This document shows, piece by piece, positions 1 through 64,000 of a DNA stretch of 64,000 nucleotides; the stretch's first letter is position 1; each line of letters starts with the position of its first letter. The stretch is from positions 16,035,344 to 16,099,343 of the forward strand of contig OX578281.1 in assembly GCA_951217055.1 (NCBI GenBank). The letters are read 5' to 3'. Position numbers and translations under genes: made by a program. The stretch is from Gerris lacustris (Eukaryota > Arthropoda > Insecta > Hemiptera > Gerridae). A model generated the notes under the pieces. The model was not told the origin of the DNA, ran no database searches, and worked only from the letters and a program-made list of their open reading frames with translations.

Positions 1-567
1 ATTTCTCGTCATTCATCCCGAGATAATCAATGCGAAACAATAAACAAAATAAGAAACAATAATTATAAGCCACAATTTAAAGAAAGGTTCTCAAACTATA
101 TAAATTTAGTAAAAACACTATGGCAATGGCAATAAAAATCAGTAGATAGGAGGCGAACCGAGGGTTGACTGTCCGTAGGGCTCTCGCACTGTCGGTCTGA
201 TCACGGTACGCACAGGGCAAGCTCCAGTCTAGATCGCTCGGCAAGCAACCCTGATCGGACCGTGCCTTGTGCGTGACCGGACTGTGCCGAAGGTGGGAAT
301 GCTTCTATCTAAAAACATAGAAAGTGATCTTGATCTGACCCGACCAGACCGTGATCAGTCCCTGTCCGTAACCGTAGGTGTGAATCCACTTTTAGTTGAA
401 GTAAAATTGGAATCATCTATGCACAGTACATCTCAGTTTAGAATTAGTTTTGGACCTTTATAAAGCTCTTGACTTTTTACAGCGTAAAAAAACAAAATAA
501 AATTAAAAAATTAAAAAAAATCTACACCACGAAATTTCTATATACTACAGAAAATTCTATATACTTA
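1..567. other. Non-coding sequence with GC-rich imperfect inverted repeats
   Basis: No gene is visible. Between about 190 and 380 the sequence becomes GC-rich and repeats a GGTCTGATCACGGT-like word in both orientations (about 195, 250 and 340), so parts of it can pair. A 64-codon open frame from 269 has no recognisable domain and falls on this repeat, so I do not call it a gene. From about 480 it turns into A-rich low-complexity DNA leading into the minisatellite. Confidence 0.5.
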
Positions 568-1107
568 AATGTGTTTTCATCTTTCTTTAACTCTTCAATG
601 TGTTTTCATCTTTCTTTAACTCTTCAATGTGTTTTCATCTTTCTTTAACTCTTCAATGTGTTTTCATCTTTCTTTAACTCTTCAATGTGTTTTCATCTTT
701 CTTTAACTCTTCAATGTGTATTCATCTTTCTTTAACTCTTCAATGTGTTTTCATCTTTCTTTAACTCTTCAATGTGTTTTCATCTTTCTTTAACTCTTCA
801 ATGTGTTTTCATCTTTCTTTAACTCTTCAATGTGTTTTCATCTTTCTTTAACTCTTCAATGTGTTTTCATCTTTCTTTAACTCTTCAATGTGTTTTCATC
901 TTTCTTTAACTCTTCAATGTGCTTTCATCTTTCTTTAACTCTTCAATGTGTTTTCATCTTTCTTTAACTCTTCAATGTGTTTTCATCTTTCTTTAACTCT
1001 TCAATGTGTTTTCATCTTTCTTTAACTCTTCAATGTGTTTTCATCTTTCTTTAACTCTTCAATGTGTTTTCATCTTTCTTTAACTCTTCAATGTGTTTTC
1101 ATCTTTT
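568..1107. repeat. 29-bp minisatellite, 18 units plus a partial unit
   Basis: Eighteen full tandem units of 29 bp (AATGTGTTTTCATC followed by TTTCTTTAACTCTTC) plus an 18-bp partial unit. Nearly all units are identical; I see single substitutions only in the unit near 713 (TGTATT) and the one near 916 (TGCTTT). Such homogeneity points to recent expansion or ongoing unequal exchange. No ORF runs through it. Copy number may be collapsed or inflated by assembly. Confidence 0.97.
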
Positions 1108-1290
1108 CATGGCAAGTAGGCTGTATTTATTTTGACATTATTTTTCACCTTGACCACACAAGATTAGTACAGAAGCTAGCCACTGAACAGAATAGTGCTC
1201 TCTGAATAATATGCGACCTCAATCCCTATTCCTGATGGTCTGGATTGTTTGCATTGCCAAAAGATAGAATTTATAATTAAGTGTGTATAA

Positions 1291-1593
1291 TTTAGTAGTA
1301 GTAAAGTCCTAGTACTAGCACTAGACGGGTAGGACGAACCACTTGTTGGAACCTAGCAATTAGGACATATGTTAGGCCCATTTTACTATACCTGTGGTAG
1401 AGAGTTGCAGCCACTTCACACATCATACCTCTGTACAATGTACCGCCGAAGCAAGTCTGGTGTGGTCATTTGTGAGCCATATAAATCAGAGCGTCACTGC
1501 GAGGGATTGACCCACGACCTCGTACTCCCTTGATTTATTGATGGCCGAGCAGACGTGGTAAATAATTTAATCCACTCAGCCAAGCCGGCTCTC
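1291..1593 (-). mobile_element. tRNA-derived SINE, copy 1
   Basis: On the minus strand the element starts GAGAGCCGGC, has a pol III box A-like TGGCTGAGTGG (as in Ser/Leu tRNAs) and a box B-like GTGGGTCAATCCC about 75 bp from the start. A tRNA-unrelated body follows, and the 3' end is a short (TAC)n tail (plus-strand GTAGTAG at about 1294). It aligns along its whole length with the copy at 41722-42028. Flanks TGTGTATAATTTA and TGTATGCATAATTTA resemble a decayed target duplication. Box B is mutated relative to copy 2, so this copy looks older or inactive. Confidence 0.85.
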
Positions 1594-2430
1594 TGTATGC
1601 ATAATTTAAGTTTGAAGTATGAGAACTAATTATAAATTCTGAATGTACAATATACGCGCTACTCCACTGTTAAAAACACAAAATTCACCTATCACTAACT
1701 TTGTTACTTCACCAGGACTACATGTACTCCCCTGAAGATAGCACTGGGTGTGAAGTCAGAACCAAAACATTACATGACTCGGTCACCTCCGGAAGACCTG
1801 GTACTTCATCTAACGAATATTTTTCTGAGAATTCTCTTGTGTATTTCTTGTAACTAACGCTCAAGTACCATTAATCGTCTGAGTTCAATTCCCAGTTCCC
1901 AGAGACGTGAATCTATTCCCACCAATAGAATGGATTCATTAGTCCTGTAATGACCGAATAATGAAATCAAATGTTTGTCGATCAAAGACGAAAAGATAAT
2001 GCATAAAAGAAAGTACATACACTTCTACTTCAATTTCATCGACTAGTTAAACAATTATTTTAATAATATTTCAATATATTCCCAGCTATGGTATTATAAT
2101 TTATTTGTATTAATTTAAACTAAACTTAAATCCATATAATTTTACTTGGAACTTGTCTTTATACGACAAATTAATGAAATGTCTACTACTTTTTTAATTT
2201 ATTTATTCTTGCTTAAAGCAAAAAAAAATTGTGCTTTTTCTCTAAGTCCTAAGTGGTTAAAACTTTATGAGGGATTATTACTAGTTTGTTTTCCTCCTTT
2301 AATAATTTTCAACTGAGAGATTTTAATTTAATTTTTATCTTTCTTTAAAAACTTACAACTTTTTGATCGTATTTCTTGGAAAGGAAGCTGTGCTTTTTTT
2401 TCTTAAAATACATCTACCAAATTATATATA
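1594..2430. other. Non-coding, no feature recognised
   Basis: AT-rich sequence with scattered stop codons in all frames and no repeat partner that I could see elsewhere in the window. It ends in the TA dinucleotide used as target by the next element. Confidence 0.5.
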
Positions 2431-3251
2431 CAGGGTGTCCCGGGTCAGGACCGACAAACTTTGGGATGTGATAGTACAGTTAATTTGGAGTAGAAAAAGT
2501 TCTATAAACCATGGTCCTATTCTCATTTGTTTTCTAGCTATCTTATTTTTAACTTTTTTTTGTAAAACGTGACTTTGACTTAATAAATTGGCAATATCAT
2601 TGGAAGTAATTAAGCTAGAATGATAAATGATATACCACCTGAAAGAGCATGCAAAACTCTTAAAGACAAATATCATTTCAGCTATTACATTTCATATTAA
2701 GTCACACGTTAATTCGTTAGAACTTGAAAATAATAAAATTTAATTAAAAAAAGAAAATGTTAGAGCTTGTATAACTACTGTATTGTATTAGATAACTATG
2801 GGTGCAAAACTCCTTAAAGTTGGCGCATTTACTAAGCTTCAAAACGATACTATTAAATTTAAAATATTGCAACGTGAAGTATCCGAAATAGTGATGAAAT
2901 TCCAAAAAAACACGTCCTACTGTAAGCTGAGATAGGGTTGGGGGAATGGGAAGTGCCCTGAAAATGCAAACATCGGGTGATTTGTTTTCTTTTTCTTTTA
3001 AGGTGCTCTAGTATAATAAAACGTTAAAGTCAGAGTTTAGTCATAGTACCCGTGTGGTACCAATCATGGTACCAATGATACTACAGTCATTGTGAAGTCA
3101 TAGGACCTGATGAACATCTTATAAGGGGTCTTATCTTATTATTAAGGGTGTAATAATTTATTATTATTACGATAATTAATTATTTTTATAATAATGTTCT
3201 TTGTAACTAAACCAAAATTTTACTGTATTAATTGAATTATCTTATTACTTA

Positions 3252-3286
<35 letters not shown>

Positions 3287-4323
3287 TAAAGAATAAAATA
3301 GAAAAGTGTAATAATAAAATAAATCGACCTTCTTTACTTACAATAATTAACACTTCTGCAATTTCTATAATAAATGTTCAAAATGGTGCCCTTCTTCATT
3401 AATATACATCCGACATTTTTTAAGTACAGATTTGCTGCATTCAACACTACCCTAATAGGGCATTGGAAGAGGAGTACCGGTTGCTTGGCCACCCAGGTCA
3501 CCAGACATTGCACCTTTAGATTTCTGTTTGCGGGGGGGGGGGGGGGGGGAATCAAATAATATGTTACAAAGAATATTATTATAAAAATAATTAATTATCG
3601 TAATAAAAATAAATTATTACACCCTTAATAATTATAAGATTCATCAGGTCCTATGACTTCACAATGACTGTAGTATCATTGGTACCATGATTGGTACCAC
3701 ACGGGTACTATGACTAAACTCTGACTTTAACGTTTTATTATACTAGAGCACCTTAAAAGAAAAAGAAAACAAATCACCTGACGTTTGCATTTTCAGGGCA
3801 CTTCCCATTCCCCCAACCCTATCTCAGCTTACAGTAGGACGTGTTTTTTTGGAATTTCATCACTATTTCGGATACTTCACGTTGCAATATTTTAAATTTA
3901 ATAGTATCGTTTTGAAGCTTAGTAAATGCGCCAACTTTAAGGAGTTTTGAACCCATAGTTATCTAATACAATACAGTAGTTATACAAGCTCTAACATTTT
4001 CTTTTTTTAATTAAATTTTATTATTTTCAAGTTCTAACGAATTAAAGTGTGAATAAAAATGACATTTAATAGCTGAAATGATATTTGTCTTTAAGAGTTT
4101 TTCATGCTCTTTCAGGTGGTATATCATTAATCATTCTAGCTTAATTACTTCCAATGATATTGCTAATTTATTTTATCAAAGTCACGTTTTACAAAAAAAA
4201 GTTAAGAATAAGATAGCTAGAAAACAAATGAGAATAGGACCATGGTTTATAGAACTTTTTTTACTCCAAATTAACTGTACTATCATATCCCAAAGTTTGT
4301 CGGTCCTGACCCGGGACACCCTG
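2431..4323. mobile_element. Long-TIR Tc1/mariner-type transposon (degenerate)
   Basis: The element starts CAGGGTGTCCCGGGTCAGG and ends with its reverse complement, flanked by TA on both sides (2429-2430 and 4324-4325), the Tc1/mariner target. The arms, roughly 2431-3205 and 3560-4323, are about 770 bp each and nearly identical in inverse orientation, leaving only about 350 bp of spacer. The spacer holds a 28-A run (3255-3282), an 18-G run (3532-3549) and a broken transposase core. The arms are far longer than the usual 20-200 bp TIRs of this superfamily. Short open frames seen in both arms are mirror images of the same repeat, not genes. Autonomous activity is excluded by the transposase damage. 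Confidence 0.9.
3379..3537 (+). pseudogene. Tc1/mariner transposase catalytic-core remnant
   Basis: Read on the plus strand with a one-base shift near 3455, this gives QNGALLH (family form QDGAPPH, containing the second catalytic Asp), then PNR-IGRGVPVA and WPPRSPDIAPLDFCL, the hallmark block of insect mariner-like DDE transposases (usually WPPRSPDLTPLDFFLWG). In-frame stops lie between the blocks and the frame ends in an 18-G run where LWG should follow. Only about 50 codons of the roughly 340 expected remain; the N-terminal helix-turn-helix and the third catalytic residue are missing. It lies centrally between the long TIRs of the host element, so it is probably that element's own gene. Confidence 0.8.
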
Positions 4324-4640
4324 TATATATTTTTTTTTTTTTAGAACTCATTATTGTTTGTTTTGACAAAATTATATTTTAGTTTTAGCACTTAATATTA
4401 CTTTTACGTGTGCTTATGAATAAAATATGAATAATATTAAGATGTATTTCTTCCACGCAGTTAGTATCCACTATTACCTAGTTATTTTATTATTTTTATC
4501 ATCATTTTTATTAAATATGACATTTCATAATTAACACCAGATCTGGTCACTATTTATAGTTTTGTAGACCGATAACTATAGGTTTGTTTATAACATTGGA
4601 ATAAAATTTAGGGTAATAATTACCTCTAAAAAAGAGGGTA
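4324..4640. other. Non-coding, no feature recognised
   Basis: AT-rich spacer between the mariner-type element and the hairpin cluster; no gene or repeat partner seen. Confidence 0.5.
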
Positions 4641-4871
4641 CTTCTTTAGATTGTTACTCCCCTATGTTTTTTTTAGAATATAAATGACTTTGACTAAATT
4701 ACTATTAAGACAAAGGGATGTTTAGTCCATTGTACTATGGGACAAAGGAATATCACACTTCTGTTTTTATAAGGGGAGTAACAGCCTAAAGAAGAACATT
4801 CCTTACACCTTCTTTAGATTGTTACTCCCCTCTGATTTTTATATAAGGGGAGTAGCAATCTAAAGAAGTGT
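4641..4871. repeat. Hairpin cluster built on a 23-bp motif (MITE-like)
   Basis: The motif CTTCTTTAGATTGTTACTCC plus CCT occurs forward at 4641-4663, reverse-complemented at about 4772-4794, forward again at 4809-4831 and reverse again at 4846-4868. The last two form a tight hairpin with a loop of about 13 nt, and the outer pair forms the ends of a 230-bp inverted structure. This looks like a short foldback element with an internal inversion or a nested copy. No ORF. Confidence 0.8.
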
Positions 4872-5630
4872 CAAAAAGAGTAAATTAAAAAATATATATA
4901 TTTAGCCTTTTAATCAATCAATTATTAAAAATAATGCATGAAATGAAATTTTATAATATGCATCTTATATCAAATTTAATTGCAAGTATTTTTCTACTCT
5001 TCAAAATAATTTAAAGAAAGTGAAATTTATTGCTTTAAAATATTTGTTTTAAATTTTCATCTCACTGAATGAAAGTTTAAGCCAGTTTAGGAATAAATGT
5101 ATTACTTTCATAAATAAGAATTTGAGATGACATTGTGCCGCAGTATAAAGCCTTTTTTCTTATACTCGTATATATAAAGTTAGAATCAGTAACCCCACCT
5201 GGGTCCTTATAAAAGTCTTCCTTGTTTTTCTTATTTAAAATCCATTTTAGAAACTTTTTTGCTTTATGGCTTATTAATCTAGGAAATTTATTATAAATAA
5301 ATCATTTTAAATGAAAAATAATATTTATCAATCTCCTCCAAAACAAATGTGTAAATCATAATCATCCACCTTGGAAAATAGGGAAGTAATTTAAGATAAT
5401 CAATGTTTATTATTATTTATATAATTACTACAAAAGTTATGATTTTTAATTTATAGTTAATGCTTTTGTATTTAATATTTTGGCTATATTACTTTCATAT
5501 TATTATGGGTGTTACATTTGTAGTAATTTAATATTATGGCTAGTAGAACTATTGGATTGTTAAATTTACACCTATATTATTTCTATTATATAATTACGTT
5601 GTAAATACGTAAATTACTTGCTTAATGATT
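4872..5630. other. Non-coding, no feature recognised
   Basis: AT-rich DNA with dense stops and short homopolymer runs. No repeat partner or coding signal was found. Confidence 0.5.
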
Positions 5631-6211
5631 TAGTCCACAGGCGACCTTAAGAAGTGAGTCGCTGATTGATAAAGTTTTCTTTTCTTATGGAATCGCTTAT
5701 TTATGCCGTGTCCACCGATGAATTGGGTATATGGCAACTGGGCGCTGGGCCATTTCTTTTTCGTTGACATGCCGAACTTGCCCTTCTGCGGGAACATTGA
5801 AAAGTGATAGATAAAGTTTTGATTTTCACAGGATCGTTTAATTAAAGTATTTCAAAAACAGTGGTAAAGGTGGCCACTGATACGAGTGGGCCGTTTTCTT
5901 TTCAACGTCCCCGCAGAGCGATATGTTTGGGGCGGTGGACACCCCAAACGGCCCACTCTTATCGGTGGCCATGTGTACCACTATTTTTTAAATAATTTAA
6001 TTAAACGATCCTGTGAAAATCAAAACTTTATCTATCTCTTTTTAATGTTCTCGCAGAAGGGCAAGTTTGGCATGTCAACAAAAAAGAAATGGCCCAGCGC
6101 CCAGTTGCCATATACCCAATTCATCGGTGGACATGGCATAAATAAGCGATTCCATAAGGAAAGAAAACTTTATCAATCAGCGACTCACTTCTTATGGTGG
6201 CCTGTGGACTA
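5631..6211. mobile_element. Palindromic TA-flanked MITE, copy 1
   Basis: A foldback element of about 580 bp: TA-GTCCACAGGCGACC at the left and the matching complement ending GTGGAC-TA at the right, with nearly the whole left half inverted in the right half. The centre (about 5870-5970) carries nested inverted words around GGCCACCGATA and GGGCCGTTT. TA at both ends suggests cross-mobilisation by a Tc1/mariner-type transposase. A 108-codon frame from 5886 lies in the palindrome and is not conserved as protein between copies, so it is not a gene. Copy 2 lies at 32904-33484 in the opposite orientation. Confidence 0.9.
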
Positions 6212-6384
6212 ATTATACTTTTATATAATTACTACTACTAACGCTCGACTTAAAAGTTGATTTTCTGAAGGAGTAACTTGCGTATACACTATACACTGGG
6301 TCCTAAAAACTCGCCCGAGTTCGTCCGAGTGGTCGGACATATCCAAATATATATAGATTTGTCAGATGTACTCGGCAGACCCGA

Positions 6385-6862
6385 GACAACCATCTAGAGA
6401 GCTGATCTTAAACCTATAAAAGGACAAATATTTGTACAACGGATCTCACCAACACCAAATCTAAACCGTGCCATCGATATATTTGAAATAATATAAATAA
6501 TATGATCGATATATTTTCTGTTTTGCTGTCATTCAATGTTTATCTCTATTTATAAAAATCACAAATTTGAAACCCGTCAAAATGAAGATTGCGTAAATAT
6601 GGGACATGGCAAAACAAATAAAATAACTTGCAGGTTATTTTCGAACTAACTTTCCATACAGCAAAATTTGCTAAAAATCAATTAAATTCTGCTGAAAGAT
6701 GGCTAAAAGTATTAAAATAATGCAATGTCATCGTGTTCTGAATTATGCTAAAAGTTTCAAATGTCTAGCTATTCGCGAAGTTAGTTAGAAATCGATTGCT
6801 AGATTTGTACCGGACAAACAAACAAACAAGAAAGCAAGCTAATAAAAACGTAGTAAAATACT
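6385..6862 (-). repeat. Dispersed repeat, partner of 51864-52474
   Basis: The sequence from GACAACCATCTAGAGAGC to GTAGTAAAATAC recurs in reverse complement at 51864-52474, including the words AACCGTGCCATCGA, AACTAACTTTCCATACAG and a run of CAAA units. A third, shorter match (GATGGCACGGTTTAGATTCG) lies near 43650. No frame is conserved. This looks like an ancient transposon fragment of unknown class. Confidence 0.75.
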
Positions 6863-6916
6863 AACTGACGTAGTGTTGTCTAATTTAAAGCTCTTAAAAT
6901 TGAAATAAACATACGT

Positions 6917-7500
6917 GCTTTCGAACTTACCTCAGGTAACGGAAGCTATGAGATCGTTCTGAAGAACTAAAATATTTTATATCTCCTATTTCAAAATTTC
7001 TAAAACAGAAATCCGTTTCAGATGTTAGGGAACATTTTTGGTTCCCTGTCGGTCTGTCTTTATTATTGCGAACCAACGTTCTTAAAAACTACACGTCCGA
7101 TTTAAATAAAATTAGTATGGCAGGTCATAATTAGCTCATTGTTGGTCCCATATAAGTTTCAACCTTCTGCGCCCATTTCTTCTCTTCAACATGTGCACTA
7201 ACATACATTTATTTATATACACCCATATCTTCAATATTACACATTTGATTTTTATGAAATTTGGATGGTTTGTCGAAAGTAGACCGCAGATAGCACCAGA
7301 TCAATTTTAACCGTCTATTATTTTTAACTTATGCTTAATTGATACTTTAATTCATGTAAAAAAATCTAAATAATTTTGATATTAAAAAAACGGGGGAAAC
7401 AATTAAATAAATTAAACAAAAATGAGAATTAGATAAAATCAATAAAGTACGTGATAGGATGCGAGGAAGCTATGTGGTAAACTAATTGGCAGTCTATTTT
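6917..7500 (+). mobile_element. Modular repeat 'A', type I middle, copy 1
   Basis: The head is GCTTTCGAACTTACC then GGTAACGGAAGC (complementary, so it can form a hairpin). It is followed by the block around AAATCCGTTTCAGA and AACATTTTTGG, a type I middle (CGTCCGATTTAAATAAAATT, GTTGGTCCCATATAAG) and the tail GATAGGATGCGAGGAAGC then ACTAATTGGCAGTCTATTTT. The word GGAAGCTATG occurs both near the head and near the tail. No coding frame. Seven further copies of the head and/or tail lie in the window. The class is unknown. Confidence 0.8.
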
Positions 7501-7620
7501 TGACTATTAAACATTTTTATCTACGATTGATACGAAATATAAACATTATATCTCTGTTTAGATGCTTAGAAAGTGATTATTTACGTACTTGTATTCATTG
7601 CGCATGCGCGTCTCATAGTT

Positions 7621-7676
7621 CTGAAGAATTACTCTTCTTTTCCACGCTAGCGCGGTAAAGAAGAGGAATTCTTCAG
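7621..7676. repeat. 56-bp palindrome/hairpin
   Basis: CTGAAGAATT-A-CTCTTCTTT is matched by AAAGAAGAG-GAATTCTTCAG around a CCACGCTAGCGCGGT loop. It is a strong hairpin, but nothing adjacent suggests a terminator or binding function. Confidence 0.75.
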
Positions 7677-7944
7677 CTTTACGCACGATTAGCAAGTTTG
7701 TTTACATTTAACAAAACTAATTTGCTATTCTTTTATTAAAGTAACTGTTTACATCGAGTTTTTAGTGAAAAACAATGCATGAATCAAGTGGCTTTGACGA
7801 AAATGTAGAGAATAATACTCCTCCAGAAATAATTAATTCGGCAAAAAATACAACTCAAGATTAATGCCATCTTTTTCAAGAGAAGAGATACGAACTTACA
7901 TACAGCAAGTTTATTTTTTTCTTTATTTATTATTTAAATCTAAC

Positions 7945-8096
7945 AATCGTAGATAAAGTACGCAACTCGTGCAAAAACGGCATTTTGCATTGCTCGGGTG
8001 GTTTTACTACCCTCGCTGTCGCTCGGGTGCAAACTCCACACTCGCATGCAAAATGCTACTTTCCGTACTCGACGCGTAATGTACTATTTTACGATT
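7945..8096. repeat. Foldback, GC-rich MITE-like repeat
   Basis: AATCGTAGATAAAGTACG at the left pairs imperfectly with GTACTATTTTACGATT at the right. Inside, the words GGCATTTTGCAT and ATGCAAAATGC and several CGCTCGGG words occur. About 150 bp, markedly GC-richer than its flanks. Likely a short inverted-repeat transposon relic. Confidence 0.6.
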
Positions 8097-8821
8097 TTCA
8101 TAATACATAAACTGTTAATATTTATTTGTTATACTAGCTTTTGTACTGTATATGCGAAGGTTTAAATTTAAATAGTTATTTTATAATCTATGAATAATTT
8201 AAAGTTAGTTGGGTGATAAGGGTAAGTTAGTGGAGCGCAGTGACAAGGTCGTAGATAGTAGCGGTAAGCATAGCGTTAATAAATAATTTTTTGATTATAT
8301 ATGAAAAACTTTCATATTGCGCAAAGTGTATGGTTTTTCAAAAGAAAGTTAAGTGAAGAAGGTGTTTGTTTAACGTTAAGTGGAAGTAAGCGGGAGCACT
8401 TGACATGGAGGTCTTCCACTGCAGATGAATTTGTCTTGGTGAAAAGACAGCTCAAGTGGTATTAAAATTTATAACAGAAAAATGTCAAGGAGTAAAGATT
8501 ATTTTACTCACTCACTTTATAGCATCAATTTGTTATTGTAATAATAGATTTCTTTTTTCAATTTTTAATATATTTTTTTCTTTCTTTGTTTCATATTTGA
8601 AAGTATAGTTAGGTAATAAGAGTTACTTTGTGATCGATCTGGGTTTCAGAGCTCACGCGATGGTATCGATCCCTAAAAAAAACAGCTTACAGAGTGCTCG
8701 ACATAACGTGCAATACATTGTTTCGTGCTGTATTACTTGAATAAAATGGTTTCCCCGGAGCCTTACCTTTTAATATTTAATACGTCGTAGGTCAGTAAAG
8801 CACATTTATTTTATTTTTTTT
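8097..8821. other. Non-coding, no feature recognised
   Basis: AT-rich spacer with stops in all frames and no repeat partner that I could find in the window. Confidence 0.45.
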
Positions 8822-9240
8822 TAGGGTTACGTTGGTAAAACCAGAAAAAAACCATGCTGTGTCTGTCTGTCACACTGCACGGTTTAATATCTTTTTGAAT
8901 CAAAAGAAATAAAAACACGAAACTTTGCAATATCAAAGATCTTTTCGATGCGTACACAGGAAAATAATTGTCAACTCAAAATTTAACAGACGTTCAAATC
9001 CAAAATGGCGGATAATTCATGTAATGTGATTTTTTTTTGTTTTTTTCAAAATTTTGAATGGGTATCAAATGGAAGGTATTAAAGAGTAGATTACAATACA
9101 TATTTCACTTGTGGAAATTGTTTAATTAATATTAAGAAACATCAACATTTTTCGTGCCCTAAGTCAAGTTGCGTGTGCTTGTGATTATGAGTCCTTTAGC
9201 AGGGCTAAGCCCTCCAAGGGCTCTTGCGTCCTAGATTACT
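8822..9240. repeat. Probable dispersed repeat ('AGGGTTACG' type)
   Basis: It begins AGGGTTACGTTGG, includes TGTGTCTGTCTGTCACACTG, AAAATGGCGG and GGTATCAAATGGAAGG, and ends with a short hairpin GGGCTAAGCCCTCCAAGGGCTC. The composition closely resembles the GGGTCCGTAGG family just downstream, but I see no second copy in this window, so the boundaries are uncertain. Confidence 0.45.
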
Positions 9241-9351
9241 ATTTTAAATTAGTACCTGCGCGCAATATGATAATCCGCTTCCACTTCTTTAGATTAACTA
9301 CAATCTGCAGTTTGAAAGTTTGGTCTAGAGACTTTTCTAATATACTAATTA

Positions 9352-10062
9352 GGGTCCGTAGGCAAAACCAAGGACCCTTATAGTTTCCTGCGTGTGTCTG
9401 TCCGTCCGTCCTGTCGCATGCTCTCAGGGATACACCTTTCGTCCGATCACTTTGAAATTTGGCATGTATGTGTCTTGTACCGACCCACATATTTTAAAAA
9501 TATAGCGACTTAAAAAAAAAAAATTATGGTAAAAAAACTTAAGGGTTAAAAATTTTTCATTTTTTTCGACACCGTGAGGGGTATCATATGAAAGGGTACG
9601 TCGAGCTGATTACAAAAATATATAATTCTTTGGTTATAACTTTGATAGGGCGAGCGTAGGTGAGTTTGAAGTGGGTGTGAAACGTGTCCCCCCCCCCCTC
9701 TATCTCGCTCATGTGAAGTGCAACAAATCTGAAAAAATTCCTGAACATTCTTCGACCAAAAGTAAAGATACCACTTTTTGGAAATTTCGAAAAAAATATT
9801 ATTTTATTTTTTATTGACAAAATACGTTTTTTTTATAATTATGGTCTTTTCGATGTATTTATATGGTTGTAGTCCGGTTCAGTGGCAAAAAAATACTTTA
9901 TCAGAAGTTAGTTTATGTGTTTTGAGAATATCAGACCCATAGGATAGTTCAAAGTAAGCTTTTTAGCATTTTAAAAAACACCATCAATAGGGTACTACTT
10001 AAGCTATACAGTGTGGCCTACGGACCCTCGCTGTGTGCTGACCAGCACACACTTGACCTGTT
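9352..10062 (+). mobile_element. 'GGGTCCGTAGGC' element, copy 1
   Basis: It starts AGGGTCCGTAGGCAAAACC, followed at once by AAGGACCCTTATAG, and carries the complementary GCCTACGGACCCT near the right end (10016-10028). That is followed by a hairpin TGTGTGCTG-AC-CAGCACACA (10032-10051) and the terminal ACTTGACCTGTTTATTT. The middle has the GTGTCTGTCCGTCCGTCCTG block and TTTGAAATTTGGCATG. A nearly identical copy lies at 47409-48128. A 78-codon minus-strand frame (9584-9820) is shared by both copies, but this follows from nucleotide similarity and I see no domain. A 3' hairpin near the end is reminiscent of Helitrons, but the CTRR end is absent; class undetermined. Confidence 0.8.
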
Positions 10063-10140
10063 TATTTATAACTATAGGCTTATGCAGCCCAGGCTAAATC
10101 AATTCATTATACATATACTTTTTATAAGAAACATACCTCT
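10063..10140. other. Short non-coding spacer
   Basis: AT-rich spacer between two dispersed repeats; nothing recognised. Confidence 0.4.
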
Positions 10141-10570
10141 TCATGTATAGAGAAAGTATTGTGATAGTTCAAAAATAGGATGTTTTGAGCTATCACAGAT
10201 TTTTATCACAGAGATTTTGATGGATGATAATAATAATTTATTCCTCACAACATTTTGTTTTTCGAGAGATAATATTTTTGAGGTCCCCTGAGTCCAAAAA
10301 AGTTAATATTAACAAATGTCTGTCTTTCGCCTGTGCGCAGACGCGTGGAGCCTAAATGACTGGACCGATTTTGACGAAATTATAAATATGAGGTCAGAAA
10401 AATCATACCCCGAGTCGAGAAATGAATTTTAGCTCCACATTTAGGGCGCTACCCCTCAAAAACTTCGAAAAAACGTGAAAAAATATTATCTCTCGAAAAC
10501 TGTTCCGACGGATCTAACAATATAAGCCGTTTTCCCTTGAATCTAGTTTCCAAGATATTATGAAGAAAAT
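10141..10570 (+). repeat. Dispersed repeat 'GAGAAAGTATTGTGAT', copy 1
   Basis: Shares the order AGAGAAAGTATTGTGAT, GAGATTTTGATGGAT, CCTGAGTCC, GCGTGGAGCCTAAA, AAAAATCATACC, CCGAGAAATGAATTTTAGCT, CGCTACCCC and ATCTCGAAAAC with 37730-38050. The flanking block at 17560-17740 shows a weaker version. No coding frame and no class assigned. Confidence 0.7.
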
Positions 10571-11164
10571 AAATATGATTTTGTTGAAAATCGAAAACAA
10601 AAAGTTAACAACCACCTGTTGAACGCTTTTTAAATTGTCTATCTCCTCCAATTGATTTTCTTTTTCTATAGAAAGTCTTTAGGGATGAACAGTCTAAAAA
10701 AAAAAAAATCTTTTAATTCATTCATAATATTGACTATATTTCGTCTATATCTGCAGGCATCTCCAGGCCTTAAATAACATACACAATACTATAACAATTT
10801 GTTATTTGATCTTAAAATATTTTCCTATTTTATATAGATGTCAACAAAATAAAAGACAAAAAATCTTAATTTTAACTAAAAGAATTACATTTAAAAACAA
10901 GATCAAACACAATAAATAAAAATTATTTTATCTTGTCTTGATTATCCAGATTTACATTATTACTATTTATAATTTAACATTTTCATTTTAATGTTTTTTT
11001 TTTTAAATAATTAAATTGGATATTATGAAAATTAAATACAGTTTCAACAATACACAAATAAAGTTTGTCTGAGTTGGCTCGAATCACCCGTAGGAATTGA
11101 TTAAGTCTAGGATTTGAAGAATTAAGTAGGTATTCCTAAAATAACCATTGCTTTGAAATCTAGT

Positions 11165-11195
<31 letters not shown>

Positions 11196-11485
11196 AAATA
11201 TTAAGAATCTAATGCAAATAGATTAAAGATTTATTTTCTTTAAAAAGATTGATTTAATTTTACGTTTACTCAGTAAAAAAGAAGAAGATCATTAGAAGTT
11301 TAAGAATAGAATTCTAGGATGTTCATTGTGAGTTGATAGGAATTAATGAAAGACGTCATTCTATCAAAAATAACTTAAATGCACAAAGAACTCTTCCGCC
11401 CACAAAGTCATCTCTGGAGTCAGTTAAAATAGGGTTGAGATTTAAAGTGAGTGTGATATTAACTTACTAGTCTGGTTGATATATT
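10571..11485. other. Non-coding, AT-rich
   Basis: Low-complexity AT-rich DNA with A and T runs (10695-10708, 11177-11196). No gene, and no repeat partner recognised. Confidence 0.5.
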
Positions 11486-11633
11486 GCTTCCGAGCTTACC
11501 GAAGGTAACGGAAGCATTGTGTTCACTTTTGAGAAACGAAAAACTTTTATGCCTCCGATTTTAAAAATTCCAAGACAGAAATCCGTTTCAGACATCAGGG
11601 AACATTTTTGGTCTCGTGTCTGTCTGTCTGTCC

Positions 11634-11680
<47 letters not shown>

Positions 11681-12081
11681 GGTCTGTGTGTCCGTGAATT
11701 ATGAAACGTGCGACGATAACTTGAGTAAATGTCAACCGATTTTGATGAAATTTGGTAGACATGTTCATTTTACCAATGCCCAGGACGAGTTCGTTGGACA
11801 AAGTTATCCGTCCAAGCGTTCACGAGCAACGCTCAGGTAAACGTGAACTTCAAATTTAAAATTGGAATTTTAGGTCGGGAAAAAAATCTAACTTCATCTA
11901 TTCAATGAGACAAACATTTTTTTTAAATACAATTTTTCAATAAAACCAACAGCGACACCGCTATGAAGTGTTAAAGATCGCTAAAACTATTAATAGTTTT
12001 TACACAATAAACATTATAACAATTAAGTACATTATAGGATGCGAGGAAGCTATGTGCCACACTAATTGGCAGTCTATTTTT
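11486..12081 (+). mobile_element. Modular repeat 'A', head and tail A with middle B (chimeric), copy 2
   Basis: Head GCTTCCGAGCTTACCGAAGG with GTAACGGAAGC and tail GGATGCGAGGAAGC / ACTAATTGGCAGTCTA are those of the type I copies. The middle from about 11700 to 11990 (GACGATAACTTGAGTAAA, CCCAGGACGAGTTCGTTGG, ACCGCTATGAAGTG) is instead that of family B. The (GTCT)n tract at 11617-11681 sits at the junction of head and middle. Overlapping open frames here simply translate the GTCT tract. The same arrangement recurs at 33874-34440. Confidence 0.8.
11617..11681. repeat. (GTCT)n microsatellite inside the modular repeat
   Basis: About fifteen GTCT units, one or two interrupted by GTCC or GTCG, at the place where all copies of this family carry a few GTCTGTCT units. 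The expansion is specific to this copy. Confidence 0.95.
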
Positions 12082-12089
12082 ACTGGTAA

Positions 12090-13642
12090 CAGGGCCGCTG
12101 AGAGGATTTCCGGGCCCCTGGGCAAGTTAGCACCTGGGCCCCTTTGAACAAATAAGGGGGGGGGTCCGGGGGTCCTCCCCCGGAAAATTTTTTAAAATTT
12201 AATAACCTAAATATGAGTTTTAAAGATTTCTGAGGGCACCTTTGTCCTTAGAGGAAAATATGTTTGGTGGGGACAAATTTTGATGTTAAACTAAGATGGG
12301 CTAAAAAAAAACAAATAATAACAAATAATTGAGTAGTTTTGTAGCAGGTATCATTAAAAAACCTTCTTTTACACTTTGTAAAATACATTATATAAAATAA
12401 AACATAATATAAATTGTTTGCTAAAATAGTGAGATTAAGAAAAAACAAATCAAAATGATTAAGTTACGCATCTTCTTTTTATACAAAAGTTTCATTACTA
12501 GGAAAAAATATTAATATCAGTATGCCAATATGATTTGTCTGTCAGTTTCTCTCCTATAAATCATCATCGACCATATTGAATATGATAAAAATCTAAGTAC
12601 ATAACTAAATGAAACACTAAAGTTCAAACTTCCATACTTATGACACATTTGGAATAATTTTATGTTCTTCACAATTAGTGATGAACTTAGCATCTGGGCT
12701 CCTTTGAACAAATAACGGGGGAGGGGTACGGGGGACCCCCGGTGAAAATTTTTTAAAATTTAAGAGCAAAAAGATGAGTTTTAAGAATTTCTGAGGGCAA
12801 GTTTGTCCTTAAAAAAATATGTTTGGTGGGTACGAATTTCAAATACATATGTACTGCTGGTTAAGTTTGTATTTGTGTTTGTTTAATTTCCATTGCGTGA
12901 ATCAACTTTGCCTCCCAAACTTAGCTAGGTCATTAGGGGCCGTCGCAAAAAAAAAAAAAAAAAAATCTTAAGAAAAAAAAACATTAGCGTTCAGAACTGA
13001 ATGGGGCCCCCTTACAATAGAAGTATAATTCCAAGTTAGATTTTATTATGCTCTCAAGGGGCCTCTACCGACATTGGTACAAAGATAGTAGTTTCATGTT
13101 GTTTTTTTTTAGATTTGGGGCCCCTTGGCTCCGGGGCCCACCCTCAATTCGGGCCTATTATAGTTATGCCAGTAATCACAATATCCATCTTGCCTTTTTA
13201 GTTGTTAAAAATCCAGAGCCGCCCCTGGAAGCCCGGGGCTCAAGGGGGCCCGAGCCTGTCCCTCCCAAACTTAGCTAGGGCATAGGGGCCCCACGCCAAA
13301 AAAAATTGAGAAAAGAAAAGAAAAACATTTGCATTCAGAACTGAATGGGGTCCCCTTTACAATAGTATAGAAGTATAATTTTAAGTTAAATTTTATTATG
13401 CTCTAAAGGGGCCCCTACCGACATTGGTACAAATATAGTAATTTCATGTTTTATTTGGATTTGGGGCCCCTTGGTACCGGGGTCCGCCCGCGATTCGGGC
13501 CCATAGTTATGCCACTAGTTAAAATATCCATCTTGCCTTTTTTGATTGTAAAAAACCAGAGCCGTCCCCGGAGGCCCGGGCCCCCTAGAGACCCGGGCCC
13601 CTGGGCATTTGCCCCCCTTGCCCCCCCCTGTCGGCGGCCCTG
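12090..13642. mobile_element. hAT-like non-autonomous element with 8-bp target duplication
   Basis: Ends CAGGGCCGCTGAGAGG and CGGCGGCCCTG form a TIR with a few mismatches. The element is flanked by an exact 8-bp duplication ACTGGTAA (12082-12089 and 13643-13650), as in hAT elements. The inside is GC-rich at the edges and duplicated: a GGGCCCC / CCTTTGAACAAATAA block recurs at about 12130 and 12700, and a block with GGGGCC, TACCGACATTGGTACAAA and CATCTTGCC recurs at about 13060 and 13420. The sub-block CAGAGCCGCCCCTGG near 13214 (variant at 13557) looks like another hAT-type end, suggesting nested insertions. No transposase frame; open frames here are GC-rich artefacts. Confidence 0.88.
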
Positions 13643-13770
13643 ACTGGTAATTCTCTCTTTCTATATCGGTACGGAAGTTTGTACAGTTAAGAAAACAGAT
13701 TAAATAAACAGAAGTAAATTATATAAGGTTGAAATCAATGAGCATACTTTAGATAATAACTCTTGTAAAT

Positions 13771-15250
13771 GAAGCGAGCTTCTTACATTCCAAAAAATAT
13801 GCATCCTGTCTGTCTGTCTGTCAGTAACTTTTACATGTCCGACGATAGTTTACATGTCCGACGATAACCCGAGTAAAAGTTAACCGATTTAGTTGAAATT
13901 TTGGTATAAATGTTCCTTTTACAAATTCTCAGGCGTAGTGTAGCTGAGCTTGAAATGTAAAATTGGAATTTTAGGACGGGAAAAGATTCCATCGTCATCT
14001 ATTCGATGAGACAATATTTTATTTTCTACTTGCGGCAGCAAAATTACGTATTATTAAACTGTTTTTAGGCATGAAAATGTAATTTCTCTGAGGTTTCAAG
14101 AAAACTTTACAATACGCAGCAAAATATTATTTTGCTGCCTAGGCGGCAAAATCATATTTTGCTGAGGATTTTTCCAGGCTAAGCCACGCCCACATTCCCC
14201 GCTACAAATAAATAAACAAACAACATTTTATTTTATGTAATCTTTAACCTAAATTATTTGAACAATTTAGCTTAAAAATATTACGAATTTATAAAAAAGG
14301 TTTATAAATACTTATAATAGATTACATTTATAAAATAGAATGGAGTAAAAAGATAAAAAAGAAATAAAAAATATTACAGAAAATAGTTGGTCTTAAAATA
14401 ATCATAAATAATTAAATTAGTGGCAACACTGCAGCTCGTCTAGTATCATCATTTTGTTTTGTTTTGGTGTCTTTTTGTCAATTCATTTTTCATAATTGTA
14501 ACATTTGATATTGTTGCTTGTTTTTGTAATTTTTTTTTAATTTAAATAGTTCAATAATAGTATTTGATAAGTAAGTATTATGAAATAAATATTAATTTTA
14601 GGAAAAAATTTTCTGCCGCCAGTAGGAAAAATATTGTTTGCAACAAGGCAGCAAAGGAAACATTTCTGCCTCATTGATATATTGCCTGCCTCGGTTTCGC
14701 CTCGGAAGTCAATCGAGTAAATTGCATGCCTCGGCTTCGCCTAGGCAGTTAATTCCACCTCGCCTCCGGCTCGGAGGCTAACTTAATCATTCGTCAGAAA
14801 AATTCCTTTTTGCTGCCTAGTTACATAAATAACAATTTCAAATACATTTCTTAATTACAACCAACAAAGACACCACTATGAAGTGATAAGCCTAAACGTT
14901 CGCCTGAGCGTTCGCGCGCAACGCTCGCGTAAACATAAGCTTCAAAATTCTAACTTCATCTATTCAATGAGGCAAACAACTTTATTAAATAAATTCTTTC
15001 AGTAAATCCAACACTGACACCGCTATGAAGCGTTAAAGATCGTTAAAACTATTAAAGCGGATCTAAACGTTTAAAATAGAGAAAACAACGTTTTTACCGA
15101 TATTTTACGTTCTAACGCAACGATTTGAATAAAACTTCATACACATCGTCTAAGTCTAAAGTACAGTTGAAACAGGCAGGTAAAATTTCAACCTGATATA
15201 AGCAGGTTATTGAGTAGTGAAGTGATACATTTTATATTAGTTGAAATGAA
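13771..15250 (+). mobile_element. Family B modular repeat, interrupted by an insertion
   Basis: It begins GAAGCGAGCTTCTTACATTC, has a short TGTCTGTC tract and the B middle (GTCCGACGATAACCCGAGTA, TTAACCGATTTAGTTGAAAT). After an insertion of about 0.8 kb it resumes at about 14823 with ACCACTATGAAGTG, then CGTTTAAAATAGAGAAAACA, TTACGTTCTAACGC and AGTGATACATTTTATA. The undisturbed relative is 36588-37150, so the order of the two parts is clear. No coding capacity. Confidence 0.75.
14016..14822. mobile_element. Insertion rich in GCAGCAAAA words, nested in family B
   Basis: Compared with 36588-37150, about 800 bp has been inserted between GATGAGACAA and AACAATTTCAAATAC. The insert starts near TTGCGGCAGCAAAATTAC and ends TTTTTGCTGCCTAGTTAC, so its ends are loosely complementary. 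It contains a perfect palindrome GCAGCAAAATATTATTTTGC (continuing TGC) at about 14117 and GC-rich repeats of CCTCGGYTTCGCCT at 14693-14750. The exact ends and target duplication are not clear. Confidence 0.6.
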
Positions 15251-15666
15251 GATGGCCGGGATATAAGTTAAGGAATATGTAGAAAGGCACTCTTCTCCTC
15301 CACTACATGGCTCTCTATTACAATCATCCTCTTTAACTATCAACTCATGATTAACTATTTTCTTAATATCTAATATTTATTGCATTACGCTCGCTTCAAT
15401 GATAGAACAACGCGATGCCTAGTGTAAATTTATTTTTCCTACTTAGAAATAGGATGGATTCAAAATGAATTTTAGCCTTGATGTTAACAGGAAAATAATT
15501 TTCGATTATCCAACTTGTTTTTATAGATTCATATTTTATATATATACCTATACTTAAACATTGTTTAACTTTCTTTTTCATTTTGTTTCAGGTAAACATT
15601 GTTATATTTAATGAACTTCAAGCATTTTTTTTAACCGTAAGTTCATCGAAATTTATATTTATATTT

Positions 15667-15873
15667 AAATTTTTAAGTTTTAGGTAGTATTCTTACTACG
15701 GAAAGATTAAATTTTAATTTAAATCAAATTATAATTATCATTAACTACGGGAGACATACATCAGTTGGTAAGAGCGCCTGTAACGGATATATAGGAGGCC
15801 CGCGGTTCAAGTCCCGGTGCTGGGGTCTATTTTTCTCTGTATGTCTCCCGTAGTTAATGATAATTATAATTTT
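15667..15873. mobile_element. 207-bp snapback insertion with tRNA-like loop and 16-bp target duplication
   Basis: Exact 16-bp direct repeats ATTTATATTTATATTT flank it (15651-15666 and 15874-15889), and the uninterrupted relative at 45600-45680 lacks it. Inside, a perfect 35-bp inverted repeat (15726-15760 and 15838-15872, containing TTAACTACGGGAGACATACA) encloses a 77-nt loop with a tRNA-like half: AGTTGGTAAGAGCGCC (D-arm/box A region), a pairable anticodon-like stem, GGTTCAAGTCC (box B), GTGCTG and a T5 run typical of pol III termination (15830-15834). A long target duplication implies target-primed retrotransposition, hence SINE-like, but the loop-in-stem shape is not that of a standard SINE. 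Confidence 0.88.
15761..15834 (+). ncRNA. Degenerate tRNA-like sequence in the loop
   Basis: Box B GGTTCAAGTCC at about 15804 is perfect and the D-loop words AGTTGGTA and AGAGC are intact. The 5' half of the D stem reads CATC instead of GCTC, the T stem (CGCGG/CCCGG) has mismatches, and no acceptor stem closes, because the left part of the inverted repeat occupies the place of the tRNA 5' end. It is therefore not a working tRNA gene, although an internal pol III promoter could still be active. No amino-acid identity can be given. Confidence 0.6.
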
Positions 15874-16040
15874 ATTTATATTTATATTTCATCAATTTTT
15901 TTAATTGATATTAGCTTGAGTTTAAGCATTAACAAGTATATAATCATCAGGATTTTCAGTTGGAAAGTCCAATTTATCGCTCCAAGAAAAGTAATCAAGT
16001 TAGAATTAGTGATAACTAAGTACAAGGGGCTTTAGCTGGG

Positions 16041-16810
16041 TGAAATACGATGATTATTTTCTTGTACATTCTTTCATATTTTGAAAAATATTTTTTTATT
16101 ACGAATGACTTTTTTTCATAAAATTAAAATTTAGACCAGTTCTCTCTTGTGCGATTTTAAAAAAATCGTAATTTTTGGGAACAGGTTACATGGAACAAAA
16201 TTTTTAATGCGATAAATCTTTATTTGAAGACATGCAGGACGGATGGTCAAGAATGACTTTTTGTCGAAAAATTAAATGTTTAGGTCACTTACGTATCGTC
16301 AAGTCGATCCTGGGACATACTGTCTATATATCTAAATTAATTTACTTATTATTATTTTTTTTTTTTTCTAAATATAAAATTATGCCCGTTGCCACGGACT
16401 TAACGGCTCGTTAATATGTATAGTATAACAAAACAGTTAACAACACCGGTGAAACCCAGGTTGATTCGTCTTCTAGGTTCAACATTTTATAAATTTAGTT
16501 TATAGCCAAACTGCAAATGTTGAACTGTAAATTAATACAGTAAATTAATTCAGACCTGTTTCATCTACTTTAATAAATTAACTGATAATGACCAATTAAA
16601 GGATTCGATTAAATTAGGGGGGATTATCTATTGCATTTTGACAACAAAGACCATTTTACTCTTAATTACCTACTCTTTGGAGTTAGAGACCCACTATATC
16701 TTAGTCCAAACAAATAACAAATATTAAAGTAGTGGAAATTGGTGAAAAATTATTAGTTTTATTTTAAATATGGTAGCGTCTACGGAGGTCATATTAATGT
16801 GTATACCTAA
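16041..16810. other. Non-coding, one GCCCGTTGCC-type repeat end
   Basis: AT-rich DNA. Around 16375-16412, AAATTATGCCCGTTGCC then ACGG resembles 46071-46105 (AAAATGAAGCCCGTTGCC then TCGGGCTTCG) and may be the 3' end of the preceding dispersed repeat. Otherwise nothing is seen. Confidence 0.45.
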
Positions 16811-16944
16811 AATAAAACTTTCTCTCCAGGGAATTTCAAACTTTTTATTAGCCAAAGCAGCTGATGATGACCTTATGAAGGCTGAAAGCTGTGCTTTGGC
16901 TGATAAAAAGTTTTAATTTATTTACTTGAAGGGACAGTTTTATT
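16811..16944. mobile_element. Foldback MITE with hammerhead-like apex
   Basis: Left arm AATAAAACTTTCTCTCCAGG...CTTTTTATTAGCCAAAGCAG and right arm CTGTGCTTTGGCTGATAAAA...GGGACAGTTTTATT are complementary with a few mismatches. The apex reads CTGATGA (16861-16867), then a short CCTT/AAGG hairpin, then GAAA (16884-16887). This order matches the conserved core of hammerhead ribozymes lacking stem III, but the triplet before the closing stem is not a good cleavage site, so activity is doubtful. Confidence 0.7.
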
Positions 16945-17875
16945 ATTCCTTATTAAGTTTTACTCTTTAAATTCAATTTGCAAAAAAAAAAAAAGTTAAA
17001 TGTGTTTTACTTTAAGTGAAGATTTTCATTTTTCATAAAAGTTGTTCAATGATTTAACAAAATCATATTTTGTTAATCAACAAGAAGTCAGTGACTTGAA
17101 ATTTACATTAGTATTGATTTAAAGGTGAATTTCCTTATAACAATGTTCTCGTCTTAAACACATTTTCCATGTTAGCAAATAATACGAAAGCCTATGTTGT
17201 TTAATGTTACTTTTGCAAAACTCGTTAGAATTACATTACTAAAGTTGCCAGGGTGAAGTCCTAGAAGCCATCCATCATTGTTAACTTATCATACTTCGCC
17301 TTGCCTCTCGCTAAACATATTATCGCTTACACTCAACTTTAGAAATACCTTATGCATAAATTAAGGAGAATCTTTCAAACATTAATATAGTAGAGATAAT
17401 TCTTTATCATAATAATTTATTGTAGCACTATTCGTCTTTTACGATAATAGGTTTAGTTCGATTGTTATGTTGATAAATGATCGTTTAAGTAATATATCAC
17501 CGATTTATTTATTTTTTTTTTTTTTTACATACGCTAAAGTATTATAAGTAACGTAATGACGCACATTTGCGATTTTAAAATTTTGATGGATGTACACGTT
17601 CTAAGCCAGGTCCTATAAAAAATTTTTTCTTTATAATGTTTCTGTTGCGTGTCGCATGTTTTCTTTGCTGATGCTGAAGTATGGAACTATTGAACCAATT
17701 TAAATAAAATTTGAGCATACCTCGAAGAAAATGGATAATCTAAGTTTTACCTATGACTTTGGTGAAGCCAAATTCACAGAGCACAATAATATAAAGTAAA
17801 AAAGGAACCACTTTATGCATAATTTATTTGCCTTGTATGCTTTATACTTAATTTTTTTTTGTTCCTACAAATTTG
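16945..17875. other. Non-coding; one weak dispersed-repeat fragment
   Basis: Mostly AT-rich sequence without coding signal. At about 17570-17740 GATTTTAAAATTTTGATGGA and the following lines resemble the GAGAAAGTATTGTGAT repeat (10141; 37730), strongly diverged. Confidence 0.45.
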
Positions 17876-18440
17876 ACGAAGTTCCTTATGACACGTTACA
17901 GCGTCTGGAGCCAGGGAGTGAATCCGAAAAAAACGACCGTCACAAAACCGAACGTCACAAAATTTACCGATGACGATAACTTGAGTAACAGATGACCGAT
18001 TTAGTTAAAATTCGGTACAAATGTTCATTTTATCAATACCCAGGACGAGTTCGTTGGACAACGTTATCCGCCCAAGCGTTTGCGCGCAACGCTCGCGTAA
18101 AATTGGACATCAAATGTAAAATTATAATTTTAGGACGAGAAAAAATCTTACTTGATCTAGTCAATGGGACAAACAACTTTTTTAATATTTTTCTTTTAAC
18201 CGACACTGCTATGAAGTGTTAAAGATCGCTAAATTTATTATAGCGGGCCTGAACCTTTAAAATAGAAAAAATAACGTTTTTACTGATATTATTAATGACT
18301 TTAATAAAATTTCATACACATCGTCTAAAATACAATCGAAACAGGCATGTAAAATTTTAATCTGGTACAAGCAGACATTTTTTTTATATTCAAGTGATAT
18401 ATTTTATAATATTTTAAATGGAGTAATTAATATGCCGGCG
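17876..18440 (+). mobile_element. Family B middle with a third type of head ('C')
   Basis: It starts ACGAAGTTCCTTATGACACG, GTCTGGAGCCAGGGAGTGAA and CCGAAAAAAACGACCGTCAC, and then joins the B middle (GACGATAACTTGAGTAA, CCCAGGACGAGTTCGTTGG) and B tail (AAAATAGAAAAAATAACG, AGTGATATATTTTATA). The same head with the same middle occurs on the minus strand at 49555-49856. A 76-codon frame at 17992 is only a translation of the repeat. Confidence 0.75.
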
Positions 18441-18586
18441 GAGTCTGAGGGAACAGTCATGTTCCGTCACTTAAACCATCTATTCTAACTATACTCTATA
18501 CTCTATTCTAACTCATCATGATTAACTTTTTTCTCAATATACAATACATTATTTATAGCTTACATTATTTACATTACAATAAATTA

Positions 18587-18684
18587 TTTCTCCACTACAT
18601 GGAAAAAAATTGAAACATTTATACGTGGATTCAATGCCCAAAAACATATCCATGATTCATTGTTTTCCCATGAATTGGAGAAAA
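18587..18684 (-). repeat. 98-bp foldback MITE, copy 1
   Basis: TTTCTCCACTACATGGAAAA at the left and CCCATGAATTGGAGAAAA at the right form the arms. Inside lie GTGGATTCAATG and ACATATCCATGATTCA. The reverse complement matches 39360-39458 throughout. No gene. Confidence 0.8.
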
Positions 18685-18957
18685 TTAATATTTTAAATTG
18701 GCATCATTACTGTGTTTAAATAAATGTATGCTAAAAATTTTAAATTATTTATATATCGAACGAATGAAAGCAGCAAATTAATTTATTACTTTATTTTTGC
18801 GTACTATTTATGATCTGACAGAATCAGATAAAATCAGCTGCAAATTAAACAGCTGTTATTGTTGAAATACAGCTTGATTGAACTTTGTAATAGAAAAAGA
18901 TAAATCTTAATACTAGTTCATCATCTCGTGGGACGAAATAAGATACATGGGAATATT

Positions 18958-20282
18958 CAGTGGCGTAAATAGCGCCCCCGCCAACCCCGCGGTGCGGGGG
19001 GGCGCCTGGTCTAGGGGGCGCCGAAAAATGAGTAAACAATAATATTCAATAATATAAATTAAAAGAAACTCTATGTGGGCAGAATTATTTTTATAACAAT
19101 ATTTTTGGGAGATAAATATAAATGAGAGATAAAACAAATAAAGAGTTTACATCAGAGTGAGAATTTGTTGAGATGTTGATTTAGAGCTCAGTTTGGTTTC
19201 CAAGCTAAGTGTCACTACACCTATAATTATATGGGTAAGAATATTAACCCTTCTTACTTCTTTTTCCTTGTCACAACCTCTTTGTATTTATATGGAGTTC
19301 GTTGTTATTTGGAATAAAAGTCCTTTTTTCTTTTATTATAGTTTATTTAACAAGCTTTCGTCTTTTCTCTTTGTATTTAGTTTCTAACTCTTTTCTCCCC
19401 TAGCAAATTTTACCTCCCTTTAGAGTTTTTATCTTTTCTACCCTTCCCTTAATTTAAGAATTGCTATCAATTAATCACATGTATCAAACTCAGCTCGGTG
19501 CAGTTCTAGTTATAGCTCTCATGCGGGGTGTGTCTTTTGCTGTGAATTTTAACTTTCCTTTCGCTAGAAAGCTCTGCTATTTTTTATTTCTTATTCTACG
19601 TTCAGTTAATTTGTGCGTAAAATTAAATTATTTTAGTGAAGAATTCATTTAAAAAGGTGAGTGCATTTTTTAGACTATTATATAGTCGTCGGGACTCTAG
19701 GGGATGTCACGTCAATTTGTTAATGACTAAAATATCCTATCGTCATCTTTTTCATTTGCTTCCGAGCTTACCGAAAGTAACAGAAGCTATGTGATTTTTC
19801 TGAAGAACCAACAAATTTGATGTCTCAGATTTTAAAAATTCAAAGACAGATATCGGTTTCAGATAATAGGAAACATTTTTGTTTCCGTGTCTGTCTGTTT
19901 GTCGCTAAAACTATTTTTCTAAGATATTCCAGTTCAAGTCTTCAAGCAAGGAGCAAGGTTGTTAGTTTGTTCTTCTTATTTATACATATTACAATTTTAC
20001 TATTTTTATTAAGAAATAAAAATAACATTATTACTGTAATAGTGCTGTACACTAGCATTCAAAAAAATTGAAATAATAATCTGTTTGAAAATTAAATAAA
20101 TTACTTAGTTATTAAATTTTTTTACAGATTATTTTATCGTCCCCACTCCATCTGATCCAGAATGACTAAAAAAGAGGGGGAAAACGGTAAGGGGGGGGGG
20201 GGAGTGTAAATTTTGTAAGTTATAGGGGGGGCGCATTTTCAAAAGTTGCGGGAGGGCGCCGGATTTCTTAGTTACGCCACTG
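18958..20282. mobile_element. hAT-like element with 8-bp target duplication
   Basis: Ends CAGTGGCGTAAATAGCGCC and GGCGCCGGATTTCTTAGTTACGCCACTG's last 13 bases (AGTTACGCCACTG) pair, with an exact 8-bp duplication GGAATATT outside (18950-18957 and 20283-20290). The edges are GC-rich (GCGGTGCGGGGGGGCGCC; a 12-G run at 20192-20203) while the interior is AT-rich with no transposase frame. It carries a fragment of the modular repeat A at 19758-19910. The TIR start CAGNGGCGTA also occurs at 51159. Confidence 0.88.
19758..19910 (+). repeat. Modular repeat 'A', 5' fragment
   Basis: GCTTCCGAGCTTACCGAAAG, GTAACAGAAGCTATGTG, GATTTTAAAAATTCAAAGAC and TCGGTTTCAGATAATAGG are present, then similarity stops after TGTCTGTCTGTTTGTCG. 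It lies inside the hAT-like element, so it was either captured or inserted there and truncated. Confidence 0.75.
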
Positions 20283-20290
20283 GGAATATT

Positions 20291-20811
20291 GCTTTATTTA
20301 CAATTGTCTTTGCTTGTTTTTTTACATTCTTTTTCATTCATTCTGTTTTTAAAATGAAAAGATCTCTAGTATTTCATCTCTCTACGCTTTATTTTCAAAC
20401 CTCAAGGTCTTATTTAGATGAAATTTTTTTATCTTGACTTCTCTCTGGGTCCAAGGAGACATGTTAGTTACTGTCGTGGGAATGAAAAGGAGGGATTATT
20501 ACGAATTTCGTTTATTTTCTCCGAGATTTCTATTTCCAGGGACAACTGGAATACAGTGAAGTACAAAAGACCTTCAAAATAATCAAGGCCTGCTAATTAT
20601 TTATAATTATTTTTCTCTTGATAAAATATACCATTTGAAATATATTAATTAAAGCTATACATTTTGAATAGAACTTAAAGATGAAAAGTTAATTCATTTA
20701 TTATAAAACTACGCAGTAATAAGTTTGATTGTGATTAACTATAAATAAATAAATGTAATATAAAATGTAAAAATAAGATTTACACATAGCAAATAAATTA
20801 TAAGAGATTTC
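20291..20811. other. Non-coding, no feature recognised
   Basis: AT-rich sequence; open frames are short and show no domain. Confidence 0.45.
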
Positions 20812-21059
20812 GCTTCCGAGCTTACAGAAGGTAACGGAAGCTATGTGATCGTTCTAAAGAACGGAAATATTTTACATCTCCGATTTCAAATATTCCAAGA
20901 CCGAAATCCGTTTTAGACATCAAGGAACATTTTTGGTTCCGTGGCTGTCTGTCGGTCTGTCGTTTTAATTTTTGTAAACTAACATATCTTAAATACTCGC
21001 CCGATTTTAATGAAATTTGTATGGTAGGTCGTAATTAGCTTATTATTGGTCCCATATAA

Positions 21060-21985
21060 GATAAGATAAGATAATTTATTTACATTAAGTACAATTTTCC
21101 TTATGTACAATAGTAAATCGTCAATTATTGTATTTTGATGAAACATAAATGTTGACAGTTTTAAAACAATACATCACAGATTACTGCTTACAGGTGTCAG
21201 TTTAAAATATTTATCCTTTAATTTAATTAACTACATGCTAATGAGACAATACAAACGATAATAATTGACATTTAAATAATTTAACATGCATATCACAGTT
21301 TTATAACTTGGTAACAGACAGGACAAAACAAATTAAAATTAAAACAAGTTTATAAATAAATAATTATTTTATAAAATCACTAATTGTATATAAGGGACTA
21401 GACAATAATAAATTTTTACACTCTCTAACAAAAACATCAAAATTGCTCACATTTTTAATATTAACAGGTAACTTGTTGTAAAAATGTATTCCATTATAAT
21501 GACTGCTTTTTTTTATAAAAATTAGTTGTATGCTTATTAATCTTCAAATCATTTTTATTTCTAGTACCATAGTCATAACTGTCTCCAACTTTTTGATACA
21601 TGTCTAAATTCTTCTTAACAATTTTCAAATTTTCCAATACATAAAGAGCTGGCACAGTCATAATCTCTAATTTTTTAAATAATGGTTTGCAAGACTTTTT
21701 GTGCCCAACTTTACAAATAGCTCTAATTATTTTTTTCTGTATTAACAGAGTCTTTTTAGCTCGAGGAGAATTTCCCCATAAAACTAAACCATACATCCTA
21801 GATTGAATGCTACTGTAGTAAATATTTTTCAATTGTGCTTCATTCAAGTAATTAGATAAGTATTTAATTAGGTAATAATTACTGTTTAATATTTTATTAA
21901 TATTTTCAACTTGATGGTCCCATTTTAAATTTTTTTCAAGGCAAAGTCCTAACAGTTTAGATATAAGTTTTCTCTTCCGCATGCG
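21060..21985 (-). mobile_element. 5'-truncated non-LTR retrotransposon inserted in modular repeat A
   Basis: On the minus strand it reads from the reverse transcriptase C-terminus through about 0.43 kb of 3' UTR to a (TTATC)n-type tail (plus-strand ATAAGATAAGATAAGATAA at 21057-21075). The tail of short repeats rather than poly(A) is like CR1/L2-type and some Jockey-type elements. The 5' end is truncated, as usual for incomplete reverse transcription. A similar TTATCTTATCTTATCTTATC tail lies at 49978-49999 after different sequence. Confidence 0.82.
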
Positions 21986-21994
21986 CATAAACAT
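21494..21994 (-). pseudogene. Reverse transcriptase C-terminal fragment (Jockey/CR1-type LINE)
   Basis: The 166-codon frame reads LLGLCLEKNLKWDHQVENI early on (family: LGV.LD..L.W..HI, thumb/connector region), then YLNEAQLKNIYYSSIQSRMYG and LVLWGNSPRAKKTLLIQKKI (family: YYALI...L.YGI.LWG.....L..LQKKAIR), then SCKPLFKKLEIMTVPALYVL (family: CRPLFKKLGILTLPSLYI) and a Lys-rich C-terminus. The catalytic FADD block and the endonuclease lie upstream and are missing. It has no stop or shift within the frame, so insertion was fairly recent. The first residues come from the junction with the host repeat and are not part of the LINE. Confidence 0.88.
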
Positions 21995-22290
21995 ACATTT
22001 ATTTGCACCTATAGCTTCAAAAGTACTTATCTAATTTGTATGAAACTTTACTAAATTGATCCTTTAATTCATGTAAAAAATCAAAACAATCTTGACAGAT
22101 TAAAATACTGGGGAAACGATTATACAAAGTCGACAATAATGGCTTGTAAAAGCATAATATCAATAAAGTACGTGATAGGATCCGAGGAAGCTATGTGCCA
22201 CACCAATTGGCAGTCTCTTTTGAAACATAATACTCTTAGACGTTATAAAAACCTTTTTATTATTACTGGTCTTATATTACTTTGCTTTGT

Positions 22291-23028
22291 AAGTTTCATC
22301 GCACATTTCCGTTTCCCCAATTTTGAACCACTTCCCGTGATTCAATCTTCCCCAAATTTTGCACATAGATACAACTTAGGCAAACAATACAGAAACCGAA
22401 AGTAGAAAAATTTTAAAAAAAATGGCGTCAAATTTATTTGGTTTTCAAGTTTCATCGCACACCTATTATCCCAATTTTGAACCACTTACCGTCATTCAAT
22501 CTTCCCCAAATTTTGCACATAGATACAACTAAGGTGAAGAATACAGAAACCAAAAATAAAAAAATAAAAATAAAAATGGCGTCAAATTTATTTGCTTTTT
22601 AAGTTTCATCGCACACCTATTACCCCAATTTTGAACCACTTACCGTCATTCAATCTTCCCCACATTTTGCACATAGATACAACTAAGGTGAAGAATACAG
22701 AAACCAAAAAAAAAAAAAAAAAAAAAATGGCGTCAAATTTATTTGCTTTTTAAGTTTCATCGCACACCTATTACCCCAATTTTGAACCACTTACCGTCAT
22801 TCAATCTTCCCCACATTTTGCACATAGATACAACTAAGGTGAAGAATACAGAAACCAAAAAAAAAAAAAAAAAAAAAAGTCGTCAAATTTATTTGCTTTT
22901 TAAGTTTCATCGCACACCTATTACCCCAATTTTGAACCATTTCCCATCATTTAATCTTCCCCAAATTTTGCACATAGATACAACTAAGATGAAGAATACA
23001 GAAACCAAAAAAAAAAAAGTTGAAAATA
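22291..23028. repeat. Five-unit tandem array, ~150-bp unit with internal poly(A)
   Basis: Units start AAGTTTCATCGCACACC at 22291, 22447, 22601, 22752 and 22902 (periods 156, 154, 151, 150). Each has TTTTGAACCACTTACCGTCA, CAATCTTCCCCA-ATTTTGCACATAGATACA, then GAATACAGAAACC and an A-rich stretch of variable length (A/T-interrupted in units 1-2, pure A of about 21 in unit 3 and 20 in unit 4, shorter in unit 5), then GGCGTCAAATTTATTTG. The outer units are more diverged than the middle ones, as expected for unequal exchange. A 134-codon frame over units 4-5 merely translates the repeat. Confidence 0.93.
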
Positions 23029-24960
23029 AGACCAGTTTTGAAAAATGGCATTTTTATATGAATTATTATATATTGAAAATGTTTGTCATTAACCTGATTG
23101 AAATAAATAACCTATTATTTATATCAAAATACAAAATACTAAAGTAATAATGTTGGATTTGTATTTGGGCTTAGGGCTTAGGCCAAAAATAAAGCTGAAT
23201 TACAATAAAGCTTACTTCCAATTAAATTTACTAACAAATTACAGGTTTTTTTTATCTTCTTTATTACTAACAATAATAATAATTTATTCTTGAGTATATT
23301 TAAGAATTAATATAAGCTTAAGTTTATTACACTTAAGCCATTCTTAGGCATTAAAAGATAATGTAATTACCAATTTAATACCATCTATGTCAGTGGTAAG
23401 ATAAACGGTTAATTAAAGATATAAAAACAACAGTTAACTGAAGTCATTAAAGGGCGTAAGATTGCAAAGGGTAGAGGAAAATTTATACGCAATTATTTAT
23501 CTAAGAATGTGAATATAATCGAGGTCTTTGGTAATCTAGTTATGCCTTTTTTTTGTACTTAATGCTGCAAATACAGTTGATATTTAATATCAGCTGCAAG
23601 ATATAGAATTTCTATGTAAATTAAAAATACTCTAATTCTTGTTTTTGTGTGTATAAAAACTTTAACATCTCTTAAAAAAGTTAAAAATCCATTTCTTTAA
23701 GAGTTAAAAAACTTGTAGAAATTAAATTATCATCAAGTATTCTATAATGTTCTATCTTCTAATTCGATTATATTTGTAGAACTTATTAATTTATATTAAT
23801 GATTTAATAAGGAGTATTTTGTTTACCGTGAACAGCGATAACACGATTTGCGTTGACTTCTTTAATCGGTCCTGAACTAATAATAATTTTAAGTGCTGGA
23901 AATAGACCATTTCTATTTAAATTGTATTCTATGCAGGTGAGAACGCATTTCTATTTATGCTTGTAGAAACTAATAACTACTTCCAGTTATAAGTACTAGT
24001 AAGTTCATACTGACTAATAAGTTTCATGTGACATGGAAAAACACATAACCTTAAGTGGGTTCGTCCAAGATTTGATGGAACTTATAGTTCAATCAAATCC
24101 ATAAAAAATTATTTGTTTATTATCAAACCACATAGCAAATATTTAAAAGGGAGTCAAGCAAGAGCTCAAATGGTAATTGATTAAATGGATCGAAACCACT
24201 CCGTATTAATCCATTGGGATTAGTAATAAACTTAATAGCGACTAAATATGATTCGTAGGCTTCCGCAGTGTACCTCGAGTCTAGAGATGGAACGGGTTAG
24301 GCTCAAGGGTGTTAAATAAAGGGAATGGGACGTTAGGTAGGGTTTAAAGGCAAAAAAGTGACTGCATGGAGATATTACAAGAAATTAAAGAGAAAGAAGA
24401 GATAAAAGTCGTACTGCGCATGCTCACAACTTTAGATTGGGACTCATTACCTTCTTAGTTTTTTTTTTAATCAGGTTATAAACGGATTTAACTATAAAGA
24501 AATTTAACTTTAAACCAATTTAATCAATAATTAACATACATATTTAGTAAAGTGTTATTTTAATAATTATTCCAATTTATGAAAACATATTACAAAAATG
24601 TAAAAGATTATGTGTTATAGATAATTTTAAATTTGAATGATTTCAACTTACTCTCTGAAATTATAAATAATGCAAACTGAGCCACTATAAACGGCTAAAT
24701 ATAATCCAAATATCTATAAATAAACATCACTTATAAACAGCACAAAATAATTAGACCCAAAAATATCGGGAGTTAATATAAAGTTAACATGCAAATGGGA
24801 AAAATGATATGTTGATTATAGATAACCTGCCGCACGTTTCTTGGTAACCTATAACCAAGAAGGAGGTAATGTGTCCTACTGGTCTCCAATTTCTTTACAT
24901 CCTCATGGGGTCACTTTTTTCCCACATCGCTCCATCCCCTTTATTTAACATACTTGGTTA
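23029..24960. other. Non-coding, no feature recognised
   Basis: Nearly 2 kb of AT-rich sequence with stop codons in every frame. I found no transposon ends, tandem repeat or coding similarity. It is the largest stretch here without a visible repeat and would be a candidate for ordinary intronic or intergenic DNA. Confidence 0.5.
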
Positions 24961-25133
24961 GGACGATAGTCTGATGCGATGTCGTCTAATGTGGGATGCC
25001 TAATGCACTGTACGCAGTTACACCCACACTCGGGAAGCGCAAGCAGTTGAGTTGTGGGAGTACCTCTAGTGACTCTTAAGCTGTTTTTTTTTTTATGTAT
25101 TGGCTTCACTAACAGAACAATATTCCCCTTAAT

Positions 25134-25473
25134 AAAAGGCGTAGAAAAAATATATGGGTGCATCAGTTTAATGAATACAGATCTTCTGGGGAGTTTTTTT
25201 AAAACTTACGAAACTACCCTGATAAATTCCAAAGACTGTCACCGTAAGGCTGTAGAAACATTTAGTTATATTCTTAAAGGCATAAAAGACGACATACCTG
25301 GACAACATAACTTCTGGTTTAATGTTCCGGTTACAGAAGGCTTTGTTTCGCTGGACCCCAATGGCGAGACTCATTCCTTTACAATTTACAAGATCCTTTA
25401 CACTCTCTTTTCATTTCCCCCATCATCATGTGCCGTCGGATTTAGATATCTAACTGAAAACAAACATATTTGA
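25134..25473 (+). pseudogene. PIF/Harbinger-type transposase, N-terminal remnant
   Basis: In the frame starting AAA at 25134 the sequence reads KRRRKNIWVHQFNEYRSSGE, the N-terminal signature of Harbinger nucleases (family form RRKYWVHP......GEF). A one-base slip in the T run near 25195 moves to the frame reading KTYETTL...VETFSYILKGIKDDI, matching the family's RMS..TF..LL..I..DI block, and then a decayed VTEGFVSLDPNGETHSF where ERL..TLRFLATG is expected. A splice-acceptor-like tract ending CACTAACAG lies just upstream (25106-25115). The catalytic DDE part is absent. The identification rests on motif order, not on a search. Confidence 0.6.
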
Positions 25474-26149
25474 TCGGCCGTCATCGGTTATTGTCTATCG
25501 GCTTCCTCCTCCAATGATTAGGAACCTAGATTATAACCATCGTGCTTGCGTTTTTTACCGAAGTCGTCCGATGGTCGCTCGATGTCGAATCGGGAGAAAT
25601 TTTGATCCGATGTAGGTGTAGCATTAGTTTTGAGCAATGAACGGACTATTTTCCCCAGGGAGGACCCAGACACTGGATACACTATTGAACGAATCCCGGC
25701 CACTTTTAATTAATGTCTTTATAAGTATACTTATACTTATAGACATTTAAATTAGATGTCTTAAACTTAATAAGTTGGGAGACGAGCCTTAAGACGTTGA
25801 AGCAAGGTCTACAGAATAAACAAAGGAGGCCATTTATTTCCTCATATTATTTAAGTCATAATTTGAAATTTTATAGTTTTTTTAAATAAAATTTGTCAAG
25901 GATGTAACTTAGCGAAGACTGTTCGCGGTCTAACTTAAATCAATTTTTGTGTTTTGTGTCTCGGTAATTTGAAACTATTACTGGTATCATTTTCAAAAAA
26001 ATTACTCAGTTTTTAATGATTTCTATCATGAGCAGCTTCCTTAAAAAACATTCTCTCTCTTTAAAGAGGAAAAAAATATCTTTCTCAGTTTTCCCCAGAA
26101 TATCTAGATTTACTGTATTTACGATTGTTTAACATATGCCATTTAAGGC
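25474..26149. other. Non-coding; possibly part of the Harbinger relic at its start
   Basis: 25474-25710 is less AT-rich than its surroundings and contains a 61-codon minus-strand frame without recognisable domain. It may belong to the preceding transposon. From 25710 on it is AT-rich and featureless. Confidence 0.4.
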
Positions 26150-26377
26150 TTGAAATGGAAATGGGCAGGACATGTAATGCAGAGAAACGATGACAGATGG
26201 TCACGAAGACTGACAGAATGGACTCCATACGATATGAAAAGAAAGAGAGGAAGACAACCAAGAAAATGGCAAGATGATATTGTAAAAGATATAAATATAA
26301 TATGGCACAGAGTGCTCAGGACAAGAAAAAGTAGGAAAAGAAAAATGGTCGGAACCATCACCTCCCAGTGGGATTAG
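26150..26377 (+). pseudogene. LINE endonuclease/reverse transcriptase C-terminal fragment
   Basis: The frame reads KWKWAGHVMQRNDDRWSRRL then TEWTPYDMKRKRGRQPRKW and QDDI, which is the well-known C-terminal block of RTE/Jockey-type ORF2 proteins (family: RWAGHI.R..D.RW...V..W.P...KR.RGRP..RW.DDI). It ends in TITSQWD, close to the usual family end. About 75 of roughly 900-1000 residues remain, and no start codon of its own is needed since this is a 5'-truncated insertion. Confidence 0.85.
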
Positions 26378-26515
26378 TCACCTGGGAAGTTAGATGACTA
26401 TATCTCCACATCTAGTGGAAGGCCTGCATGCAAGTCAGACATCAATCATGGAAGCAAGTACAAGAGGACGGAACAATATACATGAAGATCGCAAGCTAAT
26501 AATAATAATAACATA
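26150..26515 (+). mobile_element. 3' end of an RTE-like non-LTR retrotransposon
   Basis: The coding C-terminus (26150-26377) is followed by a 3' UTR of about 110 bp and an (AAT)n-type tail (CTAATAATAATAATAACAT at 26496). This is 5'-truncated, as usual for LINEs. No target duplication could be read with certainty. Confidence 0.78.
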
Positions 26516-26518
26516 TTG

Positions 26519-26630
26519 AATCATGGAAAAACATGGTTTGTGGGCCCATGTTGATAGGAACTTTTTTCTCAGAATTAGTCTAGGAACCACATTCTTCATT
26601 TTCCGACACATGGTTTGAAACACCCTGTAG
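26519..26630. repeat. Solo end of a CAGGGTGT-type transposon
   Basis: ATCATGGAAAAACATGGTTT, CCCATGTTGATAGGAACTTTT and the terminal GAAACACCCTGTA resemble in layout the right end of the long-TIR mariner-type element (CCATGGTTTATAGAACTTTT...GGACACCCTGTA). The opposite end is not visible. Confidence 0.5.
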
Positions 26631-27533
26631 AGTGTAGAGAAATTTAAATCTTGTTAGATTTAATGTATAGATACACCTTCACTTTATTAATTAAACTCGC
26701 TCTTTCTAGGCAACTTCCACGTTTATTACTTTATATTTATATGTATATATACACTACAAAAAATAATTATTATTATCATAGAAGTGTCAGCGATGACGTG
26801 AAGATTACTTTAAGGAAAACAAATGATAATTTTGCGTAAGAGTGATTAGGTAAGGCTAGATAGAAGGTTGTGTAACTGAGTAAATGAGACAGGTGTCCCT
26901 TACTTCGCTTCTCATGCCTATTGTGTAACCAGATGCACCTACAAACTTTAGTTTTGATTATATTCAATTCAAATATTTTTTGACTTATTATATGACACAT
27001 TTTTATCTTGTATATATACTGTGTCTCTGAGGCTTGTATAAAAACGAAACTTCAAATTATTGTTTTTCCTTTAAATTTTTATTATCTAGAAGGTTTTTTT
27101 TTTAACTTTGCGTGTTTTCGTTCCATTTTTTCTCCGTTATAATGACTTAATTATTAATTATTATTATGGTTTCGTTAGGAGATAGCTATTATCGATTCTT
27201 GCTCTAGTTTGTTAAATGTGTTTTTGTTCTAAATTTAAACGTTAACTGAACGCAAATTTCATTGGAGAAGGGCTTTTTTTAACTCTATTTTTAAAAGGAG
27301 GGTTCTTTTTTCTGGTTATAGGATCTTTATAAACTTAATCGATGTTTATAAGTGCCAACTTTTTATGGTTGTTACCAAACACAAAAGATTAATTAAACGG
27401 GGAAACTTAAAACTTCTAAATTATGCTTCTTGTTCGACGATTCTTATAGTTCATATAAATCATTTATAGCGGAACTTTAAGGGTTAAAGAGAATTGCGTT
27501 ATTGTTATAACCGATTTCGTTAAAAATGATTTC
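26631..27533. other. Non-coding, no feature recognised
   Basis: AT-rich sequence with short frames only and no repeat partner found. Confidence 0.45.
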
Positions 27534-27535
27534 CT

Positions 27536-27650
27536 AGTATGTATATACATTCATAATATGACTATCAATCACTAAAGAATTAATCAGTATGAAGAATTAA
27601 TTAGTATGTATATATATTCATAATATGACTATCAATCACTAAAGAATTAA
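27536..27650. repeat. Direct duplication of ~48 bp
   Basis: AGTATGTATATACATTCATA then ATATGACTATCAATCACTAAAGAATTAA occurs at 27536-27583 and again, one base different, at 27602-27649, separated by an 18-bp spacer that itself contains AGTATGAAGAATTAATT. A simple local tandem duplication. Confidence 0.88.
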
Positions 27651-27779
27651 CCTCAAACGTATATGGAAAGATAAAAAACAGTTGAATTATAAAATTAGAT
27701 TTATATTTGTTCCTTATTTTTTACGGTTCCAACGATATGCTATGTGTCAAAAACGTATTTATACTTTCGGTATTATTAA

Positions 27780-28471
27780 CAGGGTGTACAGCAGCCTTGA
27801 ATTCCTTGAACTCCTGGAATTATGCTTGAATTTTTAGGATGCTTGAAAAAACCTTGAAATATGCTTGAATTTTGAAAAAATCGGGAATTTTAAAGACCCT
27901 AGGTTGTCTAGAAGTACCAATACATTTTGAATTTTTTATTTTCCGAACCACCCTAAACAACATTAGTTATTAGTTCGGATAATCGATGCGCTACTGTATA
28001 TTGTATTTCACTTCTCTGGGGTACTACTGCTGTAATTAGGTTGAATTAATACTATTAATATTATAGTAGGCTGGAGGGTTTATTTGGAATGAAAGTCCTT
28101 CGAGTGATATTTATTTTTATTTCATCAGAGCTTAGTGATCACTGAAGAAGCTCAGGTTTCCATGGTGAAAGCTTTGATGAAATTAAAATATATACTCGAA
28201 GGACTTTCATTCCAAATAAACCATTCAGCCTACTATAATATTCTTCAAGTCCAAAAAAATAAAATCTCTTCTATTATAAAAGAAATTTATATTATTTTGC
28301 TGAACTCATACTATTTTTCTCATATTTTTTTTCTATTATTCTAAGAAATTGTGAATAAATCACTATTTTAATAACTAATGTTAATAAACCCAGCCTTGAA
28401 TTTTATAAAATTGAGCCTTGAAATATTTAAATATGCTTGAATTTTACATTTTAATATTGCTGGACACCCTG
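27780..28471. mobile_element. CAGGGTGTCC-ended non-autonomous DNA transposon, ATTAA duplication
   Basis: The left end CAGGGTGTACAGCA and right end TGCTGGACACCCTG are a 14-bp TIR with two mismatches. ATTAA occurs on both sides (27775-27779 and 28472-28476) while the empty-site relative near 36270 has it once, so the target duplication is 4-5 bp. Subterminally both sides are full of CTTGAATT and CCTTGAA words in both orientations. An internal foldback lies at 28067-28242. No transposase frame. Superfamily open: TTAA could suggest Kolobok- or piggyBac-like, but the tips do not fit well. Confidence 0.8.
28067..28242. mobile_element. Foldback MITE with hammerhead-like apex, nested
   Basis: AATATTATAGTAGGCTG...TTTATTTGGAATGAAAGTCC at the left is complementary to GGACTTTCATTCCAAATAAA...CAGCCTACTATAATATT at the right. 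The apex has CATCAGAGC paired with GCTTTGATG and between them CTGAAGA (28142-28148), a short hairpin and GAAA (28167-28170). The same apex logic is seen at 16811 and 30337. It lies within the CAGGG element. Confidence 0.75.
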
Positions 28472-28611
28472 ATTAAATATAGTCATAGTTTCAAAATTCA
28501 AAATGGCGACCAATATCAAAAATAAATTTTGTGGATTTACTTGTCATACGGGGAGGTACATTCGTGCACTACTATAACTAAACTATAAAGTGAACTAACA
28601 TAATATGTTAG

Positions 28612-28885
28612 TTCATAATAAATATTACTATTCAATTCATTTAATATTTTGATCGAAATTATACTTTATTATTATACTATATTATAACTAGAACACTCGA
28701 ATAAACGTTAATAAGTTTAAAATAGTTAGCAAGTAGCCATATTCCTACCGAAGAGGAACTTATACAGGGAATTCTATAAAACTATATTAAAATTGATTTT
28801 ATTTTTTTCTTCAATTTTTCTTGTCCATATTTCTTGTCCAATTAGACGGCCAAGGACAGATGAAGGTCGTCCGACCCCAAGAAAA
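28612..28885. repeat. Left arm of a large inverted repeat (partner 31605-31884)
   Basis: TCATAATAAATATTACTA through TTTTGATCGAAATTATACTTT, GTAGCCATATTCCTACCGAA and GTCCGACCCCAAGAAAATGA is matched in inverse order at 31605-31884. The 2.7 kb between them holds microsatellites, a SINE and a foldback. The arms differ by small indels. Confidence 0.85.
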
Positions 28886-28969
28886 TGAATTTACTGCCAG
28901 ATATATTATTTAGTTAGTTCCCTTTTAAAAAGAAGGAAAAAAAATTATGTTCAACAAACTAAAACTATT

Positions 28970-28970
<1 letters not shown>

Positions 28971-29012
<42 letters not shown>
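28971..29012. repeat. (GA)n microsatellite
   Basis: Twenty-one uninterrupted GA units. Confidence 0.98.
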
Positions 29013-29014
<2 letters not shown>

Positions 29015-29380
29015 CAAAGAAAAAGGGAGGGGGGAGAACACATTGTAAAAATAATAATTAAGTAAAATTATAATTTTAATTTATATCAAGACAATTATAA
29101 TGAATAAAATGTACCATATTAAATATAGATATCTAAAGAAAAGAATTTATTTATACATATAACAAGCTGTATTAATTAAAAAGGTTTTTTCACCAATTAT
29201 TCTTTTCCACCTCACAAATAATGAGGACTGTTAAAAAAGAAACCGAAAATGAAAAGGAAAATCTCTATTTCTCAGCTTTTTTTGGGTTTATTAAAAAAGT
29301 ACAAACCCTTAAGACTTGATAATTGCGTTGTGTTTGCAATGTGCCGGGAAATAAAAAATAATAATAAAATGAATAAATAA

Positions 29381-29386
29381 TTTTAT

Positions 29387-29458
<72 letters not shown>

Positions 29459-29467
29459 ATAAAATAA
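29381..29467. repeat. (AT)n microsatellite within a palindrome
   Basis: About 32 AT units flanked by ATTTTATTTGA and TCAAATAAAAT, so the whole 87-bp tract is a potential cruciform. Confidence 0.95.
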
Positions 29468-29664
29468 AATCTTACGCTTTGTTAACAAACAACGCAATTA
29501 AATCAAAAAGTAAAATCTCATTTAATAATTTTTGATTTTCTTATTTTTATCATTGAATCAATACTAATATTAAAAAAAAAAATAATATATTTATTTTTCC
29601 AATTATGGAAAGTCTTTATTATATGAAACTTAATTTAAAAATAATGCATTCTTTCTATATTATG

Positions 29665-29665
<1 letters not shown>

Positions 29666-29754
<89 letters not shown>
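29666..29754. repeat. (TA)n microsatellite
   Basis: About 44 uninterrupted TA units, followed by AGATAAATTATATATATAAT. Confidence 0.97.
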
Positions 29755-29755
<1 letters not shown>

Positions 29756-30063
29756 TAAATTATATATATAATATATAATAACAATAACATGAGAATAAAA
29801 CCATTGTATGCTAAGTTTTATTAAATGATTTCTTGTGGGAAAATGTTAAAACATTTTGAACTTATTATAATGAGAAAATTTCGTCTGTTTATACTTTAGT
29901 TAGACTATTAAAATCAACTGTGGTTTTCTTCACTACATAACTCCCACACTAATACATGTCTTGTAGAAGCATACGAGCAGAGGCTAAAGTAATAACTTTA
30001 TTAAATATTCACCACATTATTTTATACGTTTTTTAGTTAAGAAAATAGAATTCATGATAATAT

Positions 30064-30229
30064 ATTTTTTTTTTTTTTTTCTTTTGGGTTTTAGTCCTGA
30101 TCAACTGCCAGGGTTATTACTGGACAGGGGTTATCCGGCCACTTTACTCATCTAATCGATGAGATCATTAGTGTGAAACATGTCTTACCCCGCTGGGATT
30201 CGAACTCAAAGCCGGGGTTTAGCCCTTCT
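30064..30229 (-). mobile_element. tRNA-derived SINE with poly(A) tail
   Basis: On the minus strand it starts AAGAAGGGCTAAACCCCGGC and has a perfect box B, GAGTTCGAATCCC, then a body of about 110 bp and an A-rich tail (plus-strand T run 30065-30080). It is flanked by TGATAATAT at 30055-30063 and 30230-30238, a 9-bp target duplication. A box A is only weakly recognisable, so the head is partly truncated or diverged. It is a different family from the 1291/41722 SINE. Confidence 0.82.
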
Positions 30230-30336
30230 TGATAATATTATATGCATTACTAATTACAAGAATTTAATAGCCTATGATTAGAGATAGAATTAGATTAAGG
30301 ATTTGTTGGAATCAACACCTTTTTTATTAATATTAG

Positions 30337-30709
30337 TAGGGATGTGTGATGGACCACTTTAGGTGTGAAAAAAATATACAGTTACATCATTTTCAATAAG
30401 ACGTTTCGACCCTTCATTTTAAGGTCATCCTCAGTCATAGTTTATTTCTGATTTTTGTTGGTTTTATGTTTTTTAACACGTAATAAAAGACAATTATTGA
30501 ATTCATTAATAATCGATGAATGAATAATTGAAGAAGTCGAAGAAATTCAATAATTGTCTTTTATTACATGTTAAAAAACATAAAACCAACAAAAATCAGA
30601 AATAAACTACGACTGAGGATGACCTTAAAATGAAGGATCGAAACGTCTTATTGAAAATGATGTAACTGTATATTTTTTCACACCTAAAGTGGTCCATCAC
30701 ACATCCCTA
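30337..30709. mobile_element. Foldback MITE with a hammerhead-like core in each arm
   Basis: TA-GGGATGTGTGATGGACCAC at the left pairs with GTGGTCCATCACACATCCC-TA at the right, and about 165 bp of arm on each side is nearly complementary. In each arm, reading towards the end, the order is CTGAGGA, hairpin (GACCTT/AAGGGTC or AAGGATC), GAAA, CGTC. On the plus strand the positions are CTGAGGA 30613-30619, GAAA 30640-30643 and CGTC 30644-30647; the left arm has the mirror version on the minus strand at about 30395-30440. The TA flanks suggest Tc1/mariner-type mobilisation. No ORF. Confidence 0.85.
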
Positions 30710-30986
30710 CTAGAATTAATAATAATAATAATAATAGCCTTTTTATTACCAATATTGTACATAAAATTAATAGTTAGACTTCTGTATAATTCTACATGGT
30801 AAATCGGCATTTGCCGAGGCATCCTTCTAGAGGATAAAGAGGTTATACAATGTTTATTACCTATAATCTTATTTTAGTGTGAATTTGAAATTAAAATTTT
30901 AGCATATTAATAAAAATAATTGTAAATATTCCTTCTATTTAAAACAAACTTAAATAATAATATACTTTTAAAACTGAAACAATATG

Positions 30987-30993
<7 letters not shown>

Positions 30994-31060
<67 letters not shown>

Positions 31061-31160
31061 GTACATACACATACATACATACACATATATATGGCATATA
31101 CATACATAATACATACACATAGATACACACACATACATACATATACATATCACATACAAT
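30994..31160. repeat. (TA)n microsatellite grading into (CATA)n
   Basis: A TA run at about 30994-31058, then ACATACATACA-type units to about 31160. Overlapping open frames are low-complexity translations. Confidence 0.93.
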
Positions 31161-31604
31161 ATGTATATAAAATTTCACATAGTTTTGTTAATTTTAGATT
31201 GATATTACTTAGAATTAGATTAAGTAAAATTTTGTTTATAATTATTTTATTTATTAGTAATAATGTGTTTAAACAAAATTTCAACATTTATAAAACTAAA
31301 ACTAGAGAGATAAAATGAAAAGAGCTTTAAGTACAATTAATGTTATACATACAAAAAAGTTAAAAAGTAAACTTTATAACAATGTTAAGTCTTTTGTTTA
31401 AAATGTTGTAGATCTTTTCTAAAACTTATGTTGTCAGAACTTTTCTGCATAATTTAACCTTTATACAATATTTTTCTTATTTTATTGAAGTTTTAAGGAA
31501 AGGAGATTTAAAACTTTATTAAAAACAATTTTACTTATCGTTAAATGTAATCGGTTATCTAAGTTGGTGATATCGTTCATTTGTCGAGCTAAAGTGTTCA
31601 AAGT

Positions 31605-31884
31605 AATCATTTTCTTGGGGTCGGACGATCTTCGTCTGCCCTTGGCCTTCTAATTGGGCAAGAAATGTGGACAAGAAAATTAGAAGGGAAAAAATCAATT
31701 TTAATATAGTTTTATAGAATTATCTGTATAAGTTCCTCTTCGGTAGGAATATGGCTACTTGCTACGTGTAACTACTATGTGTATGTGTATAACGTGTATT
31801 CGAGTGTTCCAGTTATAATATATAGTAATAAAGTATAATTTCGATCAAAATATTAAATGAATTGAGTAGTAATATTTATTATGA
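31605..31884. repeat. Right arm of the large inverted repeat
   Basis: TCATTTTCTTGGGGTCGGAC to AGTAATATTTATTATGA, the inverse of 28612-28885. Divergence between the arms is visible at about one base in ten plus indels. Confidence 0.85.
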
Positions 31885-31921
31885 TAATGATGGACTTAAG
31901 ACTGAGTAAGGCTTAGATCAT

Positions 31922-32357
31922 TATAGTCCAGGAGATGTGATTAAACGTTATTAATATACATGGAGCTACAATTATGTGTATGAGTTCATTTTTGGTGTTC
32001 CCGAGTACATAAAGTGGGTAATGTTCGTTCCCGGGACTTAGCTTGCCCAAAAATAGACGGATGGAGAGCGGCCATGTCCCGCACATGTTGGGGTGATATT
32101 TTTGATCCTAAGTAAATATTAGTTAGAGGACCAAAAATCAAAAATCAAGTTATGTTAGTTCACTTTATAGTTTAGTTAGTGAACAATTTCCCCAAATTAA
32201 AGTGGTCACTTATTAGTTATCAATGGACAAACCAACATCAACTTGATTTTTGGTCACCTAACTATTTTTTTACTTAGGATCATGAAAATCCCCTTGTCTC
32301 ACTATTTTAGCTTAATGTTAATACCTCACGCTTACGCACGCTATCTCCTGGACTATT
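31922..32357. mobile_element. TAGTCCAGGAGAT foldback MITE (Harbinger-like TTA flanks), copy 1
   Basis: TTA-TAGTCCAGGAGAT at the left and ATCTCCTGGACTA-TTA at the right. Inside is a long imperfect palindrome around GTTAGTTCACTTTATAGTTT. The 3-bp TTA flank is the PIF/Harbinger target duplication. The second copy at 54130-54713 has the same flanks and shares GGAGAGC, ACATGGCCGC-like and TGTTAGTT words. Confidence 0.82.
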
Positions 32358-32903
32358 AGAAGAATAATAATTGAATAATTAAACAACAGTTACGATAATA
32401 GACAGAAATAGTACGTAATTGTAGTAGAGGTAAGATAGCAATATCAACAACTGTATTTAATACAAATACATACTTCAACATCATATACAACTGTAGTTAA
32501 ATTCCGCAAAATGCGCATTTCGTAATGAATAGTGATAGCAGAAATGAGAAAAATAGAGTTTTGATAGTAAAAAATAGTTATGGAAAAATATGGTAATAAT
32601 AGTGGTAAAGTTTGAAAAAGATTTTAGTCAGTAATACTAGTTGTGGACGTAATTAATAATGAAGATAAGGGTCTGAAAAACTATCGGAGTGTTAGAAAAA
32701 ATGTACAAATAATGGAAATATTAAGATTAAAGTAAATAAGATTAAGTAATATCAAAATTAAAGTTTAATTGTGATAAAAGTAATAATGGATGTATAGAGT
32801 TGGTATTTTACTTAATCCTGGATTAAACTCATCATTCCTAATACGATAAATATATGAAGTATCAAAATAAACCCCAGGATTGGAAATATCATATATAATA
32901 CAA
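32358..32903. other. Non-coding, no feature recognised
   Basis: A-rich sequence with no coding or repeat signal. Confidence 0.45.
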
Positions 32904-33484
32904 TAGTCCACAGGCCACCATAAGAAGTGAGTCGCTGATTGATAAAGTTTTCTTATCTTATGGAATCGCTTATTTATGCCGTGTCCACCGATGAATTGGG
33001 TATATGGCAACTGGGGGCTGGGCCATTTCTTTTTTGTTGACATGCCAAACTTGCCCTTCTGAGGGAACATTGAAAAGAGATAGATAAAGTTTTGATTTTC
33101 ACAGGATCGTTTAATTAAATTATTTCAAAAACAGTGGTACACGTGGCCACCGATAAGATTGGGCCGTTTGGGGTGGCCACCGCCCCAAACATATCGCTCT
33201 GCGAGGACGTTGAAACGAAAACGGCCCACTCGTATCGGTGGCCACCTTTACCACTGTTTTTGAAATAATTTAATTAAACGATCCTGTGAAAATCAAAACT
33301 TTATCTATCTCTTTTCAATGTTCCCGCTGAAGGGCAAGTTTGGCATGTCAACAAAAAAGAAATGGCCCAGCCCCCAGTTGCCATATACCCAATTCATCGG
33401 TGGACACAGCATAAATAAGCGATTGCATAAGGTAAGAAAACTTTATCAATCAGCGACTCACTTCTTATGGTGGCCTGTGGACTA
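32904..33484. mobile_element. Palindromic TA-flanked MITE, copy 2
   Basis: Same element as 5631-6211 but in reverse orientation: TA-GTCCACAGGCCACC... and ...GGTGGCCTGTGGAC-TA. Both arms and the asymmetric centre are conserved. Frames of about 100 codons in either direction encode mirror-image peptides because the element is a palindrome. Confidence 0.9.
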
Positions 33485-33873
33485 CAAGTCTTTCATGCAA
33501 ATTACAGCGAATTATTTCATAATTAAAAATAAAACTATTGACATTCTGTTATTAAATAAAGGCTGTAATGGTATGGTATTTCATTTTATTGATATAACCT
33601 TCAATATTTACTTTTAGCTATGGGAGCCTTATCAGCGCATGTCAATATTTATATTAGAGATATTTGATTTTTTTTATCTACAGTTTACAGTAAGTGGCCG
33701 TGTATATAATTCCATTTCTAAAGTGTAATTGTTGTTCTCTCATTTTCGTCACTTTAGTATCTTGGAATATTTTATGATTGCCGTTTATTTTTTTTAAGTA
33801 AATAACTATTAGATAAGGTGTTGACTTTCATTCGACCGATTTGGTATTTATTATTTTTTACTAACCCTATTTT
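33485..33873. other. Non-coding, no feature recognised
   Basis: AT-rich spacer between repeats, with no coding signal. Confidence 0.4.
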
Positions 33874-34440
33874 GCTTCCGGGCTTGTGGAGGCATTGTGT
33901 TCACTTTTGAGAACGAAAAAGTTTTATGTCTCCGATTTTAAAAATTCCAAGACAGAAATCCGTTTCAGACACCAGGGAACATTTTTGGTCTCATGTATGT
34001 CTGTCTTGCTGTCTGTCTGTCGGTCTGTGTGTCCGCGAATTATGAAACGTGTGACGATAACTTAAGTAAATGGCGACCAATTTTGATAAAAATTGGTACA
34101 CATGTTCATTTTACCAATGCCCAGGACGAGTTCGTTGGACAACGTTATCCGTTCAAGCGTTCACGCGCAACGCACGCGTAAACGTGAACTTCAAATTTAA
34201 AATTGGAATTTTAGGTCGGGAAAAAAATCAAACTTCATCTATTTAATGAGACAAATTTTTTTTTTAGTAAAACCAACAGCAACACCGCTATGAAGTATGA
34301 AGTGTTAAAGATCGCAAAAAACTATAAATATTTTTTTTTTTTACATTATAAACAATAAAACTATAAAGTAATATAACAATAACAATAAAGTACATGATAG
34401 GATGCGAGGAAGCTATGTGCCTCGCTAATTGGCAGTGTAT
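33874..34440 (+). mobile_element. Modular repeat 'A', head and tail A with middle B, copy 4
   Basis: The head has lost part of the hairpin (GCTTCCGGGCTTGTGGAGGC). The middle is type B (GACGATAACTTAAGTAAA, CCCAGGACGAGTTCGTTGG, ACCGCTATGAAGTATGAAGT with a small duplication), and the tail is GGATGCGAGGAAGCTATGTG / CTAATTGGCAGTGT. Same chimeric order as 11486-12081. Confidence 0.8.
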
Positions 34441-34684
34441 GTTTTTTTTTGTAAAACTAAAAAGAATTTATTGTTATCAGAATTAATTCTATATAAAATA
34501 CCTTTCTCTATCTGAGGCTTCTTATCTATAAGTTTCTATCTATAAGGCTTTTATAATATAAGTGAAAATAAAATGACAGCTGAATAATTCAGCAGTTAAC
34601 TCCAACTTCCAAAACATAAAGTGGTAGATTTACAATAGATTTTTTGGCAGATTTAAACAATTTACAAATTATTTTCGTATTTTT

Positions 34685-35144
34685 GCTTCCGAGCTTACCG
34701 AAGGTAGCGTAAGCATTGTGTTCACTTTTGAGAACGAAAAACTTTTTTCTTTTTTTTTAATCGGTACAAATCCACAAATTCAATTCACTAGGTAGGTCAT
34801 AATTAGCCCATTCTTGGTCAAACATACATTTATTTACACCTATATCTTGGTGTAAATAAATGGTGCAAAGGACTTATGTGATTTTTATAAAATTTGGATG
34901 GTTTGTCGAAAATAGCCCGCAGATTGCCCCAGATTAATTTCAACCGTCTACGCTCTTTAACTTTTACTTATATAGATTGACTCTCTTATTTAATTCCTGT
35001 AAAAAATCAAAACAATTTTGACAGATTAAAAAAGCGGGGGAAACAAACAAATTATAGACAATAATGGCTTGTAAGAGCATAAAATCAATAAAGTACATGA
35101 TAGGATGTGAGGAAGCTATGTGCCATACTAATTGGCAGTCTATT
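34685..35144 (+). mobile_element. Modular repeat 'A', type I middle, internally deleted
   Basis: Head GCTTCCGAGCTTACCGAAGG, a deletion of the AAATCCGTTTCAGA block, type I middle (GGTAGGTCATAATTAGCCCA) and tail GATAGGATGTGAGGAAGC / ACTAATTGGCAGTCTA. It lies about 245 bp after the previous copy in the same orientation. Confidence 0.78.
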
Positions 35145-35845
35145 TGACATAAATATAACAAATTGGAAAAAAAAAAAAAAATTAAAATAAAGTGACTTTA
35201 ATAGTCAATGTACTTTTATACTCAGAAAATTGTTCATGGGCGATATCATTATAAGGAAGAGCAGTAAAGTGTGTGAGGCTGTTTATTTTATATCAGGTTT
35301 TTCTAGTAAAGAAACAGGTCTGGCAGTTAAAATCGATATTTGGGTGTGCATTATAGCTTTTCCGGGCTCATCCCAGTAATGGGCTTTGTTCATTAAGTTA
35401 ATTAATTTACTTAAACTATAATAAAACTAAAAGTGTAATGAACGGAAAATAATCCGGAATCTAAGATAGCAGAGGCATTATATTTGTCTATTAACTTTAA
35501 GCAGTATAATATTTAGTTAACATTATTTAATAGTATTGCATTTGTCTAATACTTATATATTAATTTAATTGTCAATATTCAATATGTATATCAATGTGTT
35601 ATCGTAATATTGTTTTTGTTATAAATTTTACTAATCTATAAGTTTGCAGAACTAGTTTATTGGCTTATCAGTAGGGCGTAAAAACAGTTAAATCTACAAG
35701 TTGTTTCATCTCTGTCAAGTTATTTATTTATCATGTTGAACACAGGAGACTAAATAATTACAATACTCTAAAAGTAATACATACCTACAATACACGAGTG
35801 CATATTTGGTTTATCTACATTACAGATTACAGAAATTAACTTAGT
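35145..35845. other. Non-coding, no feature recognised
   Basis: AT-rich spacer with no repeat partner found. Confidence 0.45.
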
Positions 35846-36350
35846 AATACATTTTTTACTTTTCCTCACCTCTGGTAGGAAAAGTATTGTTTTCACCCAA
35901 AAATTTATTTTTTTCTAGATTTCAACTATGAATTATTCGTTTTGGGTATTTTTAAGACCTCGTGAGTGGTTTTCAGCATGACGTCTTTATGTGTATTATC
36001 ATCGTAGCGTCCAGGGTTATTTAACCTTGAGAGTTGAAACTTGGCAGAAAAATCAGTCCTTACTTCTAGTTGTGCCGCCCGGAAAATCATCATTTTCCGC
36101 CATCTTGGAGGCATTTTGTTGAGTCAGTAAACATTTTTCGAAAAGTGGTCCGATCGAGTTGAAATTTGGCACGAATGTGCCACTCTTTATGACAAGCAAA
36201 TCTACTACATTTAATTTTGATATTGGCCGCCATTTTGAAGTTATCGATTTATGGATTTTGAAACTTTGAGGTTAATATTACCAAAAGTATAAATACGTTT
36301 TTGACATATAGCATGTCGTTGGAACCGGTAAAAAATAAGGTACAAATAAA
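35846..36350 (+). repeat. Dispersed repeat with GAAATTTGGCACGAATGTGC core (uninterrupted copy)
   Basis: Starts near CCTCACCTCTGGTAGGAAAA, has CCGCCATCTTGGAGGCATTTT, GTTGAAATTTGGCACGAATG, CCGCCATTTTGAAG, then AAAGTATAAATACGTTTTTG and AGCATGTCGTTGGAACCGG. The last 190 bp recur in inverse orientation at 27695-28560, where a transposon has split them. No coding frame. Confidence 0.72.
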
Positions 36351-36587
36351 AAAAACCCGATGAAATTCCATTGAATAGTTTAAAAGTTATAAGCGAATAT
36401 AATAATTATTAATTAGTGCGATACTAAGTTTGTTTACATCTGTCAAAATACCGCCAAAATTCAAATAATTAAGTAAATAAAATAAAAATAATGTAAAATG
36501 ATAATGAGCACGAGAGCCGAAGTGAGGAAAAGTTTCGAGGTAACCCGTACTAATTTTTTTTATTTTAAGAAGCTGTCTGTGCTAATT

Positions 36588-37150
36588 GAAGCGAGCGCAA
36601 GCGAGCTTCTTACACTTAACAAACTATGCATTCTGTCTGTCTGTCTGCTGTCTGCCTGTCAGTAACGTTTACGTGTCTGACGATAACTTGAGTAAAAGTT
36701 GAACGATTTAGTTGAAATTTGGTACACATGTTCCTTTTACTAATGCTCAGGCTAAGTTAGTTAGACAGCGTTATCCGTCCAAGAGTTCGCGTGCAACACC
36801 CGCATAAACGTAAGCTTCAAATGTAAAATTGGAATTTCAGGACGGGAAAAGATTCTATCATCACCTATTCGATGAGACGAACATTTTTTTTACAATACAA
36901 TATTTTAGTAAAACCAACAGCGATACCGCTATGAATTAACAAAGATCGTTAAAATGATTTAAGAGGACGTAATCGTTTAAAGTAGAGAAAACAACGTTTT
37001 TACCGATATCTTACGTTCTAACGTAACGATTTTAATAAAACTTCATATACATAATCTAAAGTACAATTGAAACAGGCATGTAAAATTTCAACTTGATACA
37101 AGCTGAGGTTTTTGAGTTGTGAAGTGATACATTTATAATAATAGTTTAAA
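36588..37150 (+). mobile_element. Family B modular repeat, full copy
   Basis: Head GAAGCGAGCGCAAGCGAGCT, TCTGTCTGTCTGTCTG tract, middle GACGATAACTTGAGTAAA / TTGAACGATTTAGTTGAAAT / ACCGCTATGAATTAAC, tail CGTTTAAAGTAGAGAAAACA / TTACGTTCTAACGTAACG / AGTGATACATTTATAATA. Used here as the uninterrupted reference for 13771-15250 and 17876-18440. Confidence 0.78.
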
Positions 37151-37729
37151 AGCTACTGCGGGTGGTTATTCTTATAGACGTGAGTTTTATATAGGTTTAT
37201 CTATTCGAAGGTGAGCAATACTTAATATAACCCGGTCTGTTAGTCTATTTTTCTATTTTCTATTTCCCTCATTGTTTTCTCAATAAAAGTCAGAAATGAA
37301 AACATAAAAATGTTTTGTTTTTTTAATAATTTGTTCTTTACCCCGGGTAATTTCCCCGAAAATATAACAAAAAAACACGATAATAATAAGATGCTTTCAA
37401 GGAAATCAAACAATGAATAGATTTTATTGTGTACAAAGCGTCTTAACTTTAAAAAAAGTATTTTACTGAAATATGACTTATTTTCTAAGGGAAATCTCTT
37501 TACACCCATCCGATGATTTGTAAGCCATTATATAACTTATAAAATAAGCATTCCTCATGCTTAACTTTTTATTTGTAAATTATAAAATAATTGTGTGCTT
37601 TTTCTTTTCATTTTCTGTAACAAGGAATTTATATATATTTTTTTTTAATAATAGAAATTGAAAAATACAATTCCCATAAATTCCACGTGTCAAAATATTT
37701 CTTTTATTTTGTTCGCACTTTTTTTACTT
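37151..37729. other. Non-coding, no feature recognised
   Basis: AT-rich; an 89-codon minus-strand frame at 37240-37509 has no domain and a low-complexity composition, so it is not annotated. Confidence 0.45.
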
Positions 37730-38050
37730 TCTCATATATAAAGAGAAAGTATTGTGATGGCACGAAAATTCAATTTTGAGATTTTGATGGATTTACACGT
37801 TTTGATGTCACCTGAGTCCTAAAAAGTGGTTTTTAATAATGATTGTTTGTCGTATGTCGTCTGTGCATAAGCGTGGAGCCTAAACTACTGAACGATTGTA
37901 ACGGAATGTGATATAAATTTTAGAAAAATCATACGCCGAGGTGAAACCGAGAAATGAATTTTAGCTCCAATTTGGGAACGCTACCCCCAAAAAACCTTGA
38001 ATAAACGTGAAATAATATATCTCGAAAACGGTTCCGACTATTTTGTTTAA
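37730..38050 (+). repeat. Dispersed repeat 'GAGAAAGTATTGTGAT', copy 2
   Basis: Matches 10141-10570 in order (GAGAAAGTATTGTGATGGCA, CACCTGAGTCCTAAAAAG, AAGCGTGGAGCCTAAACTAC, GAGAAATGAATTTTAGCTCC, CGCTACCCCC, CTCGAAAACGGTTCCGAC). Confidence 0.7.
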
Positions 38051-39359
38051 AAAATGTTTAAATGTAGTTTATTTAAATACAAATATAATGTTATAAGCTG
38101 ATTTCACGGGAAAAATCTAGTTCTTGAGAAAATAGTTTTGAACACGGACGGAGAGAGGCCGAGTTCGATTTCCCGCCGAGGAGAAGTTATTTTTATGATA
38201 AAATGTCCAATGATAATTAAATTTACCTAAAAAATTAATTATTAAAACTCGAAAATTATAAATGGAAAACTCTGGGCTAAGTAATTATGAACTCGTATAT
38301 ATGAGAAAGTTGATCTTAGTTGTTCATGGACCGATTTTTTATTCCAATAAAAATGTTGAATAGAATCTATAAATATTATATAGCTAAATATATTATGTGA
38401 TATTGTATTTGAATGCGCTTCATTGACACGTGCATGTCGCTTCGCATAATTTATTTTCTACTAGAACTAGAGAGAAAACAGATAAAACCTCTTACGTGAA
38501 TAAATAACTGGTTAGAGGTCACTGCATATTCGAATCTACTGCATTGTTTATGATTTTTTAAACAAAAATATAAATACAGATATTATTAAAGAGAATATTT
38601 TTAAGTGATCGACAACAATAAAAATAAATTAATATGGGTGATAAAATTGTTTTCCCACAGTTGACCGATAAAGTGGTTGTTATCGTACTCAAAATAGTAC
38701 GCAAAACAGCAGCGTTCCTGCACTTACTACTTTACCACACTCTTTTTACTTTACCGCACTCCAGTGTTCCAACTTGCGAACATAAAGAACTTGAATCTAA
38801 ACAGAGATTAAATAATCCAAATTATAGTAATAATAACAACAATGACAACTAATGATTATTTTTTAACTAACTACATGATTTAAACACTATAAATCAAATA
38901 TAGAAATGTTAATATATAAAAAAGTAAAGATGGACAATGTAAAAAAAGAATCAAATATGATGATGAAAAATAATAACAGCGCTTTTTAGCAGGTTTGCTG
39001 AATCAGGCAAATAAATGGCAACACTGGCTATAAACCGCTGGTTTAGTTGATATTGTAAAACCTTTTTCACGTTGATGAACACTATTATTTTATATTTTAT
39101 TTACAGATTAAAAATTAATGTAAAACTAACTGTAGGACAAATTTAATGTGCAAGTCGAGCTTAAACTGTCTTTGCTGCAGTCGAAAAACCTTTCCGCCCT
39201 CGCCTGCGGCTCGTGCATAAATATTTCTCTCTAATGTAGCAAAGTGCCACTTTGCGCACTAGTTGCACAAATAACAATAGGTTACCATTTAATGTAATGA
39301 TAATAGTATCGCATTTTTATTTGTGTAGTAGAAATCAACAACATTTAAAAAATTACCTA
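38051..39359. other. Non-coding; GC-rich TE-like patch at 39165-39260
   Basis: Mostly AT-rich DNA. The patch CTGCAGTCGAAAAACC...CCGCCCTCGCCTGCGG...AAAGTGCCACTTTGC resembles in style the foldback at 7945, but no second copy is seen here. A 72-codon frame at 38634 has no recognisable domain. Confidence 0.4.
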
Positions 39360-39458
39360 TTTTCTCCATTTCATGGAAAATCATTGAATCATGGATATGT
39401 TTATGGACATTGAATCCACATATCTACATTTAAATGTTTTTCCATGAAGTGGAGAAAA
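39360..39458 (+). repeat. 98-bp foldback MITE, copy 2
   Basis: TTTTCTCCATTTCATGGAAA to TTTTCCATGAAGTGGAGAAA; the reverse complement of 18587-18684 with about ten differences. Confidence 0.8.
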
Positions 39459-41700
39459 TCAGTATACAGTCTAATTGATATAAGTAGATGGATCTTAACG
39501 TGTGAAAATATTAAACATTAATCCATTTTGATTGCCATTTAGACAGCTAGGAGCTCTGATATCATTTTATATAAAATTTAGAACTTCTATCGGTGAAATA
39601 CAGTACTACATACAATTAATACAAGTGAAAACCAAACTGCCCCACCCATTATATTCTAGAACGTCACATTTTGCATTTTGTTTATTGAAACTTTAGCCCG
39701 ACTATCGTCAAAATATTGTACTATAAATGAAAACCTATCGACCTCCTGTTAAATCCTAACTTCCAGGTACGATATTTAAAAGCGTTATATTTTTCATGTC
39801 GTCACTTCTATACCCCAGAGCTAAGCATCATGTAACAACTAGGTCATTTTAACTTAAAAACTTGCCTTATCTTTTGTTGAGATGTGAAAAATTTCCAGAG
39901 AACATAACATAAATATATTTTTATGTTTATGCTACTGTAATTTTCAATACACATATTAATCCATTTTTGTATTCTCTAATTGCCTGTCTTTATTTAAGAA
40001 GAAATATACGGCCTCGTTTATAACTCCATTACATAGAGAATTATAACTTGATTACATATAGAAAGTACGTTATATGGGTCTGATTATGACCATGTATAAA
40101 ACTTTCCTCTGAATCCATAAAATATATAACCTTACAAATTTAATATCCCATCTCTGTAATGGTTGTTTAAACCGTTGAATTATATATATATAAATTTTAT
40201 ACATGTATATTATCTATCTCGAATGTAAGTAAAATACATTGCCCATTTATATTATATACATAATATAATAAATATATGTAGAAGAGAAAGGCTTGTCTTG
40301 TAATATTAGGCCACGAGGTTTCGGTATATAGAGCTGGGAAGCAACAGGGTATTGAATAAAGGGACTATGTGATTTCCCTTCTTTAACTCACTCACTTTTC
40401 TCTTATCACTATTTCTATCACTTATTTTCTCACTCACTTTCTTTTGTATCACCTACCGTAGTTACACTCACTTTTCCTCTCTCAGCCTATACCATTTTAT
40501 CGCTCACTTTCCTCTTATTATACCTACCTCACTCTTATTCACTTTCCTTTAACACTGTCCCACTCTCATTTTGCTTTCCAGGAAAGCCTAAACTTATTGA
40601 TTCCTCTTAACGCTACCATCCTCCCTTCCTACCTTTTCATTCTCATTTACACAGAAATTTCTCCCGCATTTTTTTTTTTTTTTTTTTTTGCGGTTTAAGG
40701 CTAATTTTTTACTGTCGATTTCCCTCCACCTCTAGAACCTTTTTTTTTTTTTTTTTAAATATTTTTTTTTATCTAAAGTAAAATTTTGATCGTTATTTTT
40801 AAAAAAATAGTTGTTAATCCGAGATTATCACCAATTTCACCTCTACATACCTTATATACTCATTATATTCTGCATATATGAATAATTTGTTGTTGAATTT
40901 TAATTTTGTTTATCGAAAAGAACTACTTAAATTAGTTTTTTTGCATAACCGGATAGCTATTTATAAATATGTAAGATGCAACCAGGAAAATATGCGATGA
41001 CAAATTCCAGTCATTTAGCGCTTTTCGCAGTTAATTATGTATACTTAGTTTTAAAACAGCAACTGGTCTTGATAATTTGATAAGATACTAATAAATCACA
41101 TTAATTATTAATTTTATCCATACAAATTACTTTATCGCAATTATTACACGTTTAAACGCATTTGCTTAACTTTATATTAATAATTTTTAAAAATTTTATG
41201 AAGAATAAATGGCAATTGATTTTAGTATTTATTAGTAAATAAATATAATATATTAAATAATATACTTTAATTTTTTTATTTACTATTTTATGTATTATAT
41301 TTTTATTATTATTATTATATTTTAATTTATTTACTTTATTCTTTGTTAACTTCATAAAAGAGTAGTTAAAATTAAATTTTGAGGATTTCTAAACGAAAAT
41401 CCTATGATATAAATTAATGCTTTAATTAATTTGTTTTTTGCGAGAAATAAGTATCAAAGTATCTGAATAACAATTAATTTTAGTTACGCCTAAGTTACAT
41501 AACTACTGTTTCATTTATGTTTTAATTAATATTTATTGGTTACCTAAGCGAAAGAGGCTTACGTAGGTACTCTTGCTCCCGAAGAAATAAAGCAGTAAAT
41601 ATTGTAGATACGGCAACGGGAACATTGGAGTAAATAGTTAGAAAGATGGGGCGTGGGTGTGGCTCCTTTTTTTCCTGCCAATACAAAAATATTTTAAGTT
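39459..41700. other. Non-coding; pyrimidine-rich tract 40370-40770
   Basis: The plus strand of 40370-40770 is dominated by CTCACTTTCC-type words and ends in T runs (40670-40689, 40740-40756). The rest is AT-rich with no gene or repeat partner. Nothing else recognised. Confidence 0.5.
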
Positions 41701-41721
41701 TAAATTGTTGTGGACTTCGTA

Positions 41722-42028
41722 GTAGTAGTAGTAGTAAGGCCATAGTACTAGTACTAGATAGATAGAATAACCACTTGTTGAAACCTAGCAATTAGGCCAT
41801 CACTTAGGCACTTTTTACTATACCCGTGGTAGAGAGTTCCAGCCACTTCACACATCGTACCTCTGTACAATGTACCGCCGAAGAGAGTATGCTGTGATAA
41901 TTAGTGAGCCATATAAATAAGAGTATCACGGTGAGGGATCGAACCTACGACCTCGTACCGCCCTTGATTCAGTGATGGCCGAGAAGACGTGGTAATTAAT
42001 TTAATCCACACTGCCACTGTGGCTCTCG
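41722..42028 (-). mobile_element. tRNA-derived SINE, copy 2
   Basis: On the minus strand GAGAGCCACAGTGGCAGTGT (box A mutated here), box B GTAGGTTCGATCCC intact, then the shared body and a (TAC)n tail, seen on plus as GTAGTAGTAGTAGTAG at 41720. It is flanked by TGTGGACTTCGTA (41709-41721) and TGTGGACTTTGTA (42029-42041), a 13-bp target duplication with one change. About 307 bp. Shares the whole length with 1291-1593. Confidence 0.9.
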
Positions 42029-42131
42029 TGTGGACTTTGTAAGTTCCATCAAATCTATTTTACGTTGAATTTACAGTAAGTCATGGCCAGTGGACCTTGG
42101 GTTCTAAAAGCTCAACCGCAGTTCCTTCAAT
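42029..42131. other. Short non-coding spacer
   Basis: Contains the right target duplication of the SINE; nothing else. Confidence 0.4.
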
Positions 42132-42322
42132 AGTGAAACGGAGCGTATTCAAAAAAGGCGATGAAAACTGTTTTCCGTCGTTATTTCTTCCTTGTAGAAT
42201 CGAATTAAGCATCGGCTTTCTGGAATCGTGAAAGGAAGCTTATTCGCAATTGGCGATAATACTGTTTTCCGTCGTTATTGCTTCCTCGTAATCAATTAAG
42301 CATTAGCTTTCTGGAAACTTGG
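42132..42322. repeat. Two-unit tandem duplication, ~94 bp
   Basis: GTGAAACGGAGCGTATTC...GGCGATGAAAACTGTTTTCC...GCATCGGCTTTCTGGAA is followed directly by a diverged copy GTGAAAGGAAGCTTATTC...GGCGATAATACTGTTTTCC...GCATTAGCTTTCTGGAA. Old duplication without ORF. Confidence 0.85.
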
Positions 42323-43863
42323 CTTCGATGATTCGTAGTTCAAGTTGACATTTCTTTGAACTTGTTAGTTACCGATCATTCTTTGTTTACCTATATATTT
42401 CTTGGTATTTTGCACTCCTTATTTTTTTTTCATATTATGTATCATCATAATAGGAAAAGTTCAAACAATATTGTGAAATGGCTGTTCATATACCTCTAAG
42501 AATTTGCTTTTAGCCGACTTTGTGAAGAAACTTCTAAACCCTGAAAGGAATCGAAGAAATAGTATTATCTTCTTAAAAGTAAACTTGTATTATTTTACGT
42601 GGAAAGACAATTTCTTAGAATCCTTTAACACGACCTTCATCGACGCTCTAATTCCTGAAAAAAAATTATGTATTCCATTTTCAAACAACATACACTGTTT
42701 ATTCCTTTGTCAAGTTCAACAATATATATTAAAACGAATTGCAGAAAGTGTTTTTCTACCTTTGATCTCTGCAAGTAATTTCATCGATAGATAAAGTTTG
42801 CAAATGGAATTTAGCATTTATATTGTTTATCAGGCCGCATCCTTTTGATAATAATATGAGAAATTGAAGAGGCAATGTCACCCTGTCAAGAGTTTTTAAA
42901 TCTGAAAGTCAGGATCAAATTGTAAATACCTCATTCTGTGAAAAAAAAACATGTCTAACTTATTTGGTAGTTTAACTTAACGTTTGTTACATTGTGGTCT
43001 TTATTATATTATCACTGCACTTATTCTTAAAGAAAGCCCGTGCTTTTTTTAAGCTCACAACTCCTAAATTGCAATGGGTACAACTGCACTGTATTGTATG
43101 CTGCTAAACTGTTCTAAAAGAAAAATTTATGTATAAAGCTTGTACTGGAAAATTGTATAACAGTTTCTTGAAGTGGGGTTCATAGCCTGCATTTTAACGC
43201 ACTTCAGAATATTGTATAGGCTGTCATAACATGACACGAGAAAAGTTGATTCCAAACTAACTTTCTTACGTTGAAATTAACCTGGCTGTACCTTCGTCCT
43301 CTTCCCCCTTGTTTATATTTTTTTTTTTTAATTTTTCGAATCATCCATTCACATAGTAAATAATAAATGTACACTTGCTTTTCATTTTAAAACCATATTT
43401 TTAGAAAGTTAGTATTGTATATTAATAACATATTCGGCTTTGTTTATAACCTGAATGGAATACTGCGTTAGTGCACAAGGAAGAATGGATGGGGAGAAAC
43501 ACTTCAGGGTTTCGTGATTGAATTTTTATTTATAGAACCGGAGACTGAGGGCCCATTGCTCTCGAAAGGAAGAGCAAAAACCTTAACACCCCTCTCGATC
43601 TTGGGCTCGTTTTTCTTCTCTCACTATCCCCTAAACGGAGGCATATCGATGGCACGGTTTAGATTCGGTTTTGGCGAGATCCTTTGTACAGAAATTTGTA
43701 CTTTTAAATATTAAAGATAGTCCGCATGCTGTGAACCTACCTTTTGTCGACAGATTTTGTAGAAAGAAGTATAGATCAAAATGCAAACGTCTTCACACAG
43801 AATCATTGTATTTAAACAATTGACTGGTTTCGGCTAATATAATGCAGCCTTGTTTAGATGGTT
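42323..43863. other. Non-coding; dispersed-repeat fragment at 43620-43720
   Basis: AT-rich with a 96-codon frame at 42504 that has no domain I recognise. CTAAACGGAGGCATATCGAT and GGCACGGTTTAGATTCGG at 43633-43672 match the repeat at 52360-52405. Confidence 0.45.
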
Positions 43864-43865
43864 AT

Positions 43866-44217
43866 ACTGTAACTCTATAACCTATAGAAGATCATATAGT
43901 GTAACTCTATAACCTACAGAAGATGATATAGTGTAACTCTATAACCTATAGAAGATCATATAGTGTAACTCTATAACCTACAGAAGATGATATAGTGTAA
44001 CTCTATAACCTACAGAAGATCATATAGCATATAGTGTAACTCTATAACCTACAGAAGATCATATAGTGTAACTCTATAACCTACAGCAGATCATATAATG
44101 TAACTCTATAACCTACAGAAGATCATATAGTGTTACTCTATAACCTACAGAAGATCATATAATGTAACTCTATAACCTACAGAAGATAGAGAGAGCATAT
44201 AGCGTAACTCTATAACC
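43866..44217. repeat. 32-bp minisatellite, ~11 units
   Basis: Units TAGTGTAACTCTATAACCTA + CAGAAGATCATA, with alternating C/T (CTACAG / CTATAG) and C/G (ATCATA / ATGATA) variants in the first five units, which suggests duplication in two-unit steps. One unit near 44025 has an extra CATATAG and the last contains GATAGAGAGAGC. Confidence 0.96.
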
Positions 44218-45416
44218 ATCAGATTATTACAATCATTCTATGTGAAAACATTGTTTTGGTTATTGAACTAAACCTTTTTCTATGATGATTGGTTATAACT
44301 CATTGGAGAAAAATACAGTCGAGATACAGTAGAAAGTTTAAGAAAATACCCATAGTTACATTAGCAATACAAATCGGTCCCCAATCGATACTGACGATTA
44401 CGAATAAAAGCGAAATCCGTCTTTTTTAAAACCGTTTTAATTAAGTGGGAAGGGATTAATTTTAATGAATACACTAATAGTAACTCTACAACCACATCTA
44501 CTTCCACCAATGTTACTTCACGCCTACAAGTTGTCTTTAGTCTTTATTAAATCTCGTCTTCAAAATAATTGGTAAAATCTGATTGTTTCAAAACTCTATT
44601 ATTGTAACTGGGTTTTAATTTTATTTATTTATAACATCATTTATCCTCCTTTGAGACGATTATATAAGATTAACAACTTGTACAAAGTACTAAGGTGTAT
44701 TCAAAATAAATAATAACTGGTCATCTGATACTGACGTTGAGCCGACAGGCCGATTTGGCCCAGTTCCTCAAATAACACCCGTCCCTCCCAAAAATCTTTT
44801 CAGTCCACACAATTCCATTAATATACATCTATCGCACTATAATTTAAATAATAGCTCTTCATGAGGAGTTTTCCTTCTGATACTGTTTTAATAAATGGAA
44901 ATAAATAAATAAACTGTTTTAAGACGAAAATAGCTCGAATAGGTTTTTAATTTTAATATGCAAAACGGTTAAATGCAAAATGAAACGATTGAAATTCAAT
45001 ACCAAATGTGTTTTTGTCAAATATCTTAGTTCGTTTTTCTGATTTCTTCACAATCCATCTTAACTCTGCACACATAACAAACTATATATTTATAACACCA
45101 TAATTAAGTCCTTATGATCATACGGTATTGAAATCTGTTCCATTGTATCCAATTCCCTAGTCTAAAATTCTAAGAAGAATAGTCCACGCTCATTTCTATG
45201 TTTCTAACTTCACTCTTCACAACGACTTCTGCTGGAGTCCCACTCGGCCACGACCATATCCAGATACAAATCCTTCCATGGCTCCATATCCCAACGCCCT
45301 AATCCTTTAACGCACAACCTATCATTACCATTCATTCCTGGAAATTCTCCTCGACGTCTAAAGAGGCAGTGGCCACGTGATTTACTGAGCAATGCTTAAC
45401 TTCTAAATATCATTTA
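44218..45416. other. Non-coding, no feature recognised
   Basis: No coding frame with a recognisable domain. 45190-45390 is less AT-rich and has a 60-codon minus frame of unknown meaning. No repeat partner seen. Confidence 0.45.
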
Positions 45417-45510
45417 TATAATTGAGTAGTGTCTCGGACTCACCTCGAAATTATTTGGTATTGCAAAGCTAAGGAAACCACATTTAAGTATTCCAATAAA
45501 AATATTTTTA
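45417..45510. repeat. Flanking direct repeat, left
   Basis: TATAATTGAGTAGTGTCTCG...CACCTCGAAATTATTTGGTA...GCTAAGG-AACCACATTTAAG... recurs diverged at 45858-45947, bracketing the dispersed repeat 45538-45797. A weaker echo (CCAACCACATTTATTCCAAT) lies at 58757. Confidence 0.72.
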
Positions 45511-45537
45511 AATATTTTATTATTAAAACATTATTTA

Positions 45538-45797
45538 AGTTTAACTTTCTTTTTTATTTTGTTTCAGGTAAATATTCTTATAATTAATGAAGCTCAAGCA
45601 TTTTTTCAACCGTAAGTTTATCAAAATCTTATACTTATATTTCAACAATTTTTTTTTTTTAAATGATATTAGCTTGAAATAAAGAATAAACAAGTAAAGA
45701 TTATTATTAGGATTTTCTGTTGGAAAGTCCAATGGATCGCTCCAAGAAGAGTAATCAATTTAGAATAAGTGATTACTAAGTACAAGGGGCTTTAGCC
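45538..45797 (+). repeat. Dispersed repeat 'TTTGTTTCAGGTAAA', copy 2 (empty site)
   Basis: Uninterrupted relative of 15558-16040. Between TTATACTTATATTTCAACAA and GATATTAGCTTGAAAT there is only a T run, showing that the 207-bp tRNA-like segment is an insertion in the other copy. Confidence 0.82.
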
Positions 45798-45857
45798 GAC
45801 AACAATTAGAAAAACATGTATTTCAGTACGTGTATCACCGGCAAGCTCAATAATTTA

Positions 45858-45947
45858 TATAATCGAGTATTGCCCGATGACGACACCTCGAAATGATTTG
45901 TTATTGCTAAGCTAAGGCAACCACATTTATTCCAATAAAAATAAATG
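45858..45947. repeat. Flanking direct repeat, right
   Basis: TATAATCGAGTATTGCCCGA...CACCTCGAAATGATTTGTTA...GCTAAGGCAACCACATTTA; pair of 45417-45510. About 120 bp further the word GAAGCCCGTTGCCTCGGGCTTC (46076-46097) forms a hairpin followed by an AT-rich stretch. Confidence 0.7.
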
Positions 45948-46075
45948 TTTGTTTTGATTTGTTGATCTTCAAATAGATATAATAACTTTTCTAATTAAGT
46001 TATGATGTCACTTATCTAATTTAATTATTATATAACTTATCTAATTAATTCACTCAATTTTCATAATTATAAAAT

Positions 46076-46097
46076 GAAGCCCGTTGCCTCGGGCTTC
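46076..46097. repeat. Short hairpin, possible 3' end of a dispersed repeat
   Basis: GAAGCCCG-TTGCCT-CGGGCTTC is an 8-bp perfect stem. A related decayed word occurs at 16384. CTAGT follows about 21 bp downstream, which recalls Helitron 3' ends, but the spacing is long and no 5' TC end was found. Confidence 0.4.
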
Positions 46098-47408
46098 GTA
46101 TATAATTAATAATTCAAGCTAGTATTTGTGAGTACGGTGTATAGACAGTTCCTTACTTCAAGTCAATCAAGTCACTGTAAAAACATACATCAATATTGCT
46201 TATAACATGAAATTATGTAGTTGCGAATTTCTAATAAAAACTAAAAAAATAAAATCGATAATTTCTTTAAGTAATTGATAAAAGTAGTTGGAAGATAATT
46301 TCTATTCTTATCTCCACACCTGCACTGCCGCGGCTTGATTACAAACGACTAAATTCAAAGGCGCCGGCGCGCCTTCTACGAATTGTAATATGCTCTCATA
46401 CTAGGTAGGGCCGAGAGGGCTGAGAGTTGATGGCAACCTCCTGTACCTAACTCCCTGTCACACGTATAAATATTTTCGACTTTCTTCGGCCCTATGACGT
46501 GCGGTGGAGGGAGGCCCAACAGCTGGAGACTGGATTACACACCTCCTATAGCTTTTTAACTCCCTGTTATACTTTTCTGAGTTTTTAAGCTAAAAGTAAC
46601 GTAACGTTTTTGACTTATGTTCCATAGCCTAAACATGAAAATGTCAAAAACAAAAAAAAAAACTCTTTCTGAGACTACATAAAAGAAGTTTTGCTCAAAT
46701 ATCCGCAACAATCTAATGCATATTAATCGCAATTCAATATTTAAGGTTCCAGAGCCATTTTTATATTTTCAATATTACATTACCTATAAGATCTATTAGA
46801 CATTTCTACCTAATACCTAATCTATAACTTATCTACAAGTCTACCTAATCTATACACATGTCTACCAATGTTTAATCTTATTTAGACCCTTCTCTATTCG
46901 ATTAGATTATCTTTTTAAACTGAATATGTATAGAAAATAGGGGTAAACTTCATTATGATTAAGTTAGCCTAGTACGTCTTCGGCAACTACTGTAGTAATA
47001 TCAATTAAGGATTTAATTCGAGAGTCAGTTCCGAAGAATTTATCGACGTTTCCTCTCCAATTCTAAAAGAATTTTTAGTACTTTAACGTATTTTAAGGTA
47101 TATAAATAACAAACTAAACTATTTGTTCGAATGCTCAATATTCTTGAAGATGAAAAAGCTGAGATTAAACTCTTCAGATTTGCTCCTTTTGGAATACCTA
47201 GATTGTAATTTTCGGTTAAAATCGTGGAATTGCTTTAATTAATTTTGAGCCCCATTTTCGATTTTATTTAAATTGGCATGTTTTAGAGACTCATTTGGTA
47301 ATAAATTGTTAAACCACAAGTGTAGAAAATTTCAATTCTCTCAGATAAAGTATATTTGGAAAAAATCAACAACCCCAATTGTTATGAAAATGTTCAAAGC
47401 GTGTTTTT
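46098..47408. other. Non-coding; GC-richer patch 46320-46550
   Basis: The patch has GGCGCCGGCGCGCC and a TGACGTGCGGTGGAGGGAGG block with two copies of ACTCCCTGT (46450 and 46560). It may be a decayed transposon, but no partner is seen. The remainder is AT-rich. Confidence 0.4.
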
Positions 47409-48128
47409 AGGGTCCGTAGGCAAAACCAAGGACCCTTATACCAAGGACCCTTCCTGCGTGTGTCTGTCCGTCCGTCCTGTCGCGTGCTCTCACGGCTACA
47501 GCTTTCGTCCGATCATTTTGAAATTTGGCATGTATGTGTCTTGTACCTACCCACATATTTTAAAAATATAGCGACTTAAAAAAAATATGTTTCAAACAAA
47601 TTAGGATAAAAAAAATTAAGGGTTAAATTTTATTTATTTTTTTTCGACACCGTGAGGGGTATTATATGAAAGGGTACGTCGAGCTGATTACAAAAATATA
47701 TAATTCTTTGGATATAACTTTGATAGGGCGAGCGTAGGCAAGTTTGAAGTGGGTGTGAAGCGTGTCCCCCCCCCCCTCTATCTCGCTTATGTGAAGTGCA
47801 AAAAATCTGAAAAAAATTCCTGAACATTCTTCGAACAAAAGTAAAGATACCACTTTTGGAAATTTCGAAAAAAATAATATTTTATTTTTTATTGACAAAA
47901 TACGTTTCTTTTATAATTATGGTCTTTTCGATGTATTTATATGGTTGTAGTCCGGTTCAGTGGCAAAAACATACTTTACCAGAGTGTGTTTTGAGAATAT
48001 CAGACCTTTAGAACAGTTCAAAGTAAGCTTTTTAGCATTTTAAAAAAACACTGTTTATACAAACACTATATAGTGTGGCCTACGGACCCTCGCTGTGTGC
48101 TCACTAGCACACACTTGACCTGTTTATT
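47409..48128 (+). mobile_element. 'GGGTCCGTAGGC' element, copy 2
   Basis: Copy of 9352-10062 at high identity, including the head AGGGTCCGTAGGCAAAACC (with a small duplication CTTATACCAAGGACCCTT), the C run (47767-47776), the shared 78-codon minus frame (47662-47898), GCCTACGGACCCT near the right end and the hairpin GTGTGCT..AGCACAC before ACTTGACCTGTTTATTT. Confidence 0.82.
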
Positions 48129-49554
48129 TTCAATATTGTATATTATATAAATAATGTAACATTTAATTTAACCCAGCTTCCAATCATCTCCTATGTATAT
48201 TTTACGTCGAAAACAGATAAATGATAAATTGAAACCATGTTAATTCAATTCTTTAGTCTGGTTATAAATTCTTTCGTATTTTTTTAATTCTTTATCAAAA
48301 CCGTGTGATTAAAAATTAATAATTTTATTTTATTTGCTTCGGAAGTAAAGATAACTTTATTTAATTTAAAACTGTAAAATTTATGAAACTGCGTCACTTA
48401 AAATTGTATAAACAAAAAAAGGTACGTAGCGATAGATAAAAATAAAATTATATTGTTAAAGATTTGAATAAATTCCATTCTATTTCTTATATTAAAGTGA
48501 TAACGAAGAAAATGAACATTTTTGGTGTAAACATAAAAGTAAGGGTAGAACATAATCTTTAAAGATTACAATTCTTTCTGAAGAAAGATATTCTAGAGCC
48601 AAGATTTGTAATCTTTTTAAGATAAGAGAGAAGATGTTTTAATTAAAAAAAAAGTTTAATGTAAAAAGAATTCCAACTAAAAATGTGACAGCTTGAAACG
48701 GGGACAAGTGATTGAAGGAGGTTTTACAAACTGGTACTGCATAGGAAAAAACGTAAAGGAAAGAAATACAAGAAAATTCAATTGCGAACAAGACGTCTTC
48801 TCTAGACGTGGAAAAACTGTTACCTTCAAGTGGATCCTTGTGAGATATTCAGCATGGAAATAGAGGGAATGAAAAGAAGAAAAAAAAATTGGAATTTGGA
48901 GTATATTTGCAAAAAACCGGAGGTATGAAAAACAGTTGACATGGGGCTCTACAAGTATAATAGGATAGTGAATAATAATTTTACGCCTTTAGCCAACTCC
49001 ATTCTAAACCAAATGATGTCATCAAGATGTTTTTCATCCTGACTGTATAACTGTATACTGTTGTTTAAAATCTCTTTTTAGTTGAAAAACTTTTCTAAAA
49101 ACCAAAATAAAGTAGGTATGTATTAATAAAATATTTTTAAAATTGAAAATTAAATAAAGAGAAAAAAATCGGACACAAGGTATCTCGGAACTTTTTCTTA
49201 CTAAACAATTCCTAAATGGAGAAACAGATAATAAGATGTAATATGAAAGACTTATTTATTTTATAGAAAGGTATAGTTGGTGCGAATTTCAGCTCAATCG
49301 GCTAAATTGAAATGACAAAGTTTCAAAGTTCAAAAGTTGGTATTTTTTAAAACGTTCGCAGATATCCAAGTGAAATTCAGTGAGAATGTTGGTGCAACTT
49401 CAGCGCAATCGGAGTATTTTTCGATTTTTAAAAATTCTTACTGACTCAGTAAAATGGGTTAACTTTACAAATTTATGATTTTTTAGGCTACTACATGTAA
49501 GGTTTAATTTTTTTAAACCATAGTATGGCAGTTATTCGTGACATAGACAGACAG
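48129..49554. other. Non-coding; possible TGGTGCGAATTTCAGC-type repeat
   Basis: 49190-49540 has the typical wording of dispersed repeats (TTGGTGCGAATTTCAGCTCA ATCGG, CAGACAGACA) but no second copy in this window. The first kilobase is AT-rich without features. Confidence 0.4.
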
Positions 49555-49856
49555 ACATCCTGCTAAAAACCACTCAAATAATTCCGATGAAATCTGATTC
49601 CCGTTCTAAAATTCCAAATTTACATATGAAGCTTACGTTTACGCGAGAGTTGCGCGCGAACGCTTGGGCGGATATCGTTGTCCAACGAAATTGTCCTGGG
49701 CATTAGTAAAATAAACATGTGTACCAAATATCACCTCAATCGGTGAACTTTTACTCAAGTTATCGTCATCGGTCGGTTTTATGACGGTTTTTTCGGATTC
49801 ACTCCCGCGGGCTCCAGGGGCTGTAATGTCCCTTAAGGAACTTCGTTCCAATAAAC
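49555..49856 (-). mobile_element. Head 'C' + family B middle, minus strand, truncated
   Basis: Read on the minus strand: CGAAGTTCCTTAAGGGACAT, a GAGCCCGCGGGAGTGAATCC head, then CGATGACGATAACTTGAGTA, GGACAATTTCGTTGGACAAC, CTCTCGCGTAAACGTAAGCT and AGAACGGGAATCAGATTT. The B tail is missing. Same head-middle junction as 17876-18440. Confidence 0.75.
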
Positions 49857-50005
49857 AATTACCCTTTATTTTATAATGTAGATTATCATTTATTGTAAAT
49901 CCACAGCTGTGGCTGATTTAAATTCGAATGTTGTCTAGATTTGTAAATGTAAAAGATAACTGAATTTAATAAATGGATTATCTTATCTTATCTTATCATT
50001 TATTG
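49857..50005 (+). repeat. LINE/SINE-like 3' tail ending in (TTATC)n
   Basis: TCCAATAAACAATTACCC to AATAAATGGATTATCTTATC, followed by two more TTATC units. The terminal repeat equals that of the LINE at 21060 in inverse orientation, so this may be a very short 5'-truncated copy of the same or a related LINE. Confidence 0.5.
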
Positions 50006-50921
50006 TCCGCGATAGAGAGATCCGTTATTGTGGGATTTATCTGTAGAGGTATATAAAATATAAATCTTCAGCTAAACATATCACGCTCGCACTTGGATCC
50101 CATAGGTGTTTTGTAAATATGCTGTTTTTATTTTAATATATTCATATCTACTCTTCTGAAAATTAAACATAGAAATATTTTCTACTTGTATGCAAGTGTT
50201 CAATATTTTTGGCGAGCCGCCAAAATAATTCATGGAAAATACCCTTTCCATAACGATTTAAAACTCAATTGCGTCATTGGTCATATTACCACGTTGGCGG
50301 GGAACTGTTAATATGAACGTTTTATGCATCACTAATGAAAAACGCCTTTGTCATATTTTTTAATGTCTGTTTGTGTGTGGCATTTCACAGGAAGCATATA
50401 TATTGTCCTAAAGGAAACGTGTCCATAAATCGACATTCAAAAATGAAGTCTCTTTTTGCGAGAGGACATAAAACTCTCGGCAGGCTACGGGTTTCAAATC
50501 CCGGGATCATTAGGATGCACGAGTCCTTTTAACTCTTTGTTCCCCATTTGGTATCAAGTTGGCTTCGTGAAACTACTCGTTAATAGAGGTGTCGCAAAAC
50601 CCCCCCTAACTCTCACTCGTGCTCACTCCGATGTGAGCTGAATTTTCATTTCCAATTATCTCAATTTATATATTATTCATTTATTTATAGCTTGAATGAA
50701 ACCACTTTTTCTCTCTTTTTTATACGACGAGGCTCAGAAGTACTGAAACATTAATGAGTTTTTTTTAAAAAAAAAACCTAAATCAAAATTAACTTACTAC
50801 CTTTTTTTTTAACTTGTTTTTTAAATAAGTTATACTTTTGTATAATCATTATTAATGTAGACTAGCCTTCACCTCATGCTTGGTATTAGTGGCTATGTTT
50901 TCTGTTATCATGTAGTCCTAG
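50006..50921. other. Non-coding, no feature recognised
   Basis: AT-rich. Around 50485 GGGTTTCAAATCCC looks like a pol III box B but has no matching box A or tRNA fold. Confidence 0.4.
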
Positions 50922-51725
50922 AGGTCGACCAAGAAGTCATGAACACGGGAGAAACTGAAAGCTTAGCTTCGTTTAAAGTCGGAACTTCCGAGTATTGCCG
51001 AAGTCAGTACAGTCGGGTGCTAAGACAATACCCATTTCTAGTTTGTATGACATGCGCAGTTATGTCAAATCTCACGAATAACAACAGGAAGGTTTCCAAT
51101 CTGTTAGGTTTCCTGTTTTGTTTGTTTTTATACAGTACCTACGAATTATAGTCACAACCAGGGGCGTAACTATGGGCCCACACGGGTCCGCATTGCGGGA
51201 GGGCCCCCACCCTGCCAGGGGCCCCAAATCAACGAAGACGGGGGCCCCCAGTTCGAATCGTAAGAGGTTTTTTTTCTTTGCTCATCAATTTTGTTTGGCG
51301 AGGGGGGCCCGCAAAAAGTTCTTGCGGGGGGGCCCCAAATGCCCTAGCTACGCCACTGGTCACAACTGTCCTAAAGGATTTTTGAACAATCCACAAATCC
51401 ACGGGATGATTCAAATGCAAAGGACACTACAAATAACTGGGTTGGAACAAACCTAATATTATGTACTATATTATAGAATATTATTATGAATAATCAATAA
51501 ACAATAATATAAATATATTATCGTATATTATTAGTGATTTCTTATCAAGTACAGTGTTGCCTGTTGCAAAAAATATAGAAGTTAGCAAAAGTCAAATTAT
51601 TAATGACAAAAGAACAACACTGTGTTTATTGACAGTGGTCTATTTGATTAAAAACTGACTGTACATGGCACCAAAACAACGACACTAGCGCACTCCTCAG
51701 ATTTCCATGACTTCTTGGTCGACCT
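50922..51725. mobile_element. DNA transposon relic with perfect 20-bp TIR
   Basis: AGGTCGACCAAGAAGTCATG (50922-50941) and its exact complement (51706-51725) bound 804 bp. The interior includes a nested 200-bp hAT-like MITE (51159-51358), leaving about 600 bp without transposase. Target duplication unclear (TAG/TTAG). A 91-codon frame at 50876 starts outside the TIR and shows no domain. Confidence 0.75.
51159..51358. mobile_element. 200-bp GC-rich hAT-like MITE with 8-bp target duplication
   Basis: Ends CAGGGGCGTAACTATGGG and CTAGCTACGCCACTG; exact duplication GTCACAAC at 51151-51158 and 51359-51366. The interior is G/C-run rich (GGGCCCCCA, GCGGGGGGGCCCC). The TIR is close to that of 18958-20282, so one hAT-like transposase family probably moved both. 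Frames of 60-110 codons are artefacts of GC richness. Confidence 0.92.
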
Positions 51726-51863
51726 TTAGCAATGAAATGAAATGCCTAAATAGTTCTGTTTCCAAAGCCTTCTAAGAATAGAACCAGGACTATATTATAC
51801 ATCATACATCATTCCATTACAAAGAATATAATATTCTACAAATCGTAGTTTGCTGTCTATTTT

Positions 51864-52474
51864 TTTACTACGTTTTTATTAGCTTGCTTTCTTGTTTGTA
51901 TGTTTGTTTGTTTGTTTCTCCAAGTACAAATCTTGCAATCGATTTTTAACTAACTTCCCGAGTAGCTAAACATTTGAAACCTTTAGAATAGCTCAGAACA
52001 CGATGACAATGCATTATTTTAATACTTTTAGACATCTTTCAGCAGAATTTAATTAGTTTTAAGCAAATTTTGCTGTATGGAAAGTTAGTTCGGAAAAAAC
52101 CCGTAAGTTATTTTATTTGTTTTGACATATCCCATAGTATTTACAATCTTCATTTTGACGGGTTTTAAATTTGTGATTTTTTATTAAGAGGTAAACATCG
52201 AATGACAGCGAAAAGTAAACAAAGAAATAAATTAATTGACGTGTGACACCCAGGTTTGTTTACACTTGTGTTCTAGGTATAGGTTTAATTTTTCTGAATC
52301 TGTACTTTTTTACTTTTATTCTTTTTTACTTTTACTTCTTACACATTTTTATTCTCTTACTGTCCCCTACATGGAGGCATGTCGATGGCACGGTTTAGAT
52401 TCGGTGTTGGTGACATCTGTTGTACAAAGATTTGTCCTTTTAATGGTTTAAGATCAGCTCTCTAGATGGTTGTC
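51864..52474 (+). repeat. Dispersed repeat, partner of 6385-6862
   Basis: Inverse of 6385-6862 with a replaced middle: GTAGTAAAA complement, CTTGTTTGTATGTTTGTTTG, CTGTATGGAAAGTTAGTTCG, TGACGGGTTTTAAATTTGTG, then GATGGCACGGTTTAGATTCG and GAGCTCTC-like AGCTCTCTAGATGGTTGTC. Confidence 0.75.
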
Positions 52475-54129
52475 ATTATTATGTGAAGTAAATAAATTCG
52501 GAACCATGCATTTTTTTCACTAACATTATATACAACAATGACAATTATATTATCAACATTACATATGATTCAAAAGAAAATTTAAAAACTTAGTATATAA
52601 ACAGTTCTTTTTATCTTGAAATTATTCAAGCTTTTATTTAACTTGCAATTTTTGTATTTATGTATGTATGTTCGGGTTAAATTTTGCAACTTAATTTTAA
52701 AGCAGTTATCCTCAACCGATTGAATTGAAATTTTGCATACACGTTTAGTTTGGATGACAATGCATGGTTAGGTAAGTGACGTCCAAATTATTCTAAATTA
52801 AATATGGCGGGCAGCCCAAAATGTTCAATTCGGACCAATGTACCGACAAAACTTAAATTATATATATATAGATAACTATTCAAGAGAAAGTAATTTATAT
52901 ATCTCAAATAAATAATAGTTACAATAAATAACACTAATTTAAATCTCATTTAGAACCAGAAATTCGCAGAATTACAATATTATTGTTGTATTGTTTTATT
53001 TATCAAAAATTGAATACGTTAGCTTTAAATTTTAAAGGCGTTAAAGCCTAGAGATGTTTAGTTATATAATATCTGCTGCATAAATATAAAAACTATTTAT
53101 TTATAGAAATGTATAACTGTTATTTTTATTTTTTTTTATTTCACGTCAGCCAAAATTTCCCTAGTGATAATTTTCCCCATTGTTAAAAAATAGCTCGTCG
53201 ATGTTGTTTATTTTTTAGGCCTTTGTCCAAATTCTATTTTTACATATTTTTTTCAGAGTGGATTAATATATTATATGTTTTTATCGACTAACAAATTGCA
53301 TCGCATGGTAGTTGTCTGATTTGACTTATTTTCTACTATGTTATAAATAAAACCTAAAAATTTGTCAAATCCAACTATAGCAATCATGCTACCACAGTTT
53401 TATAAACTATGTCATGGTTCTCCATGGTGACTAAAAGCCCGTAACAATGAAATTTATATCTCAAATTGCTTCTTACGAATATTCTCGCTGAACTAGTGCA
53501 AATGACAACTTGTTAAATGCACTGGAAAATATAAATTTAAATTCATTAGAAATATATAAAAAAAATATAAAAAAAACCTCATTAGAAAATTCACTGAATT
53601 ACCTAAACCTAATTTGTTTTACAAAAACTATACTTATTATTTTAATTTACAATTAATACAAATTGATTATTGCTCGATAGAAAATTTAATAATATCTATT
53701 ATAATGCTATTCAATATTCCTCTACCTTCATTCGTATTTTAATCTAATCTTTAATATAATTTGTAGTTTGGTACTTGCAGCTGTTATCCTAAAGTCAACG
53801 ACGATCCCTCTGGATTTGTGCCAACGTAGTGTTTGCCCTAACTGGTCTCTAGTGTAAGTTACGACCACAGCCATTCCGTTTACTGCGCACTTTATAGGGA
53901 CTATAACTATAGTGTTTCTATAGGTCGACATGGACATTGGATTAGATTACAATTGATAACTTTTTAGTCTTAATTTGAAATTTGATTCTATCGGCTCTTC
54001 TTTTACTTCTTCTTTCATCCAAACCTTCCATTTTAAATCTTATTAAAACCGATGGAAACAAATGGATTAAATATATCGTTATAAACATCCCTGGTGTACT
54101 TCTATGTTAACACATCGGTGTGATCTTAT
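52475..54129. other. Non-coding; TATATATA-ended repeat-like segment 52650-52875
   Basis: 52650-52875 reads like other dispersed repeats (GATTGAATTGAAATTTTGCA, AATATGGCGGGC, then TATATATATAG) but has no partner here. A 69-codon minus-strand frame at 53728-53937 lies in a less AT-rich patch and has no recognisable domain. Confidence 0.45.
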
Positions 54130-54713
54130 TATAGTCCAGAAGATAGCCTGCAAACAAATGTCTGATTAACATCAAGCTAGAATTTTGTTTACTAATCTTT
54201 CAGTGCCCTTTAAGAATATGTGGTCTGCAAATTTCGTCTGCTGGACATAGCCTGGCAATAGGCATTTGAACGAAGAACAAACCGGTGGAGAGCAGCCGCA
54301 CATCCCGCCCTTTATGGCGGACAATGTTATTTTTATGATCATGAGTACAAAATTAGTTAGTCGATCAAAAATCATGTTGATGTTAGTTCGTCGCTTGAGA
54401 GGCTAGTTATTCAAATACTGCTCAAAGTGGTCACCTATTAGATGACAAACTAACATCAACTTGATTTGTGGTCTACTAACTAATTCTGTACTCAGGATCA
54501 TGAAAATCACATTGTCCACCATAATTTGCGGGACATGGCCGCTCTCCACCGGTTTTTTATTTTTTCAAATGCCTATTGCCCATATATGTCCCGTGGACGA
54601 ACTTAGCCGACCACATATCCATATAAGACACCAAAAGATTATCTTGTACAGAAAATTCTTCCTTGATGTTAGTCAGACACAGAGACTTAGTTGCAGCTAT
54701 CTCCTGGACTATT
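54130..54713. mobile_element. TAGTCCAGGAGAT foldback MITE (Harbinger-like TTA flanks), copy 2
   Basis: TTA-TAGTCCAGAAGATAGC at the left and GCTATCTCCTGGACTA-TTA at the right. Internal arms share CAGACGAAATTTGC/..., CCGGTGGAGAGCAGCCGC and GCGGGACATGGCCGCTCTCC in inverse orientation, plus GATCATGAGTACAAAATTAG and its complement. About 580 bp, longer than copy 1, which has deletions. Confidence 0.85.
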
Positions 54714-55329
54714 ACTCCTCTGAATCTGATGTCAACAATTTGCTTTGAGATGTACTTGAATAAATAAGACTTATTATTATTGTTATAATTATTACCACAC
54801 CTGAGTTCATACTAATCACAATGTTTTTAAAAGGTATACTCGTAATTCCATTTTTAAAATGTTCATTGCAATTAATTTTAACGAAAAAATAATTGGGGAA
54901 TCCTTTTTAAGGCTTTTTCCTCACTTGAGATTTGAAACTGTTAGAACTCGGCTGGTGGTGACTGCAAGTTGGATGTTGTTCCCTCACAGAACATTCCGAC
55001 ATGAAATGCTCGTACATAGTTCAAGTGTTGCCTCAAGGCTCTTGTCTCCTAGGAAAGGGCACTCGACCTCGGGTCGACCACTTACCCTCTTGACCTCTTC
55101 CTCTTCTTGTACTAATGTAAACCGAAGCCCTCATGTCTTCAATGTAATCAATATATAATTGTAACGATCTATTATAAACCGTACATTAGTTTTAAATCAT
55201 GAATAAAAAGGGTGAACAAGAAGATAGTTCTTAATCATAATTCAAAAAAATATATTTGTGAATTTTTATTTGTTTCCCCTATAAACGCTTATTTTATTTT
55301 GATTTTTCGTTGACTATTATAATTATAAT
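54714..55329. other. Non-coding; unrecognised 54860-55160 patch
   Basis: A 99-codon plus frame at 54859-55158 lies in a less AT-rich patch. The peptide shows no domain that I know and its composition is Ser/Thr-rich at the end. It is not called as a gene. Confidence 0.35.
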
Positions 55330-55931
55330 TGAGTAGCTGAATTCTAAAAGCAGCTATATCCAAAAAATGAGATATTGGTACCCCTGGATTTGTTTTTTAA
55401 AGCTCTACAAGGTTCTACAGTCAAACAGTTCCAAAAAGAATTATAAACCAAAATCTAGATTGAAATATGAATGCGGTTACAAAAGCAGCTATATCCCTAC
55501 TGTACTCGGATTCAAAAGGGGCTATATCCATAATCGATCCAAAAACAGCTATATCCTATGTACACATTATAGAGTTACTCTGAGTAAGGCTGCAAAATCA
55601 TCTATATCCTTCTTTACACATTTCTATCTTCTTTTAAACAGAAAAAAATATGATAGAAGAGAAAAAAGTAAACAAAAAATATTATAGTGGCTACACTGAA
55701 TAAATAATAGTTTAAATAGTTAAAATAATAGTTTATAACTGTTTAATTTATTGGATATAACTGCTTTTGCTGCAGCACACCAATCCAACATGGCGGTGGG
55801 ATTGGTTGCAAAAGTAGCTATAAACAAAAACTGTGACAAAACCAGTTATGGATTATTTCTTTTGTTTATTAAAAAGAAAATAATAGCCTGAGATCATAGG
55901 GCTTTTGTCCACTAAATGAATTATTAGTAAT

Positions 55932-55970
<39 letters not shown>

Positions 55971-56027
55971 ACCTGATAACACAATTTATTGAATTGCTAG
56001 CTGCTTTTGGAATTCAGCTACTCAATA
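55330..56027. mobile_element. TIR element studded with a 16-bp motif
   Basis: Termini GAGTAGCTGAATTCTAAAAG and its complement TTTTGGAATTCAGCTACTC (about 698 bp apart). The motif AAAAGCAGCTATATCC occurs exactly or with 1-4 changes at 55346, 55481, 55514, 55541, 55594, 55810 and 55838 (forward) and at 55753 and about 55994 (reverse). This arrangement is typical of transposase-binding subterminal repeats. A 106-codon frame (55367-55687) contains the motif translated as SSYI/NSYI and is probably a by-product. A 36-T run lies at about 55929-55964. Superfamily not assigned; no clear target duplication. Confidence 0.82.
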
Positions 56028-56059
56028 TATAAATATCATTATTATGTTACCTCTGCAGT

Positions 56060-56320
56060 CCTGGATAACTTTTGCCTGCTATCCTTTTAACTAGGTTACA
56101 ATCGTCCAGTTATGGAAACGAAATATCCAGAACTGGATCAAGTGTGGAGACCGCACTTATCTATTCGATGTTTCATCGAATCTTTTCTAGTCCTAAAACT
56201 CAGATTTTAAATTTGAAGCTCACGTTAACGCGAGCCTGCGCGCGAACACTTTGATGGTTAAGCAATCATTCAAATGGATTATAGTGAAAGGATCATATTC
56301 AAGTTATCGTTGGTTACGTT
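56060..56320 (-). repeat. Family B middle fragment, minus strand
   Basis: On the minus strand: CAACGATAACTTGAATATGA, a decayed region, GTTCGCGCGCAGGCTCGCGT, AACGTGAGCTTCAAATTTAA, AGGACTAGAAAAGATTCGAT. Strongly diverged and without head or tail. Confidence 0.6.
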
Positions 56321-56942
56321 AAGATAAATTCATTGGATGCGTTTTTACTCGCGTTTGGGCTACATAGATAAAAATTCATTCATAAAGTCGTACGGAGACG
56401 TCACTGCGTGTTTTACCCCACCCTTCCTTCCTTGTGCACTTCTTAGTGCTCCGTTAAGGTTATAAACAAAGTGGAATATATTATTTAAATAAAAAGAAGT
56501 ATCCATTTAATATTTATGCTATGTAAATGGATGACTCGAAAAATGAAAACAAAAACATAAACAAGAGGTAAGAGGACGAAGGTTTCAATTCAGGTTGACA
56601 TAAACGCAAGAAAGTTGGTTTGGTACCAACTTTTATCGCGTCATGTTATGTCAGCCATAGATTGTTCTGAAGCGCGTAAAAAAGCATTCTATGAACCCAC
56701 CAGAAGAGCCCGCTTATGCTTGCTTCAATTACGGTTTTAATTTGACTTTTTGTTTCGTTTACTAATTGTAAGTGTAGCAAATGTAAGGAGATACTCCTCA
56801 TATTATATGAAACCATTATTTTAAATGAAGTTGTAACAGCTTGTAACCTTCGTCCCTTTTAAACAAAACAACTTTTAAAGTAAACACTTTACTTTTTTTA
56901 TTCTCCATATATGCAAATCCCCCTTTAATTTTTATATCATTA
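56321..56942. other. Non-coding, no feature recognised
   Basis: AT-rich; no repeat partner seen. Confidence 0.4.
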
Positions 56943-57100
56943 AGCCTTGTCCAGACTGCCTAAACGAACAGAGGAAACAAACCGAGCATTAGCCTCTGCG
57001 CATGCCCAGTCTAAAGTGCGATTGCGCATCTCAGACTGGGCATGCGCAAAGACTAATGCTCAGCTTGTTTCCTCCGTTCGGTTTAGCAGTCGGTGGACGA
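56943..57100. mobile_element. GTCCAGACTGCC MITE, short copy
   Basis: Left GCCTTGTCCAGACTGCC and right GCAGTCGGTGGACGA ends pair with mismatches; the arms continue with GCATTAGCCTCTGCGCATGC and GCATGCGCAAAGACTAATGC, and the centre has CAGTCTAAAGTGCGATTGCG. A single-centre version of 60123-60348. Confidence 0.8.
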
Positions 57101-58273
57101 TACATTAGAGTTGTTGTATCCATACACTCGAGTAAGTTTTTATTTTTTGATCCTCCATATTATGTTACTTGACATGTTATGAATATTAATGTATTTTTGA
57201 CTTGTTATATCCGCAATTGCATGGAATTTTCAGTGTTTCAAATTTCGAACTAAGAGCTTAATTTTTGTTTCTTTGAAAAGTCTAAAATATGTTATATAAC
57301 AAATAACTTAAATTAATAGTACATAATTGTCAATATTAAATTGATGGATTTTAAATTCAAGTATTTTTATTATATTATTTCCGAGCTTACCTTTGTTTTA
57401 ATTAAATTAAAAGTATTGTATACGCAAAGTGTAAGTATAAATATAAACTTGAAAATGATACAAAATAAAATAAAATGGCATAAATTGCCTTCTGACAAAA
57501 CACGCTTCCATATAACGACCATGGTAAAAGAGAAAACAGCTGTAATAATAAAATAAACAGATAAATATTAAAACAAAAGGTAAACTACAAGCAAAATGTT
57601 AAAAAAGAAAAATTAAATAATAACAAGCTGAGCACTCGTAAGAATAGAATTATCCGTGAGGAATATTCTTTGATCAGTTACAAATAACAGTTCTGCAAAA
57701 ATTAATGAACTTTTGGGCCCCAAGAAAATGTTATCTAAACTTTGTTTACTAGGTTGCTGAATCCGAATCTGAAGTCAAACTTTTTCCTATGTGTACAGTT
57801 TTCCCGGAAAATGCGCCTAAAGTTAGGAAAAATTGAGTTTTTGACCCAATTTTTCGCCCAAAAAAATTTCGTAAAAAAAAAAATATATAAATATTGGGCG
57901 TTTGAATATCTTTAAACTATGAAAAACACGAATCAAATTTTTACTTTTGATTTGAAAATCTCTTGACCTTACTTTTTTAAGAAAATAGAAAAATAAGAAA
58001 AAAAATCGATTTTTCCTCATATTGAGTCTTTGTATTTCTATTACTTTTTATGACTTTTTTCTGACATTATTCTAGAGAACTACAATATATGTGACCGAAG
58101 GGAGGGGGGGGGGGGATTGGGGGGATACTAAAAAAATTGGGCGAAACGGCAACTTGTATTATGTACTTTTTTTTAGTAACAATTTTTGGTTTTGTATTGA
58201 AACTGTTATGAAAAAAATACCGCATGGAAACGGGTATTGAATTGAAAACAGAATTCAGACATTCGTAGTAGGT
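57101..58273. other. Non-coding; G run at 58104
   Basis: AT-rich sequence with A/T runs, a head fragment of modular repeat A (TTCCGAGCTTACC near 57380) and a GGGAGGGGGGGGGGGG tract at 58099. No gene. Confidence 0.45.
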
Positions 58274-58331
58274 ATGATGAGTGGAAATATTATAACCTGA
58301 CTTAAGTCAGGTTATAATATCTCCGCTCATT
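58274..58331. repeat. Perfect 34-bp palindrome within a longer inverted repeat
   Basis: ATATTATAACCTGACTTAAG continuing to 58320 is a perfect 34-nt palindrome centred on CTTAAG. ATGAGTGGA and TCCGCTCAT extend it outwards with one mismatch to 58 bp. A cruciform-prone site or tiny foldback; no loop. Confidence 0.9.
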
Positions 58332-60122
58332 AAAATTGCTAATTATACTTTAACTAGTCTGGGAGTTTAAAGTTTTCAAAATTGTTTTGATAACTATTTT
58401 TAAAACTCTTCATAAAAACACTTCTTTTTTATTTGAAACCAAACATGTTTTTAAAACAGTTTTGAAACCCAAAGAATAAGTAGTGCATTCTTAAAGGCAA
58501 ACTTTCAAAAGGTTTAAATAATTTGAAGATGGTTAATGATCCTAGTAGATTAAATAAAATATGAATTTTTACAGTGAATATGGAGTCCTAAAGATATAGG
58601 TTAATAGATAATATGGTAGACAAAGCTTACTTAATAGATGTTAACAAGAAAGAAACGAAAAAAAACAGAACTAAACCCACTTTTAAATTAAACGCACTTG
58701 AACTTTATGGTGTAGGTTTCTCATGTTTAACTAGTTTGTTTATAAATAATCGCTCTGCCAACCACATTTATTCCAATAAATAAAGAGGGTTCGTTTTGAT
58801 TTGCACGACTCCAATTGCAATATAAACAAATAAAATAAATATAAATATTTAACTGCATAAAGTAAGATAGCAACTTGACGACTTTATCAAGTTTTATCAA
58901 ACGTATAACAAAAGGCAACGGAAGCCATTGTAAACATCGTATTTCTTTATCTCCAAATAAAAAAATAAAAAATCAATCAGAAGATATATTTTATATTTTT
59001 ATTCTCTTGTATGTGTCAACACTTAATTCGACATTGGGCCACAAGGGAAATTATTATTATAAATATGATTTTATAATTTAAGCAAAGCATATAACGGTTG
59101 ACTAAATACTCAAAGTATACTATGAGATGTATTAAAAATGTGGAATTTTTGTTTCTTAGAACTTAGAACAAAAACTATTAATTAAAAAATATTGTGTCAA
59201 TGTTTAAATGACAAATTTGTGTGACTTACTAGTAGCTTTCTATTTATTGGACGAATGGTTTCATGAAAGTTAAAAGTTCCGTTGTTTGGACCTGTTTCTA
59301 TTCCGAGTGAAGTACCTTATTTCTATTTAATATTGGATGTGATTAATAATTAATATGGGGCCCTATTTGGGCTACTTTAGACAAATAATCCCTATTTCTT
59401 CAAACTTGGATGATTAATTTTAAAGATATACATATAGGTATAAATAAAAAATAGGGTTCTTTAATTATTTGTTGTTTATGGTAATATGTGAAGAGAAATG
59501 GAAATTGTTGTTAAATGCTTTTGACACATTATTGTTAAGAACTTGTTCCATATTTCAAATCCTAATCTCTAACGTCACCTACATTCGACTGCATTTAAAT
59601 TACCTCTGCTTTAAATGTTTTGTTATATTACTTTACAAATCACCTTGAGACGTTTTAACTACAAAATGGAGTATTTATTATTGTTTAATTAAAACAACGT
59701 TTTCAATTTTTTTTTGTTAAATTAAAATATCTTTACAATAAATATGCATTTACTCTCCACTAACAAATGACTATTCTCGTTTCATTTGCGTTCGTTTGAA
59801 CAATTGTTTAAAATCAAACAATGATCATCGATTCCCCCCAATAATTAGCCTGATATTAACATTCAAATATTTAGCAAACAAATGTAAAACAGGTTAGAAT
59901 GATCTCTTTTTCATTACATCTAAAATTGAACTGTTGGTACCTGGAATGGCAGATATGTAAAACTTTTATGGAGCCTGTACGAGTAACTTGTTTAAAACTG
60001 ACTTAAAAACTCAAACAAAAAAATTTAAAACCAAGTGCTCTCATTGGCAACCCTCAACATTTTTTCGATTTTCCCGCGCTTTCAAAAGTTTTTCTAATTG
60101 TAAAAAGTGTACATATATTAAA
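58332..60122. other. Non-coding, no feature recognised
   Basis: AT-rich. Echoes of the 45858 repeat (CCAACCACATTTATTCCAAT at 58757). No gene. Confidence 0.45.
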
Positions 60123-60348
60123 GCCGTGTCCAGACTGCCGAACCGAACAGAGCAAAGGAGCCGAGCATTGGTCTCTGCGCATGCTCAGTATAAAGTGCGA
60201 CTGCGCATTTCAGACTGGGCATGCGCAGAGACCAATGCTCAGCTTGTTTCCTCTTGCTCAGTATTAAGTGCGACTGCGCATTTCAGACTGGGCATGCGCA
60301 GAGACCAATGTTCGTTTCCTCTGTTCTGTTCGGCAGTCTGGACACGGC
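60123..60348. mobile_element. GTCCAGACTGCC MITE, copy with duplicated core
   Basis: GCCGTGTCCAGACTGCCGAA at the left and TTCGGCAGTCTGGACACGGC at the right form a perfect 20-bp TIR. The core, with GTGCGACTGCGCATTTCAGA and CTGGGCATGCGCAGAGACCA, is present twice (about 60196-60238 and 60269-60311). A 127-codon plus frame across it is a translation of the MITE, not a gene. Related to 56943-57100. Confidence 0.88.
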
Positions 60349-60565
60349 ATAAAAGTTTAATTTTTTCCTAAATCATTTTTATCTTGTTCAAGTTAAATAA
60401 ACATAATATATTCCTTTGTGTTAACACGAATTCTGTTCTCTAGAAGTGTAATACGGGTCAAGTTTAAAATGTATGGAAACTTCAAAACTTATAATAATGA
60501 ACGGGAAAAAATTAATAAACATTTATAAGATTACAAAATAAAATTATAATTGGTAAGTTAAAAAG

Positions 60566-61116
60566 TAGACTGCCAATTGGTGTGGCACATTGCTGTCTCG
60601 CATTGTATCACGTACTTTATTGATTTTATGTTGTTTTTACAAGCCATTATTGTCTAATTTATTTAATTGTTTTTGTTTGCATGAATTAAATTATCAATTA
60701 AGCAAATGTTAAAGAGCGCAGACGGTAGAAATTCATCTGGTAGATACTATCTGCGGTCTACTTTCGACAAACCATCCAAATTTTATAAAAATCAGATTAG
60801 TACTTTTGAAGGTATAGGTGTTAATAAATATATGTTTATGTGCAAGTTGAAGAGAATCAAAGGACACAGAGGGTTGTAACTTAAATGGGACCAACAATGG
60901 ACTAATTATGACCTACCATACAAGTTTCCTTCAAATTAGACGGTTAGTTTTTAAGATGTTGGTTCACAAAAATTGAGCGACAAACACGAAACCAAAAAAT
61001 GTTCCCTGATGTCTGAAACGAATTTCTGTGTTGGAATATTTGAAATCGGAGACAATATATTTTGATTTTCAGAACGATCACATGTAGCTTCCGTTACCTT
61101 AGGGAAGCTGGAAAGC
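60566..61116 (-). mobile_element. Modular repeat 'A', type I middle, minus strand
   Basis: From the tail TAGACTGCCAATTGGTGTGG (60566) through CACGTACTTTATTGATTTTA, CATTGTTGGTCCCATTTAAG-like and AACATTTTTTGG complement to the head GCTTTCCAGCTTCCC...GGTAACGGAAGC (at 61116 on plus: AGCTTCCGTTACC). Nearly complete at about 550 bp. Confidence 0.8.
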
Positions 61117-61129
61117 AATATAAACTTTT

Positions 61130-61499
61130 GCTTTCGAGCTTACCGAAGATTACGGAAGCATTGCAAGATCTTTCTATTAAACTAAATTTCTTTATGACTC
61201 CGAATTAAAAAAAATCCGAGACAGAAATCCGTTTCAGACATTAGGGAACATTTTTGGTCTCCTGTCTATCTATCTGTCCAACATTTTTGTAAACCAATGT
61301 TATATTAAAAATCATTCTTCCAATATTAATGAAATTTCGATATGGTAGTAATAATTAGCCCATCGTTGGTCCCTAATTAATTTCTACCTTCTGTATACAT
61401 TAAATATTGCTAAATTGATACTTTTATTCTCGTGAAAAAAACCAAAACAATTTCTCCATATTTAAAATAAAAGGAGGAAAAAACAGACTGATTGACAAT
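61130..61499 (+). mobile_element. Modular repeat 'A', plus strand, truncated
   Basis: Head GCTTTCGAGCTTACCGAAGA with ATTACGGAAGC, block GACAGAAATCCGTTTCAGAC / AACATTTTTGGTCTC, type I middle (ATCGTTGGTCCCTAATTAA). The tail is lost after ACAGACTGATTGACAATGG. It starts 13 bp after the head of the minus-strand copy, so the two are head to head. Confidence 0.75.
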
Positions 61500-62369
61500 G
61501 GACCAAAAATGTTCCTTGATTTCTAAAACGGGGAAAAAAAGTTTTTGCATGAAACGGAAAATATCGCAGTTCACAAAAGGAACTATGAATTTAAAAATTT
61601 TCATTTCAAAATGGCCAGTCATTATTCAAATAAAAGCTCACGTTATATATTTAAAAAAATGATGACGTTTAAATTAATTGTCTTAATAAATCTAGTTTAT
61701 ATTTCATGGCGTTTACTTGGTTTTGAGTTTCATCGTGATAATGAAAAGGGCCGCCGTGTATTAAAACGAAGAACTGTCCTATTATTTATATTTAGCTTAG
61801 ATGGGTTGAAAAGGGTAATTTTTCTGACGAATGTATATTAACTGTCACTGTTAATAAAGGGAGAATATATTAGTTTTAATTTCCACGAATCCTGTGAATT
61901 GTGAGAATAATAAAGATCTTCCATAGGTTGTTGGCTAAACATTACCCCTATCGTTGACAATGAATATCGTCAAGGATGTTTGAAAATAGAGCGTATTCGG
62001 TGTTTGTAAATAATATAAACTAGGCATCGCGTGGCTCTATCATTGAAGCGAGCTTAGAGTTGGTAATAAATATGTATTGAATATTGAAAAAATAGATGAT
62101 CCTGAATCATGATGAGTTAGTTGATAGATAAAGGGTATGATAGTAGTACAGCGGCTAGTAGTAAGGGAACCACCCTGCATTCTTACTATTCCTCTAACCA
62201 CACATCACCCTTTTCAATTATTATAAAATGTACGACTTCACTACGCAAAAACTTCTGCTTGTATAAAGTTCACATTTTACATGCCTGAATCAATTATACT
62301 TTAGACCAGCTGTTCTCAAAGGGGTCCATGTGGACCCCCTGGGGGTCTATGGGACTTCATGGGGGGTCT
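61500..62369. other. Non-coding; outer GGGGTCTATGG repeat at the end
   Basis: AT-rich to about 62290. GCATCGCGTGGCTCTATCAT near 62026 is the complement of a word at about 15400. From 62308 CAGCTGTTCTCAAAGGGG looks like another hAT-type left end whose right end I cannot find; it would enclose the next element. Confidence 0.4.
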
Positions 62370-62377
62370 ATGATCAC

Positions 62378-63149
62378 CAGAGACCTTCAAATGCCTTTTT
62401 GCCATGGCGCCATACTAAAATGCCACATTTTGCCTATTTTTTGCTAAAAAGCCACATTTTGCCGATTTTCGGTAAAATGCCACACTTTGTGCCACATTTT
62501 GCCTTATTTGGGCCAAGTTATGAGAAAAAAATTGAAATATTCTAATATTCTTAGGGGTTCTGCTACAACCCATAAAACCAGGTAAGATTAAGATACGCCC
62601 TTGCAGGGCAGGATTCCACGGTGCTGAGGATTCCCCAAGTGACGTAAGGGATTCCTATCTTAGGGTAGTGACTCACTTCGTCATCCAAGTTACCAATGAG
62701 AATAGAATGCAACCTGCCACACGAGGTGGCGCCACCCACCAGGTACCTGTTCGACCGTCCCACGGTCTAGCTGCCACCTGCAGGTGGCGCCACCCGGTCA
62801 GCCCAATGTTTTCAATTAAACCCGTCAGATGTTGACACTGCCACTCAGCCCCCACTCCTTCAATCAAATCTAGAGGAAATCAAATCTCTCTAGCTCATCA
62901 CTGGTCAATGTGGGTCATTGTAGGGTATTGAAGATACCTGTAAATGGTAATAAAGTAGTTAATATGACTCAAGTTGCATGATTTAATATCCCTTTTACAA
63001 TGGAAGGGGGGGGGGGGGGTTGGAAAGTTGAAAAATAAATGCCACATTAGCTAAAATAAATGCCACATTTGGCCAAAATAAGTGCCATATTGCCACACTT
63101 TTTAGTGCCACATTTCGTAAAAATAAATGCTACATTTTGAAGGTCTCTG
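62378..63149. mobile_element. hAT-like element with 8-bp target duplication
   Basis: Ends CAGAGACCTTCAAATG and CATTTTGAAGGTCTCTG with exact duplication ATGATCAC (62370-62377 and 63150-63157). Both sides carry many AATGCCACATTTT words in direct order (about six on the left, six on the right). The centre, about 62551-62900, is GC-rich and different (GAGGTGGCGCCACCCACC and CAGGTGGCGCCACCC), possibly an older capture. Two 60-codon minus-strand frames there have no known domain. A 14-G run lies at 63006-63019. Confidence 0.88.
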
Positions 63150-63157
63150 ATGATCAC

Positions 63158-63525
63158 CAAGGGGTCTATTGGGGGTCTATGGATGTCTCTTTAGTAAAAA
63201 AATAAATTTATAAATAAAAAATAAAAATAAATAAATAAATAAAATGAACATAATAATATTATTAATAATAAATAAAATAATATTTATAAATGAATATTAA
63301 GGTATTCGTATACGGGAAGGAAGTGAGCATGAGTAATGAAAAAGTATGTTTTGATAACTTATAAAATATGTCCAATGTTTTGATATGAGAGTTTAATCCC
63401 GAAATTAAAACCCCCCACCATACCACCTACCCCTTCAACCGGCAAAAACATGTTACTAGCTTGTTTTTAAATGTAATCTGAGTGTTATTCACTGTACAAT
63501 TTTTATTTTTGAACAGTAACTTATG
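63158..63525. other. Non-coding, no feature recognised
   Basis: GGGGTCTATTGGGGGTCTAT at the start continues the sequence left of the previous element; then A/T-rich filler. Confidence 0.4.
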
Positions 63526-64000
63526 TTAACCCTCGAGTGGTCGCACTCATGTTCATTACACAATTGGTCGCGGGGGAGCGCGGCGCTCCCCTGATAAGAA
63601 TATATTATTTTATTTGTTTTATCGTGTTTTTACTGAACTATAAAGCTATATTATAATTAAAAATAATGTGAATAAGGTATATCGTCAATATTTTGCCAAA
63701 ACAACGAATCGGAAAATGTTCATAGGTACTTCCAAATTTTCACCCTCAACATCGGATAATAGAGCATTTTTCCAGATGTCATATACATTTCAGATTAGTA
63801 TATTTGTGGTTTTGGTAAATTACCCACGATATTTAAACATATTTATGCTGTTTTCAGTTATCAAGTTTTTCAGTTTTCTTCTGAAGATATAACATTATAT
63901 ACAACCCATTTAAAAAATTTAAAAGAGGATTTTAATGTCCGTTTTCGCGACATGGAAAATTTATATGTCCCAGCTTGGATCATTGAGCCATTCCTCTGTG
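63526..64000 (+). mobile_element. Possible piggyBac-like left end (cut by the window)
   Basis: TTAA at 63526-63529 is followed by CCCTCGAGTGGTCGCACTCA, then a second GGTCGC and a perfect hairpin GGGGAGCGC-G-GCGCTCCCC (63573-63591). TTAA plus a CCC start and a subterminal repeat fit piggyBac-type ends. No transposase is seen before the window ends; the 74-codon frame at 63668 is not similar to one. Confidence 0.4.

Follow-up and report, generated by a model that had tools for sequence, protein, structure and literature searches.

A small tRNA-bearing repeat unit of Gerris lacustris, probably moved by Penelope-type machinery

The hairpin insertion and its empty site

How does an insertion with a target site duplication come to contain a perfect hairpin around a tRNA-like loop? 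The question is raised by a 207-bp insertion at positions 15667-15873 of the window, the 64,000-nt stretch of the Gerris lacustris assembly analyzed here, which is flanked by identical 16-bp copies of a target site duplication (15651-15666 and 15874-15889; 16/16 positions). Within it, 15726-15760 and 15838-15872 are exact reverse complements (35/35), with imperfect pairing the arms reach 56 nt (91%), and the fold of 15661-15889 has a z-score of -9.0, with 0 of 200 shuffled sequences folding as well. The flanks, joined with one copy of the duplication, align to 45539-45796 on the forward strand with 85.7% identity over 259 bp and small indels only, and this host repeat paralogue without the insertion is, as judged by alignment, a real empty site in the same window. 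Insert, duplication, perfect arms and empty site had all been described in an earlier note on this DNA and were confirmed by the sequence comparison. The 16-bp duplication is of low complexity (TTTATA-like) and, taken alone, does not rise above shuffled controls.

By BLAST, the insertion resolves into two pieces of a 353-bp unit that is dispersed in the host genome (coordinates u1-353, equivalent to L023:749-1101), namely u301-201 inverted, followed by u124-256 forward. The first piece (15667-15760, reverse strand, 96.0% identity to the unit) would represent a cDNA that ran from a start site 2 (about u294-301) down to u201, and the second (15761-15873, forward strand, 95.5%) a cDNA from a start site 1 (about u236-256) down to u124. 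The outer limit of the inverted piece, where an AT-rich target meets an AT-rich element, is uncertain by several nucleotides and that of the forward piece by as much as about 20 nt; with all 16 bp of the duplication counted as target, the ends of the element lie near u294 and u236. A small hairpin (15684-15699, reverse strand), visible in sequence and fold, occupies the 'tail' region between the two start sites. With the stop of one cDNA at u201 and of the other at u124, both pieces include u201-235, which forms the perfect 35-bp arms, as u235-201 on the reverse strand to the left and u201-235 on the forward strand to the right, and the loop consists of the tRNA-like part (u124-200). This arrangement agrees with the head-to-head joining of two cDNAs that were primed separately.

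The tRNA-like domain of the window copy (15761-15825, forward strand) lacks its 5' acceptor strand because the cDNA stopped at u124. The complete domain, at u113-188 of other copies, matches the Rfam tRNA family RF00005 with 29.0-42.8 bits (6 matches on three of the four loci scanned), whereas in the window, where this copy lacks the 5' acceptor strand, Rfam gave no tRNA match and ARAGORN in its bacterial setting found no tRNA. The box B motif GGTTCAAGTCC at 15804-15814 on the forward strand and a T5 run at 15830-15834 on the same strand, a possible Pol III terminator 4 nt past the domain, could both be verified in the sequence, in agreement with the earlier description of the loop.

Perfect inverted repeats are not rare in the window. 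One of 77 bp at 33063-33325 (arms 33063-33139 and 33249-33325) has related copies near 5631-6211 and in locus L046 and, to judge from these sequences, looks like a foldback or DNA-transposon family; another of 41 bp at 30438-30609 encloses a 90-nt loop, and others lie in TA repeats. The window also contains a 29-bp tandem repeat at 564-1106 (18.7 copies, 99% match).

A dispersed unit with two start zones

With the segment as query, the host assembly (69 contigs, 937 Mb) yielded at least 107 matches (40 scored of 1082 first-look candidates), and a query of u188-353-109 returned at least 62 matches (40 scored of 3071 candidates). The element is thus dispersed, and the earlier note was right in seeing a tRNA-bearing retro-insertion with target duplications. 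Its snapback SINE class, which calls for the same arms at several loci, is not supported, as the junction pattern of the window copy was found once genome-wide (one forward and no reverse match at up to 2 mismatches in 937 Mb). The same assembly holds a full-length nuclear (or misassembled) copy of mitochondrial COX1 at G000:C1:5210962-5212302, with a score equal to that of the mitochondrial contig C69. The COX1 fragment of the mitochondrial contig matches Gerris gibbifer with 100% identity over 447 aa and Aquarius najas with 99%, in keeping with a water strider in or close to Gerris.

Locus L023 is a head-to-tail tandem of the unit, with about 353 bp in each repeat. Across the loci read, tandem units stand in head-to-tail order, insertions often consist of an inverted piece plus a forward piece, and most pieces are about 85-98% identical to the 353-bp unit. 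Inner and outer piece ends vary from locus to locus and no two loci share a junction, and the gaps or overlaps between adjacent paired pieces are mostly short (-2 to +32 nt), as expected of end joining. A fixed-end MITE or foldback DNA transposon was rejected on account of the variable outer and inner ends together with the tandem units. At L072:714-745, u181 and u35 are joined without a change of orientation, as though a template jump had occurred during synthesis of a single cDNA. In a pile-up of 29 loci, mean conservation was 0.974 over u191-200, the interval of the T5 run; the tRNA-like region was no more conserved than the rest of the unit, and thus gives no sequence-level sign of constraint.

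In the first 21 loci the two inner breakpoints seemed to add up to a constant, which proved to be an artefact of selecting those loci with the window copy as query. For this reason, the statistics use L066-L088 instead, and the 21 window-query loci (L001, L009-L028), which look alike, are left out of the counts. The 23 loci L066-L088 were chosen without the window copy, 8 via u188-353-109 and 15 via u220-302. L066-L073 come from the 40 scored places of the u188-353-109 search, five of the eight having been chosen for a visible inverted partner; L074-L088 run roughly down the list of 40 u220-302 matches, mostly omitting places already listed by earlier queries, and this query is biased by its u220-302 requirement towards site-2 ends of u300 or more. 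Two pieces were excluded before counting, a third piece of 32 nt in L072 and, in L078, a diverged left piece at a distance of 647 bp.

Piece starts (n = 40) concentrate in two zones about 50 nt apart, with 18 in u238-260, 13 in u285-311 and 9 elsewhere. These zones cover 50 of the 353 positions and hold 31 of the 40 starts, which is far from chance under uniform placement. The 17 two-piece insertions comprise 10 that pair site 1 with site 2, one that pairs site 1 with site 1, none with site 2 at both pieces and six with another start; L080 uses site 1 twice, and L081, L082 and L084 start elsewhere. Mixed pairs account for 10 of the 11 classifiable two-piece insertions, with a p-value of about 0.005 that, like the others, is descriptive, since both start and stop zones were defined with the data in view; the ends themselves may be off by as much as about 20 nt. 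Target duplications exceeded all 30 shuffles in 9 of 21 loci tested, out of a list of 29, with lengths of 7-16 bp and one being a poly-A run; in the other 12 of the 21, the window included, no duplication beyond the shuffles was found. The flanks of the unit look AT-rich by inspection.

A probable Penelope-type mechanism and its rivals

In the available portion of PMC11167929, reverse transcription of an anole Penelope-type element (PLE) is described as starting at two adjacent sites inside the RNA, the interval between them forming an optional genomic 'tail' called unique to PLEs, and both DNA strands are reported to be cut and extended, with a preference for AT-rich DNA. The two start zones, mixed pairing and head-to-head pieces of the unit correspond to this published signature and thus argue for Penelope-type insertion. 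We consider it likely that the insertion is a non-autonomous retroelement, with a 353-bp unit, a tRNA-like domain and two start zones, that is moved by PLE machinery. The claim is that the unit works like a PLE and is probably moved by one, and it does not extend to descent from a PLE.

A GIY-YIG search of the host genome identified many PLEs (150 of 1680 candidates scored). Among six long frames scanned, four (620-900 aa) contain a GIY-YIG domain, that of L047 encodes a LINE-type reverse transcriptase, and the 858-aa frame of L063 gave no domain match. Open frames of 845-900 aa are present in L035, L039, L040, L048, L056, L058, L059, L062 and L063, and the PLE copies L035, L039 and L040, at different places, form one family with >99% identity; such long frames and near-identical copies suggest recent PLE activity. 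Three PLE insertions for which both ends were compared (L034, L057 and L065) contain a head-to-head inverted piece, target duplications of 11-13 bp and one-sided extra sequence of 28, 37 or 24 nt at one end only. As far as their sequences can tell, they are built in the same way as the unit insertions.

The unit was also compared by BLAST with 32 partly overlapping GIY-YIG loci, and the matches listed are stray unit copies and AT-rich matches. The strongest listed match that is not plainly a unit copy is to L046/L030 (66% over 126 nt, E 7.5e-6 under lenient scoring). A PLE with the tail or 5' sequence of the unit was not recognized among these 32 loci, a minority of the PLE copies in the genome. 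ARAGORN found no tRNA in 20 PLE loci, and Rfam at its gathering cut-off gave no match in 27 of the 32 (12 plus 15, L061-L065 being left out). Hammerhead-like motifs, for which CTGANGA represents the core, were identified by pattern in 9 of 12 and 6 of 20 PLE loci, and a deviating form was seen by eye in four more. Cores that deviate from CTGANGA occur in some PLEs, such as CATGATTATG in L058 and L065.

In the proposed mechanism, tandem copies would be transcribed into RNA longer than one unit, and a PLE enzyme would cut both strands of an AT-rich target, by analogy with the anole element (PMC11167929, in the portion available). Each cut end would prime a cDNA, as a rule with site 1 used by one end and site 2 by its partner, the start zones and the orientation of the pieces being evident in the sequences themselves. 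Synthesis would proceed in the 5' direction of the template, on occasion across two or more units, and each cDNA would stop independently, often at the 3' edge of the tRNA-like domain, where ends are observed to cluster. Head-to-head joining of the two cDNAs would then involve little sequence in common, and repair of the gaps would leave a duplication of about 7-16 bp where detectable.

The cluster of stops is pronounced, with 20 of 40 in u169-204 compared with 4.1 expected under uniform placement and 5.6 under an exponential-length model, which reached 20 stops in this interval in 0 of 4000 simulations. The u220-302 sample alone places 16 of 27 stops in the cluster (0 of 4000 simulations), and the u188-353-109 sample alone 4 of 13, without significance (343 of 4000 simulations). 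Ten of the 40 stops lie just 3' of the domain (u191-203), ten in the T loop, T stem and acceptor 3' strand (u169-184) and none at u185-190; outside the cluster at the tRNA 3' edge, 5' stops are scattered. Furthermore, near unit-length copies in a single orientation end in or beside the domain at L081 (u176/u156) and L082 (u201/u178). The cluster suggests that the tRNA-like domain folds in the template RNA and makes the enzyme stall there, or that RNA cut at the tRNA 3' end acts as the template; stalling would explain the cluster as well as cutting does.

A tentative possibility is that the tRNA-like domain has replaced the hammerhead of PLEs and animal retrozymes, such that host tRNA-processing enzymes, RNase Z (at u188/189) and perhaps RNase P, would cut tandem transcripts into unit-length templates and the PLE reverse transcriptase would run off their ends. 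The stops at u191-203 and u169-184 and the ends of L081 and L082 are consistent with such processing. If true, the unit would stand beside the retrozymes as their 'tRNA-processed' equivalent and represent a SINE-like class that parasitizes PLEs. That the domain serves simply as a promoter, in the manner of SINEs, is doubtful, since a T5 run is expected to end Pol III transcription and the run directly past the domain would do so before the start sites are reached.

The perfect arms and tRNA-like loop of the window copy had been read in the earlier note as a snapback SINE, in which a cDNA or RNA would have folded back to serve as its own template, so that a family with fixed inverted arms would result. 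Snapback copying is rejected because the junction was found once in the genome and the outer ends are unequal: a fold-back predicts mirror-image outer ends, whereas those observed lie at two different unit positions. In addition, the loop is not a copied hairpin tip, as u124-200 should then have been copied twice and is present once, and we regard this origin as extremely improbable. The hairpin appears to have arisen as a side effect of insertion, with no snapback structure of its own kind involved; it is an ordinary outcome of an unusual element. An ordinary tRNA SINE mobilized by LINEs, then rearranged by twin priming and later tandem duplication, would account for the domain with boxes A and B and for the target duplications. 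It is nevertheless unlikely, because the starts of both pieces lie mostly in two zones of the 3' region, unlike L1 twin priming, where the inverted part derives from a more upstream position of the same RNA. Moreover, Pol III would be expected to stop at the T5 run, 4 nt past the domain, before transcribing the rest of the unit, and tandem units and inversions are frequent among the loci that were read.

The unit might alternatively be a hammerhead-type animal retrozyme with an unrecognized ribozyme, the tRNA-like part being incidental. Its tandem unit size falls within the range of 170-400 nt given for animal retrozymes in the available part of PMC7229834, where involvement of PLEs is already proposed for them, and the silence of Rfam on the unit is weak evidence, given that the gathering cut-off also misses the hammerhead-like motifs of PLEs. 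Against this, a CTGANGA core (up to 1 mismatch) followed by GAAA is absent from both strands of the circular unit, and no ribozyme family appears among the Rfam matches at E up to 5 on four loci. Neither the pattern on both strands nor Rfam on the four loci thus found a type I hammerhead in the unit, for which an unusual variant is possible, and we consider a retrozyme very unlikely.

Comparison with known systems

The unit resembles PLEs of the Penelope/Poseidon type, as described in the available portion of PMC11167929, in its tandem and inverted copies, the one-sided tail arising from two adjacent starts, the extension of both strands and the variable target duplication. In contrast to PLEs, it has no ORF and no detected hammerhead, and its tRNA-like domain lies upstream of the start sites. 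With animal (non-LTR) retrozymes, as presented in the accessible parts of PMC7229834 and PMC7761336, it shares small tandem non-coding units of about 170-400 nt, long target duplications and a suspected use of PLE enzymes, which the former names as a strong candidate to move these elements. Animal retrozymes are defined by a type I hammerhead, whereas none was found in the unit, and its two-start tail is a feature not mentioned for retrozymes in the same parts of these papers. The SINE-like SMalpha elements of schistosomes have a repeated unit of similar size (335 bp) and, unlike the unit, carry a hammerhead ribozyme; the term 'tRNA' is absent from the available text of PMC8490949.

Like tRNA-derived SINEs, the unit is non-coding and contains a tRNA-like domain with boxes A and B, but it lacks a fixed 5' end at the tRNA and a single 3' end and instead occurs as tandem units and head-to-head pieces. 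The tRNA-bearing LTR TRIMs named Helenus likewise represent a captured tRNA in a non-autonomous retroelement outside the LINEs; they belong to the LTR class, with duplications of 5 bp given for the plant family, and 'Penelope' is absent from the text of PMC10886601 available. Short non-autonomous Penelope copies, similar to the unit in this respect, are named in passing for Heliconius in PMC6685494, the accessible text of which describes no tRNA domain. That paper was the only one in the open-licence literature with the phrase 'nonautonomous Penelope', and no description of a tRNA-bearing PLE-type element was found in this literature, subscription papers and Repbase being outside the scope.

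If it holds, the novelty lies in the element itself, a small tRNA-bearing unit that shows the insertion marks of PLEs and in which no ribozyme was detected. With its length of 353 bp and pieces about 85-98% identical, the unit provides a DNA record of both start sites, of priming on both strands and of the stopping points, by which the in-vitro model of PLE insertion (PMC11167929, in the portion available) becomes testable genome-wide. It also offers a direct sequence test of the suggestion, made in the available part of PMC7229834, that small non-coding units are moved by PLE enzymes. LINEs have tRNA-bearing parasites in the form of SINEs, and so, as has become known more recently, do LTR elements in the form of Helenus; the unit looks like their counterpart for PLEs, the third class of retrotransposons.
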